Below, in pieces: positions 1 through 64,000 of a stretch of DNA of 64,000 nt (positions within the stretch are counted from its first letter, which is position 1; each line of letters opens with the position of its first letter). Both the position numbers and the translations under genes were made by a program. The stretch covers positions 1-64,000 of the forward strand of contig JAGVLS010000033.1 of the NCBI GenBank assembly GCA_020054205.1. The letters are read 5' to 3'. The DNA is from Candidatus Obscuribacterales bacterium (lineage in GTDB: Bacteria; Cyanobacteriota; Vampirovibrionia; Obscuribacterales; Obscuribacteraceae). Below the pieces are notes generated by a model that did not search any database, had not been told where the DNA came from, and saw only the letters and a list, made by a program, of their open reading frames with translations.

Positions 1-75
1 AGTATGAACTAGAAAGAGATATCTAGATACGGACAACCAAATGTTTACTTGTCCTGCTTAAACCCTCTCTCCCTC

Positions 76-102
76 AACCATGCTGTTGACTTGAACCTTA
101 CC
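76..102 (-). repeat. Dispersed 27-bp repeat, copy 1
   Basis: The reverse complement of this stretch matches 42516-42542 at 25 of 27 positions; the shared core is GTTCAAGTCAACAGCAT. Both copies lie in non-coding DNA about 42 kb apart. The similarity fades quickly on either side. The element type is unknown; it could be a protein-binding site or a remnant of a small repeat family. Confidence 0.5.
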
Positions 103-160
103 ATTTTCACCCATTTCAACTATTTTATATAGTAAATAATGAGAGAAGAAAAAATATTGG

Positions 161-209
161 TAAAAAAAATCCAGCTGCCTAACTTTCTTTTGGATTGCCA
201 GGCAGCTGG
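161..209 (-). terminator. Rho-independent terminator of the patatin gene
   Basis: A perfect 10-bp stem (CCAGCTGCCT at 171-180 with AGGCAGCTGG at 200-209) is followed, reading the minus strand, by ATTTTTTTTA at 170-161. It sits just past the stop of the minus-strand patatin gene, so it most likely ends that transcript. Confidence 0.85.
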
Positions 210-237
210 GTAGAAAACATCTATTAGAATGCAGTGT

Positions 238-1230
238 TCAAGCTGCATACTCTTTCAAGCGCTCAAGATCTGTGGCAATTGCTTGCGCTACAGTGAGCTC
301 TTCCGGAGAAGGAAATAAACCTGCTTCACTTAGTTGAGCAACGCCTTGGTTTAAGCCAGACATTACCCCACTCCATTTTTGTTCAATCTCAAGAGCAAAT
401 TGCAATGACCTGAAACGATCTACCTTAGGGTGAATCATGACCACACCTTGCTGTCCAAAAGCATGAGTGTTGATCATTTTGCCAACACAATCACCACCAC
501 AAAATAGTGCCCAGAACCATTCGCTAAAACGCGAATATAATGTCTCTTGGTCACCAACATCACAACCAATGATTGTTTCCGGGTGAGCACCAAAGTGGCG
601 CTTGACTAGTCCGACTGGACATTGTCCATCCCACGACAATGCGCCATCGAAAAGGGTCAAGCCTTTGTATTCCACAGGATCAATGATGCCTGGCACAGCA
701 CACGTTGCACGTACTGCCAAGCCAACCGGGGGCGGCTCGTCAGACAATTTGCGACAAGTACCATCAACCAGATATTGATAAACACCATCAGCTGTAAACA
801 AGACTTGTGTTTTGCCTGCTACTGCCATGGTCCAGAAGTTTTTTGGCCAGCTAGGCACCTTGGAGTCAATAAAATAACCAAGATTTTCAGAACTCATCAC
901 ACCCTTGCGCGGACGAGTACGAACAAATCGTTCTTGCAAGAAAAAGGCAAGAAGAATAGAAATTGGATTTTCACGCCTTGTCAGCAAGCTACTGAAATCA
1001 ATTTGAACAGCAAGCTTGAGCAAATCTTTTGCATCAAAGCCAGAGGCATATAAAGCAGCTGGAACAGATCCGCCGCTAATACCGCCAATGGTTTTGAACT
1101 TGTTGAGTCCGGCTAGCTGACATGCCAGCACAGCTCCACCACAACCAAGAATTGCTCTTGAACCTCCACTACCGCAAACAAGATGCAAATCAGATGCCGT
1201 GCGAGCGCTTTGTCTGCCGTTGAGCAACAT
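238..1230 (-). CDS. Patatin-like phospholipase
   Basis: A 330-residue predicted lipid acyl hydrolase of the patatin family, which uses a Ser-Asp dyad. The nucleophile elbow GISGGS places the Ser near residue 52, and LFDGAL places the catalytic Asp near residue 195. The oxyanion region near residue 22 reads GSGGSRAILGCG, a variant of the usual GGGxxG loop. No signal peptide is evident, so a cytosolic or membrane-surface role is likely. The frame is open upstream to a TTG at 1284, but ATG 1230 is preferred because GGAGG at 1239-1243 lies 8 nt before it. It is transcribed alone, divergent from the next gene, and followed by a clear terminator. Substrate is unknown. A second patatin lies at 54063. 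Confidence 0.88.
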   Translation of the reverse strand: MLLNGRQSARTASDLHLVCGSGGSRAILGCGGAVLACQLAGLNKFKTIGGISGGSVPAALYASGFDAKDLLKLAVQIDFSSLLTRRENPISILLAFFLQERFVRTRPRKGVMSSENLGYFIDSKVPSWPKNFWTMAVAGKTQVLFTADGVYQYLVDGTCRKLSDEPPPVGLAVRATCAVPGIIDPVEYKGLTLFDGALSWDGQCPVGLVKRHFGAHPETIIGCDVGDQETLYSRFSEWFWALFCGGDCVGKMINTHAFGQQGVVMIHPKVDRFRSLQFALEIEQKWSGVMSGLNQGVAQLSEAGLFPSPEELTVAQAIATDLERLKEYAA

Positions 1231-1852
1231 AGCTGGTGCCTCCGTCTGTGTATTGTCAAAATATGATTTACAACACACATGCAAGCTAGCCCCTAACTCA
1301 AGTCACTTTGACTTTCTTTGGGGTAGGGCAAATGTCTGTTTATCGCGAAAAAATAGTGTTTTGAGAAGCTCTTTGTTTTGAAAAAAATGAAAATAAGTAA
1401 GATCATGTTACTCTTCTGGACTTACTCGTCTCAATATCTCTATATTTAAAGGGCATTTCTTCAAAACGAGTTCTAGACTGAAAATTAGAAATATAAGCTA
1501 ATGAAATAATGCAGAGCTAATCTTCAATTGCTATTTTCACACTTAACTAGGTTTTGCTAATTGTGTAGCCAAGAGCTAGCACAAGCCATGCAAGCTCTTG
1601 TTTAGCCAGTAATCTGTTTCAAGAGTATTTTTTAGTCTCTTTATGAACTAATCAGTACATTTTTTGACTTGAGATTTCAAACCCAACTTATGTAGTTTGG
1701 AAAAGTTTTCAATAGTAATTAACGATCTCACTTCCTAGTCAAAAAAAGTAAACTAAACCTCCTGATATCTTTTTATTAATAACGACATTGTCGTTCTTAT
1801 TTTTTATGTCTTTTTTTCAATATCAAGCATTGCTCGAGAAAGGATAACAGCA
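1231..1852. other. Gene-free divergent intergenic region
   Basis: This AT-rich stretch separates two divergent genes and must hold both promoters, though I cannot fix their boxes. Visible structures are an 8-bp inverted repeat (1570-1577 with 1593-1600) and a 6-bp hairpin AACGAC/GTCGTT at 1781-1795. The latter is followed by CTTATTTTTTATG, which could act as a weak attenuator in the leader of the downstream gene. No credible coding sequence was seen. Confidence 0.5.
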
Positions 1853-2587
1853 ATGGTTTTGCTAGCCACCGATCGAGAAGATGTCACTTTGGTTCACGCT
1901 AGTAACACACTAATTACAAGTTCGCATTTGGAGCCTAGACAATCTAAAACCAGAACCGGTGAATTAGTTAATGCTGTTTTTGCCAGCAAGCCACATCCAC
2001 GCATGCTTGCTTTTGCTTTCAAAGTAAACGCCATTGGTAAAGCAACAATAATTACAGTTGTAGATAATTACGCACCATTCATGATTCATCCTTCTCGCGA
2101 TGATTTTTTTTATGGTTTGTCAAATACAGGCTACATATGGCAATTACCCGGGCAATATTTCCAACCGGTAATAGAGCCAGATGAAACAATTGTTGAATAC
2201 ATATCCAATTCAGCAGTACCCCTTAGCGAGTGCTGCCGTATGGATATTAGCTTTGTCGATGCTTTGAAATATGGCTTGCAATTGTTTTTCTTGAAACCTG
2301 GGAAAAACAGCAAAGAAGATGAACTGTTGTTTTGGCAAAATCTAGCAAAGATAAGCACAAGAAATGTTTTGGCACTGAAAGAATTACTTATTGCCTCTAC
2401 CGATCATTACAACATTGAATTATACGAGAGTGGCAGTGATGTCTCTTATGTGGATTTTACTAATAATGAGATAGCAAATAGGGGACAAATAGATCCAGCA
2501 TTGGCTGATTTACTTGCTATCAAGTCACCAAACATGAATTTAGCAAAGGAGCATGATCATGGCTTCCAGACCCAAGACATTGCTTGA
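1853..2587 (+). CDS. Hypothetical protein upstream of an acyl-CoA synthetase
   Basis: A 244-residue protein I do not recognise. It has no signal peptide or membrane segment and reads as a soluble mixed alpha/beta protein, with a Cys pair near residue 126 (SECCRM). Its 3' end overlaps the start of the acyl-CoA synthetase gene by 29 nt, so the two are probably translationally coupled and functionally linked. The ribosome site is weak (AAAGGATAAC before ATG 1853). It could be a regulator or partner of the synthetase, but nothing in the sequence shows that directly. Confidence 0.7.
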   Translation: MVLLATDREDVTLVHASNTLITSSHLEPRQSKTRTGELVNAVFASKPHPRMLAFAFKVNAIGKATIITVVDNYAPFMIHPSRDDFFYGLSNTGYIWQLPGQYFQPVIEPDETIVEYISNSAVPLSECCRMDISFVDALKYGLQLFFLKPGKNSKEDELLFWQNLAKISTRNVLALKELLIASTDHYNIELYESGSDVSYVDFTNNEIANRGQIDPALADLLAIKSPNMNLAKEHDHGFQTQDIA

Positions 2588-4649
2588 ACGTTTTTGGGCC
2601 CGTACTTTTGATTATCCTGATAAACCCGCCTTTTATATTCGTAACCGAGAGACTGCACCTAAAGTAATTTATCCAAGTGTTGGTGCAATTCCTAGCGCCA
2701 GTCCAGCCATGTCCCATCGGGCAGTAATTATTAAGCCACCTGCTTTTAAAGTGATGACCCAAGCACAAGCTCGTCATGCTATTGCTACAGTAATGGCATT
2801 TTTGAAACAATTTGGTTTTAAAAAGGGTGATCGAGCAGCCATTCTTGCTTGGAATTGTCCAGAATGGGTTTGTGTCTATAAAGCAATTCAAAGCTTAGGT
2901 GGAATTGCTGTTCCCATTTATCCACATTCGACAGTCGAACAAATCAATTTTATTTTGCAAAACTCAGGTGCTACATTTCTCTTTTCAAACAATAATGAGC
3001 AGTTAAAAGAATACGCTGCCAGATCACAAAGAGAAGCTCGTTCTAACCAAACAATTACAACCATTCATTTTGACCGTATTGCTGAAATTGTGGGCAATAT
3101 AGTTGATCGCCACAAGCATACTTTCTTAGACTGGTTTATTCCCAATGCCGACGGTAAATTAGTTAATTCGCCAGCAAATTGGGAAGCTGTCCAAGCCCAA
3201 GAGCGATACATCGAATGTCAGCGCATTATGAGTTATAGTGACGGGTTCTGTGGAATAACTTATGACGATATTGCTACTTTGATTTACACATCAGGCTCAA
3301 CTGGTAGACCAAAAGGTTGCATGCTCACCCATGGCAATATTGCTTATGCCTGCAAATCAATGGTTGAACATGGTTTTGAACAAACAGACGAAGACAGGTA
3401 TCTTAGTTATTTACCACTTGCCCATGTGTTTGAACTTGTTGATGGTTTAAGTGTCTGCCTTTGGTGTGGTGTACCAGCAGCATTTTGCACAATTGACGAT
3501 TTTCCAGAAACAGTAAAAGCATTTGGACCAACTGTGCTTGTTGGGGTACCTGCTGTTTGGCGAAAAATCAAAGAACGTGCTGAAGGCAAAATGGCAGTAG
3601 AGGCAGGAATCAAACGTTGGTTTATTGATCAGGCTTTTAAGAATAAAGCATTGCCTGCTGCTCCCAGAAATCCAAACAAGAGAGAAGCTGCATTAATTGG
3701 TTTTCTCGCTTTTGTATTTAATTGCCTGCCCAATAAATTGACAAATTTCATTCTTGACCAGCTTGTATTTAAGAAAATTCGTGGTGAATTAGGTGGACGG
3801 CTACGTGTATGCATTACTGGTGGCGCACCAATTTCACTGGAAGTACTTAAGTTTTACGACCAAAGTACCATTCAAATTGTACCTGGTTATGGTTTAAGTG
3901 AAACAACTGGTGGAGTGACTGCGGTCCGCCCTGCTGGCAGCAAAAGGTGTCCAGGCAATTGTAATCGCCCGGGCTCAACTGGCGAGCTTGTACCTTACAT
4001 GGAAATGCGCATTATTGATGATAATAACCAAATAGTACCGGCAGGTGAAATTGGCGAAGTTCAATTTAAAGGACCACTGGTATTTAAAGGTTATTGGGAC
4101 TTGCCAGATGAAACAGCAAAAACATTTACTACTGATGGCTGGTTTAAAACTGGTGATCTAGGACGAATGGATGGCATTTATTTACATATTACTGGACGTA
4201 AAAAGCGCATGCTGAAAACCGATGGTGGCAAATATGTTCCACCAGAGAAAATTGAAACTAGTTTTGACCCGAATGGTCTTGTACAATATGTTGTGCCAGT
4301 TGGCGACGGTCAACCATACATCAGCGCTTTGATATTTCTCAATCAAAATAAAGCGGCTGAATTGCTTGGCAAAGATAATGTAATGCCTACAGAGGCAAAT
4401 GAACGTGCAGCATTTTTAGCAACATATCCTTCTATCGTTAAAGCTGTGGAGCAAGAAGTATTAGCTGTCAACGCAAAACTTGAACGTTGGGAAACATTGA
4501 AAAAGTTTCGCATTATCCCAATAGAGGCAAGCGTTGCTGCTGGTTTGTTAACAATTACTTTCAAAATTCGCACAGAAGAAGTTCTCACTCGCTATGCCGG
4601 TGTAATCACAGAAATGTATAGCGAACCGAAGGTGAAATCAGCCGCTTAG
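2559..4649 (+). CDS. Long-chain acyl-CoA synthetase (AMP-binding)
   Basis: A 696-residue ANL-superfamily enzyme, predicted to activate long-chain fatty acids with ATP to acyl-AMP and then acyl-CoA. The nucleotide-binding loop is YTSGSTGRPKG, followed by GYGLSET and TGDLGR, and the C-terminal hinge GRKKRMLKTDGGKY carries the catalytic-Lys region. The length suits the FadD15/eukaryotic-type FACL branch rather than the shorter E. coli FadD. ATG 2559 is chosen over ATG 2553 because AAAGGAG at 2545-2551 leaves 7 nt to 2559 but only 1 nt to 2553. A divergent paralogue is encoded on the other strand at 16344-18341. It may feed fatty acids released by the lipases into lipid synthesis. Confidence 0.9.
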   Translation: MASRPKTLLERFWARTFDYPDKPAFYIRNRETAPKVIYPSVGAIPSASPAMSHRAVIIKPPAFKVMTQAQARHAIATVMAFLKQFGFKKGDRAAILAWNCPEWVCVYKAIQSLGGIAVPIYPHSTVEQINFILQNSGATFLFSNNNEQLKEYAARSQREARSNQTITTIHFDRIAEIVGNIVDRHKHTFLDWFIPNADGKLVNSPANWEAVQAQERYIECQRIMSYSDGFCGITYDDIATLIYTSGSTGRPKGCMLTHGNIAYACKSMVEHGFEQTDEDRYLSYLPLAHVFELVDGLSVCLWCGVPAAFCTIDDFPETVKAFGPTVLVGVPAVWRKIKERAEGKMAVEAGIKRWFIDQAFKNKALPAAPRNPNKREAALIGFLAFVFNCLPNKLTNFILDQLVFKKIRGELGGRLRVCITGGAPISLEVLKFYDQSTIQIVPGYGLSETTGGVTAVRPAGSKRCPGNCNRPGSTGELVPYMEMRIIDDNNQIVPAGEIGEVQFKGPLVFKGYWDLPDETAKTFTTDGWFKTGDLGRMDGIYLHITGRKKRMLKTDGGKYVPPEKIETSFDPNGLVQYVVPVGDGQPYISALIFLNQNKAAELLGKDNVMPTEANERAAFLATYPSIVKAVEQEVLAVNAKLERWETLKKFRIIPIEASVAAGLLTITFKIRTEEVLTRYAGVITEMYSEPKVKSAA

Positions 4650-4674
4650 ACCAAAAGTCAGAAAGAAGTTCTAC

Positions 4675-5340
4675 ATGGATAAAAAGGCTAAACAACAAGT
4701 TTCATTGCTACAAACATTTTTCATGCGTGGAATTTTATTTTGTGCACCAATTGGACTAATTTGGTTTTTAGTCAGTATTGTTTATAGTTATATAGATAAT
4801 TGGTTTGGTGGTATATCAGCTTGGCTAGTAAGGTTTTTGCTACCAGACAGCATCTTAATAGGACCTTTTGCTGGTGGTCATATTCCTGGACTAAGCCTCC
4901 TATTGTTTATTTTCTTTCTATTAGCGATTGGTGCAATTGCTTCCAAGCCTTTAGGGAAAAAAGGGTTGCGCTTAATAGACTATTTTTTCTTATTCATACC
5001 AATTATCAAGTCAATTTATTCTGGTACGCGCAAAATTACAGATACCGTGGGTGACACATCCCAGTCGCCATTTCAACGCGCTGTTTGGGTAAATTGGCCC
5101 GGACCAAATTCAAAAACTCTTGGTTTTGTAACTAATACCATTCATGACAGTCTAACGCAAAAACCATTTCTTACAATTTTTGTTCCAACTATGCCCAATC
5201 CAACTACTGGATTTGTTGTAGTCGTACCAGAAGACGAAACAATTGAAGTTAATTTGTCAATTGAAGATGCACTGAAAATGTGCATTTCAGTGGGTGTACT
5301 TGCACCGAAAGAAATGCAATTGACGACTTTGCATATGTAA
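4675..5340 (+). CDS. DUF502 family membrane protein
   Basis: A 221-residue protein of the DUF502 family, recognised by two N-terminal hydrophobic segments (about residues 14-36 and 58-84) followed by a soluble part with the conserved VPTMPNPTTGF and a C-terminal SIEDALKMCISVGV. DUF502 proteins are widespread membrane proteins of unknown function, also found in plants as COV-like proteins. It lies 25 nt after the acyl-CoA synthetase and 24 nt before the HAD gene, in one apparent operon. The ribosome site is weak (GAAAGAAG). Confidence 0.85.
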   Translation: MDKKAKQQVSLLQTFFMRGILFCAPIGLIWFLVSIVYSYIDNWFGGISAWLVRFLLPDSILIGPFAGGHIPGLSLLLFIFFLLAIGAIASKPLGKKGLRLIDYFFLFIPIIKSIYSGTRKITDTVGDTSQSPFQRAVWVNWPGPNSKTLGFVTNTIHDSLTQKPFLTIFVPTMPNPTTGFVVVVPEDETIEVNLSIEDALKMCISVGVLAPKEMQLTTLHM

Positions 5341-5364
5341 TGCCGGGTACAGGAAGGAAAGAAA

Positions 5365-6168
5365 ATGAGTATGCGCACTGGTTGCCATTCTGCCAACAGA
5401 AATTTTTGTACGGAGAATGGAAAAAATGCTGCTTTGCTTATTGATATCGATGGCACAATTCAAGTTTGCCAAAGATATTTTGATGAAGCCTATCTAGACT
5501 TTACTTATTACATGCAATTGCTTGGCTTTGATGCACGAGAAGCACATGATTTACTGGTGGCTGTTGATCATGAAAGAAAAGAAGCACTTGGTTTTGAGCG
5601 GGATCGTTTCGGGGATTCTATTGTTGAATGTTATAATCGTCTGCGTAAAATTCACAAAAGAAGATTTGGGCAGGACCAAATAAAGCGTGACAGCAGCATA
5701 TGTCAACAAATTGGTCGTGGTCCATTTTTTCGAGAGCCAGAAATGTTTGCAGATGCAGCAGCTGTCTTAGGACGTGCTCATCATAGTTTCATGATGATTG
5801 CAGTATCAATGGGCAATCGTGACGCGCAAAAATTTAAATTACGTCAAGCTGGTTTAAGTCCAATATTTGATGATTTAATTGTCACAGAGCGTGATGATAA
5901 AGCTGAATTAGTAAGTCAATTAATTGAAGATTGTCATATTGATGCCCGCATGTCTGCTTTTATTGGCAATAGTCAAAGATCAGATGGTATTTGTTTGCAA
6001 CATACTAATTTTGTTTATTTGCCATTAGAAATAGGGCAAGAGTTTGATATAAATCGTCCCTTGCCGCAAGGCAGTGGTTTTGAAGTGTTTAATGCTAGAG
6101 ATTGGCGCGAAGCTGAAGAAAAAGCTATTAATCGTCTGCTTAGACGTAGGCGCATGGCAGGTAATTAA
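5365..6168 (+). CDS. HAD-superfamily hydrolase
   Basis: A 267-residue HAD-type phosphatase candidate. Motif I is LIDIDGTI (nucleophile Asp and general acid Asp), motif II is AVSMGN, and motif IV is represented by AFIGNSQRSDG, where the usual GDSxxD has GNSxxSD. An all-alpha cap with several basic stretches lies between motifs I and II. AGGAAGG about 10 nt before ATG 5365 supports the start. The N-terminal 24 residues, with two Cys, precede the HAD core and are unusual. The substrate is unknown; position after DUF502 suggests co-transcription only. Confidence 0.8.
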   Translation: MSMRTGCHSANRNFCTENGKNAALLIDIDGTIQVCQRYFDEAYLDFTYYMQLLGFDAREAHDLLVAVDHERKEALGFERDRFGDSIVECYNRLRKIHKRRFGQDQIKRDSSICQQIGRGPFFREPEMFADAAAVLGRAHHSFMMIAVSMGNRDAQKFKLRQAGLSPIFDDLIVTERDDKAELVSQLIEDCHIDARMSAFIGNSQRSDGICLQHTNFVYLPLEIGQEFDINRPLPQGSGFEVFNARDWREAEEKAINRLLRRRRMAGN

Positions 6169-6232
6169 ACATATTCAGATTTGAATCAACATTTTAGATA
6201 TGATAAGTTAAACAAGAAAGAGGAAAAACAAA

Positions 6233-8044
6233 ATGGCAATTGCTAAAATTCTAGAACGCAAAGATGTGCCAGTAGCTCTTACCTGGAATTTGGAAAGTGT
6301 ATTTGCTACGAACGCAGACTGGGAATCTGAATTAGTTAGCCTCAAAGCAGATTATCCTAAAATTGCTGAATATAAAGGCAAACTCAATAGAGGTAATAAC
6401 GGTAATAATCTTTTGGCTGTGCTTCAACTCGGTGATGCAATCAGTGAAAGAGTAAGCAGATTACATACATATGCTCAAATGCGCTCTGATGAAGATACAA
6501 ATAATACGCTTTATCAAGATATGGTAAGTAGAGCTAACGTACTAGAAAGAGACATTGCTACTGCATCAGCATTTATTAGCCCAGAAATTTTACGCATTAA
6601 GCCTGAGCGTATTTCTATGTTCTTGCAAAAGAATAAAGCACTTGATCTATATCGGCACATGCTTGACGATTTAATGCGAGCAAGGGCTCATACACTTGAT
6701 GTTGACATTGAAGAAATTCTAGCTAATTCAAGTGATTTAGCACAAGGACCCTCTGATATCAATAATATGTTTGATAATGCTGATCTTAAATTACCGACGA
6801 TAAAAGGTGAAGATGATCAAGATGTTGAAATGACTCAAGGTAATTATTCTGTTTTACTTGATAGTCAAGATCGGGGTGTTCGTCAAAGAGCATATGAGGC
6901 TATGATGGGCTCATATCATAATTGGCGCAATACTTTAGCAGCCATGTATAGCGCTCAAGTAAAAGCTAATATGTTCTATGCTCGCACACGCAAGTATGGA
7001 AGTGCTATTGAACATGCTCTATCTAGCAATAATATTCCTATTTCTGTTTATGATAATCTTATCTCATCGGTACATGCCAATCTTCCTGTATTGCATCGTT
7101 ATCTAGAGCTAAGAAAGCGGGTTCTTGCTTTAGATGAATTGCACATGTGGGATCTTTATGTGCCACTTGTACCGACCATAAAGTACGAAGTAACATATGA
7201 GAAAGCAAAAGAAATTGTTTTGCAAGCTGTAGCTCCTTTAGGAGATGCTTATTGCCAGGTTTTGAGCAATGGTTTAAATATTGAGCGCTGGGTGGATGTA
7301 CTTGAATCAAAAGGTAAGCGATCGGGAGCCTATAGCTGGGGAAGTTATGGGACACATCCTTTTATGCTACTCAATTGGCAGGATGAATTGAGTGAAATGT
7401 TTACCCTTGCTCACGAAGCTGGGCACTCAATGCACTCATATTATACACGTGGAAATCAGCCATATGTTTATAGCGGCTATACCACTTTTGTAGCAGAAGT
7501 AGCTTCCACCTTTAATGAAGGCTTGCTTGCTCATCTTTTGCTTACAACCACTGACGATAGAGCATTGCGTGCATATATTATCAATGATGAATTGGAGAAA
7601 ATTCGCACTACTTTGTTTAGGCAAACTTTATTTGCCGAATTTGAAAGACAAGCGCATGCCCTCGCTGAAGCTGGTGAATCTCTTACACCAGATTCGCTTG
7701 GTGAAATACACTGGCAGCTAAATCAAAAGTATTATGGTGCAGCAGTTACGGTAGACGATCATATTCGCAATGAATGGTCACGCATTCCGCACTTTTATAC
7801 TAGCTTCTATGTCTTTCAATACGCAACTGGCATTTCTGCTGCAACAATGCTAGTTGATCAAGTGTTAAGAGAAGGCGAACCAGCTGTTAAGCGTTATTTG
7901 AATTTCCTTTCTGGTGGATCTTCCAAATATAGCATTGACTTATTGAAGGGGGCTGGTGTTGATTTGACTACATCCGAACCTGTTGATAAAACTTTGGCAA
8001 TTTTCGGTGAAAAGTTAGCTGAATTAGAAGGGCTTCTTTCTTAA
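6233..8044 (+). CDS. pepF: Oligoendopeptidase F (M3 family)
   Basis: A 603-residue zinc metallopeptidase of the M3B/PepF family, which degrades cytosolic oligopeptides. The N-terminal helical domain (about residues 20-210) is followed by the catalytic domain with HEAGHSMHS; H394 and H398 are zinc ligands and E395 the catalytic base. The third ligand is expected about 25 residues later in VAEVASTFNEGL. Length matches the family. AGAGGAA before ATG 6233 is a good ribosome site. It is separated from the HAD gene by 64 nt. Together with the nearby POT transporter it would complete a peptide uptake and degradation route. Confidence 0.92.
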   Translation: MAIAKILERKDVPVALTWNLESVFATNADWESELVSLKADYPKIAEYKGKLNRGNNGNNLLAVLQLGDAISERVSRLHTYAQMRSDEDTNNTLYQDMVSRANVLERDIATASAFISPEILRIKPERISMFLQKNKALDLYRHMLDDLMRARAHTLDVDIEEILANSSDLAQGPSDINNMFDNADLKLPTIKGEDDQDVEMTQGNYSVLLDSQDRGVRQRAYEAMMGSYHNWRNTLAAMYSAQVKANMFYARTRKYGSAIEHALSSNNIPISVYDNLISSVHANLPVLHRYLELRKRVLALDELHMWDLYVPLVPTIKYEVTYEKAKEIVLQAVAPLGDAYCQVLSNGLNIERWVDVLESKGKRSGAYSWGSYGTHPFMLLNWQDELSEMFTLAHEAGHSMHSYYTRGNQPYVYSGYTTFVAEVASTFNEGLLAHLLLTTTDDRALRAYIINDELEKIRTTLFRQTLFAEFERQAHALAEAGESLTPDSLGEIHWQLNQKYYGAAVTVDDHIRNEWSRIPHFYTSFYVFQYATGISAATMLVDQVLREGEPAVKRYLNFLSGGSSKYSIDLLKGAGVDLTTSEPVDKTLAIFGEKLAELEGLLS

Positions 8045-8105
8045 GTAAAGACAATCTACCTTCATTTTTAATTTTCAATTGCAAAATAAAAAAAGGATAA
8101 TTGCT

Positions 8106-8198
8106 GTGGACGTATTGGCAATTTTAATACTTTTCGGAATCCTGCCTGTTCTTTTTGCCATCACCATGTTGCTAACACAAAGACGAAGAAAAGGATAG
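8106..8198 (+). CDS. Small single-span membrane peptide (30 residues)
   Basis: A 30-codon frame begins with GTG 8106, preceded by AAAAGGA at 8091-8097 with 8 nt spacing. The product starts MDVLAILILF, is hydrophobic through about residue 23, and ends in TQRRRKG. That is one membrane helix with a positively charged end, expected to face the cytoplasm. It resembles in form the tiny subunits that stabilise membrane complexes, but I cannot assign a family. It sits 61 nt after pepF and before a hairpin. Confidence 0.6.
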   Translation: MDVLAILILFGILPVLFAITMLLTQRRRKG

Positions 8199-8230
8199 TC
8201 TCCAATATCGTCTTTAAATCATTTTGAAGT

Positions 8231-8272
8231 AATAAATGAGATAGGAACATGGACGTTCTTATCTCATTTATT
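8231..8272 (+). terminator. Long intergenic hairpin after the small ORF
   Basis: AATAAATGAGATA (8231-8243) pairs with TATCTCATTTATT (8260-8272) and the inner GAAC/GTTC extends it to about 18 bp with one G-U pair and a 6-nt loop. No clear T-run follows (ATAAAATC), so termination is uncertain; it may protect the mRNA end. Confidence 0.5.
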
Positions 8273-8328
8273 ATAAAATCTTTCTACTATCTTATGTCGT
8301 TGTTACTAAAAAATGTTATTCTGGTTTT

Positions 8329-9213
8329 ATGGCTGATTTAAGTAAAATTGTCAAAGAAAATATAGACGGCAATTTTTTTGTCGATAGTACATGCATCAAT
8401 TGTGATACATGTAGACAATTAGCACCTAATTCATTTGCTGACGCTGGTGATAATTCATATGTCTTTAATCAACCAGATAATACCAATGGAATTATATCTG
8501 CAATGCATGCATTACTTAGTTGTCCTACCGGCTCAATTGGTACTAAAGAAAAAAACAACGCTAAAGAAATAATGAATGATTTTCCTCTCAAAATAGACAA
8601 CAATGTTTATTATTGCGGGTTTAATTCGCGTGAATCATTTGGTGGCAATAGTTATTTTGTTCAACACAAAGATGGCAATTGGCTTATCGATTCACCTAAA
8701 TATTTACCTTATTTAGTAAATAAATTTCATTCTTTAGGCGGGATAAAATACATTTTTCTCACTCATCGTGATGATGTAGCCGACGCTAATACCTATGCAA
8801 AAGAATTTAAAGCACAAAGAATAATCCATAAAGACGATTTGAAAGCAATGCCTGATTCTGAAATTGTTATTGAAGGGAAAATAGCAGCAGCAGAAATGTT
8901 TGGTTCAGACTTTACTATCATTCCTACGCCAGGTCATACAAAAGGACATATGGTTTTCTTATATGACAATAAATATTTATTTACTGGCGATCATTTATTT
9001 TATGACCGTGATGCAAAACATTTAGGTGCATTTAAAGATCATTGTTGGTATTCTTGGGATGAACAAATAAAATCAATGGAGAATTTACTCAATTATTCTT
9101 TTGCATGGGTATTAGCTGGTCATGGCGATCGTGTGCATCTTGATGCTGGTCTTATGAAAAAACAATTGATTCAATTAATTGAAAATATGAAATTAGCGAA
9201 CACCACTCATTAG
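8329..9213 (+). CDS. Ferredoxin-domain metallo-beta-lactamase-fold protein
   Basis: A 294-residue fusion. The N-terminal 70 residues form a ferredoxin-like cluster domain with CINCDTC and a distal SCPTGSI. The rest is an MBL fold with FLTHRDDVADA in place of the usual THxHxDH, then TPGHTKGHMVF, FTGDHLFY and AGHGDRVH. The replacement of the second metal-binding His by Asp is characteristic of a branch I recall from cyanobacteria and plants, so it is a subfamily trait and not damage. Activity is unknown; a redox-coupled hydrolase is plausible. No ribosome site is obvious at ATG 8329. Its 3' end overlaps that of the convergent transporter gene by 21 nt. Confidence 0.8.
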   Translation: MADLSKIVKENIDGNFFVDSTCINCDTCRQLAPNSFADAGDNSYVFNQPDNTNGIISAMHALLSCPTGSIGTKEKNNAKEIMNDFPLKIDNNVYYCGFNSRESFGGNSYFVQHKDGNWLIDSPKYLPYLVNKFHSLGGIKYIFLTHRDDVADANTYAKEFKAQRIIHKDDLKAMPDSEIVIEGKIAAAEMFGSDFTIIPTPGHTKGHMVFLYDNKYLFTGDHLFYDRDAKHLGAFKDHCWYSWDEQIKSMENLLNYSFAWVLAGHGDRVHLDAGLMKKQLIQLIENMKLANTTH

Positions 9214-10587
9214 TTTGCAAACAAAAGGTCTAAGCAATAATAATATAATGGCAGCAATTATTGCTGCTGCTCCCATAGAACCAAACATAGTTACTAATAT
9301 ATTGATATTATCTTCTTTGAAAAAACCAGCCAGCAATCCTGCTAATAAATTACCAAATGAAGCAGCTAAAAACCAAACGCCCATCATCAGTCCTAATAGT
9401 CTTGCTGGAGCTAATTTAGTAACTGTACTTAGTCCTACTGGGCTTAAACAAAGTTCTCCTGCAACTTGCAAGAAATAAACTGCAAAAAGCCAAAATGGAC
9501 TTACTTTTCCTTGTGCTGCCAATAATGATGCTGGCACCATGACAGCAATTCCTAAACCAAGTAATAAAAGTCCTAAAGCAAATTTTGTTGGACTGCTTGG
9601 TTGTTTGTCACCTAAACGTACCCACAAATAAGCATAAAGGGGGGCTAGAAGAATGACATATATTGCTTGTAAAGACTGGTACCAGCTGGATGGATATTCA
9701 AAACCAAAAGCTTCATTTCGTGTTAATTTGTCAGCAAATAAATTTAAGCTCGATCCACCTTGTTCATAAATTGCCCAAAATAAAATAGTAAAGAAGAACA
9801 AAACACCAATTGCACCAATACGTTTCCATTCAGTTATAGTTAGTGGTTCGTTTTTGTCGCTAGATAAATCGATTTTCTTTTTAGGACGATTACCTACATG
9901 CGCCAAACGTTTTCTTTGACAAATATATTGAATTAGACCAAGTAACATACCAATACCAGCTGCAGCAAAACCCCAATGCCAGCTTGATTGTGGTTCTAAT
10001 CCTTGCACATGCAAAAATTCACGGAAAATTTTACTTTGAGCAAGAAAACCACAAATTAAAGGAGCAAGGGCTGCACCAATATTTATGCCCATGTAAAAGA
10101 TAGAAAAGCCTGCATCCCGCCTTATATCATCTGGTTTGTACAAACTGCCAAGCATCGTGCTTATATTAGGCTTTAAAAGACCAGTTCCTAAAATGATGAG
10201 TATAAGACCAATGAAAAAAGTTGTGACAGAAGCTAATGCTAAAGTAAAATGCCCAATCATAATGACAATACCGCCAATTAAAACTGATCTTCTCGCTCCT
10301 AAAAAGCGATCCGAAATGAAACCGCCCGGTATGGACATCATATAGACCAACATTGTATACAAACCATATATCATGGCAGCTTTGCTCACATCAAATGCCA
10401 GCCCACCTGCCGATACTGGCGCCACCATGTACAGTACTAGAATTGCCCGCATTCCATAGTACGAAAAACGTTCCCAAAGTTCAGTAAAAAATAAAGTGGT
10501 TATGCCTCTCGGATGGCCAAATAAACCAGCTGTATCTAAAGCAGGTAATAAGTTTTTCTCTGATGGCATAGTTAAATTGGCAGACAT
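9193..10587 (-). CDS. POT/PTR family proton-dependent oligopeptide transporter
   Basis: About 464 residues with 12 or more hydrophobic segments. The POT signature FFTELWERFSYYGMRA near the N-terminus contains the conserved ExxERF proton-coupling motif, and GSLYKPDDIRRDAGFSIFYM covers the family's second signature. It imports di- and tripeptides with protons across the inner membrane. ATG 10587 is used; a GTG at 10599 is in frame but neither has a good ribosome site. It is convergent with the ferredoxin-MBL gene. It may feed PepF, encoded about 1.1 kb away, with peptides. Confidence 0.92.
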   Translation of the reverse strand: MSANLTMPSEKNLLPALDTAGLFGHPRGITTLFFTELWERFSYYGMRAILVLYMVAPVSAGGLAFDVSKAAMIYGLYTMLVYMMSIPGGFISDRFLGARRSVLIGGIVIMIGHFTLALASVTTFFIGLILIILGTGLLKPNISTMLGSLYKPDDIRRDAGFSIFYMGINIGAALAPLICGFLAQSKIFREFLHVQGLEPQSSWHWGFAAAGIGMLLGLIQYICQRKRLAHVGNRPKKKIDLSSDKNEPLTITEWKRIGAIGVLFFFTILFWAIYEQGGSSLNLFADKLTRNEAFGFEYPSSWYQSLQAIYVILLAPLYAYLWVRLGDKQPSSPTKFALGLLLLGLGIAVMVPASLLAAQGKVSPFWLFAVYFLQVAGELCLSPVGLSTVTKLAPARLLGLMMGVWFLAASFGNLLAGLLAGFFKEDNINILVTMFGSMGAAAIIAAIILLLLRPFVCKLMSGVR

Positions 10588-10641
10588 TGACACTATCACT
10601 TAGCAACTAATTTATTTGCCAGTTATATTTTGGCATAAAAA

Positions 10642-11268
10642 CTAGCTTTTTACTTCTGCTTTTAATTCTCTTTCCATCACAGTCAAATTATTTTCAATAT
10701 TTTCAGCCAGTTCTTTTTTATTTGCTGCTTTTGCATATGAAAGTGCTATTTCAAAATTTTCTTTAGCTTGTTTATATTCGGTTTTTACACGTCCATTATC
10801 GTTTGCTGTTTTGGCATTTATATAATGGACCAAAGCTAAAAGGTTATGTGCTTGAGATAATTCAGTTTTTTCTGATTGTTTTGTGGCAATTTCAATTGCT
10901 TTTAGAAGCAATGCATTTGCTTGTTTAGGATCATTTGCATCTATAAAAAATCTAGCAGTGTTAATTAGTTGAGTACTAGAAGATAGCTTAGCTGAATTAA
11001 GCAAAAGTATTTCTTTATTGAAAAAAGATTTTGCTTTGCCAAAATCTCCTTGTTGCCAGTAGTAGTTACCTTGTTTTTCCAGCATTTTTATTAAAGCTAA
11101 ATCTTTGTACTCAAGGCTTATTTTTTCTATCTTTTTTTCTTCAGCAATAATTTGACTTGGTTTTATAATTGGTTGGTTATTTTTGTTGCCTAAAAAGTTG
11201 ATACAACAAATTAAAGATATCCATAAAAATAAAGCAATTGCTGTTAAATAAGCTATTACAGGACGCAT
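10642..11268 (-). CDS. Membrane-anchored TPR-like protein
   Basis: A 208-residue protein with one N-terminal hydrophobic helix (about residues 5-27) and a helical remainder. Repeated patterns such as GNYYWQQGDFGKAKSFFNK and ALLLKAIEIATKQ suggest three or four tetratricopeptide repeats. AAGGTAAT before ATG 11268 is a suitable ribosome site. It lies upstream of the transporter gene on the same strand with a 54-nt gap, so the two may share a promoter. Probably a scaffold protein facing the periplasm; its partner is unknown. Confidence 0.7.
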   Translation of the reverse strand: MRPVIAYLTAIALFLWISLICCINFLGNKNNQPIIKPSQIIAEEKKIEKISLEYKDLALIKMLEKQGNYYWQQGDFGKAKSFFNKEILLLNSAKLSSSTQLINTARFFIDANDPKQANALLLKAIEIATKQSEKTELSQAHNLLALVHYINAKTANDNGRVKTEYKQAKENFEIALSYAKAANKKELAENIENNLTVMERELKAEVKS

Positions 11269-11479
11269 ATTACCTTTATCTTTCAGTAGTTAATAATCTG
11301 TTGATACCCATATTCTATTCTATTTCACACCTAAACAAGTTTATCTGCTTCTTACAACTTTAAAAGACAGTCTATGACACGGTTCTAAGTAGTAGATATA
11401 TTAAAGTGTTTATTAAATACATAGAGAGGGAATAAAAACAGTATCGCATTGGCGTTGCTTATAACCCTGGAGTTAATCT

Positions 11480-12112
11480 ATGTATAAATATAGCACTGGT
11501 CTGTTGGCAGTGATTTCTTTGTTAACCCTAAATGGTCCTGCTCAAGCCTTAGATTCCATAACTTATCCGTTGGTTCAAAAAGGCTATCAAGAAATGACGC
11601 ACGGATCAGCTCTATCTTCAATAGATACTTTTAGCCAAGCTGTTCGGACAGCCCCTAACGATCCTGTTCCTAGACGTTATATGGCATATGCTTTATTAAA
11701 GGCCGGATTGAATGAGTCGGCAATTGAACAATTTCAACAATTGTCATTGATGGAATTAATTCCCCCACAAGACCAAGTAACATTTGGTATTGCTCTTTTA
11801 GATGCTGGTCTTACTAAACAAGCAGCAGATCAATTTAGCAATTGTTTGGATACTAATCCTAAAATTATTCCTGCTCGTATGGGTTTGATAATTGCTTATC
11901 AAAATTTAGGTGAAAAAAGTAAAGCTGAAGAACAATGTGTTCATGGCATGAAAAATGCAAAAACAAAAGGCGAATGGCTTGCTTTTTACCACACATATAG
12001 CTCTATTAAACAAAATATGTCTCAAACTTCTGGCGAAGCTTCAGGTAATACCAGAATAGAAAGTCCTTCTACTCGTCCCGATACATACAAAAGATCTGAA
12101 TCAGGTGGATAA
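11480..12112 (+). CDS. Secreted TPR protein at the head of a Tad-like cluster
   Basis: A 210-residue protein with a Sec signal peptide (hydrophobic core GLLAVISLLTL, likely cleavage after AQA) and at least three tetratricopeptide repeats between residues 35 and 170. The C-terminal 30 residues are polar and low in structure. Its stop is followed after 1 nt by the next ATG, so it is probably translated with the TadE-like gene. It likely assists assembly of the pilus- or envelope-like proteins that follow, as TadD does in Tad systems; that parallel is inference. Confidence 0.75.
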   Translation: MYKYSTGLLAVISLLTLNGPAQALDSITYPLVQKGYQEMTHGSALSSIDTFSQAVRTAPNDPVPRRYMAYALLKAGLNESAIEQFQQLSLMELIPPQDQVTFGIALLDAGLTKQAADQFSNCLDTNPKIIPARMGLIIAYQNLGEKSKAEEQCVHGMKNAKTKGEWLAFYHTYSSIKQNMSQTSGEASGNTRIESPSTRPDTYKRSESGG

Positions 12113-12113
12113 A

Positions 12114-12662
12114 ATGCGAAACCGTCGGGGCTCATTCTTAATGGATGCACCATGGGCATTATGGATTTTGTTTGTTGTGTTAATGATTCCTTTATTAGAT
12201 TTAGGATCAATTTCTTTAAGAATGTTCTATTTAAAAACAGCTGCCAATCAAGCCGTACATGCAGCTGTACGTTGTCAAACTTTTCAATCCCCATTTGTTG
12301 TTGGATCAACCACTTATCCATCAGCAAAAACTACTGCTACTACCGTTGCCACAACTACAGCCAATAGTTTTAGTGGGGTGCATTTAGGTACTGTAAAAGT
12401 AGAAATTATACATACCGCCATTCCTGGATCAGGGGCTGGTGCTGCACCTGCTCCAACAGAAAATCCCTTACCTAAAGCAAATGGTACTCCTGATCCCACT
12501 CAATTTGTGGTTAGCTTACGTGTAACTTTAACAGGAACTGTTGATCCATTTATCTCCTTTAACCTACCCTTCTTGTCTAATATTCCTGGACTATCTGGTC
12601 CAATGACATTTACCGTATCTTCTGAAGAAAAATTTGAAAATTTAACTGGTTTATTAGACTAA
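12114..12662 (+). CDS. TadE-like pseudopilin/envelope protein
   Basis: A 182-residue protein with the TadE-like N-terminus RRGSFLMDAPWALWILFVV: basic leader, Gly, then a single hydrophobic helix, as in substrates of prepilin-type processing. The extracytoplasmic part is Thr/Pro-rich in the middle. ATG 12114 is chosen because AGGTGG at 12103-12108 lies 5 nt upstream; an in-frame GTG at 12105 overlaps the previous gene. The usual acidic residue soon after the cleavage site is replaced by Asp at MDAPW. It belongs with the two following genes to a TadE/TadG cluster. Confidence 0.7.
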   Translation: MRNRRGSFLMDAPWALWILFVVLMIPLLDLGSISLRMFYLKTAANQAVHAAVRCQTFQSPFVVGSTTYPSAKTTATTVATTTANSFSGVHLGTVKVEIIHTAIPGSGAGAAPAPTENPLPKANGTPDPTQFVVSLRVTLTGTVDPFISFNLPFLSNIPGLSGPMTFTVSSEEKFENLTGLLD

Positions 12663-12683
12663 AAAAATTCGGAGCCAGCTGCA

Positions 12684-14660
12684 ATGAAAATAAAAAAAAC
12701 AGCACAATATAGAAAAAAAATTGGTCAAGGAATTTTTGCTTTGACTTTAGTAATGTTTTTTATTTTTGCGCTAGTGGGGGTTTTTGTATTTGAAGTAAAC
12801 CGAGCTCAATTAGTTAATAAGCAATTATTGGCAATAGCTGATTCGGCAAGCTTAGCAGGAACAGCGATGCTTGCTAGTATGGACAATTCTAATTTAAGCA
12901 ATTTAACCAATAATCAAACAACTGCTCTCAATTTTGCTGCTGAAATGGCACATATGAATACTGTTGGTATGGATTCTTTAGCTTCTGCACCAATAGCAAA
13001 TAATCCAGCTAGCACTAGCGATAATGGAAACTTAAAATCTGTTACTGCTCATAATGCAAAATTATTTATTGGACTTGTCGATCCACTTAATAATTTTGCT
13101 GCTGTTCCATTAGGAGATCAAAGGGGTTTAGCTATTAAAGTTAGTATAGGCTACGGACACGAACCACCTTTTGGTAAGTTTTGCGGACTAAATAATTATC
13201 CATTAGTTGCTAATTCTACTTCCGCATTGCCAAGAATTGATACCATATTATGTTTTGATTTATCTGGCTCTATGGATGATTCCACACGCGTAACTTTTAT
13301 CTGTCGTTCTTGGAACCCACCTGGCGGCACTAATTCTACAGGCCATCCAGTGTATACAATATTACCTCGACAATTTGCTTCATCGGCTAATAGTAGATCA
13401 TCTGATTTAGGTTATTATGTTGGTTTAAATACCAGTACTTATCCTGACGGAACAGCACTAAATGCTAATTTCCCACATAATTTACAATATGCTTGGGATG
13501 GCGTGGTTTTTAATAATCCTCTTCAATTTCGTGGCGATCTCCGTTCACCAGGAGCATCTGATGCTGGTTATCCACCTGGAGATGATCCTTCTTTGCCTAG
13601 TCCAGCTGGTTCACCAGGCAATAGAGATTTTACTGATTTGACGGTAAATATATTTACTAATGCTACTCCGACAACCAGTCAACCAGTACAAGCCTGGAAT
13701 CAAGAATCGGCTGGTCCATATAATGGAACCAGCGGAGTGACAGGAATTACTTTTAAAGATCCGGTTACTGGCACAAAAATTCAAATCAATACAATGGCAC
13801 AATTAGTTGAAGCTGCACGTGGTAATTTAGAAAGTTTGCAATTAATGCAAAATGCAAAATTAGACATGAGCACTAATTATGCAAGCAATCCTGCTGCTTG
13901 TGGAGCCGCGCCCCAGCCTGGCGCTCAAGCTTGTTATCGCCGCTTAGCTGCTTATCACACACAACCATTGGCAACAGCATTACAAGCTGCCCAACAAGGA
14001 TTTTTTAATTTATTACATCGATCGGCAGATACACATTTTGGTTTAGTTGGTTTTTCAACTGTAGCAGGCAATCCTACTTCACCAGTTACACAAACGCATC
14101 CTTATGTTGCTCAAGGATATACACCTACGGTAAGTGGTGCTGTAATTCCTGCCCCTGGTACACAAGGCGATTTTCCAATACCAGCTGTTGCATTAAATAA
14201 AAACGAAACTAATGTACAAAGCTATGATAATGTTACTCAAGCATTACAAAGCAATGGTCAAATAACAAATGGTATTACATGCCTTGGTACAACAGCTATT
14301 GGGGACTCATTGCAACAAGCTTACGATATGATGATGGCATCAGATGCCACACGTGTTGCCGCTAAAAGAGCAATTGTATTATTTACTGATGGACAACCCA
14401 GTGGAGCAAATCAAGTCTCTCTTTCTCACCAAGTAGCTGCTCAATGTAAAGCAGCTGGCATTCCTATTTATACAGTAGGGCTAGCCTTGAATCCAAATTT
14501 AGCATTCAATCAACATTCTTTTCTTGGCGATACAGCTAATACCAACGGCATAGCTTATAAGTCTGGCAATGGTGCACGCTATTTCCCTTGCACTACCGCC
14601 ACACAAGTAAAAACAGCATTTGAAAATATTGCTAGACGTTTAGTAGTTTTGCGACAATAA
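12684..14660 (+). CDS. TadG-like protein with VWA domain
   Basis: A 658-residue protein. Residues 14-45 form the TadG-type membrane helix, followed by the flp-pilus-assembly pattern NKQLLAIADSASLAGTAML. A von Willebrand A domain starts near residue 190, with the metal-ion-dependent adhesion site DLSGS at 192-196. It is split by a long Gly/Pro/Asn-rich insertion (about residues 205-370), and its later core strand is AIVLFTDGQPSG. The protein is anchored in the inner membrane with the VWA domain outside. TadG proteins help anchor Flp pili or act as adhesin-like envelope proteins. No Tad secretion ATPase lies in this window. Confidence 0.82.
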   Translation: MKIKKTAQYRKKIGQGIFALTLVMFFIFALVGVFVFEVNRAQLVNKQLLAIADSASLAGTAMLASMDNSNLSNLTNNQTTALNFAAEMAHMNTVGMDSLASAPIANNPASTSDNGNLKSVTAHNAKLFIGLVDPLNNFAAVPLGDQRGLAIKVSIGYGHEPPFGKFCGLNNYPLVANSTSALPRIDTILCFDLSGSMDDSTRVTFICRSWNPPGGTNSTGHPVYTILPRQFASSANSRSSDLGYYVGLNTSTYPDGTALNANFPHNLQYAWDGVVFNNPLQFRGDLRSPGASDAGYPPGDDPSLPSPAGSPGNRDFTDLTVNIFTNATPTTSQPVQAWNQESAGPYNGTSGVTGITFKDPVTGTKIQINTMAQLVEAARGNLESLQLMQNAKLDMSTNYASNPAACGAAPQPGAQACYRRLAAYHTQPLATALQAAQQGFFNLLHRSADTHFGLVGFSTVAGNPTSPVTQTHPYVAQGYTPTVSGAVIPAPGTQGDFPIPAVALNKNETNVQSYDNVTQALQSNGQITNGITCLGTTAIGDSLQQAYDMMMASDATRVAAKRAIVLFTDGQPSGANQVSLSHQVAAQCKAAGIPIYTVGLALNPNLAFNQHSFLGDTANTNGIAYKSGNGARYFPCTTATQVKTAFENIARRLVVLRQ

Positions 14661-14674
14661 AGTAAAAGGTTCAT

Positions 14675-15475
14675 ATGAAAAAATCAATATCTATATATAA
14701 TCAAAAACGAAAATCAGGACATCTAACTATAGAGTTAGGTATCTCAGCAATACTACTTATTATCATTACATTTTTTGCTTTAGATATTGGCATTCTTATA
14801 TATTCAGCCAATTTTTGTGACAGTGCAGCGCGTGATGCAGCAAGAGCTGCTGGTGATCAATCAACTACAACAGGTGCTAATAACGCCATACAAGCTGCTG
14901 TTGCTAGTCATCCAGTAGATGGTTTTTTCTTGAAAAATTTGCAAGCAACAGTAACAACGTATCAACCATTCTCTGCTGGCATTTCTGCCCCAGCCCTAGG
15001 AAACCCTGGTCCTTTTGTCACAGTAAGGGCAAGTGTTGACGCTAGAATTCCAGCTCCCATTCCTGGCTTTTATGCAGCATCCACTGCTGAAGGAGGAAGT
15101 TACTACACTTTACGTAGCCAATACACTTATCCAATAGTAAATACGTTACAGCCTATAGCTTTAACGCCAGGAGCTATGGTTGGAAGCACAACATCATCAG
15201 GCTCAGGTACAACTGGTTCAAGCAGCTCCAGCAGCACAGGCAGCTCTACAACTGGCAGTGGCAGCAGCAGCAGCGGTACAACAGGCTCAACTGGCTCTAG
15301 TAGCAGCAGCACGAGCACAGGCACTGGCACAAGCGGAAGTTCAAGCTCCACAAGCTCTTCCACATCTTCTACATCTAGCTCTTCTTCTAGTACAAGTAGT
15401 AGCTCTACAACAGGCAGTAGCGGAGGCTCTTCTAGCACAAGCGTTGGCAACACCGGCGGTGCTGGAGGTGGCTAA
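14675..15475 (+). CDS. TadE-like protein with a Ser/Thr/Gly-rich tail
   Basis: A 266-residue protein. The N-terminus has the TadE pattern KSGHLTIELGISAILLII with the conserved Glu at position 5 after the Gly, followed by SAARDAARAAG as in pilin-like TadE domains. Residues from about 169 to the end are almost only Ser, Thr and Gly, an extended linker or glycosylation-prone stalk. Good ribosome site AAAGGT before ATG 14675. The third member of the TadE/TadG cluster; it probably spans or decorates the envelope. Confidence 0.75.
   Translation: MKKSISIYNQKRKSGHLTIELGISAILLIIITFFALDIGILIYSANFCDSAARDAARAAGDQSTTTGANNAIQAAVASHPVDGFFLKNLQATVTTYQPFSAGISAPALGNPGPFVTVRASVDARIPAPIPGFYAASTAEGGSYYTLRSQYTYPIVNTLQPIALTPGAMVGSTTSSGSGTTGSSSSSSTGSSTTGSGSSSSGTTGSTGSSSSSTSTGTGTSGSSSSTSSSTSSTSSSSSSTSSSSTTGSSGGSSSTSVGNTGGAGGG
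15179..15472 (+). repeat. Ser/Thr/Gly codon low-complexity tract
   Basis: This part of the TadE-like gene is made of irregular AGC/TCT/ACA/GGC codon runs that encode only Ser, Thr and Gly. Such tracts change length by slippage or recombination. The bias also opens long meaningless frames on both strands here. Confidence 0.85.
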
Positions 15476-15700
15476 CCATCAGGGTTTTAGCGCATTAACC
15501 ATTTTATAATCAAAAATTTATGACACTTAAATTATTTAAAAAGAAATCTAATCGATATCTTGTTAAATAGTGGAAACTACTATTGTTAGTTATCGTCAAA
15601 TCTGTATAATTGTAATTAAGATAGTATCAGAATCTTACTTACGGTTTTCCGTACTAAAGCTTTGTCCGCAGGTGTTTCCGGCGGTAAGAGGAACTTACCT

Positions 15701-16228
15701 ATGCAGCTACTTAAAAGACAATTTGGAAAACATTTTGTCGATTTGTTAAACAAATCGCCTAGCTTAACTGCTGATATCAAAGAAATGCGTAAACGTGGAA
15801 TTAGGGTTAGACGCTCAAGCAGACTAGCTGAAGCTTATGCTTGTTGCAATACAAAAATTATAACCATTGGTAAAAAGAATGCCTCGACAGTTTATCAGTT
15901 AATTAATTTAGCTCATGAATTGGAGCATCTATTACGTGGTCTAGTAAAAGGAAATGATCATAAAAAATTAAGTCTAAAGCGCTTTGTACAACGTTCTTTG
16001 CGCGAAGAGACTAATTGTTATGTCCGGGAATGCCAAATTATGGATGAATTAATAGCAGCTGGAGTAAAAATCCCTGATTTTTTACTGAAACGTTATCAAA
16101 AATATTATCGTGGTGGCTGGCAAGGCATTCGGAAAAAAGTGTTAAAAGATCAAGTTTGCTTTGAAGCTAACACTACTTATCCGCAACTGTTTGCTCAACA
16201 ATACGATGAAATGTCAATGATGAAATAA
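15701..16228 (+). CDS. Putative zinc metallopeptidase (HELEH)
   Basis: A 175-residue soluble protein. LINLAHELEHLLRG carries a canonical HExxH zinc motif, and REETNCYVRECQIMDEL downstream supplies candidate third ligands. The N-terminal 55 residues are basic and could bind nucleic acid. It resembles compact ImmA/IrrE-like or DUF-type peptidases in size, but I cannot name the family. ATG 15701 is used because AGAGGA at 15687-15692 precedes it with 8 nt spacing; the frame is open further up to a TTG at 15662. The leader holds a small hairpin TACGG/CCGTA (15639-15652) of unknown significance. Confidence 0.65.
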   Translation: MQLLKRQFGKHFVDLLNKSPSLTADIKEMRKRGIRVRRSSRLAEAYACCNTKIITIGKKNASTVYQLINLAHELEHLLRGLVKGNDHKKLSLKRFVQRSLREETNCYVRECQIMDELIAAGVKIPDFLLKRYQKYYRGGWQGIRKKVLKDQVCFEANTTYPQLFAQQYDEMSMMK

Positions 16229-16230
16229 TT

Positions 16231-16267
16231 AACAAGCTCCTAGAAAACAATTTTCTAGGAGCTTGTT
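16231..16267. terminator. 17-bp perfect inverted repeat between convergent genes
   Basis: Arms at 16231-16247 and 16251-16267 pair perfectly around a CAA loop. It lies between the ends of two convergent genes, the usual place of a bidirectional terminator, but neither side has a long T-run. Termination is likely but not certain. Confidence 0.65.
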
Positions 16268-16343
16268 AAATTATTGCCTGCTCTGGAATGACCCTGCAAA
16301 TTAGCATGAACTGAGGCTTTAGACTAACATATTGTTTGTGTTT

Positions 16344-18341
16344 TTAATTATATAGACTATCTGCTAAAGCAGAGAAATGCTCCATCACAAATTCTCGACA
16401 AATTTGTCTCTTAAGAGAAATAAGTCCATTTTCAATACTTGCTTCCATCGGCACAACAACAAATTTTCTCACCTTTTCCCAACGTTCAAGCTTATCATTA
16501 GCTAAAGCAATGGCATCAGCTATTGCCTCTATCACTAATGGATGACTGTAAATATTGGTCTTATCGTTAGCATCCATCTCATGCACTGCTATGATTTGTT
16601 TTGCTTTTTCGTGATTGACAAAAACCAGCCCACCAACAAATGGTTTATCATCACCTACTGGCACTATATGCTCAATTAGCTCAGAACCTTCAAAAGCTTT
16701 TTCAATTTTTTCAGGGGAAACATATTTACCATTATCAGTTTTAAATGAGCGCTTTTTGCGACCAATGATATGCAAGAACTCATTATGGTCTAAATAACCA
16801 TTATCGCCTGTGCGGAAATATCCATCAGGTGTAAATACTTTTGCAGTTTCATCTGGTAATCGCCAGTAACCTTTAAATACCAATGGCCCGCGAATAAAAA
16901 TTTCACCAGCAGATGAGCCAGCAGCTAAACTGCTTTCCACCTCTTCTTCAATAGCAATTTGCATCCCTTCAACTGGTTCACCAACACAAGTAAGTGGATA
17001 TGCTGGCGCACTTTTTGGTCTTAAAGCTTGTGGTCTAGTAGCAGCAACTCCACCACAAGTTTCACTCAATCCATATCCACGTAAAATGGGCACACCAAAG
17101 CTATTGAAAAGTTCTATTAGCTCTGGTGCGGTAGCGCTACCCCCAGACATAGCAAAACGCAAACGACCACCTAATTTTCTGCGTATTTTTAAATAGACTA
17201 AAATATCCAGAATTTTCTTTTCAAGAAATTCTGGCATCTGGTCAAATGACCAGGACATGAATGGATATTGATTATTAGCCAATTCTCTTTCAATAGGAAG
17301 AGCACGTTCGGCAAACCAGCGTCGGATACCTTTTGTTTTGCAAGCTTCCCTAAATATTCTTTCTTTGATTTTTCGCCATACTTTAGGCACACCAACTAAA
17401 ATAGTCGGACGTATTTTTTTCATGGCATCGGCAACATTATCAATATCGCTAAATGCTATTTCGATGCCAAGCCAAATACAAGTCATAGAACCAACTACAC
17501 GTTCAAATATGTGCGCTAAAGGCAAATAACTTAAGTAGACATGCTTTTCACTAGCATCAATACGATGCCTCTCAATAGATTGGCAAGCAAAAGCAATATT
17601 GCCATGCGTTATCATGCATCCTTTAGGCGTACCTGTTGAGCCAGATGTATAAACCAGAGTAGCTAAATCACTATTTGTTGTCCCATAAAGCCCATCTTTT
17701 GCAGGACGCAGCAATTGACGTCTTATCTCACTAATTTCTTTATCGACAATTGCAAATAATTGTCGATATAAAGAAACTGGGCTCTTTGTTTCACGTGTTA
17801 ATTTCTGCAAAACGCTATGAGCTGCTCTTTTATCAAAAATTTGCATGAATGGATATTGTTGGCAGTCGACACAACCCAAAACATCTAGAACAACTTGATC
17901 AAACAACATAGTTGTTCCAGAATAATTTGAGTCGATTTTTGCTATTTGCTTAACGTCCTTTGCAAAAACATGCGTAGCCTCGGAGTCGTTGATAATGTAA
18001 TTCACTTGGCTCGCACTACAATTTGGATCAATGCCAACAGTAATGCCTCCTAAGCTTAAAATAGCAATGTCCATTAACAACCATTCAGGACAATTTTCAG
18101 AAATAATTATTGCTCGATCACCCTTTTTAAAGCTGTGATTTTTCAAATAAGCAATATTAGTTGCTACAGCTTTACTAATTTCTTGCAAAGTAATTGGCAA
18201 ATAACTATTACCTACAGCAATACGCATAGCTAAGCTATAAGGTTCTGCCAAAACACGAAACCAAAATCTACGCGCAACTGTTTCTTCAGGGAGTTTGACA
18301 TCTACAAGTTTTGTCGCTTTTAGCCTGGGCTGGACAAGCAT
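16344..18341 (-). CDS. Long-chain acyl-CoA synthetase, second copy
   Basis: A 665-residue ANL-superfamily enzyme, paralogue of the one at 2559-4649. It has the nucleotide loop YTSGSTGTPKG, then RGYGLSETCGG, FRTGDNGYL and the hinge GRKKRSFKTDNGKYVSPEK. It is predicted to make acyl-CoA from long-chain fatty acids in the cytosol. ATG 18341 is selected because AAGGAGGA at 18354-18347 is 5 nt upstream on the minus strand; the open frame continues to 18380 without a ribosome site. It is monocistronic, divergent from the MBOAT gene and convergent with the HELEH gene. Confidence 0.9.
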   Translation of the reverse strand: MLVQPRLKATKLVDVKLPEETVARRFWFRVLAEPYSLAMRIAVGNSYLPITLQEISKAVATNIAYLKNHSFKKGDRAIIISENCPEWLLMDIAILSLGGITVGIDPNCSASQVNYIINDSEATHVFAKDVKQIAKIDSNYSGTTMLFDQVVLDVLGCVDCQQYPFMQIFDKRAAHSVLQKLTRETKSPVSLYRQLFAIVDKEISEIRRQLLRPAKDGLYGTTNSDLATLVYTSGSTGTPKGCMITHGNIAFACQSIERHRIDASEKHVYLSYLPLAHIFERVVGSMTCIWLGIEIAFSDIDNVADAMKKIRPTILVGVPKVWRKIKERIFREACKTKGIRRWFAERALPIERELANNQYPFMSWSFDQMPEFLEKKILDILVYLKIRRKLGGRLRFAMSGGSATAPELIELFNSFGVPILRGYGLSETCGGVAATRPQALRPKSAPAYPLTCVGEPVEGMQIAIEEEVESSLAAGSSAGEIFIRGPLVFKGYWRLPDETAKVFTPDGYFRTGDNGYLDHNEFLHIIGRKKRSFKTDNGKYVSPEKIEKAFEGSELIEHIVPVGDDKPFVGGLVFVNHEKAKQIIAVHEMDANDKTNIYSHPLVIEAIADAIALANDKLERWEKVRKFVVVPMEASIENGLISLKRQICREFVMEHFSALADSLYN

Positions 18342-18600
18342 AAATATCCTCCTTACGTACAGGAAATTTTCCTCATGCAAGTTAAATTGCTTGTTTATTT
18401 GCTGCTATCAGTTGCTGTTTTTAAGTTTTGAGAATTTTCTATTAGTAATTTGAAAATAAATATAGGGGGCTATAAACCTACTAAATTCATAGGTAAAAAC
18501 TCAAGCTTGATATATATTTATCAAGTTTATTTTATTAGGCAAGCAAACTATCCATGCTATCATCAAACATCTTGATTTCCATCAATAATGACTGTGGATC

Positions 18601-20073
18601 ATGTTATTCAATAGTTTTACTTATCTTGTTTTTTTGCCACTAATTGTACTCTTGCACTGGCTTCTGCCAGAGCGCTTTAGACGCACATTGCTGCTTATAG
18701 CTAGTTATATCTTTTATATGAACTGGCTGCCCTCATATGGGCTTCTTATTTTATTTCTGACAGTAATTAATTATGTAATTGGCTTAGCAATTGCTAAGTT
18801 TTTGCATAAGCGTAAGTTAATTTTAGTTTCAGGCTTAATTTTCAATTTGGTTTGTTTATGCTTTTTCAAATATGCCAATTTTTTGCTTAGCTCATTATGG
18901 CATCTAGCAACATTTTCACATCAAACAACTCATTTATTTCCAGACCCTGGTTCTACTAGCCCAGCTTTAAATATTATTTTGCCGTTAGGAATATCGTTTT
19001 TTACTTTTGAATTTATTCATTACATTGTTGATGTGTATAGAGGTAGTGTTCCTATAACCAATTTTTGGCATTTTGCTTTATTTGCAGCATTTTTTCCTTC
19101 ACAAATAGCTGGACCAATAAAACGCTTTCAAGATTTCAACGAACAATTACATAAAAAAATATCTTTTAATTCTGCTTATTTTAAAGAAGGTTTGTCGCTT
19201 ATTTTCCTTGGTCTTTTCAAAAAAATGGTCATATCCGACAATTTAGGTCATATAGTAAATATTGGTTTTGCCCATCCTTTGCAAATGGGAACACTTGATG
19301 CTTGGATTGCATCGATTGGATTTACTTTTCAAATATATTTAGACTTTTCTGGTTATACAGATATAGGCCGTGGCTCAGCATTATTACTTGGCTATAAAAT
19401 TCCTATAAATTTCAATTGGCCATTTTTAGCGGCAAATTTAAATGAGTTCTGGCGGCGTTGGCACATTTCATTATCAACATGGTTGCGTGATTATTTGTTT
19501 ATTCCTCTCGGTGGCTCGCGCGCCTCTAATTGGAAAATCAAACGTAATTTATTCATTACCATGGCTTTGGGAGGGCTTTGGCATGGAGCAGATTGGCATT
19601 ATGTAGTTTGGGGATTATTCCATGGTATTGGTTTGGTATTAACAAAAGACTGGTTAGCCCTAGTAGAAAAAACACCTTTTTTAAATAATTTACGCCCATC
19701 AAAAATATGGCATTACACAGGTATTGCCTTTACATTTATATTTCTAATTTTCGCCTGCATAATTTTTAGAGCAGAAACAGTACAAAAAGCTTTGGAAGTA
19801 ATTGGGCGTATGTTTACATTGTCTAGTTATGGTGATGTAACAAGAGCATTTTTAGTTTCAACACTGCCAATAACACTTAGCATTTATGCTGTATTTTTGT
19901 TTTTATCTAAACTAAAAGAAGACAAAGTAGAATTTCCTTACCTAGCGAAAAATATAATCTCTTGGTGGCGCTCTTCTTTGCCAGCACAAATTGCTAGTTA
20001 TGCAACACTAGCAATAATAATTATGGGTTTTGCGCCAGAAGATGTTGCTCCATTTATTTATTTCCAATTTTAA
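18601..20073 (+). CDS. MBOAT family O-acyltransferase (AlgI-like)
   Basis: A 490-residue polytopic membrane protein with about 11 hydrophobic segments. Family marks include FFPSQIAGPIKRF, YLDFSGYTDIGRGSA, WHISLSTWLRDY and the active-site region GGLWHGADWHYVVWG with the catalytic His. AlgI/DltB-type proteins pass acetyl groups across the membrane to modify cell-surface polymers. The next gene, 3 nt downstream, encodes an SGNH-type partner, the usual arrangement for polysaccharide O-acetylation. Whether the polymer is an exopolysaccharide, lipopolysaccharide or wall glycan cannot be told. Confidence 0.92.
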   Translation: MLFNSFTYLVFLPLIVLLHWLLPERFRRTLLLIASYIFYMNWLPSYGLLILFLTVINYVIGLAIAKFLHKRKLILVSGLIFNLVCLCFFKYANFLLSSLWHLATFSHQTTHLFPDPGSTSPALNIILPLGISFFTFEFIHYIVDVYRGSVPITNFWHFALFAAFFPSQIAGPIKRFQDFNEQLHKKISFNSAYFKEGLSLIFLGLFKKMVISDNLGHIVNIGFAHPLQMGTLDAWIASIGFTFQIYLDFSGYTDIGRGSALLLGYKIPINFNWPFLAANLNEFWRRWHISLSTWLRDYLFIPLGGSRASNWKIKRNLFITMALGGLWHGADWHYVVWGLFHGIGLVLTKDWLALVEKTPFLNNLRPSKIWHYTGIAFTFIFLIFACIIFRAETVQKALEVIGRMFTLSSYGDVTRAFLVSTLPITLSIYAVFLFLSKLKEDKVEFPYLAKNIISWWRSSLPAQIASYATLAIIIMGFAPEDVAPFIYFQF

Positions 20074-20076
20074 AAA

Positions 20077-21249
20077 ATGCCTATGACCACTACAGCTATT
20101 AAAACAAAAAATGATTTGTCAAAAAGAACAACTTTTAAGCGCAAGCATTGGTGGCAATCAGCAATAGAATTATTGTTATTATGTGTATTATTTATTGTTT
20201 TAGTAGAAACATTTTTCAATTTATGTGGCATTGGACAAGAAGAATTTTTAGAGCCAGATTTAAAAATGGGCTGTCGACATATTGCCAATAAATTAGTTGT
20301 TTGGCGCTTAGAAGGTTATTCAAAAGATTATTTAAATTCACAAGGGCTGCGCGACACAGAACATAGCCTCGAAAAGCCTAAAAACACAACACGCATAGCT
20401 TTACTCGGTGACTCAGCAACAGAAGCCTTACAAGTGCCGCTGGCAGAAACATATGGCAAACGTCTAGAGCGCTTATTATCCAATAGCAATGCTGCTTACG
20501 GTAAGAAAAATTTTGAAGTAATAAATTTTGGCTGTTCAAGTTATTCTACTGGACAAGAATTACTACAATTTCGCAATCAAGTAGCTGCTTACAAGCCAGA
20601 TATTACTATGCTTTTATATGTAAGGGGCGATACCATAGAGAATGCTCGTAATTTGCAAAGCTTACAAGACATTTCCAAAACAGAACCAAGACCTTATTTT
20701 TATTTGGATAATAAAGGGCAATTACAACAAGATAATGCTGTCCTTGAAAATCAAAAGTCTATATTATCGCCAAATCCTGTTGTAGATTTTTTACGTCGCA
20801 ATAGTCACATATATGGCGTATTGAGCCATACTAATTTGACTTTAAGTATTAATGAGTCTCTTTATCGCAAATTGCGCTCATGGCTGACAGCACCTTTTAA
20901 AACTAAAAACAAAGTATTGAAAAATACTTCGTCTAATTCGCCACAAGCTTATCCAATACAAGATAATTGGCAAGTAAGCAGTGCCATAATCAAAGAATTA
21001 CATAAAGAATGCAAAAAGAATAATAGTCGTTTATGGGTACTTGTTTTTCCTAATAATGTTTATGATCCTATCTATATGAACCAAATGATAAAACTACAAG
21101 CGCAAAGCAAAGAACAAGGTTTTGGCTTTTTTGATTTAACACCTGGTTTTGTTATGCATAAAGATATGAATTCACTATTCTTGAAATATCATTTTTCCAG
21201 CAAAGGACACGAATTTATTGCTAAGCAATTAGCAAATTTATTGCAGTGA
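20077..21249 (+). CDS. SGNH-hydrolase-like acetyltransferase partner
   Basis: A 390-residue protein with one N-terminal membrane helix (about residues 27-48) and a periplasmic SGNH fold. IALLGDSATEALQV is block I with the nucleophile Ser, and FSSKGHEFIAKQL near the C-terminus carries the catalytic His of block V. It follows the MBOAT gene by 3 nt and probably completes transfer of the acetyl group to the polymer, as AlgJ/AlgX-type or PatB-type proteins do. The start could also be ATG 20083; there is no clear ribosome site, consistent with coupling to the upstream gene. Confidence 0.82.
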   Translation: MPMTTTAIKTKNDLSKRTTFKRKHWWQSAIELLLLCVLFIVLVETFFNLCGIGQEEFLEPDLKMGCRHIANKLVVWRLEGYSKDYLNSQGLRDTEHSLEKPKNTTRIALLGDSATEALQVPLAETYGKRLERLLSNSNAAYGKKNFEVINFGCSSYSTGQELLQFRNQVAAYKPDITMLLYVRGDTIENARNLQSLQDISKTEPRPYFYLDNKGQLQQDNAVLENQKSILSPNPVVDFLRRNSHIYGVLSHTNLTLSINESLYRKLRSWLTAPFKTKNKVLKNTSSNSPQAYPIQDNWQVSSAIIKELHKECKKNNSRLWVLVFPNNVYDPIYMNQMIKLQAQSKEQGFGFFDLTPGFVMHKDMNSLFLKYHFSSKGHEFIAKQLANLLQ

Positions 21250-21267
21250 TATTTAAATTTAATTACG

Positions 21268-21687
21268 TTACTTAGGCAGAAACACAGCTGCTGGCAAAGC
21301 AAAGTATTTTCCTAACCTAGAAGCATTTTCTTTGCTAATTTGCCTTTTATCACTAAGTATTTCAGACAATATGGATTTTGAGCCAAATAAATGAGCTATA
21401 TCAGCTTGTTTTAGACCATTTATTTTCATCAAGTAAGAAAGCATTTCTACTGGACTTAGTTCAAGATTTTGTGTGTTTGCATTTTCATAGCACTCGATTA
21501 ATAGAAAAAGAACATTTCTATATTCTCTTTCGCTGTCATCTAAATCTTCTCTATTAGCTAATTCGTCTGCCACCTGCAAAGCCATTTTAAGATGAGCGTC
21601 ATTTTTAATTTCTATCAAAGGAAATCTTTCAACTAAATTCAAATATTTTTTGCTTACTTTATTCTTTCTAGCTGTGTTAATCATATT
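21268..21687 (-). CDS. higA: HigA-type antitoxin (HTH)
   Basis: About 139 residues. The C-terminal half is a Cro/cI-type helix-turn-helix (GLKQADIAHLFGSKSILSEI) as in the HigA/HTH-type antitoxins that bind both toxin and operator. The N-terminal half is helical. GGAAAG 6 nt before ATG 21687 favours this start; ATG 21711, with GGAG upstream, is an alternative. The gene overlaps the end of the toxin gene, and toxin-first order is the hallmark of higBA. It is expected to repress its own promoter through the inverted repeat at 21994-22014. Confidence 0.85.
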   Translation of the reverse strand, partial: NMINTARKNKVSKKYLNLVERFPLIEIKNDAHLKMALQVADELANREDLDDSEREYRNVLFLLIECYENANTQNLELSPVEMLSYLMKINGLKQADIAHLFGSKSILSEILSDKRQISKENASRLGKYFALPAAVFLPK

Positions 21688-21973
21688 TTTCTTTCCATTT
21701 GTTCTTGTCATATTCTCCATGAGTCAATACTTGATTTATATTTATCCAACCTTCGATAAAATTGACTACGGCAATTAATCTGTAGTGATTACCAGCAATA
21801 TCAAATATAACTTTACCTTTATAGTAATCTGCTGAATTGAAGGTTTTTCTCAATTCCAAAAAATTTGTCCATTCACTCTGACTTGCTATAGCTTGCCAGC
21901 GCAAGAGAGACAATTTAGATTCTGGGTGGATATCCCAGAAATATTTCAACTTATACTTTCCAATTATCCTCAA
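21677..21973 (-). CDS. higB: HigB-type mRNA interferase toxin
   Basis: A 98-residue RelE-fold toxin of the HigB type, which cleaves mRNA on the ribosome. Family features are the FWDIHPES start, the central DYYKGKVIFDIAGNHYRLIA strand pair, and a terminal TH-x-EYDK motif that includes conserved basic and His residues. It begins with TTG 21973, preceded by AGGTGG. It is the first gene of a two-gene operon with the antitoxin and is transcribed divergently from VapBC. Confidence 0.88.
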   Translation of the reverse strand: MRIIGKYKLKYFWDIHPESKLSLLRWQAIASQSEWTNFLELRKTFNSADYYKGKVIFDIAGNHYRLIAVVNFIEGWININQVLTHGEYDKNKWKEKYD

Positions 21974-21993
21974 AATCCACCTACATAATAATT

Positions 21994-22014
21994 ATGTTCT
22001 CATTTTGAGAACAT
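21994..22014 (-). promoter_or_regulatory. Probable HigBA operator
   Basis: ATGTTCTC (21994-22001) and GAGAACAT (22007-22014) form an 8-bp inverted repeat with a 5-nt spacer, 20 bp upstream of higB. A TTGACA-like box (22022-22017, minus strand) lies next to it, so a bound dimer would block the promoter. Confidence 0.65.
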
Positions 22015-22146
22015 CCTGTCAAGTCACTTTTGGTTTTATATAAATAAATGACGTTCCTTTTCACAAAAAAGTTCAATGAGCAAGCAGGTAAAGAAAAGCT
22101 GCAAGAGCTGGGCTATTTAAAGAATAGACTTTGCTTTTTATTATAT

Positions 22147-22178
22147 TTGTGTAATACTATGTGTAGGATCTTACACAA
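22147..22178 (+). promoter_or_regulatory. Probable VapBC operator
   Basis: TTGTGTAA (22147-22154) and TTACACAA (22171-22178) form an inverted repeat just upstream of vapB; the second half touches the AAGGTG ribosome site. VapB-VapC complexes usually bind such repeats to autoregulate. Confidence 0.55.
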
Positions 22179-22186
22179 GGTGAAAA

Positions 22187-22387
22187 ATGGCTACAAATTT
22201 GAATATAAACGAGGAACTGCTGGACGAAGCCTTGCGTCTTGGGGGCCAAAAAACTAAGCGCGCAACAGTTAATGAGGCCTTGGAAGAGTATATTATTACT
22301 CGTAAGCAAAAAGAAGTATTGAAAATATTTGGCAAGATTGATTTTGATTCAAAATATGACCATAAAAAGTTGCGTAAAAGAAGATGA
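22187..22387 (+). CDS. vapB: VapB-type antitoxin
   Basis: A 66-residue protein with a ribbon-helix-helix N-terminus (NLNINEELLDEALRLGG) and the family pattern TKRATVNEALEEYI, followed by a charged tail that would wrap the toxin. AAGGTG 4 nt before ATG 22187. Its stop overlaps the vapC start by 4 nt (ATGA), the classic coupled arrangement. Confidence 0.9.
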   Translation: MATNLNINEELLDEALRLGGQKTKRATVNEALEEYIITRKQKEVLKIFGKIDFDSKYDHKKLRKRR

Positions 22388-22779
22388 AGTTCTTAGTAGA
22401 TACATCTATTTGGTCATTAGCTTTGCGACGGAAAACTAGTCTAGACAGAAAGGAAGTAGTTCTTCTAAAAGAATTTATTTCATCTGGACAGAGAATTTTC
22501 CTTTTAGGAATTGTTTTGCAGGAATTACTACAAGGCACTAACGCTAGCCAGTTGAACAAAATTGTCACTTATATGCAAGTTTTTCCTATTATTGAACTTA
22601 AAACAGAAGACTATATATATGCTGCTCAACTACATTCTTTGGCGAAAAACAAAGGTCTCCAATTAAGCACAATTGATTGTCTAATTGCAGCAGCAGCAAT
22701 TAAATATGAATGCCATCTGTTTACAGCAGACAAAGACTTTATGCAAATAGCTAAAATAGCACCTTTGAAGATAATATAG
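22384..22779 (+). CDS. vapC: VapC-type PIN-domain ribonuclease toxin
   Basis: A 131-residue PIN-domain RNase. MKFLVDTSIWSLAL supplies the first acidic ligand (D6), a Glu in the RIFLLGIVLQELLQG region the second, and TIDCLIAAAA and LFTADKDF the remaining acidic residues. All four positions expected for the metal site look intact, so the toxin should be active. It cleaves tRNA or rRNA in known members; its own target is unknown. Confidence 0.9.
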   Translation: MKFLVDTSIWSLALRRKTSLDRKEVVLLKEFISSGQRIFLLGIVLQELLQGTNASQLNKIVTYMQVFPIIELKTEDYIYAAQLHSLAKNKGLQLSTIDCLIAAAAIKYECHLFTADKDFMQIAKIAPLKII

Positions 22780-22794
22780 CTTAGGCTATTTTTT
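22776..22794 (+). terminator. Short hairpin with T-tract after vapC
   Basis: ATAGC/GCTAT (22776-22780 with 22785-22789) spans the vapC stop codon and runs into six T. The stem is short, so it may be a weak terminator. Confidence 0.45.
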
Positions 22795-23272
22795 GCTTTT
22801 GTTCTTCTACATCAGTTAGGTGTGGATTATATGTTTTGCCTTGACGCACGCTTTCTGCACCACCCATGGCAATTCTGTATTCCATATTAGACAAGGCTTG
22901 CTCGCCAGCTTGATTTTTGTCTGATTTGGAATCAACCAACATTAATGCTGGTAATGCTCCATCTTTTACAAGCTTATCTGTTTGAGATGCTTGGTCTGCC
23001 CTCATTTCTGCATTTTTACCAAAACCATAATCTCTTTGACCTAATACAGTGTCTCCGATTGCCTGGTCGGCAGATTTAAGAGATTCAACAAAGGCAGCAG
23101 ATATACCGCCTTCTTCTCTGGCTTCTTCTTCTTTTTCAGAATTTCTTGAACTTGATTGATCACTTAATAAAGAACTGGATTCTTCTTGAAGTGCTGCCAA
23201 TGCTCCAGCATCACTTTGAGTAGAACCAACTCCACTATCACTAGCACCTTGATCGCTAACTTTTGCTGACAT
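22781..23272 (-). CDS. Hypothetical Ser/Glu-rich protein
   Basis: A 163-residue hydrophilic protein with no signal peptide or membrane helix. The first 55 residues are Ser/Gln/Glu-rich and probably disordered; the rest is likely helical (SLKSADQAIGDTVLGQ). I recognise no family. GGAG 9 nt before ATG 23272 supports it as a real gene. It ends 1 nt from the convergent vapC gene. Confidence 0.6.
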   Translation of the reverse strand: MSAKVSDQGASDSGVGSTQSDAGALAALQEESSSLLSDQSSSRNSEKEEEAREEGGISAAFVESLKSADQAIGDTVLGQRDYGFGKNAEMRADQASQTDKLVKDGALPALMLVDSKSDKNQAGEQALSNMEYRIAMGGAESVRQGKTYNPHLTDVEEQKQKIA

Positions 23273-23458
23273 TAAATGGGACTCCGAACCTGTGAACTAA
23301 TACGTTAAGACCTTGAGATAGCCTGTACATGAAAATGTATGATAGGAACGAACAAGTACTTTACCTGTAAATGCTATTAAACCATTGGATTTGCCAAAGT
23401 CAAGAAGATTTCATATTGCTTGCCCAGCAAGCCTTAGGGGAATTACGAATTTGATTAA

Positions 23459-23881
23459 TTAATCTGATTTTGCAAGCTGTTTAGAGCTAAAACTGTATGG
23501 AAATAGTTCTTTTAGACTAGCTACATTAATACTCTTATTTTCATCTTCAACAATAACATCCATATCTATACTGAATTCAGAGAGAAATTGACGGCAATGT
23601 CCACAAGGCCAACAATTTTTACTTTTTTGACAAAAAACAGCTATGGCCTCGAATTCTTTAATACCTTCAGAAACGGCTTTAAGCAAAGCGGTTTTTTCAG
23701 CACAAGAGCCACCATTATATGTAGCATTTTCAACATTACAGCCTGAAATGATACGTCCGTCTTTTGTTAATATAGCTGCACCCACAGGGAAATTAGAATA
23801 TGGGCTATAACTATATTTTGCTGCTTCTTTAGCTTTTGCCATTAAGGCAATATATTTGGTTGTTTTATCGTTGGTAGACAA
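23459..23881 (-). CDS. cdd: Cytidine deaminase
   Basis: A 140-residue homotetrameric-type cytidine deaminase, which converts cytidine and deoxycytidine to uridine forms for pyrimidine salvage. Conserved parts are YSNFPVGAA, GCNVENATYNGGSCAEK (zinc Cys and catalytic Glu) and PCGHCRQFLSEF (two zinc Cys). The common PCGACRQ has His in place of Ala, a mild variant. TTG 23881 is used because AGGA precedes it by about 6 nt; otherwise ATG at residue 14 would remove family-conserved residues. It lies 20 nt upstream of the end of the next minus-strand gene. Confidence 0.93.
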   Translation of the reverse strand: MSTNDKTTKYIALMAKAKEAAKYSYSPYSNFPVGAAILTKDGRIISGCNVENATYNGGSCAEKTALLKAVSEGIKEFEAIAVFCQKSKNCWPCGHCRQFLSEFSIDMDVIVEDENKSINVASLKELFPYSFSSKQLAKSD

Positions 23882-23901
23882 TTTATTTCCTAGGCATTTT
23901 A

Positions 23902-24960
23902 TTACATGCCTATGTTACTACCAGATTGCACTAAACCAGAATTACTTTCATGATTGCCATTATGAAAAGTTTCCCATTCTTGTTTTTTTTCAGAGCCAGC
24001 ACGTAAATGTTGTCCTTTATTAGCCATGATAATATCGCGATATTGAGGCGTATCTCTTATCACTTTAAATTCGCGCAAGTCTGCTAAACACTGGTTATAA
24101 ACAGCTGTTGCTGGTCCAGATAATGCCATTGCTTTTTCATATTCATCAATGGCTATATTTAATTTGCCTTGTTTAGCTAATGCTTTTGCTAAAAACATAT
24201 GGCAAGAAGGATCTTGAGGATTATCATAAACTTGCCGCAAAGCATTTTGCTGAAGTTCTTGCCAGCTGCCATTTGTATGAGCATTTAAAGTATTTGCTTT
24301 ATGATGTTCACGAGCTGCTTCCATATCTTCCCAAGCAGGCTTATTTAAAGCTGGTCCTTGGTAAACAATTTCAGCTTGCCCTAAACGAAATGTATTTTGA
24401 GCAGCAGCAAAAGAAACATATGTATATGGTGCTAATGATGTTCTTACACAAGGCTGACTAGAATTATTGTAAAAACGTTGGAAATTGCCTCCCAATATTG
24501 ATTCCAGCTTGTTATAAGTAAGACCAGTATCTTGCAAATTCATAATAAAAGTAGATTCGCTGATTTGCCCTGGAATTAGTTCTGTTTGGCGTAATTCATA
24601 TTTAATTTGTCTTACATTATCCAACCAATGATATGTTTTTTCGGTACGCCCACGTTGGGTTCTTTCATTGTCTGGTCTGCCGATTATATATTGCAAATAA
24701 TCTAAATTCATAAGCTCAGGCTTTCTAGCTAAATTAATAAGCAAGTTTTGTGAGCTATCAGGAAATACTTCTTTTACGCGTGGCTTACCAGCACTACTAA
24801 AACAGCTGCCATATAAGTCTTTCAAGCTGGCAGCATGAGCTGGGGCAATGAAAAAACTAACAAATAAAAGTCCGGCAGCGGTATATAGACCAATAATAAA
24901 TGTCGTTAAAGAATTGGATTTTGAGACCATATTTTTTATCTTCGCCATATTCAAGTACAT
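23902..24960 (-). CDS. Secreted or anchored TPR protein
   Basis: A 352-residue protein with an N-terminal hydrophobic segment (about residues 18-42) ending in PAHAAS, a probable signal peptide. The middle (residues 75-165) has a repeated-sheet look with YHWLDNVRQIKYELRQ, similar in style to SmpA/OmlA-like small domains, and residues 220-300 contain two tetratricopeptide repeats. Several ATGs (24960, 24948, 24930) are possible; none has a strong ribosome site. It lies directly upstream of cdd on the same strand. Function unknown. Confidence 0.65.
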   Translation of the reverse strand: MYLNMAKIKNMVSKSNSLTTFIIGLYTAAGLLFVSFFIAPAHAASLKDLYGSCFSSAGKPRVKEVFPDSSQNLLINLARKPELMNLDYLQYIIGRPDNERTQRGRTEKTYHWLDNVRQIKYELRQTELIPGQISESTFIMNLQDTGLTYNKLESILGGNFQRFYNNSSQPCVRTSLAPYTYVSFAAAQNTFRLGQAEIVYQGPALNKPAWEDMEAAREHHKANTLNAHTNGSWQELQQNALRQVYDNPQDPSCHMFLAKALAKQGKLNIAIDEYEKAMALSGPATAVYNQCLADLREFKVIRDTPQYRDIIMANKGQHLRAGSEKKQEWETFHNGNHESNSGLVQSGSNIGM

Positions 24961-25182
24961 TATATAAAGGCTTCTTTTCTACCGCATGGGTGGATTCCCC
25001 ACTGATAGTAGATGAAAAAACCAAAACTCTATTGATTTTTCTTAGTCTTTATATAACTAAATCATGTACTCTTAGATATAATTCGCTCAAGTCTATTTAT
25101 TCAGACCAGTTGAGCAAGCCAGTTTAGGCCAAATTCATCTGCTTTTATTTCGTCAATTGAACGGCATAAGGAGAAAAATATC

Positions 25183-26187
25183 GTGGTTGATGTATTGAGT
25201 TTAGGAGAAATCCTTGTTGATTGGGTGTGTACAACACAAGGCGCTGAGCTCGATCGAGCCCAAGTATTTACTAAAGCCGCAGGTGGTGCTCCAGCCAATG
25301 TAGCTGTTGGTCTTTCGCGCCAGGGTGTACCAACTGGTTTTATTGGTCGTGTATCAACTGATGCTTTTGGTGTTTGGCTAAAAAATACATTACGACAAGA
25401 AGGTGTTGATTTAGCTTGTACTGTCGATGATCCTAAGGCCCATACACGTATGGCTTATGTGGTCACAACAATTACTGGAGACAGAAAATTAGCTGAATTT
25501 TCACATATTTCTTGTGCTGATGCTCAATTATCTGCTTCTGATTTAAAACCAAAAATATTTGAAGAAGCATCAATATTACACATGGGTTCTATATCACTAA
25601 TTAGCAACCCAGCAGCAGAAGCTACAAAAGCAGCAATTGAATTAGCCAAAAAAAATAATATGCTTATTTCTTACGATCCAAATGTAAGAATAAGCCTTTG
25701 GCCATCTGCTCAAATATGCAGGCAAACGATATTAGACACTTTGCATTTGGCAGATGTCGTCAAGATAAATATTGATGAGCTTGAATTTTTAACTGGTTCA
25801 AAAGATTTTTCCAAAGCCATTGCATTAAGAGAAGAACACAATATACCTCTATTAATTGTTACTCTTGACGCTAATGGTGCTTTCTTTACAACTGCCAAAG
25901 GAAGTAAAACTGTGCCTGGATTCCAAATCCAATTGGTGGAAGCCACTGGCGCTGGTGATGGCTTTATATCAGGAGTTTTATCAGGTTTGCTTAAACATGT
26001 AAAAGGACACAAAGAAAAAAGAGCTATTTTGCTTGAATTAACCCAAGACATTATTGCCAATATAATTCGCAAAGCAAACGCCTTAGGCGCTTTAACATGT
26101 ACACGAGCTGGCGCTATTCCTGCTTTGCCTAATACAGAAGAAGTCGACACATTTTTGGAACAAATGACGGCTCAAACTTCGTCATAA
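25183..26187 (+). CDS. PfkB family carbohydrate kinase (fructokinase-like)
   Basis: A 334-residue ribokinase-fold sugar kinase. LGEILVDWV opens the fold, AAGGAPANVAVGLSRQG is the sugar-binding first PfkB signature, and ATGAGDGFISGVLSGLL the second, with the catalytic Asp and anion hole. The pattern is closest to fructokinases. GTG 25183 is the start, with AAGGAG at 25168-25173. It has its own upstream region, so probably monocistronic. Confidence 0.9.
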   Translation: MVDVLSLGEILVDWVCTTQGAELDRAQVFTKAAGGAPANVAVGLSRQGVPTGFIGRVSTDAFGVWLKNTLRQEGVDLACTVDDPKAHTRMAYVVTTITGDRKLAEFSHISCADAQLSASDLKPKIFEEASILHMGSISLISNPAAEATKAAIELAKKNNMLISYDPNVRISLWPSAQICRQTILDTLHLADVVKINIDELEFLTGSKDFSKAIALREEHNIPLLIVTLDANGAFFTTAKGSKTVPGFQIQLVEATGAGDGFISGVLSGLLKHVKGHKEKRAILLELTQDIIANIIRKANALGALTCTRAGAIPALPNTEEVDTFLEQMTAQTSS

Positions 26188-26284
26188 AACATAAAACTGA
26201 AAAACTCAGGTATATTTCTTGCTAAGAATTTATAATGGCTTAGTTAGATCATTATCTCATTACAACCAGGGGGATTTCCGTTAA

Positions 26285-27265
26285 ATGAAGCGCTTGTTCT
26301 TGATTCTCTCTTCAGTAATTTTGTTAGGAAATTCTTCTGTTTGGGCTGATACCGCAAAACCAACTGTGATTAGCGAATCAGGTCCTATAATTTCCAAAAG
26401 CAATAAATTGCAGCGTTTAGTTTCATATGTAGATTTAAAAAGAGACTACAAAGATGCTCCAATGACGCTTGTACTTTCAAATGGCTCCGACAAAGCACCA
26501 GGATTTAAATGGTTCAAAGTCATGCTTGCCAATCGAGTGATTGCCACAGAAAAGAATTTTTCTGACAATGTTGCAAAAATTGATATGACTGGCATATTAT
26601 TGCCTGGCAGCACACAATTAGTTTTGGAAGGCGCTGGTTGGGCTGGTGCTCGATTTTCATGGAAATTAGTCACAAGCATACAACCAGTTACACTGACAAG
26701 CGCTAATCCAGATGAAGTGGTGGTAGGTGAACCAACTACTCTGAGTGGTTCTAATTTTTCAACATCACCTACAGAAAATATTGTTGCTTTTAACAAAAAA
26801 ACTGCTCGTGTAACTGGAGCGACAAGTGGCGAGCTAAAAGTTGTTGTACCGACAGATGCCGATGCTGGCGAAAATAAAGTCAATGTTACTGTAGGCACTG
26901 TTAAATCTAAAGATATAAAAGTAAAAGTAAGGAAAGTACCTGAATTGTCTTCCACTAGCTTACAAGGTGTAGCACCTGGAGAATATATTTCTATTTTTGG
27001 AAAGAATTTTTCTAAAGATGCAAGTGAAGTAAAAGTTTTCTTTGGAGATACACAAGCTCAAATTATTGAAGCAGATGAAGATAGAGTATTGGTAGCTGCT
27101 CCTTTCCCAGCATATGGAGCTGGACACGTACCGTCTCCTGTTTCAGTACAAATTGGCAAAGTAAAATCCAAAAATACATTACCAGTACAAATTGGACCAC
27201 AAATGTTTCAAGATCCTGGTTTCCGCGGTGGATCAGATACACCAGTATTACCAGCTGGGTTTTAA
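26285..27265 (+). CDS. Exported IPT/TIG-domain protein
   Basis: A 326-residue protein with a Sec signal peptide (cleavage near VWA-DT). Residues 40-130 form a beta-rich domain. Residues about 133-205 and 213-295 look like two IPT/TIG immunoglobulin-like domains, each beginning with VxxGEPTTLSGSNFS- or APGEYISIFGKNFS-type motifs. IPT domains occur in surface and periplasmic proteins and bind ligands or act as spacers. AGGGGGAT precedes ATG 26285. No enzyme motif. It converges with the oxidoreductase gene at 17 nt. Confidence 0.78.
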   Translation: MKRLFLILSSVILLGNSSVWADTAKPTVISESGPIISKSNKLQRLVSYVDLKRDYKDAPMTLVLSNGSDKAPGFKWFKVMLANRVIATEKNFSDNVAKIDMTGILLPGSTQLVLEGAGWAGARFSWKLVTSIQPVTLTSANPDEVVVGEPTTLSGSNFSTSPTENIVAFNKKTARVTGATSGELKVVVPTDADAGENKVNVTVGTVKSKDIKVKVRKVPELSSTSLQGVAPGEYISIFGKNFSKDASEVKVFFGDTQAQIIEADEDRVLVAAPFPAYGAGHVPSPVSVQIGKVKSKNTLPVQIGPQMFQDPGFRGGSDTPVLPAGF

Positions 27266-27282
27266 TTACATCTGAGCTAAAT

Positions 27283-28455
27283 CTAAACGCATTCTGCGAT
27301 CGGTAAAATTTCCCGCTTAGCATCAAATATGCCGGAAGTAGCATTATCTAATGCTACTTCAACCAATAGTTTTGATAAAGCTAAGCTATAACCCATGCCG
27401 TGCCCGTTGCAACCAACAGCAAAAAACATACCAGGCAAATGATTCATTTCACCAATTAAAGGTAAGCCGTCACGAGTAAAAGCCATAATGCCAGACCAAT
27501 TGTAATCTATGGGAACACCAAAAGCTTCTGGGAATCTTTCTTTCAAATATTGTTTTAGTGCGCTTTGCACAGACTCTGTAACCATATCAGCATAGCCTAT
27601 TTCATGCTCTCTATGCTGCTCGCGACGACCACCTAAAAGTAATCTATCGTCTGGCAATTGGCGAAAATATTCATAACCGTAATTAGCATAACAAATTTTG
27701 TCTAATATGCGTTTTTTCAATGGTTTTGTAACTAATATTTGTCCCCTAATAGGCTGTATTTTCTCTAAAAACCAAGGTTCTAATAGACTCGTATAAGCAT
27801 TGGTCGTAAGCAAAGCTGTGCTGCAAGTAATTATTTTGTCTGGTGTGTATAACCTTATTCTTTTATCTGGGAGTAATTCGTGAGAAAAAACTGGTGAATT
27901 GGAAAAGACTTGCGCGCCACTTGCAACAAGCAATGCATTCAGCAACTTTTTAGGATGCACACCAGCATCACAGCTATTAAATATAGCGCTATAAAAATTT
28001 CTCTTTAATGGATCTGCTTTTAAATATTCAACAATAAAACCATCTTCTTGCATAAGAGTGACGGATTGTTCTAATTCTTGCATTTCCTCTAGAGAAGAAG
28101 ACAATAAATATGATCCTGATGGATCATAACAAAAAGAATTTCCATGGGCTTCAACAAATTCTTTTAAATAAATGTGCGTTTCTTCGTTAAATTGAAATAT
28201 CCATTTAGCAGTTTGCCGTCCATAAGCTTTTATTGCTTGGCTGTAATAAGCAACAATGCCTCGTAATATAAAACCACCATTGCGCCCTGATGCACCAAAG
28301 CCTGGTTGTTGTGCTTCCAAAACAACTGTTTTTAAATTTCTTTTCTGAAGCCAATAAGCGCTCGACGCGCCAGCTATACCACCACCAATAATTGCTACAT
28401 CAGTGTCAATTTGTTTTTTGTCAGATTGTTCATCCAGCCAATACGAAACTGTCAT
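27283..28455 (-). CDS. FAD-dependent oxidoreductase (DAO/glycine oxidase type)
   Basis: A 390-residue flavoprotein. The Rossmann motif DVAIIGGGIAGASSAYWL binds FAD, and PGFGASGRNGGFI is the GASGRNGG motif seen in gamma-glutamylputrescine oxidase and related amine oxidases. Near the C-terminus, MAFTRDGLPLIGE and GCNGHGMGYSLAL complete the FAD site. It likely oxidises an amino acid or amine in the cytosol. It has the length of a full member. Divergent from prfB, sharing an intergenic region of 101 nt. Confidence 0.87.
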   Translation of the reverse strand: MTVSYWLDEQSDKKQIDTDVAIIGGGIAGASSAYWLQKRNLKTVVLEAQQPGFGASGRNGGFILRGIVAYYSQAIKAYGRQTAKWIFQFNEETHIYLKEFVEAHGNSFCYDPSGSYLLSSSLEEMQELEQSVTLMQEDGFIVEYLKADPLKRNFYSAIFNSCDAGVHPKKLLNALLVASGAQVFSNSPVFSHELLPDKRIRLYTPDKIITCSTALLTTNAYTSLLEPWFLEKIQPIRGQILVTKPLKKRILDKICYANYGYEYFRQLPDDRLLLGGRREQHREHEIGYADMVTESVQSALKQYLKERFPEAFGVPIDYNWSGIMAFTRDGLPLIGEMNHLPGMFFAVGCNGHGMGYSLALSKLLVEVALDNATSGIFDAKREILPIAECV

Positions 28456-28556
28456 ATTATTTATAAAGATATCCTTGGTTATCTTTTAGTACTTGCGTAA
28501 GAGGAATTAAAATAGCATATGAGCCCAATAGGAATAAAAAGAGCACCTGATTTTTT

Positions 28557-29685
28557 ATGTTATCTCTTAGCGAATTAAAACGAGAAGTAGAATCTATTAA
28601 GGAACGCCTGACGAAAGTCAGGGAATATCTTTGATCCGGATAAATTACAGAAAGACTTATCTAATTTAGAAGAAAAAACGCTTACTCCTGACTTCTGGCA
28701 AGATCAAAAACTTGCTCAGCAGACCACACAAAAAATGAAGCGGCTTAAAACAAGCATTGATCAATTTAATTCTTGGCAAGGTACAACAAGTGATTTAAGT
28801 GTTCTGATTGAAGTAGGAATAGAAGAAGGCGATGAATCACCGGCTAAAGAAGTTGATAGCGAATGTAAGCGTATAAATAAAGAACTAGATAGCTTTGAGC
28901 TGACTCGACTTTTAAATGGTGAATATGATGATGCATCAGCGATTGTGACAATAAACGCTGGTGCTGGTGGCACAGACGCGCAAGACTGGGCAGAAATGCT
29001 TTTACGGATGTATTTACGCTGGTGTCAAAAGCGTGGTTTTGCTTGTCAGGTATTAGATCAATCAGCAGGTGAAGAAGCTGGACTAAAGAGTGTTACTTTT
29101 CGCGTTGATGGACCATACGCTTATGGTTATTTGTCTTGTGAAAAAGGAGTACATAGGCTTGTTCGTAAATCACCTTTCAAATCTGGAAATGATTCAAGGC
29201 AAACTAGTTTTGCTGCCCTTGAAGTAAGTCCACTCATGAGTGATATTGACTCACTTGTCGAGATAAAAGATGAAGATATAGAAATTGAAACCATGCGCTC
29301 GGGTGGAGCTGGTGGACAAAACGTCAATAAAGTTGAGACAGCTGTGCGAGTGATTCACAAAGCAACAGGCATTGCTGTCAAGTGCCAACAAGAAAGAAGC
29401 CAGTTGCAAAACAAAGCTTTAGCATTGGAATTATTACGTTCAAAACTATTAGCAATAAAACAACAAGAACGTGATCAAGAAATGGCACGTTTAAAAGGGG
29501 AGAATGTTTCGGCTAGTTTTGGCAATGCTATTCGTTCTTATGTGCTTGATGATCGCCTTGTCAAGGATGTGAGAACAAAAGCAGAAGCTCCTCACGTAGA
29601 AGCTGTTTTAGATGGTGATCTTGATCCTTTCATAGAAGCTTATCTTCATCACAAAGCAATTGCGAAAGAAAAAGATGACATCTGA
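28557..29685 (+). CDS. prfB: Peptide chain release factor 2, with programmed +1 frameshift
   Basis: RF2 releases peptides at UGA and UAA stops. The zero frame runs from ATG 28557 through 25 codons ([18 protein letters not shown]...) to an in-frame TGA at 28632. Shifting +1 at CTT-TGA continues in frame to 29685, giving a 375-residue product, near the family's usual 365. The second part holds SPF, the RF2 stop-recognition tripeptide, and GGQ at about 252-254 for hydrolysis. No clear ribosome site is visible before ATG 28557. The frameshift is the classic autoregulation of RF2 and not a mutation. Confidence 0.95.
28620..28634 (+). promoter_or_regulatory. prfB programmed frameshift site
   Basis: AGGG (28620-28623) acts as an internal Shine-Dalgarno, followed by AATAT and the slippery CTT-TGA (28629-28634). 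The Leu tRNA slips one base and GAT at 28633 becomes the next codon. Low RF2 slows termination at TGA and so raises RF2 synthesis. Confidence 0.92.
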
Positions 29686-30181
29686 CAATTGCGCTAACTA
29701 TTACATATTTTCTTTAGAGTTAATCTTGATAAACCAAAGACGATTTCAGAGATAAAAAATCACACTTGACTTTATTATTACACTCCCAAAAATTGAATTT
29801 CTTGATTTTATTTTTGGGCTTCTTGTGAACTTGCAAGCACACTAAACATGGCGGTATTAAATTATCAAGAACTTCTTTGTTACTATTGATACCAAGGGTG
29901 GTTTGCATTTTCTTTAGTATCAATCTCGACATCTGATTAAAGTATATATATAAGGTTTTGAATAGAGGTACTGATTCTGTTACGGTGAGTAAGTCTTCTT
30001 ATTCACATTTCTTTGAGACAAGTACCAGATATCTTTCACATCTAAACTAAACATTGTCGGTATATAAATTCAGGTTTTGAACAAAAAGAGTCCTGTGTTG
30101 TAGTCTGCCGTAAATTCACCTTCTTTTATTGCTTACATTTTTTGTAAACCTACCTTTTGTTGAAATCGAAGGAGGCATACA
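29686..30181. other. Gene-free leader region of the PrkA locus
   Basis: No convincing gene; a 70-codon minus-strand frame here lacks any recognisable features. CCCAAAAA/TTTTTGGG (29785-29792 with 29811-29818) is a possible weak terminator for prfB. AGGTTTTGAA occurs twice (around 29953 and 30071). The end carries the strong GAAGGAGG ribosome site of the first PrkA gene. The promoter of the PrkA operon must lie here. Confidence 0.5.
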
Positions 30182-32548
30182 ATGACAACCGAAGACGACC
30201 CTACAGTCGTTATTCCTGAAAGTGTGGTTCCAGTTATTGCTGCCAATGAAACACCGGTAAATGATCCATTGGCATCTTTTCTTGAACTCGTGCCATTAGC
30301 AGATGATCCAGTTCCCTATATTCAATTTTTGCGTGAATTAAAAGATCATCCCGAAAGAGCAGATACTGCTTATGCCAATATCAGTCGCTGCATTATGGAA
30401 ATGGGATACGAAGATCCTGAGAAAGAGCCAGATCCAGAACGACAACAATATTTGAGAATGCTCAAAGAAAGGGGCATCCTTTCTTTGAATGCGTTTTTGC
30501 ATGCTACTGGCACCCAAAAGTTTAGCGCCAGATCCCTTGCTTTCTGGGGAAATGGTGCTCGCAATGGTGTGCAATTAAAACAAATGTTGATTGTCGAAGG
30601 CGGACCTGGTTCAGGCAAGGACTTTTGGGGCGATGGCATTATCGAAGCATTAGAGACGCATGGCAAAGTTTATGCTGTCAAGGGATGCCCTGATCACGAG
30701 AATCCCATTAACTTGCTTCGCCTATTGTCAAAAGATCAGCGTGCTGAACTAGCAAAAGAACTTGGGCTTGGCGCGAGATTAGAAGAGCTGGTTGAACTGG
30801 CTTTGGATCCTTGCCAAGTTTGTTATAACAATGTAATGGGTGATATTGACAATCCAAATAAGGCACCCAATCTAAGCACTGTGCAAGTGGAAGCCTTGCG
30901 TCTTTCCAGAAGAACTGTTGGTGTTGCTGAATGGAAGCCAGGGCAAAGTTGTTCGCTTGTAGGCGCTTTGAGACAGTCTAATCGTGGCTTTATTCGTTTA
31001 CCAGATGCTTTTGTCAGACGTGATCCTCGTCCAGGTGAAACAGATGAGCGTTTGGTATTGCTTGATGCTACTCAATATAGGCGCTTACCTGGTACAGCTA
31101 CTCAGTGTGGCAGTGCCTCGTCAGCTAGCCCTCTTGATGCTTTTATTCTCACCACAACCAATAGTGGTGCGCTTAAAACATTTCTTGATGGTTTGCAAGA
31201 CAAGTCAGCATTTACTCGTCGTGCTCATATTGAGCGCTTTCCTTATCCAACGGCAAGAGTCGAGGAAGCAAGAGCCTATCGAAGAGAAATAGCTAGACTT
31301 TCCGAGACAGTACACTTTGATCCGTTGGTATTGAAAATCATTGCAACGGTTGCTTGCTTAAGCCGTCTTGAAGCTTTAACAGGTGGTGTTCAAGTTCACC
31401 CAATTGATCGTTTACGTTTGGGTGATGGTGAATCATATGTTGTGAAGCCAAATAAGTCTGCCTGGGAAAAGCATTATCCTTCTCAAGGTTCTAGCTCATC
31501 TTCCGATAACTGGGGTGGGAGCAAGTCTTCCTCTTCTAGCTATGGTGGCTATGGTGGGAGCTCTTCCAGCAGTAAGCCAGCAGCATCAGCAGTAAGTTTT
31601 GATTCAGTTGGTATTGATGATATTTGGAAGATGGAAAGTCCTGAACAAGGTATGCGCGGGCTAAATGTTCCTTATATGCTTGGCGTATTAAGCAGCATTA
31701 ACGCCTTTGCCTTGTACAACATTCCAGAGAAATGCGTTTCCAGCCTTGATGCTCTCTGGTTGATGAGAGTTCTTATCACCAGAAGGCTAAAGGCCGGATC
31801 AAATCTAACTGATGATGAAAAAGAAGTTTTGAGGCGTTGTGAACAATGGCTTGGCGGAAAACCAAGCAGTGACACATTGGAAACAAAAGGTGCTCAAGCT
31901 TTTGGTAGTGATATTGGTGACAGTGAACCTGGATTAATCGAATCTGAGTATCGCCGATTACTGAAAAATCAACTAATGCGTGTATTTGCTCCTGATTATG
32001 AGCAAAGAGCACAGCAAATTTATGAACACTATAAATTGCACGGTCAAGCCGCTTTCTTAGGTGAAACTGACACTGTGCAAGATCCAAAGCTTGGTGGCAA
32101 AGTTCTCATTGACCATGCATCCATCGATGAGCTTGACTGTTACATTGCCGGCAAGCCCTGGCGTAAGAAGAATAAGGGCACAGGTAAACCAAGCTTAACT
32201 GCTGAAGATAAGCAGTTTCGCAATCCTGCCAAAATTGAAGCTTTGTTATTAGAAGCCCGTGAAGAATTTATTGCTCAGCATGGACAAGATCATGCTCGAG
32301 AATTTAAAGAAAGTTGGCAAACTATTCCAGAAATTGCCGATGCTATTCGCAAAACTCTTGATGATGAGATTGGCGGATTAATGGAAAAAACTATGTCAAC
32401 TGAAGTTTCTACTAACTTGACTGAAGATGAACAACATCGTTTGAAAATTGCTCGAGAAGAATTGTCTAAGCTTGGTTACTGTCAACACTGTCTCAAACCA
32501 GTCCTCGAATACGCAAAACGCGTCAAAGTATGGGCCCACAAGGGCTAA
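30182..32548 (+). CDS. PrkA-like AAA+ protein, copy 1 (variant P-loop)
   Basis: A 788-residue protein of the PrkA family (AAA+ module called a serine kinase or protease in model bacteria). The AAA core spans about residues 105-420. The P-loop at 140-147 reads GGPGSGKD: the Mg-coordinating Ser/Thr is Asp, so ATP hydrolysis may be weak or absent. Landmarks that match PrkA are YNNVMGD and LVGALRQSNRGFIRLPD. A Ser/Gly-rich linker (about 437-470) separates the AAA core from the PrkA C-terminal domain, and a GYCQHC motif lies 20 residues before the end. AAGGAGG precedes ATG 30182. The second PrkA-like gene starts 15 nt after the stop. In Enterobacteria and Bacillus PrkA works with YeaH and SpoVR-type proteins, which also follow here. 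Confidence 0.82.
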   Translation: MTTEDDPTVVIPESVVPVIAANETPVNDPLASFLELVPLADDPVPYIQFLRELKDHPERADTAYANISRCIMEMGYEDPEKEPDPERQQYLRMLKERGILSLNAFLHATGTQKFSARSLAFWGNGARNGVQLKQMLIVEGGPGSGKDFWGDGIIEALETHGKVYAVKGCPDHENPINLLRLLSKDQRAELAKELGLGARLEELVELALDPCQVCYNNVMGDIDNPNKAPNLSTVQVEALRLSRRTVGVAEWKPGQSCSLVGALRQSNRGFIRLPDAFVRRDPRPGETDERLVLLDATQYRRLPGTATQCGSASSASPLDAFILTTTNSGALKTFLDGLQDKSAFTRRAHIERFPYPTARVEEARAYRREIARLSETVHFDPLVLKIIATVACLSRLEALTGGVQVHPIDRLRLGDGESYVVKPNKSAWEKHYPSQGSSSSSDNWGGSKSSSSSYGGYGGSSSSSKPAASAVSFDSVGIDDIWKMESPEQGMRGLNVPYMLGVLSSINAFALYNIPEKCVSSLDALWLMRVLITRRLKAGSNLTDDEKEVLRRCEQWLGGKPSSDTLETKGAQAFGSDIGDSEPGLIESEYRRLLKNQLMRVFAPDYEQRAQQIYEHYKLHGQAAFLGETDTVQDPKLGGKVLIDHASIDELDCYIAGKPWRKKNKGTGKPSLTAEDKQFRNPAKIEALLLEAREEFIAQHGQDHAREFKESWQTIPEIADAIRKTLDDEIGGLMEKTMSTEVSTNLTEDEQHRLKIAREELSKLGYCQHCLKPVLEYAKRVKVWAHKG

Positions 32549-32563
32549 TGGGAGGAGAAAAAC

Positions 32564-34945
32564 ATGTCCAATAGCAACATCACATTGTTTGGTGCTGATA
32601 CGCATCCTCATTTGTATTTGCCAGCAGACCCGTTTCCGTATGCTTTTGAAAATGAAGTCCTCAAGCCGACTTTGAGAGATCTTTTGAAAGTATTGCGTCG
32701 TCATCCAGCCTATGTTGAACCGACGCATGCTGCATTTTACCGCCTCGTGATTAGAGAAGGCATTGATCAGTCACGTTCGGAAGAGCTGTTGCGAATGACA
32801 GGCAAGGAAATTCCTGCCTTTGTTTCGTGTGCAGACTTCTTTGGAATTGAACCTGCAGTTTACGAATTCTTGAACGGCTACGGTTACCAGGCTTCTCAAG
32901 GCGGTCGTACTCGTAAAAAGGCGGCTGCTTTGACAGGTTCGCCTGGTGCTGGTAAGTCGGATTTGGTTAACCACTTCCAGTACAAGATTATGCGTAAGCG
33001 GGAACCGGCACCATTTTTGGCGGGCTCGCCAATGTGGAGCAATCCGCTTAATGCATTGTTCTTGGTTAAGCTCATTGCTGCTCGTAAGACCAAGCGTCGT
33101 CGCGGTGATATGCTCAAGGAAATTACGCGTATTATCGACAGTTTAGATCTCACAGGAACATCTGAGCTTGATTTTGCTAATGCCGAATCGGCTGCCATTT
33201 TGGCTAAGCATGGTTTAAGTGGCAAAACGCCAAGCAATGAACAGCTGGCTCAAGTGGTCATGGCAAATGAAAAGGATTTTGTGGCATTGGTTTGCTTTGG
33301 TCTTGGTCTACCCAAGGTAACTCTGGATGCACTTGTGCAGCCGGACCCCTGGGCACAAGACGTTGTTCTTGGTGAATTCTTTGGAGCAGGCCTAATCGAT
33401 AGCCAGATTCTTGAAGACGCTGGTGTGACAAATGCTGTCGCTGCTGGAAAGAAGAAGGGCGACGCTGGTTATGGCAAGTTTGATCCAAGCTTGGCGGTAG
33501 AATTGGCTGATTTCCCAATTGATAATATGTTCATGGCTGAAGGGCAAGGATTAGTTGACGTTGCAGAAGTGCAGCCGATTAACTTCGACTTGCGTGTTTG
33601 GCGTGGGGACGTTGATATCAGCTCCATTGGTAAGTACGAAGATCGTGATCCGCGATGCGTCAGCCCGTCTGGCGTATTTAATCGTGGTAAATTGATTGTA
33701 CTTACTGAAGGTTTCCGTAATCCACCGGAAGGTTTCCGTATCCTTTTGGAAGGACTGGAAGGTCAGCGTTTGTCATTGCCCGAACCTTTGAGTGCTTATT
33801 TCCAGCAGGGTGTTGGCTGGGAAGGCATGATTTGGCTTCACAGCAACGACGAACAGGCAAACAAGTTCTGGTCAAATCCAGATCACCGTGCGCACAATGA
33901 CCGTCTGTTCTTCACTAGCGTTCCATACCCAATTGAGCCTAAGCAAGCAGCAAAGGTGACCAGTAAGCTTTGGAAGGGCAGTGCGTTTTCAAAGCCTCAG
34001 TCTGAAGGTGGCTGCCATCTTGAGCCTTTGGTTATTCCGTTTACTGCTATGTTCCGTGCAGCTAGCCACTTGGATTGGGCAAGCAAGCGGAATTTGCCGT
34101 TCATGGCTGTAATGCGTGCTTATAATCATGAACTGTTGCGTCAACCTGGTATGGGAACTGAGATTGACTTGCGTGCTTTGCGTGAACAAGCGCCATGGAC
34201 CGAAGGCTTGTCTGGTATGAGCCCTCGTGAAATGGATGATATTCTTGGTCAGCTTGCTGCTAATGCCAAGCAAGAGCATGATCGCGGTATCCGCGTTGCT
34301 CCTTGCGTAACAGTAGCGGAAGTGCGTGACACTATGATTGAACGTTTCCGTACTGATCCGCGCATGAATAAGAAGACGCGGGACATCTGGACCGAATGGT
34401 TGCAGAGCCCGCTGGAAAGAGAATATCGCCGACGTGAATTGACTAAGATTTACAAGGCGGCATTCATTCCTAACTTCAGAGACTTGTGCACTGCCTTTAA
34501 GAGAAAGTACCTTGAGTGCTTGCGTGGCATTCACCGCAATGTGCCTAAGCGTGGCTATGGTGGTGGTGACTATCTGAATGCTCAGCAAATGGAACAATAT
34601 TTGCAAGAAATTGAACGCGCTGATGCATTGAGTATCAACTCGGCTCAAGCTGATAAGTTCCGTGCCAATGTTTTGGTGGCTGAGACTGCTTGGTGCGAAC
34701 GTCATAATGTGTCTGAAGCACCTTATGATGCCCACGAAGGGTTGAAGCGCTGTATCGAGGCTTATGTTCTCCGTCAGGCAAAGGATATTACTGGTGTTAC
34801 CGGTCTTACCAATTTGTCTGAAGAAGAGCAGAAAAAGCTTGACAGTGCTAAGGCTGCTTTGATCGCCCAGCATGGATATTGCAACCACTGTGGTCAAAAG
34901 CTGTTGCTTGAAGTAGCAATGACGCGCGACTTCCTTGTTGCGTAA
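32564..34945 (+). CDS. prkA: PrkA-like AAA+ protein, copy 2
   Basis: A 793-residue paralogue of the preceding protein. The P-loop at 125-132, GSPGAGKS, is intact. HSNDEQANKFW matches the canonical HSNE segment of PrkA (sensor 1), and NDRLFFTSVPYPI the arginine-finger region. The Ser/Gly linker is missing. The C-terminus again ends in a Leu/Glu-rich helix followed by GYCNHC. Codon use is richer in AAG, CGT and GGT than in the first copy, which suggests high expression. GGAGGAG before ATG 32564 is a strong ribosome site. A clear terminator follows, so copies 1 and 2 form a unit and probably a hetero-oligomer. Confidence 0.85.
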   Translation: MSNSNITLFGADTHPHLYLPADPFPYAFENEVLKPTLRDLLKVLRRHPAYVEPTHAAFYRLVIREGIDQSRSEELLRMTGKEIPAFVSCADFFGIEPAVYEFLNGYGYQASQGGRTRKKAAALTGSPGAGKSDLVNHFQYKIMRKREPAPFLAGSPMWSNPLNALFLVKLIAARKTKRRRGDMLKEITRIIDSLDLTGTSELDFANAESAAILAKHGLSGKTPSNEQLAQVVMANEKDFVALVCFGLGLPKVTLDALVQPDPWAQDVVLGEFFGAGLIDSQILEDAGVTNAVAAGKKKGDAGYGKFDPSLAVELADFPIDNMFMAEGQGLVDVAEVQPINFDLRVWRGDVDISSIGKYEDRDPRCVSPSGVFNRGKLIVLTEGFRNPPEGFRILLEGLEGQRLSLPEPLSAYFQQGVGWEGMIWLHSNDEQANKFWSNPDHRAHNDRLFFTSVPYPIEPKQAAKVTSKLWKGSAFSKPQSEGGCHLEPLVIPFTAMFRAASHLDWASKRNLPFMAVMRAYNHELLRQPGMGTEIDLRALREQAPWTEGLSGMSPREMDDILGQLAANAKQEHDRGIRVAPCVTVAEVRDTMIERFRTDPRMNKKTRDIWTEWLQSPLEREYRRRELTKIYKAAFIPNFRDLCTAFKRKYLECLRGIHRNVPKRGYGGGDYLNAQQMEQYLQEIERADALSINSAQADKFRANVLVAETAWCERHNVSEAPYDAHEGLKRCIEAYVLRQAKDITGVTGLTNLSEEEQKKLDSAKAALIAQHGYCNHCGQKLLLEVAMTRDFLVA

Positions 34946-34987
34946 GTTTTTGTTTCTTTGGTAATTGTTTTTTGTGTATCTATTTTA

Positions 34988-35036
34988 GGGGCCGGTATTT
35001 CTCCCTAACAAGAGAATGCCGGCCCCGTTTTTCTTT
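34988..35036 (+). terminator. Rho-independent terminator after the PrkA pair
   Basis: A 12-bp GC-rich stem (34988-34999 with 35015-35026, one G-U pair) is followed by GTTTTTCTTTT. It separates the PrkA pair from the DUF444 gene, so either partial readthrough or a second promoter serves the downstream genes. Confidence 0.9.
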
Positions 35037-35125
35037 TATATTTACACTAAGTTAAAGCTCGATAACCAATGCTAAATGCAAGTGCTAGATGGTAAGCAAA
35101 AATGCATAGCAAGGGAGGTCTTAAC

Positions 35126-36523
35126 ATGTCACAAGCATCTGTTCCGGATGAAGATGGCGCTATCCTTTCCGTTAGCGATAATCCCAGTATGAAAATATGG
35201 GAAAGTCAAATGGTTGATTGGCTCAATAATCCCCCAGAGCGGGAGCGTCCTTCTATTGTATTGCCAAAACAACCATATTTAGATCGAACAGTGGTTGATC
35301 GTTGGCGTTTTATGGAACGTGCCAAGCCTAAGATCAACAAAGATGTTTTGAAGCACATCATTCGTGGAGACAGTGAAATTTTCCGCAATGTATTTGTTGC
35401 TGAAAGTTTTGAGGCAGCTATTCCTGGAATTTGCCTTGATCCAGCAACAAAACGCCCACCAGGATTTACCGGTAATATTGCCACAAGTCCCAACTTAATT
35501 TATGTTCCAGCAATTGGACTATATGATGACATTGAAGTACCAATTGGTATTGATGAACCCAACTGGTGGCCAGGACGAGATAAGCCTGGTGGTGGCGGTA
35601 GTGGCAATGATGCCAGCGATGATGAAGGCGATCTTGTTTATTTACCAATTACTTACGAGGAATTCTTAGAGCTTGTGCAATTGCTCTTTGATCTACCTTT
35701 TCTTAAGCAAACAGATATGGATAAGCTTCTTGTTCATACTTATAAGATGCGTGGTCTTAAAAATTCAGGTCCAATGGTACGCTGGGATAAAACTGCTACT
35801 GCTATTGAGCGCATCAAGCGTTTTAAAGCAACAGTAAATGCCAATCCCAATGATTACCCTGAAGAATGGCGAGATCCAGATTTTATTCCTTCTGTGGAAG
35901 AATTTCCTTTCCATAAGATTGACATGAAGTATAAGCAAGTCCAAGAAAAATGGGATCCTGATAGTAAAGCTGTAATTTTTTATGAGCTTGATACTTCGGG
36001 GTCTATGAGTGGCGAGCCATTAGCTTTAGCTAAGTTTTTCTTCTTAATTACGCTCATTTGGCTTAAGACTCGCTATAAAGAAGTTTCTGTTGTTTATATT
36101 GCTCACAACGCCGAAGCCCATCGTGTCAGCAGTGAGAAAGATTTCTTCCAACTTGATGCTGGTTATGGCACTATGTTTGTCCCTGCCCATGAGCTAGTTT
36201 TGTATCTAGGCACCACTGAATTTGGCGGTGGCAATTGGAACAGATATTGCTTACATGCAACTGATGGTTGGGGCTTTGATGGTGTGGGTGAAATCAGAGA
36301 TGCCATTGAAAGAATTATTCGTGCTGGATTCAATTATTTTGGTTATCTTGAAGTGCGTCCTTCTAATTGGGCTGATGGTGGCAGTGTTGGTATGGACGCA
36401 GTAAGAAGTGTTTCTCCCGATGTTGCTCAATATGTAGGTTATTCCAAAGCCAGTCAATTTGAAGATGTGCCTAAGGCCTTGCAAGAAATGATGGACAAAG
36501 ATAGAACCAGTGTAACTGAGTAA
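35126..36523 (+). CDS. YeaH-like DUF444 VWA protein
   Basis: A 465-residue protein of the DUF444/YeaH family, the usual neighbour of PrkA. The C-terminal VWA domain has its metal site DTSGS at 289-293, KTRYKEVSVVYIAHNAEAHRV as the following strand, and TEFGGGN as the later Thr of the metal site. A Gly/Asp-rich linker lies near residue 155. ATG 35126 is favoured by AAGGGAGG at 35111-35118; ATG 35102 lacks a ribosome site. In E. coli yeaG-yeaH form an operon responding to nutrient stress. The VWA domain likely binds the PrkA AAA+ ring or SpoVR. Confidence 0.87.
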   Translation: MSQASVPDEDGAILSVSDNPSMKIWESQMVDWLNNPPERERPSIVLPKQPYLDRTVVDRWRFMERAKPKINKDVLKHIIRGDSEIFRNVFVAESFEAAIPGICLDPATKRPPGFTGNIATSPNLIYVPAIGLYDDIEVPIGIDEPNWWPGRDKPGGGGSGNDASDDEGDLVYLPITYEEFLELVQLLFDLPFLKQTDMDKLLVHTYKMRGLKNSGPMVRWDKTATAIERIKRFKATVNANPNDYPEEWRDPDFIPSVEEFPFHKIDMKYKQVQEKWDPDSKAVIFYELDTSGSMSGEPLALAKFFFLITLIWLKTRYKEVSVVYIAHNAEAHRVSSEKDFFQLDAGYGTMFVPAHELVLYLGTTEFGGGNWNRYCLHATDGWGFDGVGEIRDAIERIIRAGFNYFGYLEVRPSNWADGGSVGMDAVRSVSPDVAQYVGYSKASQFEDVPKALQEMMDKDRTSVTE

Positions 36524-36537
36524 GGAGGTAAGTGGTC

Positions 36538-38409
36538 ATGAGTGTCAAAACATATAAAGAACTTGATCCTAGACAAGCTCCTCACGCCTCTCAGGTATTG
36601 TCTTCTGAACCAAGAATGAGGCAGCTGGTAAGAAATTTGAATATCATGCTGCCGAGGGTGAGAGAGGTTGGATTACGTTTTGGTAGTCGCCCTTGTCGAA
36701 CTTTGTTTCATATCAAGTCAGACCAACAAGTGTTAGATGACTTGATTTATCCTTGCGGTACGCCTATAAGCCGCAATGCTTGGTGGTATGGTAAACAAGC
36801 TCACCAAATGAAGCGCCAAGCACAAAGCTATCATGTGTTTGAATTTGCTACTATTTCTGATCCTGCTCACGTTGTACTTGGTGAAACCAATGACATTACA
36901 ATGCATATTCTTGTCATTATCCACGCCTGGCTTGGACACGTGCATGGCTTTACTCATAATATTTGGCACAACGAAACAGAGCAGACTTCTTGCTTGCAAA
37001 AGTTTGCTCAAGACGAAGAATTTGTTCGCAAGTTGGTAGAAGATCCTCAATACGGTTGGGAAAAATATGAGTATTATGCCGATGCTGCTCATGCCCTAGA
37101 GCTGCATTCAGGTCCTTTGCCTATTGATCGCAGCATTCCTTCTGATGATGAATTGCGAGATCAGTTGCGCAATCGTTTGGAAGAATTGAAGAGTGCCCAT
37201 ACATTAGCCATGACAGAACCAGATCGTCTAGCTGTAGAAGCTGATATTCGAGATGTTGTGAAGCTTTTGTCTTGCCATCCAATTAGTCCAACGGATGATT
37301 TGCTTGGATTTTTGCTTGATCCAGCAAATACTAATTCGTTGACTGACAATGAACGACGCATTGTCGAAATGACTCGTTTTGAAAACCGTTATGTATCCCA
37401 AGTGCTTGGTCGCACAAAGATTTTGCATGAAGGAATTTCACACTGGTTAGATCGACGTATTCCTATGCAGCCTGAGCTAGAGCTTGCCAGCCTTGGCTAT
37501 GGCGTCATTCTTGATTCGGGTCGTTATGACACTATGCATGACAGTTATCCTGTCTATGTTTATAGTGATCCTTACGCACTTGGTGAAGCTATTCTTGATT
37601 ATGTTGATGAAAAACATAGCAAGTATCTTGGCAAAAAGACAGTAAGTTTCACTAGATTGCATTGCGATGAGAGTGGCGATCTTCATGAAACAGATGAAGT
37701 GGTAGAAACTGAAGTTGATGACTGGGATCGAAGCTTCTTCTGGGATGTAATCAATACTTATGATGACATGAGATTGTTCCATACTTTCTTGACAGAAGAG
37801 TTTTTCGAAAAACTGCACAAAAAGACCATGGCTTGGGTTGAGAAAATGGTGATGACAATCAACAAAATTCTCAAAGACAGAGGTTGGAATGAAGCTCTTA
37901 TTTTTGAAGGAGAGAGATTCCCCCGTACTTTGGAAGAATTTTACGAAGTGATTGTTATTTGGTTGGGGCAAATTCAAGCTGGACAATGGATAAATTGGTT
38001 TGGTTATGGCGGTCCACAATTTCCAGTTAGCCAAATTACTCTTTGGCAGATGTTGCAAATTGTTCAAATCATTGCTTCATACGATGAAGACAAGGTTGAA
38101 TTCTTGCGACAATCTTTGCTTCACACCAGCTTGCAAGCTGTACCCAATATTAAGCTTGTCGATACTGGTCGTGAAAATAGAGCTGGCATGTGGACTTTAC
38201 GTCATGAATACGATCCTGACTTTGGACCTTTAAAGCAAGGTCATGCTCGTCAGACCTTGCGTTATTACTGGCGCTTTAGTGGACCAATTCGGCTTTTGAC
38301 CATGGAACTTTTGACAGATGGTTATGGTCGTCCTTGGGGACCACCTAGACCATATCAATACTTCACTGAAAATGGTGAAACTGTTAAAGAACGCTGGCTA
38401 AGTGCTTAA
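36538..38409 (+). CDS. SpoVR family protein
   Basis: A 623-residue SpoVR/YcgB-family protein. Family features include EGISHWLDRRI-like segments, the conserved YDTMHDSYPVYVYSDPYALGE region, and GPIRLLTMELLTDGYG near the end. SpoVR proteins are tied to spore cortex formation in Bacillus and to stress in other bacteria; their biochemistry is unknown. Codon 1 is ATG 36538 since AAGGAGG (36522-36528) overlaps the end of the DUF444 gene with 9 nt spacing. Here SpoVR follows DUF444 by 14 nt, in the canonical order. No sporulation genes are in the window. Confidence 0.88.
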   Translation: MSVKTYKELDPRQAPHASQVLSSEPRMRQLVRNLNIMLPRVREVGLRFGSRPCRTLFHIKSDQQVLDDLIYPCGTPISRNAWWYGKQAHQMKRQAQSYHVFEFATISDPAHVVLGETNDITMHILVIIHAWLGHVHGFTHNIWHNETEQTSCLQKFAQDEEFVRKLVEDPQYGWEKYEYYADAAHALELHSGPLPIDRSIPSDDELRDQLRNRLEELKSAHTLAMTEPDRLAVEADIRDVVKLLSCHPISPTDDLLGFLLDPANTNSLTDNERRIVEMTRFENRYVSQVLGRTKILHEGISHWLDRRIPMQPELELASLGYGVILDSGRYDTMHDSYPVYVYSDPYALGEAILDYVDEKHSKYLGKKTVSFTRLHCDESGDLHETDEVVETEVDDWDRSFFWDVINTYDDMRLFHTFLTEEFFEKLHKKTMAWVEKMVMTINKILKDRGWNEALIFEGERFPRTLEEFYEVIVIWLGQIQAGQWINWFGYGGPQFPVSQITLWQMLQIVQIIASYDEDKVEFLRQSLLHTSLQAVPNIKLVDTGRENRAGMWTLRHEYDPDFGPLKQGHARQTLRYYWRFSGPIRLLTMELLTDGYGRPWGPPRPYQYFTENGETVKERWLSA

Positions 38410-38422
38410 AGCACTTAGCCAG
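38394..38422 (+). promoter_or_regulatory. Hairpin spanning the SpoVR stop codon
   Basis: A perfect 12-bp stem (38394-38405 with 38411-38422) has the TAA stop of SpoVR in its 5-nt loop and sits just before the next ribosome site. TTTCTG after it is too short for a confident terminator. It may tune expression of the downstream Cys-rich genes. Confidence 0.55.
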
Positions 38423-38444
38423 TTTCTGTATAAGGAGCATGTCC

Positions 38445-39470
38445 ATGACGAAACAAAAAGTTCCGGTACATCTTGCTTTGCCTATGGGATTTGTCCAATT
38501 AACAAAAAATGGTGGCCGTGAAGTAGCACTCGGTATTGTTGGCGCTGAAAGACTTCCTGCTCTAGGCTTTGATGTTAAGGGTTTGCCACCAAATCATTGG
38601 CGTATGGTTCCGTATGGTAATTTTGGTGTGTTTATTGGCACAAGATATCCAGTTGAAGCAAGAGTATTGCTTGATGGAAATCTTTTGCTTGAAACTCAGC
38701 TTATACCTAATGAACAACCTGGTATTAAGCAAGGATCTAAACTTGATCGAAAAGTGCAAGCAATGATGCTTGAACAACCTCAAGCATTTCACTTAAATGT
38801 TGATGGAAGCGGTAATTTGTTCAATTACAGTCAACATGCTTCCATTGATGATCCCAATCGGGTGATTGCTGAACAAATTCATCCGGGTTATGCTAGTAAT
38901 CCTCCCAGTATGCATACTTTGGATAAATCAGCTCCCACAAGAGTTGAATCAAAGATTGATATTACTGAAGAAGAATTGCACACAAAGCTTCCCCAATTGC
39001 GCCGCACTGTCCAGCCGGGTGCAGTTAACCCAGATAATTTGTTGCCTCGAGAGATGGTGACAAGTTCTCATGCACAAACACAAAATAGTGTTGCTAATTT
39101 GCAGACAACTGACAATTGTGGAGAACGTTCGTTCGATCAAATCCCTATCCTTGATCCAACAAGAAGCTCAATGACGTGGGCACCAAGCAATGGACTGGTA
39201 GCAATTGGTGTTCGCTTTATGCAACAGATACAAGGTGGCGAATTACCAAATGCGCCTGATAGTTTTACTTATACTTTATTTCAGCTCAATCCTTTCAAGC
39301 TACATGCACGAGCGCGAGCAATGCTTGGAAATAGAGTAGTTATGCTTTCCCCACAAAGATTACATGAATTGGCTCATGAAAGTGGAAATGCCGAGGACTG
39401 CCCAGCTCCAGTTGCAGCATGCGGCTGTGTGCATTTGGCTGAGCCCCGAAGACGCAGAGGAAGGAGATAA
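38445..39470 (+). CDS. Unrecognised protein of the PrkA/SpoVR locus
   Basis: A 341-residue protein without a recognised family, signal peptide or membrane helix. The N-terminal 110 residues look beta-rich (VHLALPMGFVQLTKNGGR). The middle, about residues 110-215, is polar and probably a linker. A second folded part (230-315) follows, and the C-terminus is a Cys-containing, basic tail (CPAPVAACGCVHLAEP then RRRRGRR). ATG 38445 is used because AAGGAG lies 7 nt upstream; ATG 38439 is too close. It ends 5 nt before the next gene, so it is co-translated with it. The tail could bind metal and RNA. Confidence 0.7.
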   Translation: MTKQKVPVHLALPMGFVQLTKNGGREVALGIVGAERLPALGFDVKGLPPNHWRMVPYGNFGVFIGTRYPVEARVLLDGNLLLETQLIPNEQPGIKQGSKLDRKVQAMMLEQPQAFHLNVDGSGNLFNYSQHASIDDPNRVIAEQIHPGYASNPPSMHTLDKSAPTRVESKIDITEEELHTKLPQLRRTVQPGAVNPDNLLPREMVTSSHAQTQNSVANLQTTDNCGERSFDQIPILDPTRSSMTWAPSNGLVAIGVRFMQQIQGGELPNAPDSFTYTLFQLNPFKLHARARAMLGNRVVMLSPQRLHELAHESGNAEDCPAPVAACGCVHLAEPRRRRGRR

Positions 39471-39475
39471 TAGTC

Positions 39476-40063
39476 ATGGCTAAATTATGCGAATCTTGCG
39501 CTAAAAAGAAAGCTGATACTTCCGTGCGCGGCAGCTGTAATACACCATCCAATCCTGGTGGAAGTCTTCCTCAAGGACATAATCCTTGGACTGAAAGCCC
39601 AATGTTTAGCTTATGCGATGCTTGTGCTGAACAGTTCAAGACATGTGCTTGGTGTTTAGGTCCACTCGATGGCAGTGGTGCTGTTACTGTACCGACAGAA
39701 AAGCAATTTTGTCGTCAATTTTTGCAAGATGACGGCAAACATGTAAAAGCCATGTATGTTGGTGAACAAATTCTTGTGCAACTTCCATACGATCGCTGGT
39801 CGTGGAAGACATGGGGAGTTGATTATTTAAGTTATGGCATTGAGTATGATGATGGCCGAGTAGTTGGCGTCCCAGGAGATGATGATTATTATTCTTACTG
39901 GTATGGCCCACGTGAAGGTTGGCTTGAGATGTACTTTAATCTCACCGAAGCTGATTCAAAAGGTGTGATCAGACTGAAAGAAAGAGGAATAAGTAACTGG
40001 TGGGGAACACCTACGATTACCAATCCGAAAACTTGGGAAATTACTGTTGAAATCAAACGCTAA
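39476..40063 (+). CDS. Cys-rich zinc-ribbon-like protein
   Basis: A 195-residue protein. The first 70 residues contain CESCAKKK, SCNTP, CDACAEQ and CAWC, at least three CxxC-type pairs consistent with one or two treble-clef or zinc-ribbon sites. The remainder is Trp/Tyr/Asp-rich and predicted beta-rich (WLEMYFNLTEADSKG), with no family recognised. AGGAAGGAG precedes ATG 39476. It lies between the 341-residue protein and the small Cys-rich protein, as a member of the PrkA/SpoVR accessory cluster. Confidence 0.68.
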   Translation: MAKLCESCAKKKADTSVRGSCNTPSNPGGSLPQGHNPWTESPMFSLCDACAEQFKTCAWCLGPLDGSGAVTVPTEKQFCRQFLQDDGKHVKAMYVGEQILVQLPYDRWSWKTWGVDYLSYGIEYDDGRVVGVPGDDDYYSYWYGPREGWLEMYFNLTEADSKGVIRLKERGISNWWGTPTITNPKTWEITVEIKR

Positions 40064-40151
40064 TTTCTAGTTTTAACGCTACGGCTTTGTAGTACTGACA
40101 GAACGAACAGAAGGAATTGGGTCTTTCTGGCAAAGATGTAGCAAGGGAAAT

Positions 40152-40175
40152 GGAAGGAAGGAAGGAAGGAAGGAA
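40152..40175 (+). repeat. (GGAA)6 tetranucleotide repeat at a ribosome site
   Basis: Six tandem GGAA units end 7 nt before ATG 40183 and form its Shine-Dalgarno region. Repeat number can change by slippage, which would alter the distance between binding site and start codon. Confidence 0.8.
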
Positions 40176-40182
40176 TTTAAAT

Positions 40183-40485
40183 ATGTCATCAAAAAAGAAA
40201 AGGAGAGCAAAAGTGACAAGAATGCAAGTGCCTTTGGGCACAGGACAAGCAGGCAATATTACAGACCTTGACCTAGGTCAAGGTACTCCACAAATGATTG
40301 GACTCACTGCTGTCACTCGCGGTGTAGGCGGTGGGTCATGTCCTGCTTGTGGTAGTTTTGCCAATCAATTACATAAGGACGGCAAGTGCGGCAAGTGCAC
40401 GAGCGAGCCACTGCCATTGCCAACTACCGTTCGACCACCTACACCACGACAAGGTGGATGTGGCGGCGGTTGCGGCTGCAAGTAA
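40183..40485 (+). CDS. Small Cys/Gly-rich protein
   Basis: A 100-residue protein. It begins with a strongly basic segment (MSSKKKRRAKVTR), then a hydrophilic region, then CPACGSF and CGKC, a four-Cys zinc knuckle. It ends in GGCGGGCGCK. The whole resembles a small zinc-binding nucleic-acid protein, though I do not recognise a family. The frame is open upstream past a TTG at 40117, but the GGAA repeat gives ATG 40183 the better ribosome site. It is the last gene before a strong terminator. Confidence 0.65.
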   Translation: MSSKKKRRAKVTRMQVPLGTGQAGNITDLDLGQGTPQMIGLTAVTRGVGGGSCPACGSFANQLHKDGKCGKCTSEPLPLPTTVRPPTPRQGGCGGGCGCK

Positions 40486-40493
40486 TAATTTCC

Positions 40494-40519
40494 TAGCCTA
40501 GATAAACTATCTGGCTAGA
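40494..40519 (+). other. Imperfect hairpin before the terminator
   Basis: TAGCCTAGATA and TATCTGGCTA pair with one bulge shortly after the stop of the small Cys-rich gene. It sits 17 nt upstream of the terminator hairpin and may stabilise the mRNA 3' end. Confidence 0.4.
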
Positions 40520-40535
40520 ATTAGTCAAACTTATG

Positions 40536-40588
40536 AGCGGGCGAATTTGTGGGGTGTTAAAACCTCATATTTTCGTCCGCTTTTTTTT
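40536..40588 (+). terminator. Rho-independent terminator of the SpoVR accessory operon
   Basis: AGCGGGCGAA (40536-40545) pairs with TTCGTCCGCT (40572-40581), one G-U, followed by eight T. It closes the unit that begins with the DUF444 gene. Confidence 0.88.
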
Positions 40589-40641
40589 GCCAAAATCAAT
40601 TGACAACCAAGAGTTATGCTCTAGATGACGGAAACAAATAC

Positions 40642-42198
40642 ATGTCCAAATCTAAAAAGGCCAAGCGAGAAAAAGTCTTAGCAAGTAAAAGAAGCATATA
40701 CTTACATTTTCTCGGTGCCAACAAACAAGTGACTGGATCATTTCACTTTTTCGAATATAAAGTAGGTGATAAGCCAACATATTTTTTTGTAGATGCTGGA
40801 CTTGATCAAGAAAATGAATGGCGCAATTTTGAAAAACGTCTGCCCAAAGATATTACGCCATCTGATTTGAGCTTTGGCATTATTAGTCATGCTCACATTG
40901 ATCATAGTGGCTATTTACCGCGTCTGGTTAAAGAAGGCTTTAAAGGTCCTGTGTATTGCACTAACGCAACCAGATCTCTCTTGCATGTAATGTTGCCGGA
41001 TTCTGGACATATTCAAGAAGAAGAAACAGGAAGAGTCGTTAGGCGTTGTGTCAGACGACGAGAAAGCAAAACGACTGCTCCTGCACAACCAAGGCAAAAC
41101 AAGTCAAAGGTAATACAAGAAGATCCTTGCTATAAAGAGCCGCTTTACACAGAAAAAGATGCTGTTGCTACTCTTCACCAACTCCAAGGTATTGAATTTG
41201 GTAAGCCAACAAAAGTAGCTGATGGCATTTTAATTCAGTTTTCTTATGCAGCACATTTACTTGGTGCAGCAATAGTTGAGATTTCTTTTGACCTGGGTGA
41301 AAGCAAGAAAACAATTTGTTTCACTGGTGATATTGGTCCCGATAATATGCCTCTTTTAAATAATCCAGAAACTGTTGCGGGAGCTGATTATGTAATATGC
41401 GAATGTACTTATGGTAATCGTTTGCACGTAAAACATGACAGGCTAAATGCTTTAGCCAGCATTGTCAATCAAGCCTATGAACGTGCCAAAGTTGATAGTA
41501 CAGGTAATAACGGTGTCATTCTCATTCCTGCTTTTGCTGTTGGTCGCGTACAAGCATTATTGTTTGATTTACGCCAATTAATGGTTGAAAATAAATTGCC
41601 AAATATTCCAGTATTTGTCGATAGCCCACTCGCCATACGTGCTACACAAATACATGCTGATTGGACTGACCTATTAAATACACAAATACGCAAAGTAAAA
41701 GCTGCTGGTGATAATCCGTTTGCCACAGCCAGATTTACTGAAGTAATTCATCATAAGCAGTCCTTGCTTTTAGCTGAGCCAGCAAAAGAGCCGATAATTA
41801 TTATTAGTTCTAGCGGCATGGCTCAAGGTGGTCGTATTGTACATCACCTAGAACAACGCCTATCAGGCAAACAAAATACTGTGCTTTTCATTGGCTATCA
41901 AGCACGTGGCACACTTGGGCAAAAACTAACATCAACGCCAAGACCAAAACGGGTAAAAATTGGTCAGGCGTTTTACACAGTAAATGCCACAATTGAAATA
42001 TTGGAAGGTTATTCTGGACATGCTGATTATGAAGCCATTCTCAGATGGTTGAAAAAATTCAAGCATAAGCCTAAGCAAACATTTCTTGTTCATGGTGATA
42101 ATGAATCAGCTACAGCAATGCAAGCCCATATAACCGAGCGATTGAAATGGCGAGAAGTTATGATCCCAAATACAAGAAATGTTGTAGAACTTATTTAG
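40642..42198 (+). CDS. MBL/beta-CASP RNA-processing exonuclease-like protein
   Basis: A 518-residue metallo-beta-lactamase/beta-CASP protein of the CPSF-73/YsuB-like branch. The first zinc motif HAHIDH is at 83-88. CECTYGNRLH, PAFAVGRVQ, SSSGMAQGGR, GYSGHADYE and LVHGDNESA are the beta-CASP landmarks that include the remaining zinc ligands. Such enzymes cut or trim RNA. ATG 40642 is chosen; a TTG at 40600 is open in frame but follows the upstream terminator too closely. It has its own terminator and probably its own promoter. Its place after the PrkA/SpoVR locus with Cys-rich basic proteins may hint at an RNA-related role, as inference. Confidence 0.9.
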   Translation: MSKSKKAKREKVLASKRSIYLHFLGANKQVTGSFHFFEYKVGDKPTYFFVDAGLDQENEWRNFEKRLPKDITPSDLSFGIISHAHIDHSGYLPRLVKEGFKGPVYCTNATRSLLHVMLPDSGHIQEEETGRVVRRCVRRRESKTTAPAQPRQNKSKVIQEDPCYKEPLYTEKDAVATLHQLQGIEFGKPTKVADGILIQFSYAAHLLGAAIVEISFDLGESKKTICFTGDIGPDNMPLLNNPETVAGADYVICECTYGNRLHVKHDRLNALASIVNQAYERAKVDSTGNNGVILIPAFAVGRVQALLFDLRQLMVENKLPNIPVFVDSPLAIRATQIHADWTDLLNTQIRKVKAAGDNPFATARFTEVIHHKQSLLLAEPAKEPIIIISSSGMAQGGRIVHHLEQRLSGKQNTVLFIGYQARGTLGQKLTSTPRPKRVKIGQAFYTVNATIEILEGYSGHADYEAILRWLKKFKHKPKQTFLVHGDNESATAMQAHITERLKWREVMIPNTRNVVELI

Positions 42199-42233
42199 CG
42201 AATTAACCAGTAAGAATTCAAAAACAAAATAAT

Positions 42234-42274
42234 AAAGGCGGTCTAATTCTCGCTAGACCGCCTTTTACTTTTTT
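42234..42274 (+). terminator. Rho-independent terminator after the beta-CASP gene
   Basis: A perfect 12-bp stem (42234-42245 with 42254-42265) with an 8-nt loop, followed by TTTACTTTTTT. A strong terminator. Confidence 0.92.
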
Positions 42275-42350
42275 AGCATACACCTACTATCTCGTGTCAT
42301 AAATACAATTAAGCAAGGTATAACCTCAGTAAAATGCGTGAAAATGGAGG

Positions 42351-42381
42351 GGTAATTGTGATTGAGAGGTAATTGTGATTG
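42351..42381 (+). repeat. 14-bp direct repeat
   Basis: GGTAATTGTGATTG occurs at 42351-42364 and 42368-42381, spaced 17 bp between starts. Its position between a terminator and the palindrome could make it a regulator or replication-protein binding site. Confidence 0.6.
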
Positions 42382-42412
42382 GTAGATAAATTATTGGTTG
42401 GGAGACTCAAAA

Positions 42413-42446
42413 TGCAAATATCGTTTATCGATAAACGATATTTGCA
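42413..42446. repeat. Perfect 34-bp palindrome
   Basis: All 17 base pairs match around the central CG (42429-42430); the core is TTTATCGATAAA and the arms end TGCAAATATCG. AAAAA follows on the plus strand. With no loop it suits a DNA-binding or recombination site better than an RNA hairpin. Confidence 0.85.
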
Positions 42447-42515
42447 AAAAAGACTATGCCAAGTATTGGTGAATTCCGTTTGCTGCCTGTATTGACCGAA
42501 TAGTTACCGTGCTGA

Positions 42516-42542
42516 GGTAAAGTTCAAGTCAACAGCATAGTT
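42516..42542 (+). repeat. Dispersed 27-bp repeat, copy 2
   Basis: It matches the reverse complement of 76-102 at 25 of 27 bases. It lies in the gene-free region, 70 bp after the palindrome. Confidence 0.5.
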
Positions 42543-42676
42543 TCCATATAAATAGTCTTCATAAGTTTTTTATTGGAGCATAGTGACAGATATGTCAATA
42601 AGAATACTGAACTTGTACCAATCCCAGCTAAATATTCACCGAAGGACATGTCCTAGCAGGAATTACAAATATAATG

Positions 42677-42714
42677 AAAAAGGTCAGAAAAATTTCAATT
42701 TTTCTGACCTTTTT
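42677..42714. terminator. Bidirectional-looking terminator hairpin
   Basis: Arms at 42677-42694 and 42697-42714 are perfectly complementary (the outermost are A5/T5 runs; GGTCAG/CTGACC forms the GC part). It ends a transcript from either strand, although no gene is supported right beside it; a lost gene or small RNA is possible. Confidence 0.7.
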
Positions 42715-43568
42715 GCAGGCACCAAATAAGGTAGTCCATGTTGATTAGTTAATTCTTTTAATTTCATTGCCATTTTTTGAACTTTTTGGCTCTACTAGGT
42801 TTTTATTATTAGGAAACAAATAAATAGTTGGCACTTACCAGCAAGCAAGAATGTCGGAAAGCTTGTTTATGTTTACAACCCACGACATCATGCCTGGTTT
42901 TAAGTGAATGTTTACTAAGCAACACTTATAAAAACAATTTTGAGGTTGTTGATAGCTGCGCTAACATCTTACTTTTTGGAGTTATTTTTGTTTGATTTGA
43001 AAAATTATTTGCTTTCTTATTTGCTTTCTTTTTCCTTAACTGCCTCTCAATATTGAGTATAAAAGCAAAGAAAAATTAGCTTGCACTTAGAAAAATACAA
43101 ATTTCTTTTATCTCTGAAAGCTTCGCTAAGGTTGATGCTGAGCCAATTTGGTTAATAGCACCTAAACATTTGTTGTCATTAGATATGTATTGTATTTGTC
43201 TTTCTACCCCATAAACTAGCGGTAAGGCTCACGCCTAGAGCCTTTAAGTTCTGATGAGATCCTCTTCTAGCTTTATTTAGCAAGAGATCGATTATTTACT
43301 AGTTTCTCTTTTATTAGCTTTTACTTTTTTGCTTTATAGATCTTGATTACTTTAATATTGTGATCATTATTTCTTCCGTATTTTTTAAACATCAGATCAA
43401 GACACTAAAGTAAAAGCAGATCTCTAATTGCAATAAAAAGCCTGATCTTTTTTGAGGCTTAGAGATTCTCGTCAGAAATACACGTGATACGGATCTAATA
43501 AGAAAATATCTTGTCGTTAGACTCTCCCAGCACTAACTTTCTCATCATGGTTAACAAAGGAGGATCAG

Positions 43569-44669
43569 ATGAGCAGCTCTATCATGAGCGGATTGCCATT
43601 CGAGTTTATGCAACCGTGGTTTTTGCTTTTAGCTATTGTTGTGATTCCACTCATTTGGTTTAGACGAAAGCGTCAGCCAGCAATTGGTCACACCGGGGCG
43701 TATATTCACAATAATATGCGGCGCACCCCTATTATCGGTTGGTTGCCGAGCCTGTTTTATGTGTTAGCACTTCTTGCTTTGGTAGCGGCACTGGCTAAAC
43801 CAGCAATTCCGGAAGCTAAAGAAGTGCGGTCTATGTTCACACGAGATATCTTCATTTGTGTCGATATTTCTGGTTCGATGAGTTCAGCTATTCCTGGTGG
43901 ACGCCCAGATCGTTATGTAAAATTAGCCGAAGAAGCTAAGAAAGCCAACCCAACGGTTTTCAAAGCTCAAGAACAAAAAGCTGGTCCTCAACAAAACCCA
44001 GCACAAATACAATATCGCTGTCTGGACGCAGCACAAGATGCGGCTTATGAATTTGTTTTGCAAAGAAAAGGTGACCGATTAGGGTTAGCCATTTTTGATG
44101 ATAATGTTTATTACCACTGGCCACTCACTGATGACTTGAAAGTCATTTTGCGGAAATGCCTGCTAATTAATCGTGGCACTGGCGGAGGCACCAACTTTGA
44201 TGGTCCTTCTGAATCCGCTCAAGGGCGAGGACCAATTCAAGCAGCCATTGATCACTTTGAAGAATACGGCAAGTCTCAAACCAAAGTTTTGATTATGGTG
44301 TCCGATGGTGAATCAACAATTAGCCCTAAGCGCATGAAAGAATTGACTGAGCAAATGAAAGCTCTTAACGCCAGAGCTTATTTGCTTGGTATTGGCGGCT
44401 CATGGGTAAATTCTAATAATTCTCCCAATACCGGCTCAACAAAAGATTTGCGCAATTTCATCCAATCATTGGGTGGAAAAGTATTTGCAGTTGCTGATGT
44501 CGATCAAATGCAAAGTTCATTTGAAGCCATTAATCAGCTGGAAAAGTCACAAATTTTTGTTGAAACAACGGTTGAATACAGACCCATTTATTACATCTTT
44601 GTTGGAGTCTCTTTGTTGTTTGTCACTCTGTTCTTGGTGACATCAAGCTTAACGCGCCAAGTCACATAA
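43569..44669 (+). CDS. BatA-like VWA membrane protein
   Basis: A 366-residue protein with two N-terminal hydrophobic segments (about 12-28 and 57-77), a VWA domain and a C-terminal helix (about 337-358). The metal site DISGS is at 99-103, followed by the GTGGGTNFDGP segment and LIMVSDGEST. This is the layout of BatA/BatB proteins. AAAGGAGG 4 nt before ATG 43569. It opens the Bat/MoxR operon. Bat VWA proteins work with MoxR AAA+ ATPases in envelope stress resistance or complex maturation. Confidence 0.88.
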   Translation: MSSSIMSGLPFEFMQPWFLLLAIVVIPLIWFRRKRQPAIGHTGAYIHNNMRRTPIIGWLPSLFYVLALLALVAALAKPAIPEAKEVRSMFTRDIFICVDISGSMSSAIPGGRPDRYVKLAEEAKKANPTVFKAQEQKAGPQQNPAQIQYRCLDAAQDAAYEFVLQRKGDRLGLAIFDDNVYYHWPLTDDLKVILRKCLLINRGTGGGTNFDGPSESAQGRGPIQAAIDHFEEYGKSQTKVLIMVSDGESTISPKRMKELTEQMKALNARAYLLGIGGSWVNSNNSPNTGSTKDLRNFIQSLGGKVFAVADVDQMQSSFEAINQLEKSQIFVETTVEYRPIYYIFVGVSLLFVTLFLVTSSLTRQVT

Positions 44670-44702
44670 CTCCTAGCATAAGGAGAAGGAAAGGAGCTTA
44701 TT

Positions 44703-45314
44703 ATGGGATGGAAAGTCTCTAATAAGGTAAAGCGGTTTTCTTTATTGTTTTTGCTAGCAGCATTTGGTGTAGGCTTAGTTTATACCGGTGAAATACTTTC
44801 TCGCTGGCAGTCAGCTCAGGTTGCTTGGTACAACTTTGCATTAGAGAAAGCAGCGAATCCTCAATCGGCAGAAGATTTAGAGGAAGCGCTGAAAGCATTT
44901 GATCAATCGGTGAAAGCTTACGAAATGCAATCGCAAGCACACTGGTTTGAAAAATTGATTTATCCAGAACCTTCAAAAGAGTATGCAGCTTTAGCCCATT
45001 TCCAAAAGGGCAAGCTATATATCATGGCCCAACAGCCACAAAAAGCTGTTGAGAGTTTCAAGGAATCTCTGAAGATAAATCCTGGCAATATCTATGAAGG
45101 TGAGCCCAGTGCATACGCTTATCAATTGAGTGAACAAGCAAAAATTGTGAAGTACAACTTGGAATTGCTGTTTAAGAAGAGCCCGAGCATGGCTAACGGT
45201 GAAGGTAAAGGCAAGGGCAAAGGCAAGCCTAAGCCTGGAGATCAGCCAGCTGATCAAGGGAATCAACCACAGCCTGGACAGGAAGCTGGTCATGGCACTC
45301 GTGATGATATTTAG
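44703..45314 (+). CDS. TPR membrane protein of the Bat operon (BatC-like)
   Basis: A 203-residue protein with one N-terminal membrane helix (about residues 12-30), a tetratricopeptide-like helical part (residues 35-155, with AHFQKGKLYIMAQQPQKAVES), and a Lys/Gly/Pro/Gln-rich tail. BatB/C-type TPR proteins occupy the same place in Bat operons. AAGGAG precedes ATG 44703. It is expected to sit in the inner membrane and link the VWA proteins. Confidence 0.78.
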   Translation: MGWKVSNKVKRFSLLFLLAAFGVGLVYTGEILSRWQSAQVAWYNFALEKAANPQSAEDLEEALKAFDQSVKAYEMQSQAHWFEKLIYPEPSKEYAALAHFQKGKLYIMAQQPQKAVESFKESLKINPGNIYEGEPSAYAYQLSEQAKIVKYNLELLFKKSPSMANGEGKGKGKGKPKPGDQPADQGNQPQPGQEAGHGTRDDI

Positions 45315-45340
45315 TCTATCTGACAGAAAGGAAATTTATC

Positions 45341-46474
45341 ATGGGACTACCAAGTTTCACTAATCCGCAATATTTACTTTACGGTTTGCCGTCAGTAATA
45401 TTGCTGGTATCTGGGTTCTGGTATTTAAATTTCCGTGCTCGCCAAGCCATGCGTAAAGCTTATGGCGAAGGTGAATTGGTGGATGCTTTTACCAGAAAAG
45501 AAAGTTTCTCTTACCAAATCATTGCACTAAGTGCCTGGCTGGTAGCGACTATCTCATTAGTAATTGCTGCCGCTGGGCCTTATTTAAGTGATAGCCCGGA
45601 GACAATTAAAGCTGGCTCCATCCAAGCGGTGGTTGTTTTGGACGTTTCAATTTCGATGGCGGCTGAAGACTATCGAGAACACATGCCGCCCCCGCCAGCC
45701 AAACCTAACAAGGAAGGTAAAGAAGGACAACAAGAAATTGGTGTTGGTTCTTACGGTACAAGGTTGGATGTTTCCAAATTACTTATCTCACAAATTTTGC
45801 GTTCTTTACAAGGAAATGAAGTTGGGCTAGTAAGTTATGCCGGCAAAGGATTTCCGCAGGCAGACTTAACTAGTGACTATTTAGCTTTGGATTTTGTGGT
45901 TAAAAACTGGGTACGTATTGGCAATGCTCAGGGGAATGGATCAAATTTTGGTGAAGGTATTTTGGAAGCTATCAATACTTTCAAACGTGACGAAAACAAA
46001 GACAAAAAGCGCGTTATTGTTTTGCTATCAGATGGTGGGTTAACAGGCGAAAAAGAAAAAGTTGCTGAAGCAGTTGATGAGATGCGCAAAGAAAACATTG
46101 ATTTGATAATTATTGGTGTTGGTTTGGAAAAGCCAGTACCAATTCCTATTTACGATGACAATAATCAGTTTGTTGGATATTTTGGCGCTGCTAACAATCA
46201 GCCAGTATCAACTTCGTTGGAAGAAGGACCATTGACGGATTTAGCTTCTCAGGCAAATGGAAAATATATCCATCTTGATACTAGCTATCAAAAACTTGAA
46301 ATTCCATGGGTAAAAGCATTTGGTGGTAACAAAACTGAACCTCATGCCGTACACATTTATCAATGGTTTGTTGGTTTGTCGATGTTAGTTATCACAAGCA
46401 TCGCTTTCACTCAATTCTTCCGCAACCGAAAACAAAAAACCTTTTTGTCCAACGGTCAAAAAACCGTTTCCTAA
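45341..46474 (+). CDS. BatB-like VWA membrane protein
   Basis: A 377-residue protein with two N-terminal membrane segments (about 11-28 and 55-76), a VWA domain and a C-terminal helix (about 342-360). The metal site DVSIS at 101-105 is followed by a proline-rich insertion (about residues 112-127), GNEVGLVSYAGKGFPQADLT, and VIVLLSDGGLTG. It is the second Bat VWA protein and shares the same topology as the first. AAAGGAAA precedes ATG 45341. The pair probably forms a membrane complex with MoxR. Confidence 0.87.
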   Translation: MGLPSFTNPQYLLYGLPSVILLVSGFWYLNFRARQAMRKAYGEGELVDAFTRKESFSYQIIALSAWLVATISLVIAAAGPYLSDSPETIKAGSIQAVVVLDVSISMAAEDYREHMPPPPAKPNKEGKEGQQEIGVGSYGTRLDVSKLLISQILRSLQGNEVGLVSYAGKGFPQADLTSDYLALDFVVKNWVRIGNAQGNGSNFGEGILEAINTFKRDENKDKKRVIVLLSDGGLTGEKEKVAEAVDEMRKENIDLIIIGVGLEKPVPIPIYDDNNQFVGYFGAANNQPVSTSLEEGPLTDLASQANGKYIHLDTSYQKLEIPWVKAFGGNKTEPHAVHIYQWFVGLSMLVITSIAFTQFFRNRKQKTFLSNGQKTVS

Positions 46475-46495
46475 TCACAAAGGGAGGAAACTACC

Positions 46496-47569
46496 ATGAA
46501 TACCCGTGAACTCAGCATCGTGCATATCGACCCCGAAGCTCTTTCCCAGATGAATATGGTCGATCGTTTTGTTTTGGGCGGTAGCCAGTGCATTGTTGGT
46601 TATAGGGACGTGATGACTAAGATTGCTTATGCAATCATAGCCGATATGCATCCGTTGCTTGAAAGCGTTCCTGGTTTGTCTAAGACTTTGATGATCAAAG
46701 CTTTCGCGAAGTTGGTGGACGGAGCTGAAACCAATCGTACGCAGATGACTTCTGACTTGATGCCGGCAGATATTACTGGTTATAATCGCTGGGATCAAAA
46801 ATCAGGAGAAATGGTGCTTGTGAAAGGTCCTATTTTTACCAACTTCTATTTGGCTGACGAGGTTAACCGTACTACACCAAAGACTCAATCTGCTTTGCTG
46901 CAAGCCATGCAAGAGCGAGAAGTGACAATTGGTGGCGTAACTCACCGGTTGCCCGATCCTTTCATTGCTTTTGCAACGATGAACCCAATTGAGCAAGAAG
47001 GTACTTACGATTTGCCGGAAGCACAATTGGACCGTTTCGGTGCACGTATTAACTTTAGCTATCTGGATCGTGCAAACGAACTAGTGCTCGCTGCCAATCA
47101 CCGCCTTTTGCGTATGATTGATCCAACTGCGGGCATCAAGCCGGTCATGACTCTGGATGATATTAGAGCCACGCGGGAGCATGTGTTGAATAATATTTAT
47201 ACGGCTCCAGCTGCAACCGAGTACATGGTTGATCTCATTCGTGCCACTCGTCCTGGTTATGATGGTTTTGGTGGCAATATGTCAGACAATGATAAGCGTT
47301 TATTGGCCGAAGAACTGGAATTTGGTTGCTCACCACGTGCTGTTTTCGGCTTTGCAGGCATTGCCCAAGCTCGTGCTTATCATCTTGGTCGCGATTATGT
47401 GATTCCGGAAGACATCAAGTTTATTGCCGCTGAAGTGCTTGCTCACCGTATGGGCTTGAAGCCGGCAGCACAGGCACAGGGTAAGAGCACGATTGCTATT
47501 GTCAATCAGTTGCTTCAGCATGTGCCAATCATCGACAGCAATGATGCTACGTTTAAGCCTAAGTCGTAA
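46496..47569 (+). CDS. MoxR-family AAA+ ATPase with altered Walker A
   Basis: A 357-residue MoxR protein. The Walker B region FYLADEVNRTTPKTQSALLQ, AFATMNPIEQEGTYDLPEAQ (sensor 1 and following), LDRFGARINF, and GCSPRAVFGF are all standard. The Walker A at 57-64 is SVPGLSKT, whereas MoxR proteins have GVPGLGKT; Lys and Thr remain but two Gly are Ser. Codons are richer in CGT, GGT and AAG than in its neighbours. GGGAGG precedes ATG 46496. It is expected to remodel the Bat/VWA complex, if still active. Confidence 0.9.
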   Translation: MNTRELSIVHIDPEALSQMNMVDRFVLGGSQCIVGYRDVMTKIAYAIIADMHPLLESVPGLSKTLMIKAFAKLVDGAETNRTQMTSDLMPADITGYNRWDQKSGEMVLVKGPIFTNFYLADEVNRTTPKTQSALLQAMQEREVTIGGVTHRLPDPFIAFATMNPIEQEGTYDLPEAQLDRFGARINFSYLDRANELVLAANHRLLRMIDPTAGIKPVMTLDDIRATREHVLNNIYTAPAATEYMVDLIRATRPGYDGFGGNMSDNDKRLLAEELEFGCSPRAVFGFAGIAQARAYHLGRDYVIPEDIKFIAAEVLAHRMGLKPAAQAQGKSTIAIVNQLLQHVPIIDSNDATFKPKS

Positions 47570-47601
47570 TTTAAGTGGATGTCACTAAATCAAGTATTAT
47601 T

Positions 47602-47641
47602 TATAGCGGCTTGAAAACATTACTGTCTTCAAGCCGCTATA
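47602..47641 (+). terminator. 14-bp hairpin between moxR and the DUF58 gene
   Basis: Perfect arms at 47602-47615 and 47628-47641 with a 12-nt loop. TTCTTGCT after it is a poor T-run, so it may be a leaky terminator or an mRNA boundary that keeps MoxR levels above those downstream. Confidence 0.65.
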
Positions 47642-47663
47642 TTCTTGCTAGAGAGGAACAGCC

Positions 47664-48632
47664 ATGAAAAGTACTCAAGAACAAGTTGCAGCTATTATGG
47701 CTTCGGCACTCGTTACAGAGGTTCCGCTGAGATGGAAATCCGCTAGCCGAATGCCTGGTGGTAGCCGCAGAAGTAAGTATAAAGGTTCGGGGCAAGAATT
47801 TTTTGAACTTAGCGAATATCGTGAAGGCGATGATGCTCGTTTAATTAATTGGCATGCATCTGCCAAGTCAACGACAGAAACACTCTACAAAACAGTTCGT
47901 ATTGAGTCGAGGCAAGCATACTTTTGTGCACTGGTTGATGTCAGCCCAACTATGGACTTTGGCACTAAGCGAGTGACAAAAAGATTCTTAGCTGCTGAGC
48001 TCTTAGGCTCAATTGTTGGTTGCGCTAAAAAGTTACACGACAAATTGGCCTTTACTGCGTACTCATCTACAAAAGTAGAGTCATTTTTCAAAGTAACATC
48101 GGCAAATAAAATTTCTTATCCTGCTATTGCATCAGTGTTGGAAAATAAGCCGAGTTATGCTCCACCAGCAAATGGATTGGCACAAGCATTAACAACTTTG
48201 CCGCGCATAAGAAGCCTTGTGTTCATTGTCAGCGATTTTATGAACATGAGTGAGGCTGACTGGAAGGCTCTTCACAATGCTGGTGTTTTCCATGATGTTG
48301 TTTGCTTTTATGTTCAAGATATTCGCGAACGTGAATTGCCAATTGTACCATGGCCAGGATGCCCATACACACTAAAGGATCCTTACGGAAACACTACAAC
48401 CATTTGGAATGATCGATGCAAAGCTCCACTTGGACTAGGCAAATTGCGCGGACTTTTGCCATTTGGGATTGGCAATAATTATGTGAAATACGCTGAAAAT
48501 TTCCGACAGCACGAATCAACTATTATTGCTCGTTTAGCAAAATGTAATTGCCAACGCGTAGTTATCTCCACTGAAGAGGGTGACGCGGCAATTCCAAAAC
48601 TAATCGACGTTTTCAAAAACCACGTCTCATAA
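47664..48632 (+). CDS. DUF58 family protein
   Basis: A 322-residue protein of DUF58, the standard partner of MoxR. The signature YREGDDARLINWHASAKS occurs near residue 52, and a VWA-like region with VDVSPTMDFG follows near residue 91. No N-terminal membrane helices are present, so this is a shorter, soluble form. AGAGGA precedes ATG 47664. It ends 11 nt before the next gene. It probably couples the AAA+ ring to the membrane VWA proteins. Confidence 0.87.
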   Translation: MKSTQEQVAAIMASALVTEVPLRWKSASRMPGGSRRSKYKGSGQEFFELSEYREGDDARLINWHASAKSTTETLYKTVRIESRQAYFCALVDVSPTMDFGTKRVTKRFLAAELLGSIVGCAKKLHDKLAFTAYSSTKVESFFKVTSANKISYPAIASVLENKPSYAPPANGLAQALTTLPRIRSLVFIVSDFMNMSEADWKALHNAGVFHDVVCFYVQDIRERELPIVPWPGCPYTLKDPYGNTTTIWNDRCKAPLGLGKLRGLLPFGIGNNYVKYAENFRQHESTIIARLAKCNCQRVVISTEEGDAAIPKLIDVFKNHVS

Positions 48633-48643
48633 GGAGGGTAGCC

Positions 48644-49696
48644 ATGCTATATCTCAGAAAGACACTGCTTCCGGTTGTTGCAGTAGTTATTTTGTCTGCC
48701 CTCATATGTGGCAATGCTTCGCTAGCAATTGCTCAAGAGGGTTCATTTCCCTTGCCTGGACAAGAGGAAATGGAAGAAGTTACGCCAGTAAATCCTGTGC
48801 ACAAGGTTTATGATGAAGAGAATAAGATTGTAGTTGCCGTTGGTACTCCACGTGCATTTGGTTATCGCATTGGTGATGTGATTCCAGTCACAATTGTGAT
48901 TAGCACTAGTAATAGCCCTAATTGCCAAGTTGATATCAAAAATATCACGCGCAAAGTAATTTCAGCAGAAGGCTCTGACTTTGAAATGGTTGAGTCTAGC
49001 CCTGATGGTGAATATCCTAAAATCACCATTGAGAATGCAAATGGCAAAACCATTCATCGTATTGAATTGAAATTGCGCAGCTGGGTAATTAAGCCTTATC
49101 TGGTTTTCAACGCGGACTTTTTGTGGGCAACTAGCTCATTGCCATTTGACGATAAGGCTCCAGAATGGTATCCAGGTACAACGCCGGATTTGATCATTAC
49201 TACATCTAACACAGCTTCTGATGTTTCAAAAGAATTGCTTGATGGTGATACAAGTGGTAAACCATCACCAGTGCCTCCATTGGTATTACCACTAAGGGGA
49301 ATTGGTGTACTATTAGTGGCCCTCTTGCCACTTTGGTTTGCCTGGTTGGTTTTCCGATATGTATATCCCCCAAGAATTATTCCGCCACACGAATTAGCTT
49401 GGAATGTATTTGATAAGGTCTTCAAGAAAGCACCGGATGTTTTCAATTACGAACAAGTGCAAACAATTGCTGCAACATTGCGTGCTTATTTGCATGTAGA
49501 GTCGGTGGAACTGAATACTCTGCGTTTTGCACTCGAAGACAGCATTGTGCTTAATGATAAGCGCAATCAGCTAATTGATGCTGCATATAATGCCCTCAGC
49601 ATATGCGAAAAGGCTCTTTATTCAAAGAGTTCACTCACTTCTGAGGAAAGTGCTCAGTTGAAAACAGAAATTGAATTGTTGGTCCCAAGACCGTAA
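48644..49696 (+). CDS. MxaA/BatD-like membrane protein
   Basis: A 350-residue protein. A Sec signal peptide (residues 1-30, ending SLAIAQ) leads to a beta-rich extracytoplasmic part (to about residue 210), a membrane helix near 215-240, and a cytosolic helical end. The layout and place after DUF58 match the BatD/MxaA/DUF4381-like proteins of MoxR operons. AAGGAGGG precedes ATG 48644. It may present partner proteins to the complex outside the membrane. Assignment is by architecture and context. Confidence 0.65.
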   Translation: MLYLRKTLLPVVAVVILSALICGNASLAIAQEGSFPLPGQEEMEEVTPVNPVHKVYDEENKIVVAVGTPRAFGYRIGDVIPVTIVISTSNSPNCQVDIKNITRKVISAEGSDFEMVESSPDGEYPKITIENANGKTIHRIELKLRSWVIKPYLVFNADFLWATSSLPFDDKAPEWYPGTTPDLIITTSNTASDVSKELLDGDTSGKPSPVPPLVLPLRGIGVLLVALLPLWFAWLVFRYVYPPRIIPPHELAWNVFDKVFKKAPDVFNYEQVQTIAATLRAYLHVESVELNTLRFALEDSIVLNDKRNQLIDAAYNALSICEKALYSKSSLTSEESAQLKTEIELLVPRP

Positions 49697-49717
49697 CGAT
49701 TCGTCAATCATCAAATA

Positions 49718-49757
49718 ACAGGAGATCCAGTTTCAATTAAGAAGCTGGGTCTCCTGT
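49718..49757 (+). promoter_or_regulatory. 13-bp intergenic hairpin before the S41 genes
   Basis: ACAGGAGATCCAG (49718-49730) pairs with CTGGGTCTCCTGT (49745-49757), one G-U, 14-nt loop. No T-run follows. It may be a processing or stability element between the MoxR part and the protease part of the operon. Confidence 0.55.
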
Positions 49758-49784
49758 AAACACTTCATAGTGAGGTGAAAGACT

Positions 49785-51461
49785 ATGTCCACCAGCAACA
49801 AAAAGATTTGTTTGCCTTATGTTTTAGCAATGACCGTGGCAGCAATTATTGCTATTTCTCCAAATTCGCTTTGTCTAAATTCTTCGCATGCGTTAGCTCA
49901 AGATCAAGTTCCTAATGATGCTGTTGCCGGTGAACAGCTTGCTGGTCCAATTTATATCGACAATATCAATAACCCTGCCAACCCTGGATATAACCCAGCC
50001 ATTTCACCGGTATTGCCATCCACTACTTTACCAGTTACAAATATTGTTCAGACACAAGCAAATGTAACTACAACAGAGCCCTTTAATGGCAAAACGTTAT
50101 ATGAAAAGGCCTTTGAAGCTATTCGTGATCGACACATTATGCTTGCAGATGAAAAGGCACGCGAGAAATTTGTTAAAGAATGGGAACACAAATACGATCA
50201 AGGAACTCAACTTGATACTGAAGAAGGTGCTGATAAAGCAATCCGTGAAATGTTGGCTTCACAGAAGCAACGCTTTGATACATATCTGGATGTGAAAGAT
50301 ACCGAGCAAGAAGCAAATATCATCAACCCTAATCTAGTTGGCATTGGTGCAGCGCTAGAAATTGAGGGTCGAGATGAAATTATCAAGACTTTGCCTAAAG
50401 GATCTACGGTAGCCGATCTAGAAAAAGCACTGGTTGCTTCTCTCGATCATCCAGTTATTGTCAGGGAAACACTTGAAGAAAGCCCTGCCGAAAAGCATCT
50501 TCTAGCTGGAGATCGCATTACGCAAGTAAATGGAATTTCGGTTGACGGCAAGACTTTGAAGGACATTATCTCTGACATTAAAGGTGCTGAGAATACTAAT
50601 GTCAAAATCAAAGTTGAACGTACTGACGATAAAGGCAATAAGAGTGAACACACTTTTGATATCACCCGCAAGAAGGTGGTATTGAGAGTGGTGCACTTCA
50701 AGGACTGCGGCGATGATATTGCCTATATCGGACTTGATAATTTTATGTCTGACAATACTTTACCTGAAATGGCACGTGCCTTGACTGTTGCAGCTAAGGG
50801 CAAGGCAGTTATTATCGACTTGCGCGGTAATGGCGGTGGCAGACTTGATTATGTTTTAACCATGGCTAGCTTTTTCTTGCCTGAAGGCACCTTGCTTGAG
50901 ACTCGCAATCGCGAAGGTAATAGAATCATTGAGAATCAGATTATCCTGCTCAAAGATATTCTGCTGAACACAACTAATACTGGTGTGAAGAAGAAAAACG
51001 CAGCTTTTGGGAATAGATCAAAAATGATTATTCCCGAAGACATGCCAGTTATCGTACTTGTCGATGGCAGTTCTGCTAGCGCAAGTGAAATTCTCTCTGG
51101 CGTTTTGCAAAAGCACCATCGCGGCTTGATTATGGGTACAGAGCCCACTCTTGGTAAAGGTGTCGGGCAAAATGTTATCGAATTGCCTTTCAATCGCAGT
51201 ATGCACATTACTTCGTTTGAATTTATGCCTGGTGGTGAGACAATGGACTGGATTGGTATCATTCCTGACATTGATGTTGATCAGCCAAAGGGTGCTAAGG
51301 ACGACAAGCTGCTTGATGATGCTATCACTAAGGCAAAAGAATTGGTGACAGCTCAAGAGAAGCTCAAGCAGCGACGTGTCGATCTCAAGAAAGCAAATGA
51401 GGCTAATTTCCAGAAATACCTTGATTTTTTGGCAAATCCAAATAAGACGGCTACGCCGTAA
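49785..51461 (+). CDS. S41 C-terminal-processing protease, first copy
   Basis: A 558-residue exported protease. A signal peptide (about residues 1-38, ending HALAQ) is followed by a helical N-terminal domain (98-180), a PDZ-like domain (about 180-290), and the S41 catalytic domain. The Ser is in VDGSSASASE and the Lys in TLGKGVGQN, spaced as in tail-specific proteases. It would cut proteins at their C-termini in the periplasm. It follows the Bat genes and is directly followed by a paralogue. Confidence 0.9.
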   Translation: MSTSNKKICLPYVLAMTVAAIIAISPNSLCLNSSHALAQDQVPNDAVAGEQLAGPIYIDNINNPANPGYNPAISPVLPSTTLPVTNIVQTQANVTTTEPFNGKTLYEKAFEAIRDRHIMLADEKAREKFVKEWEHKYDQGTQLDTEEGADKAIREMLASQKQRFDTYLDVKDTEQEANIINPNLVGIGAALEIEGRDEIIKTLPKGSTVADLEKALVASLDHPVIVRETLEESPAEKHLLAGDRITQVNGISVDGKTLKDIISDIKGAENTNVKIKVERTDDKGNKSEHTFDITRKKVVLRVVHFKDCGDDIAYIGLDNFMSDNTLPEMARALTVAAKGKAVIIDLRGNGGGRLDYVLTMASFFLPEGTLLETRNREGNRIIENQIILLKDILLNTTNTGVKKKNAAFGNRSKMIIPEDMPVIVLVDGSSASASEILSGVLQKHHRGLIMGTEPTLGKGVGQNVIELPFNRSMHITSFEFMPGGETMDWIGIIPDIDVDQPKGAKDDKLLDDAITKAKELVTAQEKLKQRRVDLKKANEANFQKYLDFLANPNKTATP

Positions 51462-51498
51462 TTAGTTAGATTGCCTGAATAGAAAAGGAGAAAAAAGC

Positions 51499-53394
51499 AT
51501 GTCAAAGCACAAGCTGTTATATGCCTGGTTTTTGTTTGCCTTTATTTTTGCAGTAAGTGATGGTGCTGTTGTAGTTTTAGCTGATGAGCCTACTGTTGTT
51601 CCTCCAGCAGTTACTCCCCCGGCGGCGGAACTAGATCCAGCCCCTGCTCCGGAGCCTGCACCTACTCCAGATCCTGTGCCTACTCCGCCGGCAGCACCAG
51701 TTGTTGAACCGGCTCCCGCTCCCGTTGATCCTGCTCCTGTCGATCCAAATCCTATGCCTGTGCCTACTCCGCCGTCAGCACCGGTTGTTGAACCTGCACC
51801 TACTACTCCTGCTCCTGCTCCAGATCCAGATCCAAATGCTGGTGCGACTTCACCTCCGGCTACGTCTGAACCACCTGCTTGGAAGCCGGTGAATCCTAAG
51901 CCGAAGCGAAAAACTATTCCTAGCGATACAAAGCTTCCCGAGGAAATTGTAATTATTCAATCTCCCGGTGCCAAGCCAGTGCAAAGGCCGCCTACTCCGC
52001 AAGAGTTGCAAGAGATTTTCCTATCAGTTTGGAATCAAGTGGGACGAGCTTATATTGATCCCAAGGCTCTTAAAGATTGGGATTCTTGGTTGAAGAAATA
52101 TTCTGGTAAGTTGCAAACACCTGAAGATGTAGATAATGCCATTGCTGAAATGGTGAAGAGTCTTAATGACAGATGGACCACTTATACTTCTTTGAAGAAT
52201 CAAGTGGAAGCTGCACATCAATTTAAAGATGGTATTACGCATGCTGGTGTCGATATTCAAAAGTTTGCAGACGGAAAATGGCGCATTGATGGCATTGTCA
52301 GAAATTCGTCTGCATTCAATACCGCCTTGCGGGAAAGGGATATTGTCACAGCAATTAATGGTAAGCCTTTAGCTCAAATGGCTTCTAGTAATGAAGTTAG
52401 CAATCTTCTTACAGGAAAAGTTGGCTCAAAAGTAAGCATTACTCTTGAGCTAAATGGAAAAGAGACTACTGTTGATTTGGTGTTAAAAGCAGTCACGCCC
52501 GATAAAGGTGATGTTGAGCTTCTACCAGGTAATATTGCTTATATCCGCTTGCCTAGTTTTGAAAGCGAAGGTACTGCCAATAGTCTTGCTGTTGCTTTGG
52601 CCATGCTCTATCAAGAGTCTGGTGGTGAATTGCAAGGCATTATATTGGACTTGCGTAATAATTTTGGTGGATTAGTTACAGAAGCAGTTGCATCATGCTC
52701 ATTGTTTATTGAAGAAGGTGTAATTTACCGTGAGAAAACACGTACTGAACGATCTGTGACAGAGACCACCACTTCTGTTCAACCAATGCAACAATTCAGA
52801 AAAGTTTTGCAGGCTGCTGCACTGCAAAAAATCATGGAATTGATGCAAAATAAACAAATGGTAGTTCTAGTAAACGGGTCTACAATGTCTGCATCAGAAA
52901 TTTTGACTGGTGCTTTAAAAGACAATGATCGTGCTCATATTATCGGAGTCACTACTTTTGGTAAGGGCGTCGGCTACCAGGAAGCTCGTCTTGCTACTGG
53001 TGGCGTACTTACCATCACCTCGCTTACATATGTTACACCAAAGGGTTTTGACCTGAATGGAAAAGGTCTTGAGCCGCATGTAATTGTTGAAAATCCGCGC
53101 GACAGCAACGAGGACAAACAATTAGAAGCAGCTTTGACATATTTCCATAATATGATCAAAGAAAAGTTGGCACATATCAAAGAAATTCGTGACTTGTCTG
53201 TTGCACCGCAGGGTGACAAGCAGCCTGTGCTTGGCAAGAATAACAATTTGAACACGCCTATTAATTGGCAGCAAGTAGCCATTAAGATTGGCGTGCCTTT
53301 GGTATCAGTTTTCGCCACTATTCTTTTGTTGGTCGCCTTTGTTAAACATGAACGTCATCGTCGTAACAAAAACAAAAGAACTGTTTTAGACTAG
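51499..53394 (+). CDS. S41 C-terminal-processing protease, Pro-rich and C-anchored
   Basis: A 631-residue second S41 protease. It begins with a signal peptide (to about residue 28). A Pro/Ala/Glu-rich stalk of about 100 residues follows, then a helical domain, a PDZ-like domain (about 245-340) and the catalytic core, with NGSTMSASE for the Ser and TTFGKGVGYQ for the Lys. A C-terminal membrane helix (about 595-615) ends in a Lys/Arg-rich tail, so the protease is tethered to the inner membrane with its catalytic part in the periplasm. AAAAGGAG precedes ATG 51499. Confidence 0.88.
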   Translation: MSKHKLLYAWFLFAFIFAVSDGAVVVLADEPTVVPPAVTPPAAELDPAPAPEPAPTPDPVPTPPAAPVVEPAPAPVDPAPVDPNPMPVPTPPSAPVVEPAPTTPAPAPDPDPNAGATSPPATSEPPAWKPVNPKPKRKTIPSDTKLPEEIVIIQSPGAKPVQRPPTPQELQEIFLSVWNQVGRAYIDPKALKDWDSWLKKYSGKLQTPEDVDNAIAEMVKSLNDRWTTYTSLKNQVEAAHQFKDGITHAGVDIQKFADGKWRIDGIVRNSSAFNTALRERDIVTAINGKPLAQMASSNEVSNLLTGKVGSKVSITLELNGKETTVDLVLKAVTPDKGDVELLPGNIAYIRLPSFESEGTANSLAVALAMLYQESGGELQGIILDLRNNFGGLVTEAVASCSLFIEEGVIYREKTRTERSVTETTTSVQPMQQFRKVLQAAALQKIMELMQNKQMVVLVNGSTMSASEILTGALKDNDRAHIIGVTTFGKGVGYQEARLATGGVLTITSLTYVTPKGFDLNGKGLEPHVIVENPRDSNEDKQLEAALTYFHNMIKEKLAHIKEIRDLSVAPQGDKQPVLGKNNNLNTPINWQQVAIKIGVPLVSVFATILLLVAFVKHERHRRNKNKRTVLD

Positions 53395-53426
53395 CTTTGA
53401 ACAATCTTCGTTTTAAACCTGTCACA

Positions 53427-53508
53427 ATCCAGAATATCTATTGCTGGTGTTTCCATTATGCTGGCTGTCAACCACATTTTGGACGCTAGACTAATAGATA
53501 TTCTGGAT
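53427..53508 (+). promoter_or_regulatory. 16-bp long-range inverted repeat in the attenuator leader
   Basis: Perfect arms at 53427-53442 and 53493-53508 enclose 50 nt. AAAAAAAGGAG, the ribosome site of the leader peptide, begins right after the 3' arm. There is no T-run on the plus strand. It looks like a structured 5' leader domain or sensor, but a decayed mobile element cannot be excluded. Confidence 0.6.
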
Positions 53509-53528
53509 AAAAAAAGGAGAGAAAAGTC

Positions 53529-53573
53529 ATGGTCGCACACGCATTTGCATTGGGGTTCCCTAGACATACCTAG
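53529..53573 (+). CDS. Predicted 14-residue leader peptide
   Basis: ATG 53529 begins a 14-codon frame, MVAHAFALGFPRHT, ending in TAG at 53573. AAGGAG at 53514-53519 with 9 nt spacing matches the ribosome sites of the neighbouring genes. The frame runs into the first of three mutually exclusive hairpins, so its translation would decide which forms. It is too short for similarity searches; evidence is purely architectural. Confidence 0.65.
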   Translation: MVAHAFALGFPRHT

Positions 53574-53639
53574 GGAGCCCACCTTCATAACACAATTCGT
53601 GTTGTAAGGTAATTCGTGGGCTCCCTAATGTTTAGGGAG
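53553..53639 (+). promoter_or_regulatory. Predicted three-hairpin translational attenuator
   Basis: Hairpin A: 53553-53563 with 53570-53580, 11 bp including one G-U, 6-nt loop. Hairpin B: 53571-53582 with 53616-53627, 12 bp, enclosing a small inner stem (53587-53593 with 53599-53605). Hairpin C: 53621-53628 with 53632-53639, 8 bp, 3-nt loop, burying AGGGAG (53634-53639), the ribosome site of the ParB-like gene. A and B share a strand, as do B and C. A plus C would be the off state; B alone frees the ribosome site. No T-run follows C, so control is translational. Confidence 0.7.
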
Positions 53640-53648
53640 TCATTGTAG

Positions 53649-53915
53649 ATGTCCAAGAATTGTCGTCGTGAAGACACTGAGCTTGTTTCCCTTGATGAGA
53701 TTTATTTGCCTCAAAAGCAGTGGGATAGTTTGATGCGCAAAGACCATGCTCAGATTGAACGCATGCGTGTTCGTTTTGAGCAAGACTTAGAAATGGTGCG
53801 CGTAGTGCTTCGTCCACGCTTTGGTGGTGGGTACAATGTCGAGGATGGTCGTCATCGCGTAATCGCGGCTCACTTGGCCGGCTTGCGTTGCATCGAAGCA
53901 AAGATCGTCGGCTAG
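53649..53915 (+). CDS. Stand-alone ParB/Srx-fold protein
   Basis: An 88-residue protein. VEDGRHRVIAAHLAGLRCIE matches the ParB N-terminal (ParB/sulfiredoxin) motif in which DGxHR binds nucleotide; CTP in ParB proteins. The N-terminal half carries the IYLPQKQWDSL-type lead strand and a helix. There is no HTH or dimer domain, so it is not a chromosome-segregation ParB. ATG 53649 has AGGGAG 9 nt upstream, but the site lies inside hairpin C. It has a terminator of its own. The role is unknown; a nucleotide-sensing or nuclease-like small protein is possible. Confidence 0.75.
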   Translation: MSKNCRREDTELVSLDEIYLPQKQWDSLMRKDHAQIERMRVRFEQDLEMVRVVLRPRFGGGYNVEDGRHRVIAAHLAGLRCIEAKIVG

Positions 53916-53944
53916 TTAGCAAACTAATGGCTAGTGTCTTCACT

Positions 53945-54002
53945 AGATCACAGAGAGGAAGCAGAAACCCAATCTGCTTTTCTCCTCTGTGATCTTTTTT
54001 TG
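53945..54002 (+). terminator. Rho-independent terminator of the ParB-like gene
   Basis: GATCACAGAG (53946-53955) pairs with CTCTGTGATC (53985-53994), with a further inner GCAGA/TCTGC stem, and seven T follow. A strong terminator that isolates the attenuated gene from the next operon. Confidence 0.9.
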
Positions 54003-54062
54003 TTTACTTTTCTTGACATCGGTTTTTCTTTTTAGTTGGTCGAGTAAAAAAGGGAGATAATG

Positions 54063-54938
54063 ATGACAAAAAATAAAGGTCTCAGCACGCGTGCAACGCC
54101 TGTCATTATTTCACCATGCAATATTGTTCTTGGTGGTGGCGGCATGAAAGGTTTTGGACATTGTGGATTTTTGCAAGCAGCAGAAGAATTAGGTATTGAG
54201 TACAATCATATTTTTGGCATTTCAATTGGCTCTGTCATTTCCACATTTTATAGCAATGGCTATTCGACAAGCGACATATCAGAAATTTTGTACAAAGAAA
54301 TTGCTGATTTTCGCCGCCATGTCTTAAGTCAATTATTTCGTTGGCAAAGTGCAAAGTCTTTGTTTCAACATTTAGGAATAATTGATCTCAAACCATTGTT
54401 TACTAAAATGGTAGATGAGTATAAATTGAAACCCAACGATAAACTAAGCATCATTGCTTCTCACTGGGCTTCACGAAAACCAATTCGCTTTACTGGCACC
54501 AACTACGATCTTGCCACTGCTATTACTGCTTCGTCTGCTGCTCCAGCGTTTATGCAAGCAGTACATTATCACCAACCAGGCAAGACAGCTATGAAACTAG
54601 TAGATGGTGGAGTACATCACCCAACCACAGTAGACTTTTGCCAAGGTGCAGCAATTGTCAGCCGTGTCGGTAGGGTAACTAGATTGCCATCTGAGCGTTT
54701 GTCTTTACTTGATCTCATCATTCATACTGGCGAAATGCTTCTGGTACCAATTCTAAGTTGTATGCAGTCTGATGTAAGCCAAAAGCATTTGGTAGTTAAG
54801 TCTGGTAGACCAGATGTTGCTACCATGACTTTTGGTGTAAGCCAAAATATGTGTAAGAAGATGATTGAATATGGATATCAAATTGCAAAACATGACTTAA
54901 CGCAAGCTATAAATGCTGGGCATTTGAGTCACGCATAA
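54063..54938 (+). CDS. Patatin-like phospholipase, second copy
   Basis: A 291-residue patatin. The oxyanion loop GGGGMKGFGHCG is canonical, the nucleophile lies in GISIGS (Ser near 54), and VDGG supplies the catalytic Asp. It lacks a signal peptide. ATG 54063 is preferred because AGGGAG is 6 nt upstream; ATG 54060 is 3 nt away. It is only distantly similar to the patatin at the window's left end. It leads a likely operon with a membrane protein, NAD kinase and an unknown protein. Confidence 0.88.
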   Translation: MTKNKGLSTRATPVIISPCNIVLGGGGMKGFGHCGFLQAAEELGIEYNHIFGISIGSVISTFYSNGYSTSDISEILYKEIADFRRHVLSQLFRWQSAKSLFQHLGIIDLKPLFTKMVDEYKLKPNDKLSIIASHWASRKPIRFTGTNYDLATAITASSAAPAFMQAVHYHQPGKTAMKLVDGGVHHPTTVDFCQGAAIVSRVGRVTRLPSERLSLLDLIIHTGEMLLVPILSCMQSDVSQKHLVVKSGRPDVATMTFGVSQNMCKKMIEYGYQIAKHDLTQAINAGHLSHA

Positions 54939-54959
54939 AAGGTAGAAAGGGCGAATAAT

Positions 54960-55490
54960 ATGTCAAAGAAGAACAGATTCTTTTTCTTTGTGGCACTAGC
55001 ATTGTCGCTATGTCTTTTTGTCATAGCAACCTCTGGTATCAATGTTTTGCTAGCTGCTTTTATCTTAGCGTTAAAAGTAAGTCTCATCTGTACAGTTGCT
55101 GCCGTACTTGGCATTATGTCGCTAATTGCATTTTTTATGCTTGTTTTACGCTGGGGAAATCAAATGTCTGAAATGGGCCAAATAATCGCTTGGCAAAATG
55201 CTCGAGACAGAAACCCAAATATTGATAGATCTGAGCAGGCTGACGAGAGTCCGCAATTTTTGTGGAGCCCCAGACGCAGCTACGGCAATAATGATGCGGC
55301 TTGCAACGAAACTAGAGAGCCACATAGACAAAGATCAAATAGACCTTCGACAAGAGTTGCTAATTCATCGTTTAACAGAATTACCAATGAAGGACAAAAA
55401 GAAATTTTAGACGATGGCACGGAAGTAATTACATATGCAGATGGAACTGTAGTGAAGTTTAAAGACGGAGAATTCATTAGCTGGGAATGA
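54960..55490 (+). CDS. Two-span membrane protein with a beta-repeat tail
   Basis: A 176-residue protein with two close hydrophobic helices (about residues 6-26 and 28-62) and a polar, probably cytosolic, Arg/Asn-rich region. The C-terminal 28 residues, LDDGTEVITYADGTVVKF, form a repeated DGT-x-V beta pattern like that in the TCP10/CPAP C-terminal beta domains. The family is unknown. AGAAAGGG precedes ATG 54960. Its stop is overlapped by an in-frame-upstream ATG of the NAD kinase gene, so they are linked. Confidence 0.65.
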   Translation: MSKKNRFFFFVALALSLCLFVIATSGINVLLAAFILALKVSLICTVAAVLGIMSLIAFFMLVLRWGNQMSEMGQIIAWQNARDRNPNIDRSEQADESPQFLWSPRRSYGNNDAACNETREPHRQRSNRPSTRVANSSFNRITNEGQKEILDDGTEVITYADGTVVKFKDGEFISWE

Positions 55491-55510
55491 AACAAAACAA
55501 GGAGGAAATG

Positions 55511-56449
55511 ATGGGACAGACGACAATTACACCCAAGCTCAGAAGAATTGTTGTAGTAACAAAGTCAACTTGCAAAGAAATCCATGCAGAGAATAAGCAG
55601 CCATCAGTAGAATCAGTGCTTCATCCTGAATTTGCTCAAGCAGCAAATGAACGAGCTGATCTTGCCCACGATGAGCATCATGCAACGCTAGATATTGTGC
55701 AGCAAATATTGAACAAATATGCTTTATCATATCGCAAAGTTAGTCGCGATGATAGTAACTATATCTTGCCACTCGATACGGATTTAGTAATTACCGTTGG
55801 TGGCGATGGAACATTTTTAGCAACATCACATTTTGTTTCATCAAGACAAGGCACTGCCATACTAGGCGTGATGTCATCTTCAACTAGTATTGGGCATTAT
55901 TGTCTTGCCAATGCAAGTAATTTTGCAGAAATATTTGACAAATTAGTCTTGGGTGCACTACAGCCAACACCAATATTGCGTTTGTCGGCAACACTTAACG
56001 GCAAAGAATTGCCATTGCCAGTATTGAATGAAGTGACAGTAACTGATGAGCGCCCCGTTGCTGGCACTGCCAAATACACTTTGTTGGTTGGCAATGAACA
56101 CCAAGTGCATGCATCATTTGGCTTAATTGTCTCAACACCATCTGGATCAACTGGCTCTTATTGTTCAGCTGGCGGCAAAGTGTTGAATGTATACGATCGC
56201 AATTTTGGCTACCAAGGACTTGGTATTGTCAGCCCCCCCAATAAGACAATTATCTTGCGCAGTGGCACATTGACAGAAAGTGATGAAGTTTATGTGCGTT
56301 CTGAAATGGACACTGGCAAGATTTTTATTGACGGTAAGTATTTGTGCTACGAATTCATTCGCGGCTCCGAACTTGTCGTGAGCACATCGGAAGAACTTGA
56401 TTTGCTGGCTTATGTCAATCGTGATTGTAATTTACCCTATATGAAATAA
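55511..56449 (+). CDS. NAD kinase-like protein
   Basis: A 312-residue protein of the ATP/NAD kinase family, which phosphorylates NAD to NADP in the cytosol. VITVGGDGTFL at about 94-104 holds the GGDGT motif, and STPSGSTGSYCSAGG is the conserved second motif, with NEVTVTDERP between them. ATG 55511 is chosen over ATG 55487 and 55508 because AAGGAGG lies 5 nt upstream. Another housekeeping NAD kinase may exist elsewhere; context in a lipase operon is unusual. Confidence 0.85.
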   Translation: MGQTTITPKLRRIVVVTKSTCKEIHAENKQPSVESVLHPEFAQAANERADLAHDEHHATLDIVQQILNKYALSYRKVSRDDSNYILPLDTDLVITVGGDGTFLATSHFVSSRQGTAILGVMSSSTSIGHYCLANASNFAEIFDKLVLGALQPTPILRLSATLNGKELPLPVLNEVTVTDERPVAGTAKYTLLVGNEHQVHASFGLIVSTPSGSTGSYCSAGGKVLNVYDRNFGYQGLGIVSPPNKTIILRSGTLTESDEVYVRSEMDTGKIFIDGKYLCYEFIRGSELVVSTSEELDLLAYVNRDCNLPYMK

Positions 56450-56547
56450 TTTTTGGATTTTCGTTTGCAGCAAATCGGTGCAAAATTTCAAACAGATAGC
56501 AAAAATCCTTTCATCTCCAAAACTCAAAAACGAGCAGGAGAAAAAAC

Positions 56548-57960
56548 ATGACTACCAAGACTACCAAACAACTGAAACCTCTTCCTCCGGCTATTTGTTT
56601 TAGCCATCGCAAGGGCTTCATGCCTACCTACAAACATGCTATGACTTATGCCGGTAAAGGCGGCCGAGTTGCTACCATAGAAGATATTGTTGCCTCTCGA
56701 ATGGCAAATACACCAGCATCAGATATTTGGCAAGAATCATTTACCACCATGTCGGCTGAATATCTAGGTATAAGCCGTGGCGGAAATCGCATTCTCATTG
56801 TTGCGCACGGTGTAGGTCCTTTGACCAAACCTGATGCCGTCGTTCGAGCGTATCAACATGAACAAGCAAAAGGTCGGCATAGTGCAAGTTCGCCTGTGCC
56901 AACAATTACTAACAAGGAATTTTGGGACCTTGAAAGTGGCAAGTATGGCGAAGTCTATATTATTGATTTTGATGATCTCTGCAAACGCACCGCAGCCGAG
57001 ATCGTCAGGTCTAATCTCGTATTTAGGCTGGAATTATCTGTAGCAGAGGCTTTAGCCGAACCTCTAGTTATGGCTCGGTTAGGCAAGAATGCTGCTGAGT
57101 ACTTGCAGCATATTCTCAAACAATCACGTAGACTGCACGAACGACAAAGCGATGATCCATTTTGCAAGGACATTCGCTTGATAACATTGCAAGCAGTTTA
57201 TGACTCTGTAGAAAATTGGCTAAAAGAGGGTGGGGAAGGTGCATTTGCAAAATTATTGGATATTGGTCAATTAGAAGAAAAAGCAGGGTATGTAGATGAA
57301 GATGATGACGACAGTCCCGAATGTCATTACTATGACGTTTTTCTTTCTGACTATTACTGGACCGATACCGCTCACCTAATTGGAGTGCAAGCCTCTGCCG
57401 GCGATAATATGCCTGAGGTATATTGTCCTCCTTCTTTTGAAAACAAGCTCTTTCAAAAATATTGGCCAATGATAATGGAAATGAATCCAACATCTAAGAC
57501 CAAGAAAATTCCATTCTGTGGGCTGACCCAAATCGGTGATCAATGGTTCACACAACATCCAATAGCTGGAGAATGCCGTGACTATTCAGGCAACCCAGAA
57601 TTTCTGGTGACGGAGTCCACAAGAGTGCATGAAGGAGAGAAAACTTTTACTGCTTTCAATTGGTCCATAAGTGCAATTAGAAAGACTGCTCCCGCCCGTG
57701 CTAATGCTTACCATCAATACGGGCATACTGAGGGAGGAAAAATAAGAGGGGGAGTACGTCCCGACTTTCACTTCTATGAAGTTGAGGTTGACACCAGTCA
57801 CCGTCTGCCACCGGTGAATGAATTGGAAGATGATTATGCTACTCTTTTGCAAGTCTATGGGAAGCATTACTCTGAGCGTAAACCAAGAAAGCGCCGGGGT
57901 GGTCATTTTGAAGAAGAGGTTTTCGTTAAGCCCAGGCAGTATTGGGGTCCGTTCTTTTAA
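56548..57960 (+). CDS. Unrecognised 470-residue protein
   Basis: A soluble protein without a family I know. Residues 15-160 look like an alpha/beta domain with GGNRILIVAHGVGPL and VYIIDFDDLCKR; residues 165-230 are helical; an acidic stretch (VDEDDDDSPE) lies near 250; the rest is beta-rich with HYYDVFLSDYYWTD and ends basic, then aromatic (QYWGPFF). CAGGAG precedes ATG 56548. It follows the NAD kinase gene by 98 nt and is closed by a strong terminator. Its partner proteins suggest lipid or cofactor metabolism, but no direct evidence. Confidence 0.7.
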   Translation: MTTKTTKQLKPLPPAICFSHRKGFMPTYKHAMTYAGKGGRVATIEDIVASRMANTPASDIWQESFTTMSAEYLGISRGGNRILIVAHGVGPLTKPDAVVRAYQHEQAKGRHSASSPVPTITNKEFWDLESGKYGEVYIIDFDDLCKRTAAEIVRSNLVFRLELSVAEALAEPLVMARLGKNAAEYLQHILKQSRRLHERQSDDPFCKDIRLITLQAVYDSVENWLKEGGEGAFAKLLDIGQLEEKAGYVDEDDDDSPECHYYDVFLSDYYWTDTAHLIGVQASAGDNMPEVYCPPSFENKLFQKYWPMIMEMNPTSKTKKIPFCGLTQIGDQWFTQHPIAGECRDYSGNPEFLVTESTRVHEGEKTFTAFNWSISAIRKTAPARANAYHQYGHTEGGKIRGGVRPDFHFYEVEVDTSHRLPPVNELEDDYATLLQVYGKHYSERKPRKRRGGHFEEEVFVKPRQYWGPFF

Positions 57961-58015
57961 CGGATAGAGAAACGCATAACTGTCAATCTTTTTCACAATC
58001 ATCTCTATAGTTCAC

Positions 58016-58068
58016 AACGCAAGGAGCTTCAGTAGTTGTCTGAAGCTCCTTGCGTTATTTTCTTTTTT
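58016..58068 (+). terminator. Strong rho-independent terminator
   Basis: A perfect 17-bp stem (58016-58032 with 58040-58056), 7-nt loop, followed by ATTTTCTTTTTT. It ends the patatin-NAD kinase operon. Confidence 0.95.
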
Positions 58069-58496
58069 GAAGATAGTTACTATATGAAGTAGTTTATACC
58101 TAAAGGGTTAGATTGGAATGCGACGTGTGAGATGACCGCCAAAAAGGGGATCCTCAACAAAGAGGACTCAGATGCCATGATTTTTTTGCGAAAACTAAAA
58201 ATAATTGCTCGCATATGCTTCTTCACAACAATCGCCTAGATCCATGTTATTAAAATCTTACATCATGAATAATTGCCAAAATTATTAGTTTCTAAAAGCT
58301 GCTCTAGGCAATCATTTACAGCTTAATAATTATGTCCAATATTTCAAGGTGTCACAATTTAATAACATCGATCTAGGATGGTTTTGATCTGAGGCTAAGT
58401 GGCAAGGTAGGTAGATTTATTTAGCAGGTATATTTATTTAATTGAACTTTTTGCAAATATTTTCCGTCTATATAATGTAGAAAGTGGAGATAAGAA
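58069..58496. other. Intergenic region with an inverted-repeat element
   Basis: About 430 bases without a supported gene. It holds the 143-bp inverted-repeat element listed next and, at the end, GGAGATAAGAA before the HTH gene. No promoter box can be fixed with confidence. Confidence 0.5.
58235..58377. repeat. 143-bp element with 20-bp terminal inverted repeats
   Basis: Arms at 58235-58254 and 58358-58377 match at 19 of 20 positions (ends CCTAGATC and GATCTAGG). Inside are two nested hairpins: 58268-58274 with 58280-58286, and AAGCTG/CAGCTT (58296-58301 with 58319-58324). No coding capacity and no obvious target-site duplication. It could be a MITE-like element, a structured RNA, or paired operators of the HTH gene. 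Confidence 0.6.
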
Positions 58497-58946
58497 ATGA
58501 TTTTAAATCTTAGAGATTTATCTATTGCTGAGGCAAGAATTTGCATGCTACAAGCACGCTGTGACTTTCTTGATAAGCGCGTAGCTGATCCGCACCAGGC
58601 AATTTATGCAAAAGTGGAGCGAGAAAAAAGGATAGCAAGAATTGCCGAGTTAAAAGCACAATTAAAACTCTACCACCAATTAAGCTTTCGGCGCTCGGTT
58701 CCTATAGATTGGCTTTATTTGACTTCCATACAAAAACTACCCGAGCAATTAATTAAAAGAAGGATATTTGTTCAACTAACACAAGCGGAACTGGCAAAAG
58801 AACTGGGAATTCCTAGACAAACTATTGCCAGGTATGAACGCAGTCGTTATTCTTGCACTTCGCTAAAACGCATAATACAAATAGATACTGTATTGCGTAT
58901 ATTTGAAGCCAAAATAATTAAGGAAGAAAAAATCAAAAAAACTTAG
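58497..58946 (+). CDS. HTH (XRE-like) DNA-binding protein
   Basis: A 149-residue protein. Residues 1-75 are helical and charged. LTQAELAKELGIPRQTIARYERSRYS is a textbook XRE/lambda-repressor-type helix-turn-helix near residues 93-118, followed by a Lys-rich end. GGAGATAAGAA precedes ATG 58497. It could be a regulator or a lone antitoxin; no toxin-like gene is beside it on the same strand. It converges with the next gene, 2 nt apart. Confidence 0.75.
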   Translation: MILNLRDLSIAEARICMLQARCDFLDKRVADPHQAIYAKVEREKRIARIAELKAQLKLYHQLSFRRSVPIDWLYLTSIQKLPEQLIKRRIFVQLTQAELAKELGIPRQTIARYERSRYSCTSLKRIIQIDTVLRIFEAKIIKEEKIKKT

Positions 58947-58948
58947 AT

Positions 58949-59596
58949 TTAACAACCCAGGCGTTTTAAAGTTTTTTCCAATAGTGATATTTTTACATTG
59001 GTTTTAGTAGCACCAATAATATCTTGTCTTTTGTTATATCGCTCTAGTTGTGCCTGCAAAAATGTTTTTGCTTTGAGAGCTTTGCCTATATCTAGCTTTT
59101 TCTTTTGCTTATTCAGCATATTGTTATTCAGCATTTCTAAGTTTTTGCTTTTAAATAAAACTTGTTTGTCTTTTATTTTTCGCTTATCTGTTTTATTGAC
59201 TGTTTTAACCAATAACAAATTAAAGCGTTCATCAGCAATGGAATGTGATTTTTTCTTTTTTTCTAAATCAGCTAAAATGGCGGCTGCTTTCATAGCCTCC
59301 ATTTGTCTAGCTTGCACTGATTCATTGCTTAATAGTTGAGGGCCATATTTATTGTCTAGTTTATTTAAAGCAAAAAAAGCATTTAATAAAGCAAAGGGCA
59401 AAATTGGGCAAGCAAGAGCAAGGTAATTACTTGTCACCGCCATACTACTTCTTAAGCCCATTTCTTTTCTAATATCAAGAATTTCTTGTTCGCTCAAGGC
59501 ATCAATAGAGGTTTTTTGCAAAGCAAAAGATGTGGATAAATCAAACTTTCGTTCGCTTAACCTTTTATCTAAAAATGCATCAAATGCTTTTAACAT
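58949..59596 (-). CDS. Hypothetical Lys-rich protein with a hydrophobic segment
   Basis: A 215-residue protein. A hydrophobic stretch (about residues 54-76, YLALACPILPFALLNAFFAL) suggests one membrane helix or hairpin, and the C-terminal two thirds are long Lys/Gln-rich helices likely to form a coiled coil. No family recognised. No strong ribosome site. It ends 2 nt from the HTH gene. Confidence 0.6.
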   Translation of the reverse strand: MLKAFDAFLDKRLSERKFDLSTSFALQKTSIDALSEQEILDIRKEMGLRSSMAVTSNYLALACPILPFALLNAFFALNKLDNKYGPQLLSNESVQARQMEAMKAAAILADLEKKKKSHSIADERFNLLLVKTVNKTDKRKIKDKQVLFKSKNLEMLNNNMLNKQKKKLDIGKALKAKTFLQAQLERYNKRQDIIGATKTNVKISLLEKTLKRLGC

Positions 59597-59875
59597 GAAG
59601 CCAACTCCACCATTGAGTTCAAATATTTAAAGGCAAATGAAGAAAATAAACACTGGGGAATCCACGCATTAAATTGGCTAAACCAGCTCACAGTAAGCAA
59701 AACCAGCCTTTGACCATGCGGAAAACACCACGTATATCCAAGTTTACTAAACCCTACATATATATAGCTGTCATGAGGGATTTTATAGTTGTCAAAATGG
59801 TATCAAATTAGTTGTTAACGGCGCATGCTTTTTTAGCCTTGAATAAACGCTGGTTGACAACAAACTGATTACCAA

Positions 59876-60700
59876 TTGGACTATAAAGTAGTGCAACAAC
59901 AACCAGTTATAAAAAATGGAATATTTAAGCCTTATCTTATTTTCGAGGCTTGGTTTGGCAGTGGTGTTCGCCTTTGTGGTCAAACCATACTTTTATTGTT
60001 TCACACCATACGATATATATTGCAAGGAAAAATAGATTGGCCAGAAGTTTTTCGCCAAAGCAATATGATTGGTGTTAAGTCTTTTGCTGTTGTGGCTATT
60101 ACAGCTTTGTTTACTGGTTTTGCTATGTCATTACAAATAGCTCGCGAGCTTGTGCTTTTTGGAGCAGATACAGCTATTGGTGGCGTTGTTTCTTTAGCTT
60201 TAATTAGAGAAATTGGTCCAATTACAGCTGGTGTAATGGTAGCTGGGCGTGTGGGATCTGCTATAGCAGCTGAGCTTACAACCATGATGATTACTGAACA
60301 AATTGATGCCCTAAAAGTTATGCGCATTGATCCAGCTCAATATTTAGTAGTACCTCGTTATTTAGCTGGTGTTTTTATGATGCCAGTTTTGTCAATATAT
60401 GCCATGTTTATTGGATTATTTGCTGGAATTTTAATTGCTCAGTCAGCAGCTAATTTGCCTATGGCTACATTTTTAGACTCTGTAAAACAAACTATTTTAG
60501 ATCGTGATTTTCACGTACATTTCATTAAGTCCTTTATCAATGCCACTATTATCATTATGTTTTCTTGCGCTATTGGACTAAGCACACGCGGCGGCGCAGA
60601 AGATGTAGGTATTGCCACAACGAGGGCAATCGTTTGGACTATGACTATGATTTTTGTATTTAATTACATTGTTACTTCACTAACTTACGCACCAAGATAA
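59876..60700 (+). CDS. mlaE: MlaE-family ABC permease (lipid transport)
   Basis: A 274-residue MlaE/YrbE permease of the Mla phospholipid trafficking system, with five or six membrane spans. Conserved segments include ALIREIGPITAGVMVAGRVGSA, here read at about residues 105-126, and EQIDALKVMRIDP. The start is uncertain: TTG 59876 is the upstream limit, without a clear ribosome site. It works with the ATPase and MCE protein that follow to move phospholipids between membranes. The gene order permease, ATPase, MCE differs from E. coli, where the ATPase gene is first. Confidence 0.88.
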   Translation: MDYKVVQQQPVIKNGIFKPYLIFEAWFGSGVRLCGQTILLLFHTIRYILQGKIDWPEVFRQSNMIGVKSFAVVAITALFTGFAMSLQIARELVLFGADTAIGGVVSLALIREIGPITAGVMVAGRVGSAIAAELTTMMITEQIDALKVMRIDPAQYLVVPRYLAGVFMMPVLSIYAMFIGLFAGILIAQSAANLPMATFLDSVKQTILDRDFHVHFIKSFINATIIIMFSCAIGLSTRGGAEDVGIATTRAIVWTMTMIFVFNYIVTSLTYAPR

Positions 60701-60714
60701 ATACGAGAAAGCAT

Positions 60715-61458
60715 ATGGACAGTAATCAAAAGCGTAAGAATGAATCTAGCAAAAAACCAAAAGTACAAGTAGAAGACTTGCATAAGTCTTTTAATGGCAA
60801 GCAAGTATTAAAAGGTGTTAGTTTTGAAGTTTATTCAGGCGAAACATTAGCAATTATTGGTCCATCCGGATGTGGCAAATCAACAATTTTAAAATTGCTC
60901 TGTGGACTTTTACAGCCTGATAAAGGCAAAGTAGAAATGGCTACAGATAATATTGGACTTGTTTTTCAAGGGTCGGCTCTCTTGAATTCTCTTACCGTTA
61001 GGCAAAATCTTTCTTTAGCTTTAAGAGGACATAAGCTAAAGAGAAATGAAGAAACAAAAAAAATAGAAGAAAAACTAAATTTAGTAGGGCTTAAAGAACA
61101 AATAGACTCCTATCCTAGCCAGTTATCAGGTGGACAACAAAAACGGACAAGCTTTGCTCGAGCTATTGTTTATGATCCAGAGATTATTCTTTACGATGAG
61201 CCAACTACGGGCTTAGATCCTGTAATGTCTACAATAATTGAAGACTATATGATTGAATTAGAGAGTAAATTACATGCAGCATCAATTGTTGTTACTCACC
61301 AGCTAAGTACTTGGACTCGCACTGCCGATCGTGCAGTTTTACTTCATGATGGCAAAATCGTATGGCAAGGCGTGCCACAAGAAGCCATGAATTCAAGCGA
61401 CCCTTTTATAAAACAATTTGCTCATGCTTCACGCGAAGGCCCAATGGAAATAGGTTAG
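60715..61458 (+). CDS. mlaF: MlaF-like ABC transporter ATPase
   Basis: A 247-residue ATPase. Walker A is GPSGCGKST, the signature is LSGGQQKR, and Walker B is IILYDEPTTGLDP, with a switch His in VVTHQLS. All catalytic elements are intact. Pairs with the permease 14 nt upstream as the engine of MlaFED-type phospholipid transport on the cytosolic side. AGAAAG precedes ATG 60715. Confidence 0.92.
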   Translation: MDSNQKRKNESSKKPKVQVEDLHKSFNGKQVLKGVSFEVYSGETLAIIGPSGCGKSTILKLLCGLLQPDKGKVEMATDNIGLVFQGSALLNSLTVRQNLSLALRGHKLKRNEETKKIEEKLNLVGLKEQIDSYPSQLSGGQQKRTSFARAIVYDPEIILYDEPTTGLDPVMSTIIEDYMIELESKLHAASIVVTHQLSTWTRTADRAVLLHDGKIVWQGVPQEAMNSSDPFIKQFAHASREGPMEIG

Positions 61459-61477
61459 GAGAATATAATAGCCATCA

Positions 61478-62665
61478 ATGCAACAAACAAATTATGAATT
61501 AAGAGTTGGTTTATTTGCACTATTTGCCCTAATTGCATTAGTTTGGGGCTGGGGATGGCTTAAGTCTTTTTCTTTGTTTCATCCACCACAAAAATTTATT
61601 GTTCGTTTTTCTGATGTTGCCGGTCTAAGCAATAATGCCACAGTAAATGTGCAAGGTGTAAGGGTTGGCAATGTTGAAAAGATTACATTTACCGATGATA
61701 AGTTAGTAGATGTACATCTTAAAATTACTGCTGAAACTATGCGTGTTCCACAAGGCTCTACCGTTACTATTCAAACATTAGGCTTAGTAGGAGCAAAGTA
61801 TATAGAAGTTGCTTTGCCTGAAACAAATGGGGGACCCGAGCCGCCAGCTATTGCTAATGGATCTTTAGTTCAAGGTGTAGATCCAGTACGGATCGAACTT
61901 GTAGCAAATAATATAGCTACCAAACTAAACAAAGTTTTTTCAAAAGTATCAGCTGAAAAAACAAGTGATGCTATTAAAAATCTGTCAAGCGCAACTGAAA
62001 AGTTAAATCAAAACATGGATCGTTTTGCCAAAGCATCAGACAGCATAGCTTCTACAGCTGAGGCTGCTCATGGTACGGCGTTGAAAGCTGACAAGTTTTT
62101 CCAAAATGGCAGCGTAACATTTGAAAATGTTAGCGGTTTAGCTAAGGACTTAAGAGGTACAAGCAAAAAGGTCAACAAAATTCTTGATGATCCTAATTTT
62201 TCTTCTGATTTTAAAGAAGCTATGCGCCAAGCTAACGAAACCGTAAAAACCATTTCTAAAACAATCGGTGAAGTAAGCAGTACGATGCAAGATCGTTCTT
62301 TGCGTTCAGAAATTTTAGAAATGTTAGGCAAACTCAATACGTCGACTACCGATATTCGCAAATCTATGGACACGGTTAACAAAATAAGTGGCGACAAAGA
62401 TTTGCGTAATGATATCAAGGAAGCTGTTCGCACAGCTCGTGACGCTATGCAAAAAGCTGACACAATTCTGTCTGATTCTAATTTTAAAGGCGATGTTATC
62501 CAAACATTGTCACAAGTTAAAAAGACTGCTTTAAATGTAGACATTGCTGCTCGTCAATTAAGACAAGTCCTAGGCAAACGGGCACCACTCATAAAATTAT
62601 TGTTTGGACGACCAGGATATATCTCTGACGAAAAACTAAAAGAAGAGCTGGAAATATCTAAATAA
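61478..62665 (+). CDS. mlaD: MlaD-like MCE-domain lipid-binding protein
   Basis: A 395-residue protein. One N-terminal membrane helix (about residues 9-29) is followed by an MCE domain (about 38-115, with VNVQGVRVGNVEKITF and TLGLVGAKYIEV). The rest is a long helical coiled coil with repeated apolar heptads, typical of the longer bacterial MCE proteins, and the end is basic. It binds phospholipids in the periplasm between membranes. GGAG lies 19 nt upstream, a somewhat long distance. It overlaps gatB by one base. Confidence 0.9.
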   Translation: MQQTNYELRVGLFALFALIALVWGWGWLKSFSLFHPPQKFIVRFSDVAGLSNNATVNVQGVRVGNVEKITFTDDKLVDVHLKITAETMRVPQGSTVTIQTLGLVGAKYIEVALPETNGGPEPPAIANGSLVQGVDPVRIELVANNIATKLNKVFSKVSAEKTSDAIKNLSSATEKLNQNMDRFAKASDSIASTAEAAHGTALKADKFFQNGSVTFENVSGLAKDLRGTSKKVNKILDDPNFSSDFKEAMRQANETVKTISKTIGEVSSTMQDRSLRSEILEMLGKLNTSTTDIRKSMDTVNKISGDKDLRNDIKEAVRTARDAMQKADTILSDSNFKGDVIQTLSQVKKTALNVDIAARQLRQVLGKRAPLIKLLFGRPGYISDEKLKEELEISK

Positions 62666-64000
62666 TGCAGTATGAACCAGTAATTGGGCTTGAAGTCCAC
62701 GCCCAATTAAAAACAAAAACAAAGATTTTTTGTGGCTGCCCAACCGATTTTGGAGCCGATCCCAATAAGCAAGTTTGTCCTGTTTGTATTGGTATGCCAG
62801 GAGTATTGCCAGTGTTAAATAAAACAGTGGTTGATTGTGCTATTAAATCTGGACTAGCTCTTAATTGCACAATTGCTGAATTTACCAAATTTGATCGTAA
62901 AAACTATTTTTATCCAGATTTGCCAAAAGGATATCAAATATCTCAATTTAACAAACCTATTTGTAGCAACGGTTATTTGATAATCAATGGTAAAAAAATA
63001 AGAATTTTACGAGCACATCTAGAAGAAGATGCTGGTAAATTAGTGCACGCTGGCGCTGCTGGATTGCACGGCTCTGATTACTCACTAGTAGACTACAATC
63101 GCGGCGGTGTGCCTTTGCTGGAAATTGTCAGTGAACCTGATATAGAAACCCCAGAAGAGGCTCGATTGTACCTTACTGAATTAAGGACAATATTACGTTA
63201 TATCGATGTATGTGATGGGAATTTAGAAGAAGGTAGCTTCCGTTGCGACGCAAATGTTTCTGTGCGTCCAGTAGGCGAGACAAAGCTGGGTACAAAAACA
63301 GAAATTAAAAATATGAATAGCTTTAAAGCTGTACAAAGGGCTATACAATCTGAAATTGAAAGACAAATTCAAGCTTTAAATAAGGGGGAGCGGATAGTAC
63401 AAGAAACTAGGCTTTGGAATGAAGCTAGCCAAAGTACGCATGTAATGCGCTCCAAAGAAGAAGCTCATGATTATCGTTATTTTCCAGAGCCAGATTTAGT
63501 GCCTTTAAAGATTGAAAGCAAATGGGTGCAAAATATTCAGGCTACTTTACCAGAATTGCCAGAACTAAGACGTAAGCGCTACGTAGAAACACTTGGGCTT
63601 TCAGTTGATGATGCATATATTTTAGCTGAAAATAAAGAGCTGGGTGATTTTTACGATCAAGTGCTTGCTTTAAATAATGCAGTAGCAAAAACGGGTGCGT
63701 CTGCCAGCAGCACAGCGACTGCATCTATGGCGAATGCTTCTGGCGCGTTAGCGAGGTCGGCAGCCAATTTACTGCTTGGACCAACTATTGCTTACTTAAA
63801 AGAAGCAAAATTAGATTTGCTCGAAACTAAAATTACACCTCAAAATTTAAAAGATATTGTAGAAAACCAAACTTCCGGTGTTTTAAGTTCTACAACTGCT
63901 AAACAAGTTTTACTGGAAGTATTGCAAAAAACTGGCAGTGTCAATGATGTAATTAAACAAAAAGGACTAGCACAAGTATCTGATGAAGGTGAATTAGTTA
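62665..64000 (+). CDS. gatB: Aspartyl/glutamyl-tRNA amidotransferase subunit B, 3' end cut
   Basis: GatB starts at ATG 62665 (overlap TAATG with mlaD) and is open to the window end, about 445 codons. EPVIGLEVHAQL, FCGCPTDFGADPN and CPVCIGMPG (zinc region), FDRKNYFYPDLPKGYQISQF, and DYNRGGVPLLEIVSEPD are standard. With GatA and GatC it makes Gln-tRNA or Asn-tRNA from misacylated tRNA. An Ala/Ser/Thr-rich insertion (about 63689-63755) interrupts the normally compact helical part. The other subunits are outside the window. Confidence 0.93.
   Translation, partial: MQYEPVIGLEVHAQLKTKTKIFCGCPTDFGADPNKQVCPVCIGMPGVLPVLNKTVVDCAIKSGLALNCTIAEFTKFDRKNYFYPDLPKGYQISQFNKPICSNGYLIINGKKIRILRAHLEEDAGKLVHAGAAGLHGSDYSLVDYNRGGVPLLEIVSEPDIETPEEARLYLTELRTILRYIDVCDGNLEEGSFRCDANVSVRPVGETKLGTKTEIKNMNSFKAVQRAIQSEIERQIQALNKGERIVQETRLWNEASQSTHVMRSKEEAHDYRYFPEPDLVPLKIESKWVQNIQATLPELPELRRKRYVETLGLSVDDAYILAENKELGDFYDQVLALNNAVAKTGASASSTATASMANASGALARSAANLLLGPTIAYLKEAKLDLLETKITPQNLKDIVENQTSGVLSSTTAKQVLLEVLQKTGSVNDVIKQKGLAQVSDEGELV

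Follow-up and report, generated by a model that had tools for sequence, protein, structure and literature searches.

A conserved upstream open reading frame predicted to act as a ribosome-position translational attenuator of a ParB/sulfiredoxin-fold gene in Obscuribacterales

A short leader ORF precedes a gene for a small ParB-like protein in Obscuribacterales, which are non-photosynthetic, uncultured relatives of the cyanobacteria. We propose that it is a regulatory upstream ORF within a ribosome-position translational attenuator that would induce the ParB/sulfiredoxin-fold protein upon arrested elongation in the leader, and we give this reading a probability of about three in four. It is built on the anatomy of the element, its conservation across the family, a set of mutually exclusive helices and a thermodynamic switch observed in silico.

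The leader ORF and its locus

The element was found in a stretch of 64,000 nucleotides of contig JAGVLS010000033.1 (assembly GCA_020054205.1), hereafter the window. It lies downstream of an S41 peptidase gene (51499-53394); the leader is followed by the 88-aa ORF and a patatin-like gene (54060-54938). The coordinates of the features are collected in Table 1. A preliminary description, made from the sequence of the window, had reported a leader ORF with a strong Shine-Dalgarno (SD) site. Both are present in the sequence, and the layout recurs in 29 of the 34 loci examined. Judging from its conservation, the leader ORF is probably translated.

Table 1. Features of the leader region and the regulated gene in the window
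Feature	Position	Strand	Basis
Inverted repeat, perfect, 15 bp	TCCAGAATATCTATT 53428-53442 / AATAGATATTCTGGA 53493-53507	.	read from sequence; region self-match
Leader SD, GGAGAG	53516-53521	+	sequence; nearly all homologous loci have an AAAGGAG-type site there
Leader ORF, 14 codons, MVAHAFALGFPRHT	53529-53573; ATG 53529, stop TAG 53571-53573	+	sequence and homologous loci
Hairpin A, alternative to B	53553-53563 x 53570-53580	+	folding; minority of loci
Helix B, begins at the leader stop codon	53571-53580 x 53618-53627; inner stem within 53581-53610	+	folding; 29 loci
Helix C, covers the SD of the ParB-like gene (GGGAG, 53635-53639)	53619-53628 x 53632-53641	+	folding
Helix D, 12 bp, leader codons 10-13 to SD region	53556-53567 x 53628-53639	+	folding
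Regulated gene, predicted stand-alone ParB N-domain/sulfiredoxin-fold protein, 88 aa	53649..53915	+	homology, AlphaFold2, Foldseek
Strong hairpin with T run, intrinsic-terminator-like, end of transcription unit	53946..54001	+	read from sequence; 9-nt loop

The neighbouring genes scanned in the window encode S41 peptidase, patatin, an NAD kinase and one protein without assignment. In 15 of the 34 distinct loci a co-oriented S41 peptidase gene precedes the ParB-like gene. This peptidase is of the PDZ, C-terminal processing type, and in the window its gene belongs to a tandem pair of S41 peptidase genes (49785-51461 and 51499-53394). The inverted repeat, with a spacer of 50 nt, sits between the peptidase gene and the leader SD and may be a terminator at the end of the peptidase transcript, an operator or a relic. 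A sequence-level search of the genome found no second copy of the leader region, by which a repeat element was rejected, and the exact clade-1 motif is confined to ParB-like loci.

Conservation of the element across the family

Of 50 genomes of the Obscuribacterales family, 29 contain a homologue of the ParB-like protein; a profile search of 386 genomes from the whole phylum gave as its sole further match a weak one inside a 420-aa frame. The upstream regions of 34 distinct homologous loci were read, and 29 of them share one plan: a strong AAAGGAG-type SD, a leader of 3-14 codons, a stop codon that coincides with the 5′ arm of helix B, and helix B overlapping helix C, whose hairpin lies on the SD of the ParB-like gene. 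Leader start and stop are in frame in all 29 of these loci, and the lengths of related leaders differ by whole codons. Leader candidates were listed under the requirement of an SD-like motif, and where a locus offered several, preference went to a strong site of the AAAGGAG type. Since the position of the stop codon was no criterion of the listing, its coincidence with the arm of helix B is informative. The loci are related and form about ten clades, so that 29 loci do not amount to 29 independent cases. Locus L029 has the leader and helix B with no clear ribosome-binding site (RBS), L024 keeps the leader peptide and has neither B nor C, and L022, L027 and L028 lack both the leader and helix B.

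For the pairing of the stop-codon region with the SD-proximal region, which is helix B, z averages -3.8, and in 21 of 31 loci it was equalled in 0 of 200 shuffles. The arms of helix B read TAGGGAGCCC/GGGCTCCCTA in the window, AGGTCCTGGTG/CACCAGGACCT in twelve loci, some of them with single G-U or altered positions, and AGAGGCGCCGGCGC/GCGCCGGTGCCTCCT in three loci; their sequences are unrelated between clades while complementarity is kept. In the AGGTCCTGGTG clade the helix is extended by the last leader codons, GAATG, which pair with CATTC of the C loop, and in L021 the leader codons GTCGG are matched by a change of the C loop to CCGAC. Helix C of the AGGTCCTGGTG clade also pairs CTTGCACC with GGGCAAG, that is, codons 2-4 of the gene. 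Counting of pairs in a MAFFT alignment was not used for covariation because the arms of different clades fail to align by column. An alignment of related leaders had been suggested as a check of the hairpins and of the leader peptide: the pairing of the arms is kept through concerted changes, but hairpin A is rare and the peptides are not conserved family-wide. The window has no match to the Rfam covariance models at the gathering score, and 20 homologous loci gave chance miRNA matches only.

Several loci show further peculiarities. Paralogue pairs, each member with its own complete leader, occur in genomes G025 (L025 and L012) and G035 (L013 and L026), and the leader types of the G035 pair differ (WRLALF type versus short KLSRR type). 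In the divergent homologue L024, a WRQxLF leader is followed by a terminator-like hairpin, ACTGAG...CTCAG TTTT, which replaces B and C and is possibly a transcription-attenuation version of the element. A second upstream motif, aGTCACC...GGTGGC...GGGCTGAGAACCCC, was seen ~60-140 nt before the leader ATG in L005, L006, L007, L010 and L018. Its part GGGCTGAGAACCCC has 5 exact matches in the 50 genomes, four at these loci and the fifth apparently within a coding frame. The motif is without Rfam match and may represent an additional RNA element or a feature of a promoter.

Alternative helices and ribosome position

Hairpins A, B and C of the preliminary description all exist in the window, by folding and by sequence. 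Helices B and C are mutually exclusive, as the 3′ arm of B overlaps the 5′ arm of C. A segment of 161 nt of the window folds at -63.7 kcal/mol, compared with -37.9 +/- 3.9 kcal/mol for its shuffled versions (z -6.6, 0/200 shuffles), and helix B alone contributes a signal of -32.0 kcal/mol (z -4.7, 0/200 shuffles). A further helix, D, which was absent from the preliminary description, closes outside B and hides the SD on a ribosome-free leader. The minimum-energy state of the window combines B and D (-65.2, versus -62.6 for A and C), and the SD is hidden in both states. Helix A is above shuffles in only 5 of 29 loci, the window included (L001, L006, L007, L008 and L031), and helix D in two; these two helices are therefore regarded as local refinements. 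The earlier claim that A and C keep the gene off when the leader is not translated finds no general support: because of the rarity of hairpin A, the A and C off state is a local variant.

A ribosome footprint was placed on each leader codon, and the energy required to open the SD and the start codon of the gene was computed in an equilibrium folding model without co-transcriptional kinetics or pseudoknots. On average over the 29 loci, opening costs 11.0 kcal/mol with an empty leader, 4.9 kcal/mol with a ribosome on the best codon and 13.6 kcal/mol with a ribosome on the last codon before the stop. The difference between stop and best position has a mean of 8.3 kcal/mol, compared with 1.4 (sd 1.6) kcal/mol in 330 shuffled versions of 22 loci, and a difference of 6 kcal/mol is attained by 77% of the loci versus 2% of the shuffles. 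The result is stable at footprint edges of +11, +14 and +17, and at the +14 edge all loci but one have their best position 5-8 codons ahead of the stop. In the window the ON position corresponds to codons 6-11 (P site); 5-7-codon leaders have it at the start codon or the one after it. Without a ribosome, 26 of the 29 loci are closed (>7 kcal/mol), the window at 15.6 kcal/mol. In the short-leader loci L009 and L035 the empty leader is nearly as open as with the ribosome at the best position (3.2 versus 3.3 and 5.1 versus 4.3 kcal/mol, respectively), and leader translation may therefore simply repress there; in L016 (MTL*) the opening energy falls no lower than 8.5 kcal/mol. Exposure of the SD by a ribosome stalled in mid-leader, as had been predicted, is thus obtained by computation for codons 6-11 of the window and agrees with the comparative evidence. 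The predicted re-hiding of the SD by C with a ribosome at the stop codon is likewise borne out by folding (the mean of 13.6 kcal/mol) and by the layout of 29 of the 34 loci.

According to the proposed mechanism, a ribosome at the leader stop codon would occupy the 5′ arm of B, the freed 3′ arm would fold as C over the SD of the gene, and the gene would be off. A ribosome held about 5-8 codons ahead of the stop would leave B intact and break the pairing between leader and SD, which would expose the SD and turn the gene on. On a ribosome-free leader the SD would be partly or fully hidden, strongly so in the window. Long leaders (10-14 codons, that of the window among them) would require a mid-leader stall, which in some species would probably take place at a conserved LWRQxLF peptide. 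As the ON position of the 5-7-codon leaders is the start codon, anything holding ribosomes at initiation or on the first codons would induce the gene. We infer that the RNA switches in this way, and with this direction of control, in cells. That the design recurs across the family points to a conserved sensor for blocks in protein synthesis.

Leader peptides and the inducing signal

No residue after Met is common to all leaders, as is evident from MTAIHRM, MKLAR, MTL, MKKEKQVAPS and MVAHAFALGFPRHT. An amino acid (Ala, Phe, Pro or His) had been considered as the stalling signal, which is unsupported because of this lack of a common residue; nor do the leaders abound in codons for any single amino acid, as those of amino-acid attenuators would. 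Six loci have in common a WRxxxF motif, mostly as LWRQxLF, which the leader of the window does not contain. These leaders are MEMLWRQALFL, MHNLWRQALFLPTR, MVLFWRLALFL, MQQQLMLWRFAPFR, MKTLWRQHLF... and MKTQWRQNLF. The LWRQxLF peptide is encoded by synonymous codons (TGG; CGC, CGA, CGG or AGA for Arg; CAA or CAG; CTC, CTT, CTA or CTG for Leu; TTC), its residues lie at or beside the computed ON position (codons 5-7 in L004, 7-10 in L008, 3-8 in L013 and 8-10 in L023), and the loci are scattered over the protein tree. The retention of LWRQxLF at the ON position in such scattered loci makes a nascent-peptide stall likely in this part of the family. A search for WRQxLF leaders before other genes covered 30 loci, in which the matches elsewhere were out of frame, inside longer frames or without SD. 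The inducing signal is presumably arrested elongation, caused by an antibiotic or by starvation, and induction by antibiotics is plausible. The short leaders of L016, L020, L031 and L015 have a candidate longer in-frame form that starts from an upstream SD and ATG, for example MKLTTKEVPMTL, MIAKRKEDTMKLAR and MNATKKENPMNLPR; in L036 this frame is broken.

The regulated protein

The product of the regulated gene is predicted to have a ParB/sulfiredoxin fold. Its AlphaFold2 model is a single domain with a pLDDT of 84, and Foldseek matched it to ParB N-domains, sulfiredoxin and the SbnI kinase, with TM scores of about 0.6-0.74 by query. TIGR00180 is matched weakly by 20 of 22 members; the protein falls below the Pfam cut-offs and carries a DGRHR motif. 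In contrast to ParB, sulfiredoxin and SbnI proteins, the domain stands alone here, with 85-120 aa and no helix-turn-helix or dimer domain. A chromosome-partition ParB was rejected for the single domain of 88 aa without helix-turn-helix and dimerisation domains and for the lack of parA among the scanned neighbours. No ParB-like homologue was found on plasmids and viral contigs, and phages gave one weak ParB only; a mobile or phage gene was rejected on these grounds. The homologous proteins begin at comparable positions with their own SD, by which a translational fusion or a lost N-terminus was also rejected.

Alternative explanations

The folds could also be read as pure repression, in which passage of ribosomes to the stop would block B and let C form, and the gene would be on whenever the leader is untranslated, with no programmed stall. 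The signal would then be initiation on the leader, set by free ribosomes or by an sRNA or protein on the leader SD. In most loci the SD is closed most tightly with a ribosome at the stop codon, most loci lack hairpin A, and the empty leader is fairly open in L009 (3.2 kcal/mol), L035 (5.1 kcal/mol) and L030 (5.6 kcal/mol). We nevertheless consider pure repression rather unlikely: 26 of 29 loci, among them the window with its 15.6 kcal/mol, need more than 7 kcal/mol to open when the leader is empty, and the conservation of LWRQxLF points to a stall at the level of the peptide in some members of the family. The hairpins might instead form a site for a protein or ligand, through autoregulation by the ParB-like protein, a riboswitch or a thermosensor, the leader ORF being incidental. 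The strong stems, the binding of nucleotides and nucleic acids by ParB-fold proteins and the missing Rfam match, which is compatible with a new element, are in keeping with such a site. It is made very improbable by the conserved leader SD, frame and stop position, and the complete variation of arm sequences and loops from clade to clade speaks against a site recognised by its sequence.

Amino-acid attenuation in the style of the trp and his leaders, in which starvation for one amino acid stalls the leader ribosome, appears even less probable. The geometry would permit it, and the second codon invariably encodes Thr in the clade around L012, but no amino acid is common to the leaders at the ON position (MTL, MKLAR, MKKEKQVAPS and MVAHAFALGFPRHT). 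The least credible explanation is that the inverted repeats, which are abundant, derive from transcription attenuation or a decayed mobile element. The hairpin and TTTT behind the WRQ leader of L024 would suit the former, but B and C have no U tract and C terminates on the SD; a mobile element is contradicted by the absence of further copies in the genome and the restriction of the clade-1 motif to ParB-like loci. Bypassing of the T4 gene 60 type, suggested by the leader end AUG UAG in one clade with landing on an AUG, was rejected because the end codons of other clades are unrelated and pairing with the C loop (CATTC) accounts for the AUG.

Comparison with known systems

Attenuators of the ermC and catA type likewise consist of a leader ORF and mutually exclusive hairpins, the last of which hides the RBS, and the position of the stall is decisive. 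They differ from the element described here in that the target is a ParB/Srx-fold protein, hairpin A is not general, B begins at the stop codon, and leaders are as short as 3-7 codons. The regulated protein matches no resistance family and, to our knowledge, no leader here matches the known erm or cat peptides. Of the ermC/cat logic originally attributed to the locus, the leader with its SD and the exclusive helices are present, and the opening by a stalled ribosome with closure on the empty leader was reproduced in silico, weakly in L009, L035 and L016, whereas hairpin A (1:2) as the holder of the off state exceeded chance in no more than 5 of the 29 loci.

Among described systems, toiL of Escherichia coli, the upstream ORF of topAI-yjhQ, comes nearest. 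Ribosomes are held at its start codon by tetracycline and retapamulin and further along by other drugs, and each of these stalls frees the RBS of topAI, a gene outside the classical resistance genes (PMC12121999). The principle is the same: a ribosome stalled on the leader frees the RBS of the downstream gene, and the stall at the toiL start codon matches the computed ON position of the 5-7-codon leaders. The toiL leader pairs along its length with the topAI RBS, whereas the element here has the extra helix B starting from the stop codon. In silico it also shows an OFF state of its own when a ribosome stands at the stop codon, which is nearer to the erm and cat leaders; the target gene is a different one, and there is no known sequence relation. 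The leader ORFs of whiB7, vmlR, vga(A) and cplR differ from this element in their targets and lineages, and several of them act by transcription attenuation. As reviewed, they sense several ribosome inhibitors or starvation, some probably via start-codon stalls (PMC12121999). In a text search of the open literature, no paper turned up that links translational attenuation and leader peptide to ParB-like, and none that links Obscuribacter to leader peptide.

Implications

Leader-ORF attenuators are known mostly before resistance or biosynthesis genes of cultured bacteria. By analogy with other attenuated genes, the ParB-like protein may aid the cell under translation stress. A more far-reaching idea, which we regard as possible and put forward tentatively, with the odds against it, is that the family as a whole uses an arrested-elongation sensor to control a new type of translation-stress protein, for example a ribosome-protecting factor or a small-molecule kinase. 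This protein would be built on a single nucleotide-binding domain of the ParB/sulfiredoxin type, and LWRQxLF would be a new arrest peptide. The element is distinctive in that the stop codon is set at a helix arm and that leaders are short enough for the start codon to be the sensing position. It offers a functional lead for the ParB/Srx-fold family and names LWRQxLF as a candidate new arrest peptide. A deeply conserved attenuator in this uncultured sister lineage of the cyanobacteria would extend the sensing of elongation arrest beyond resistance genes.
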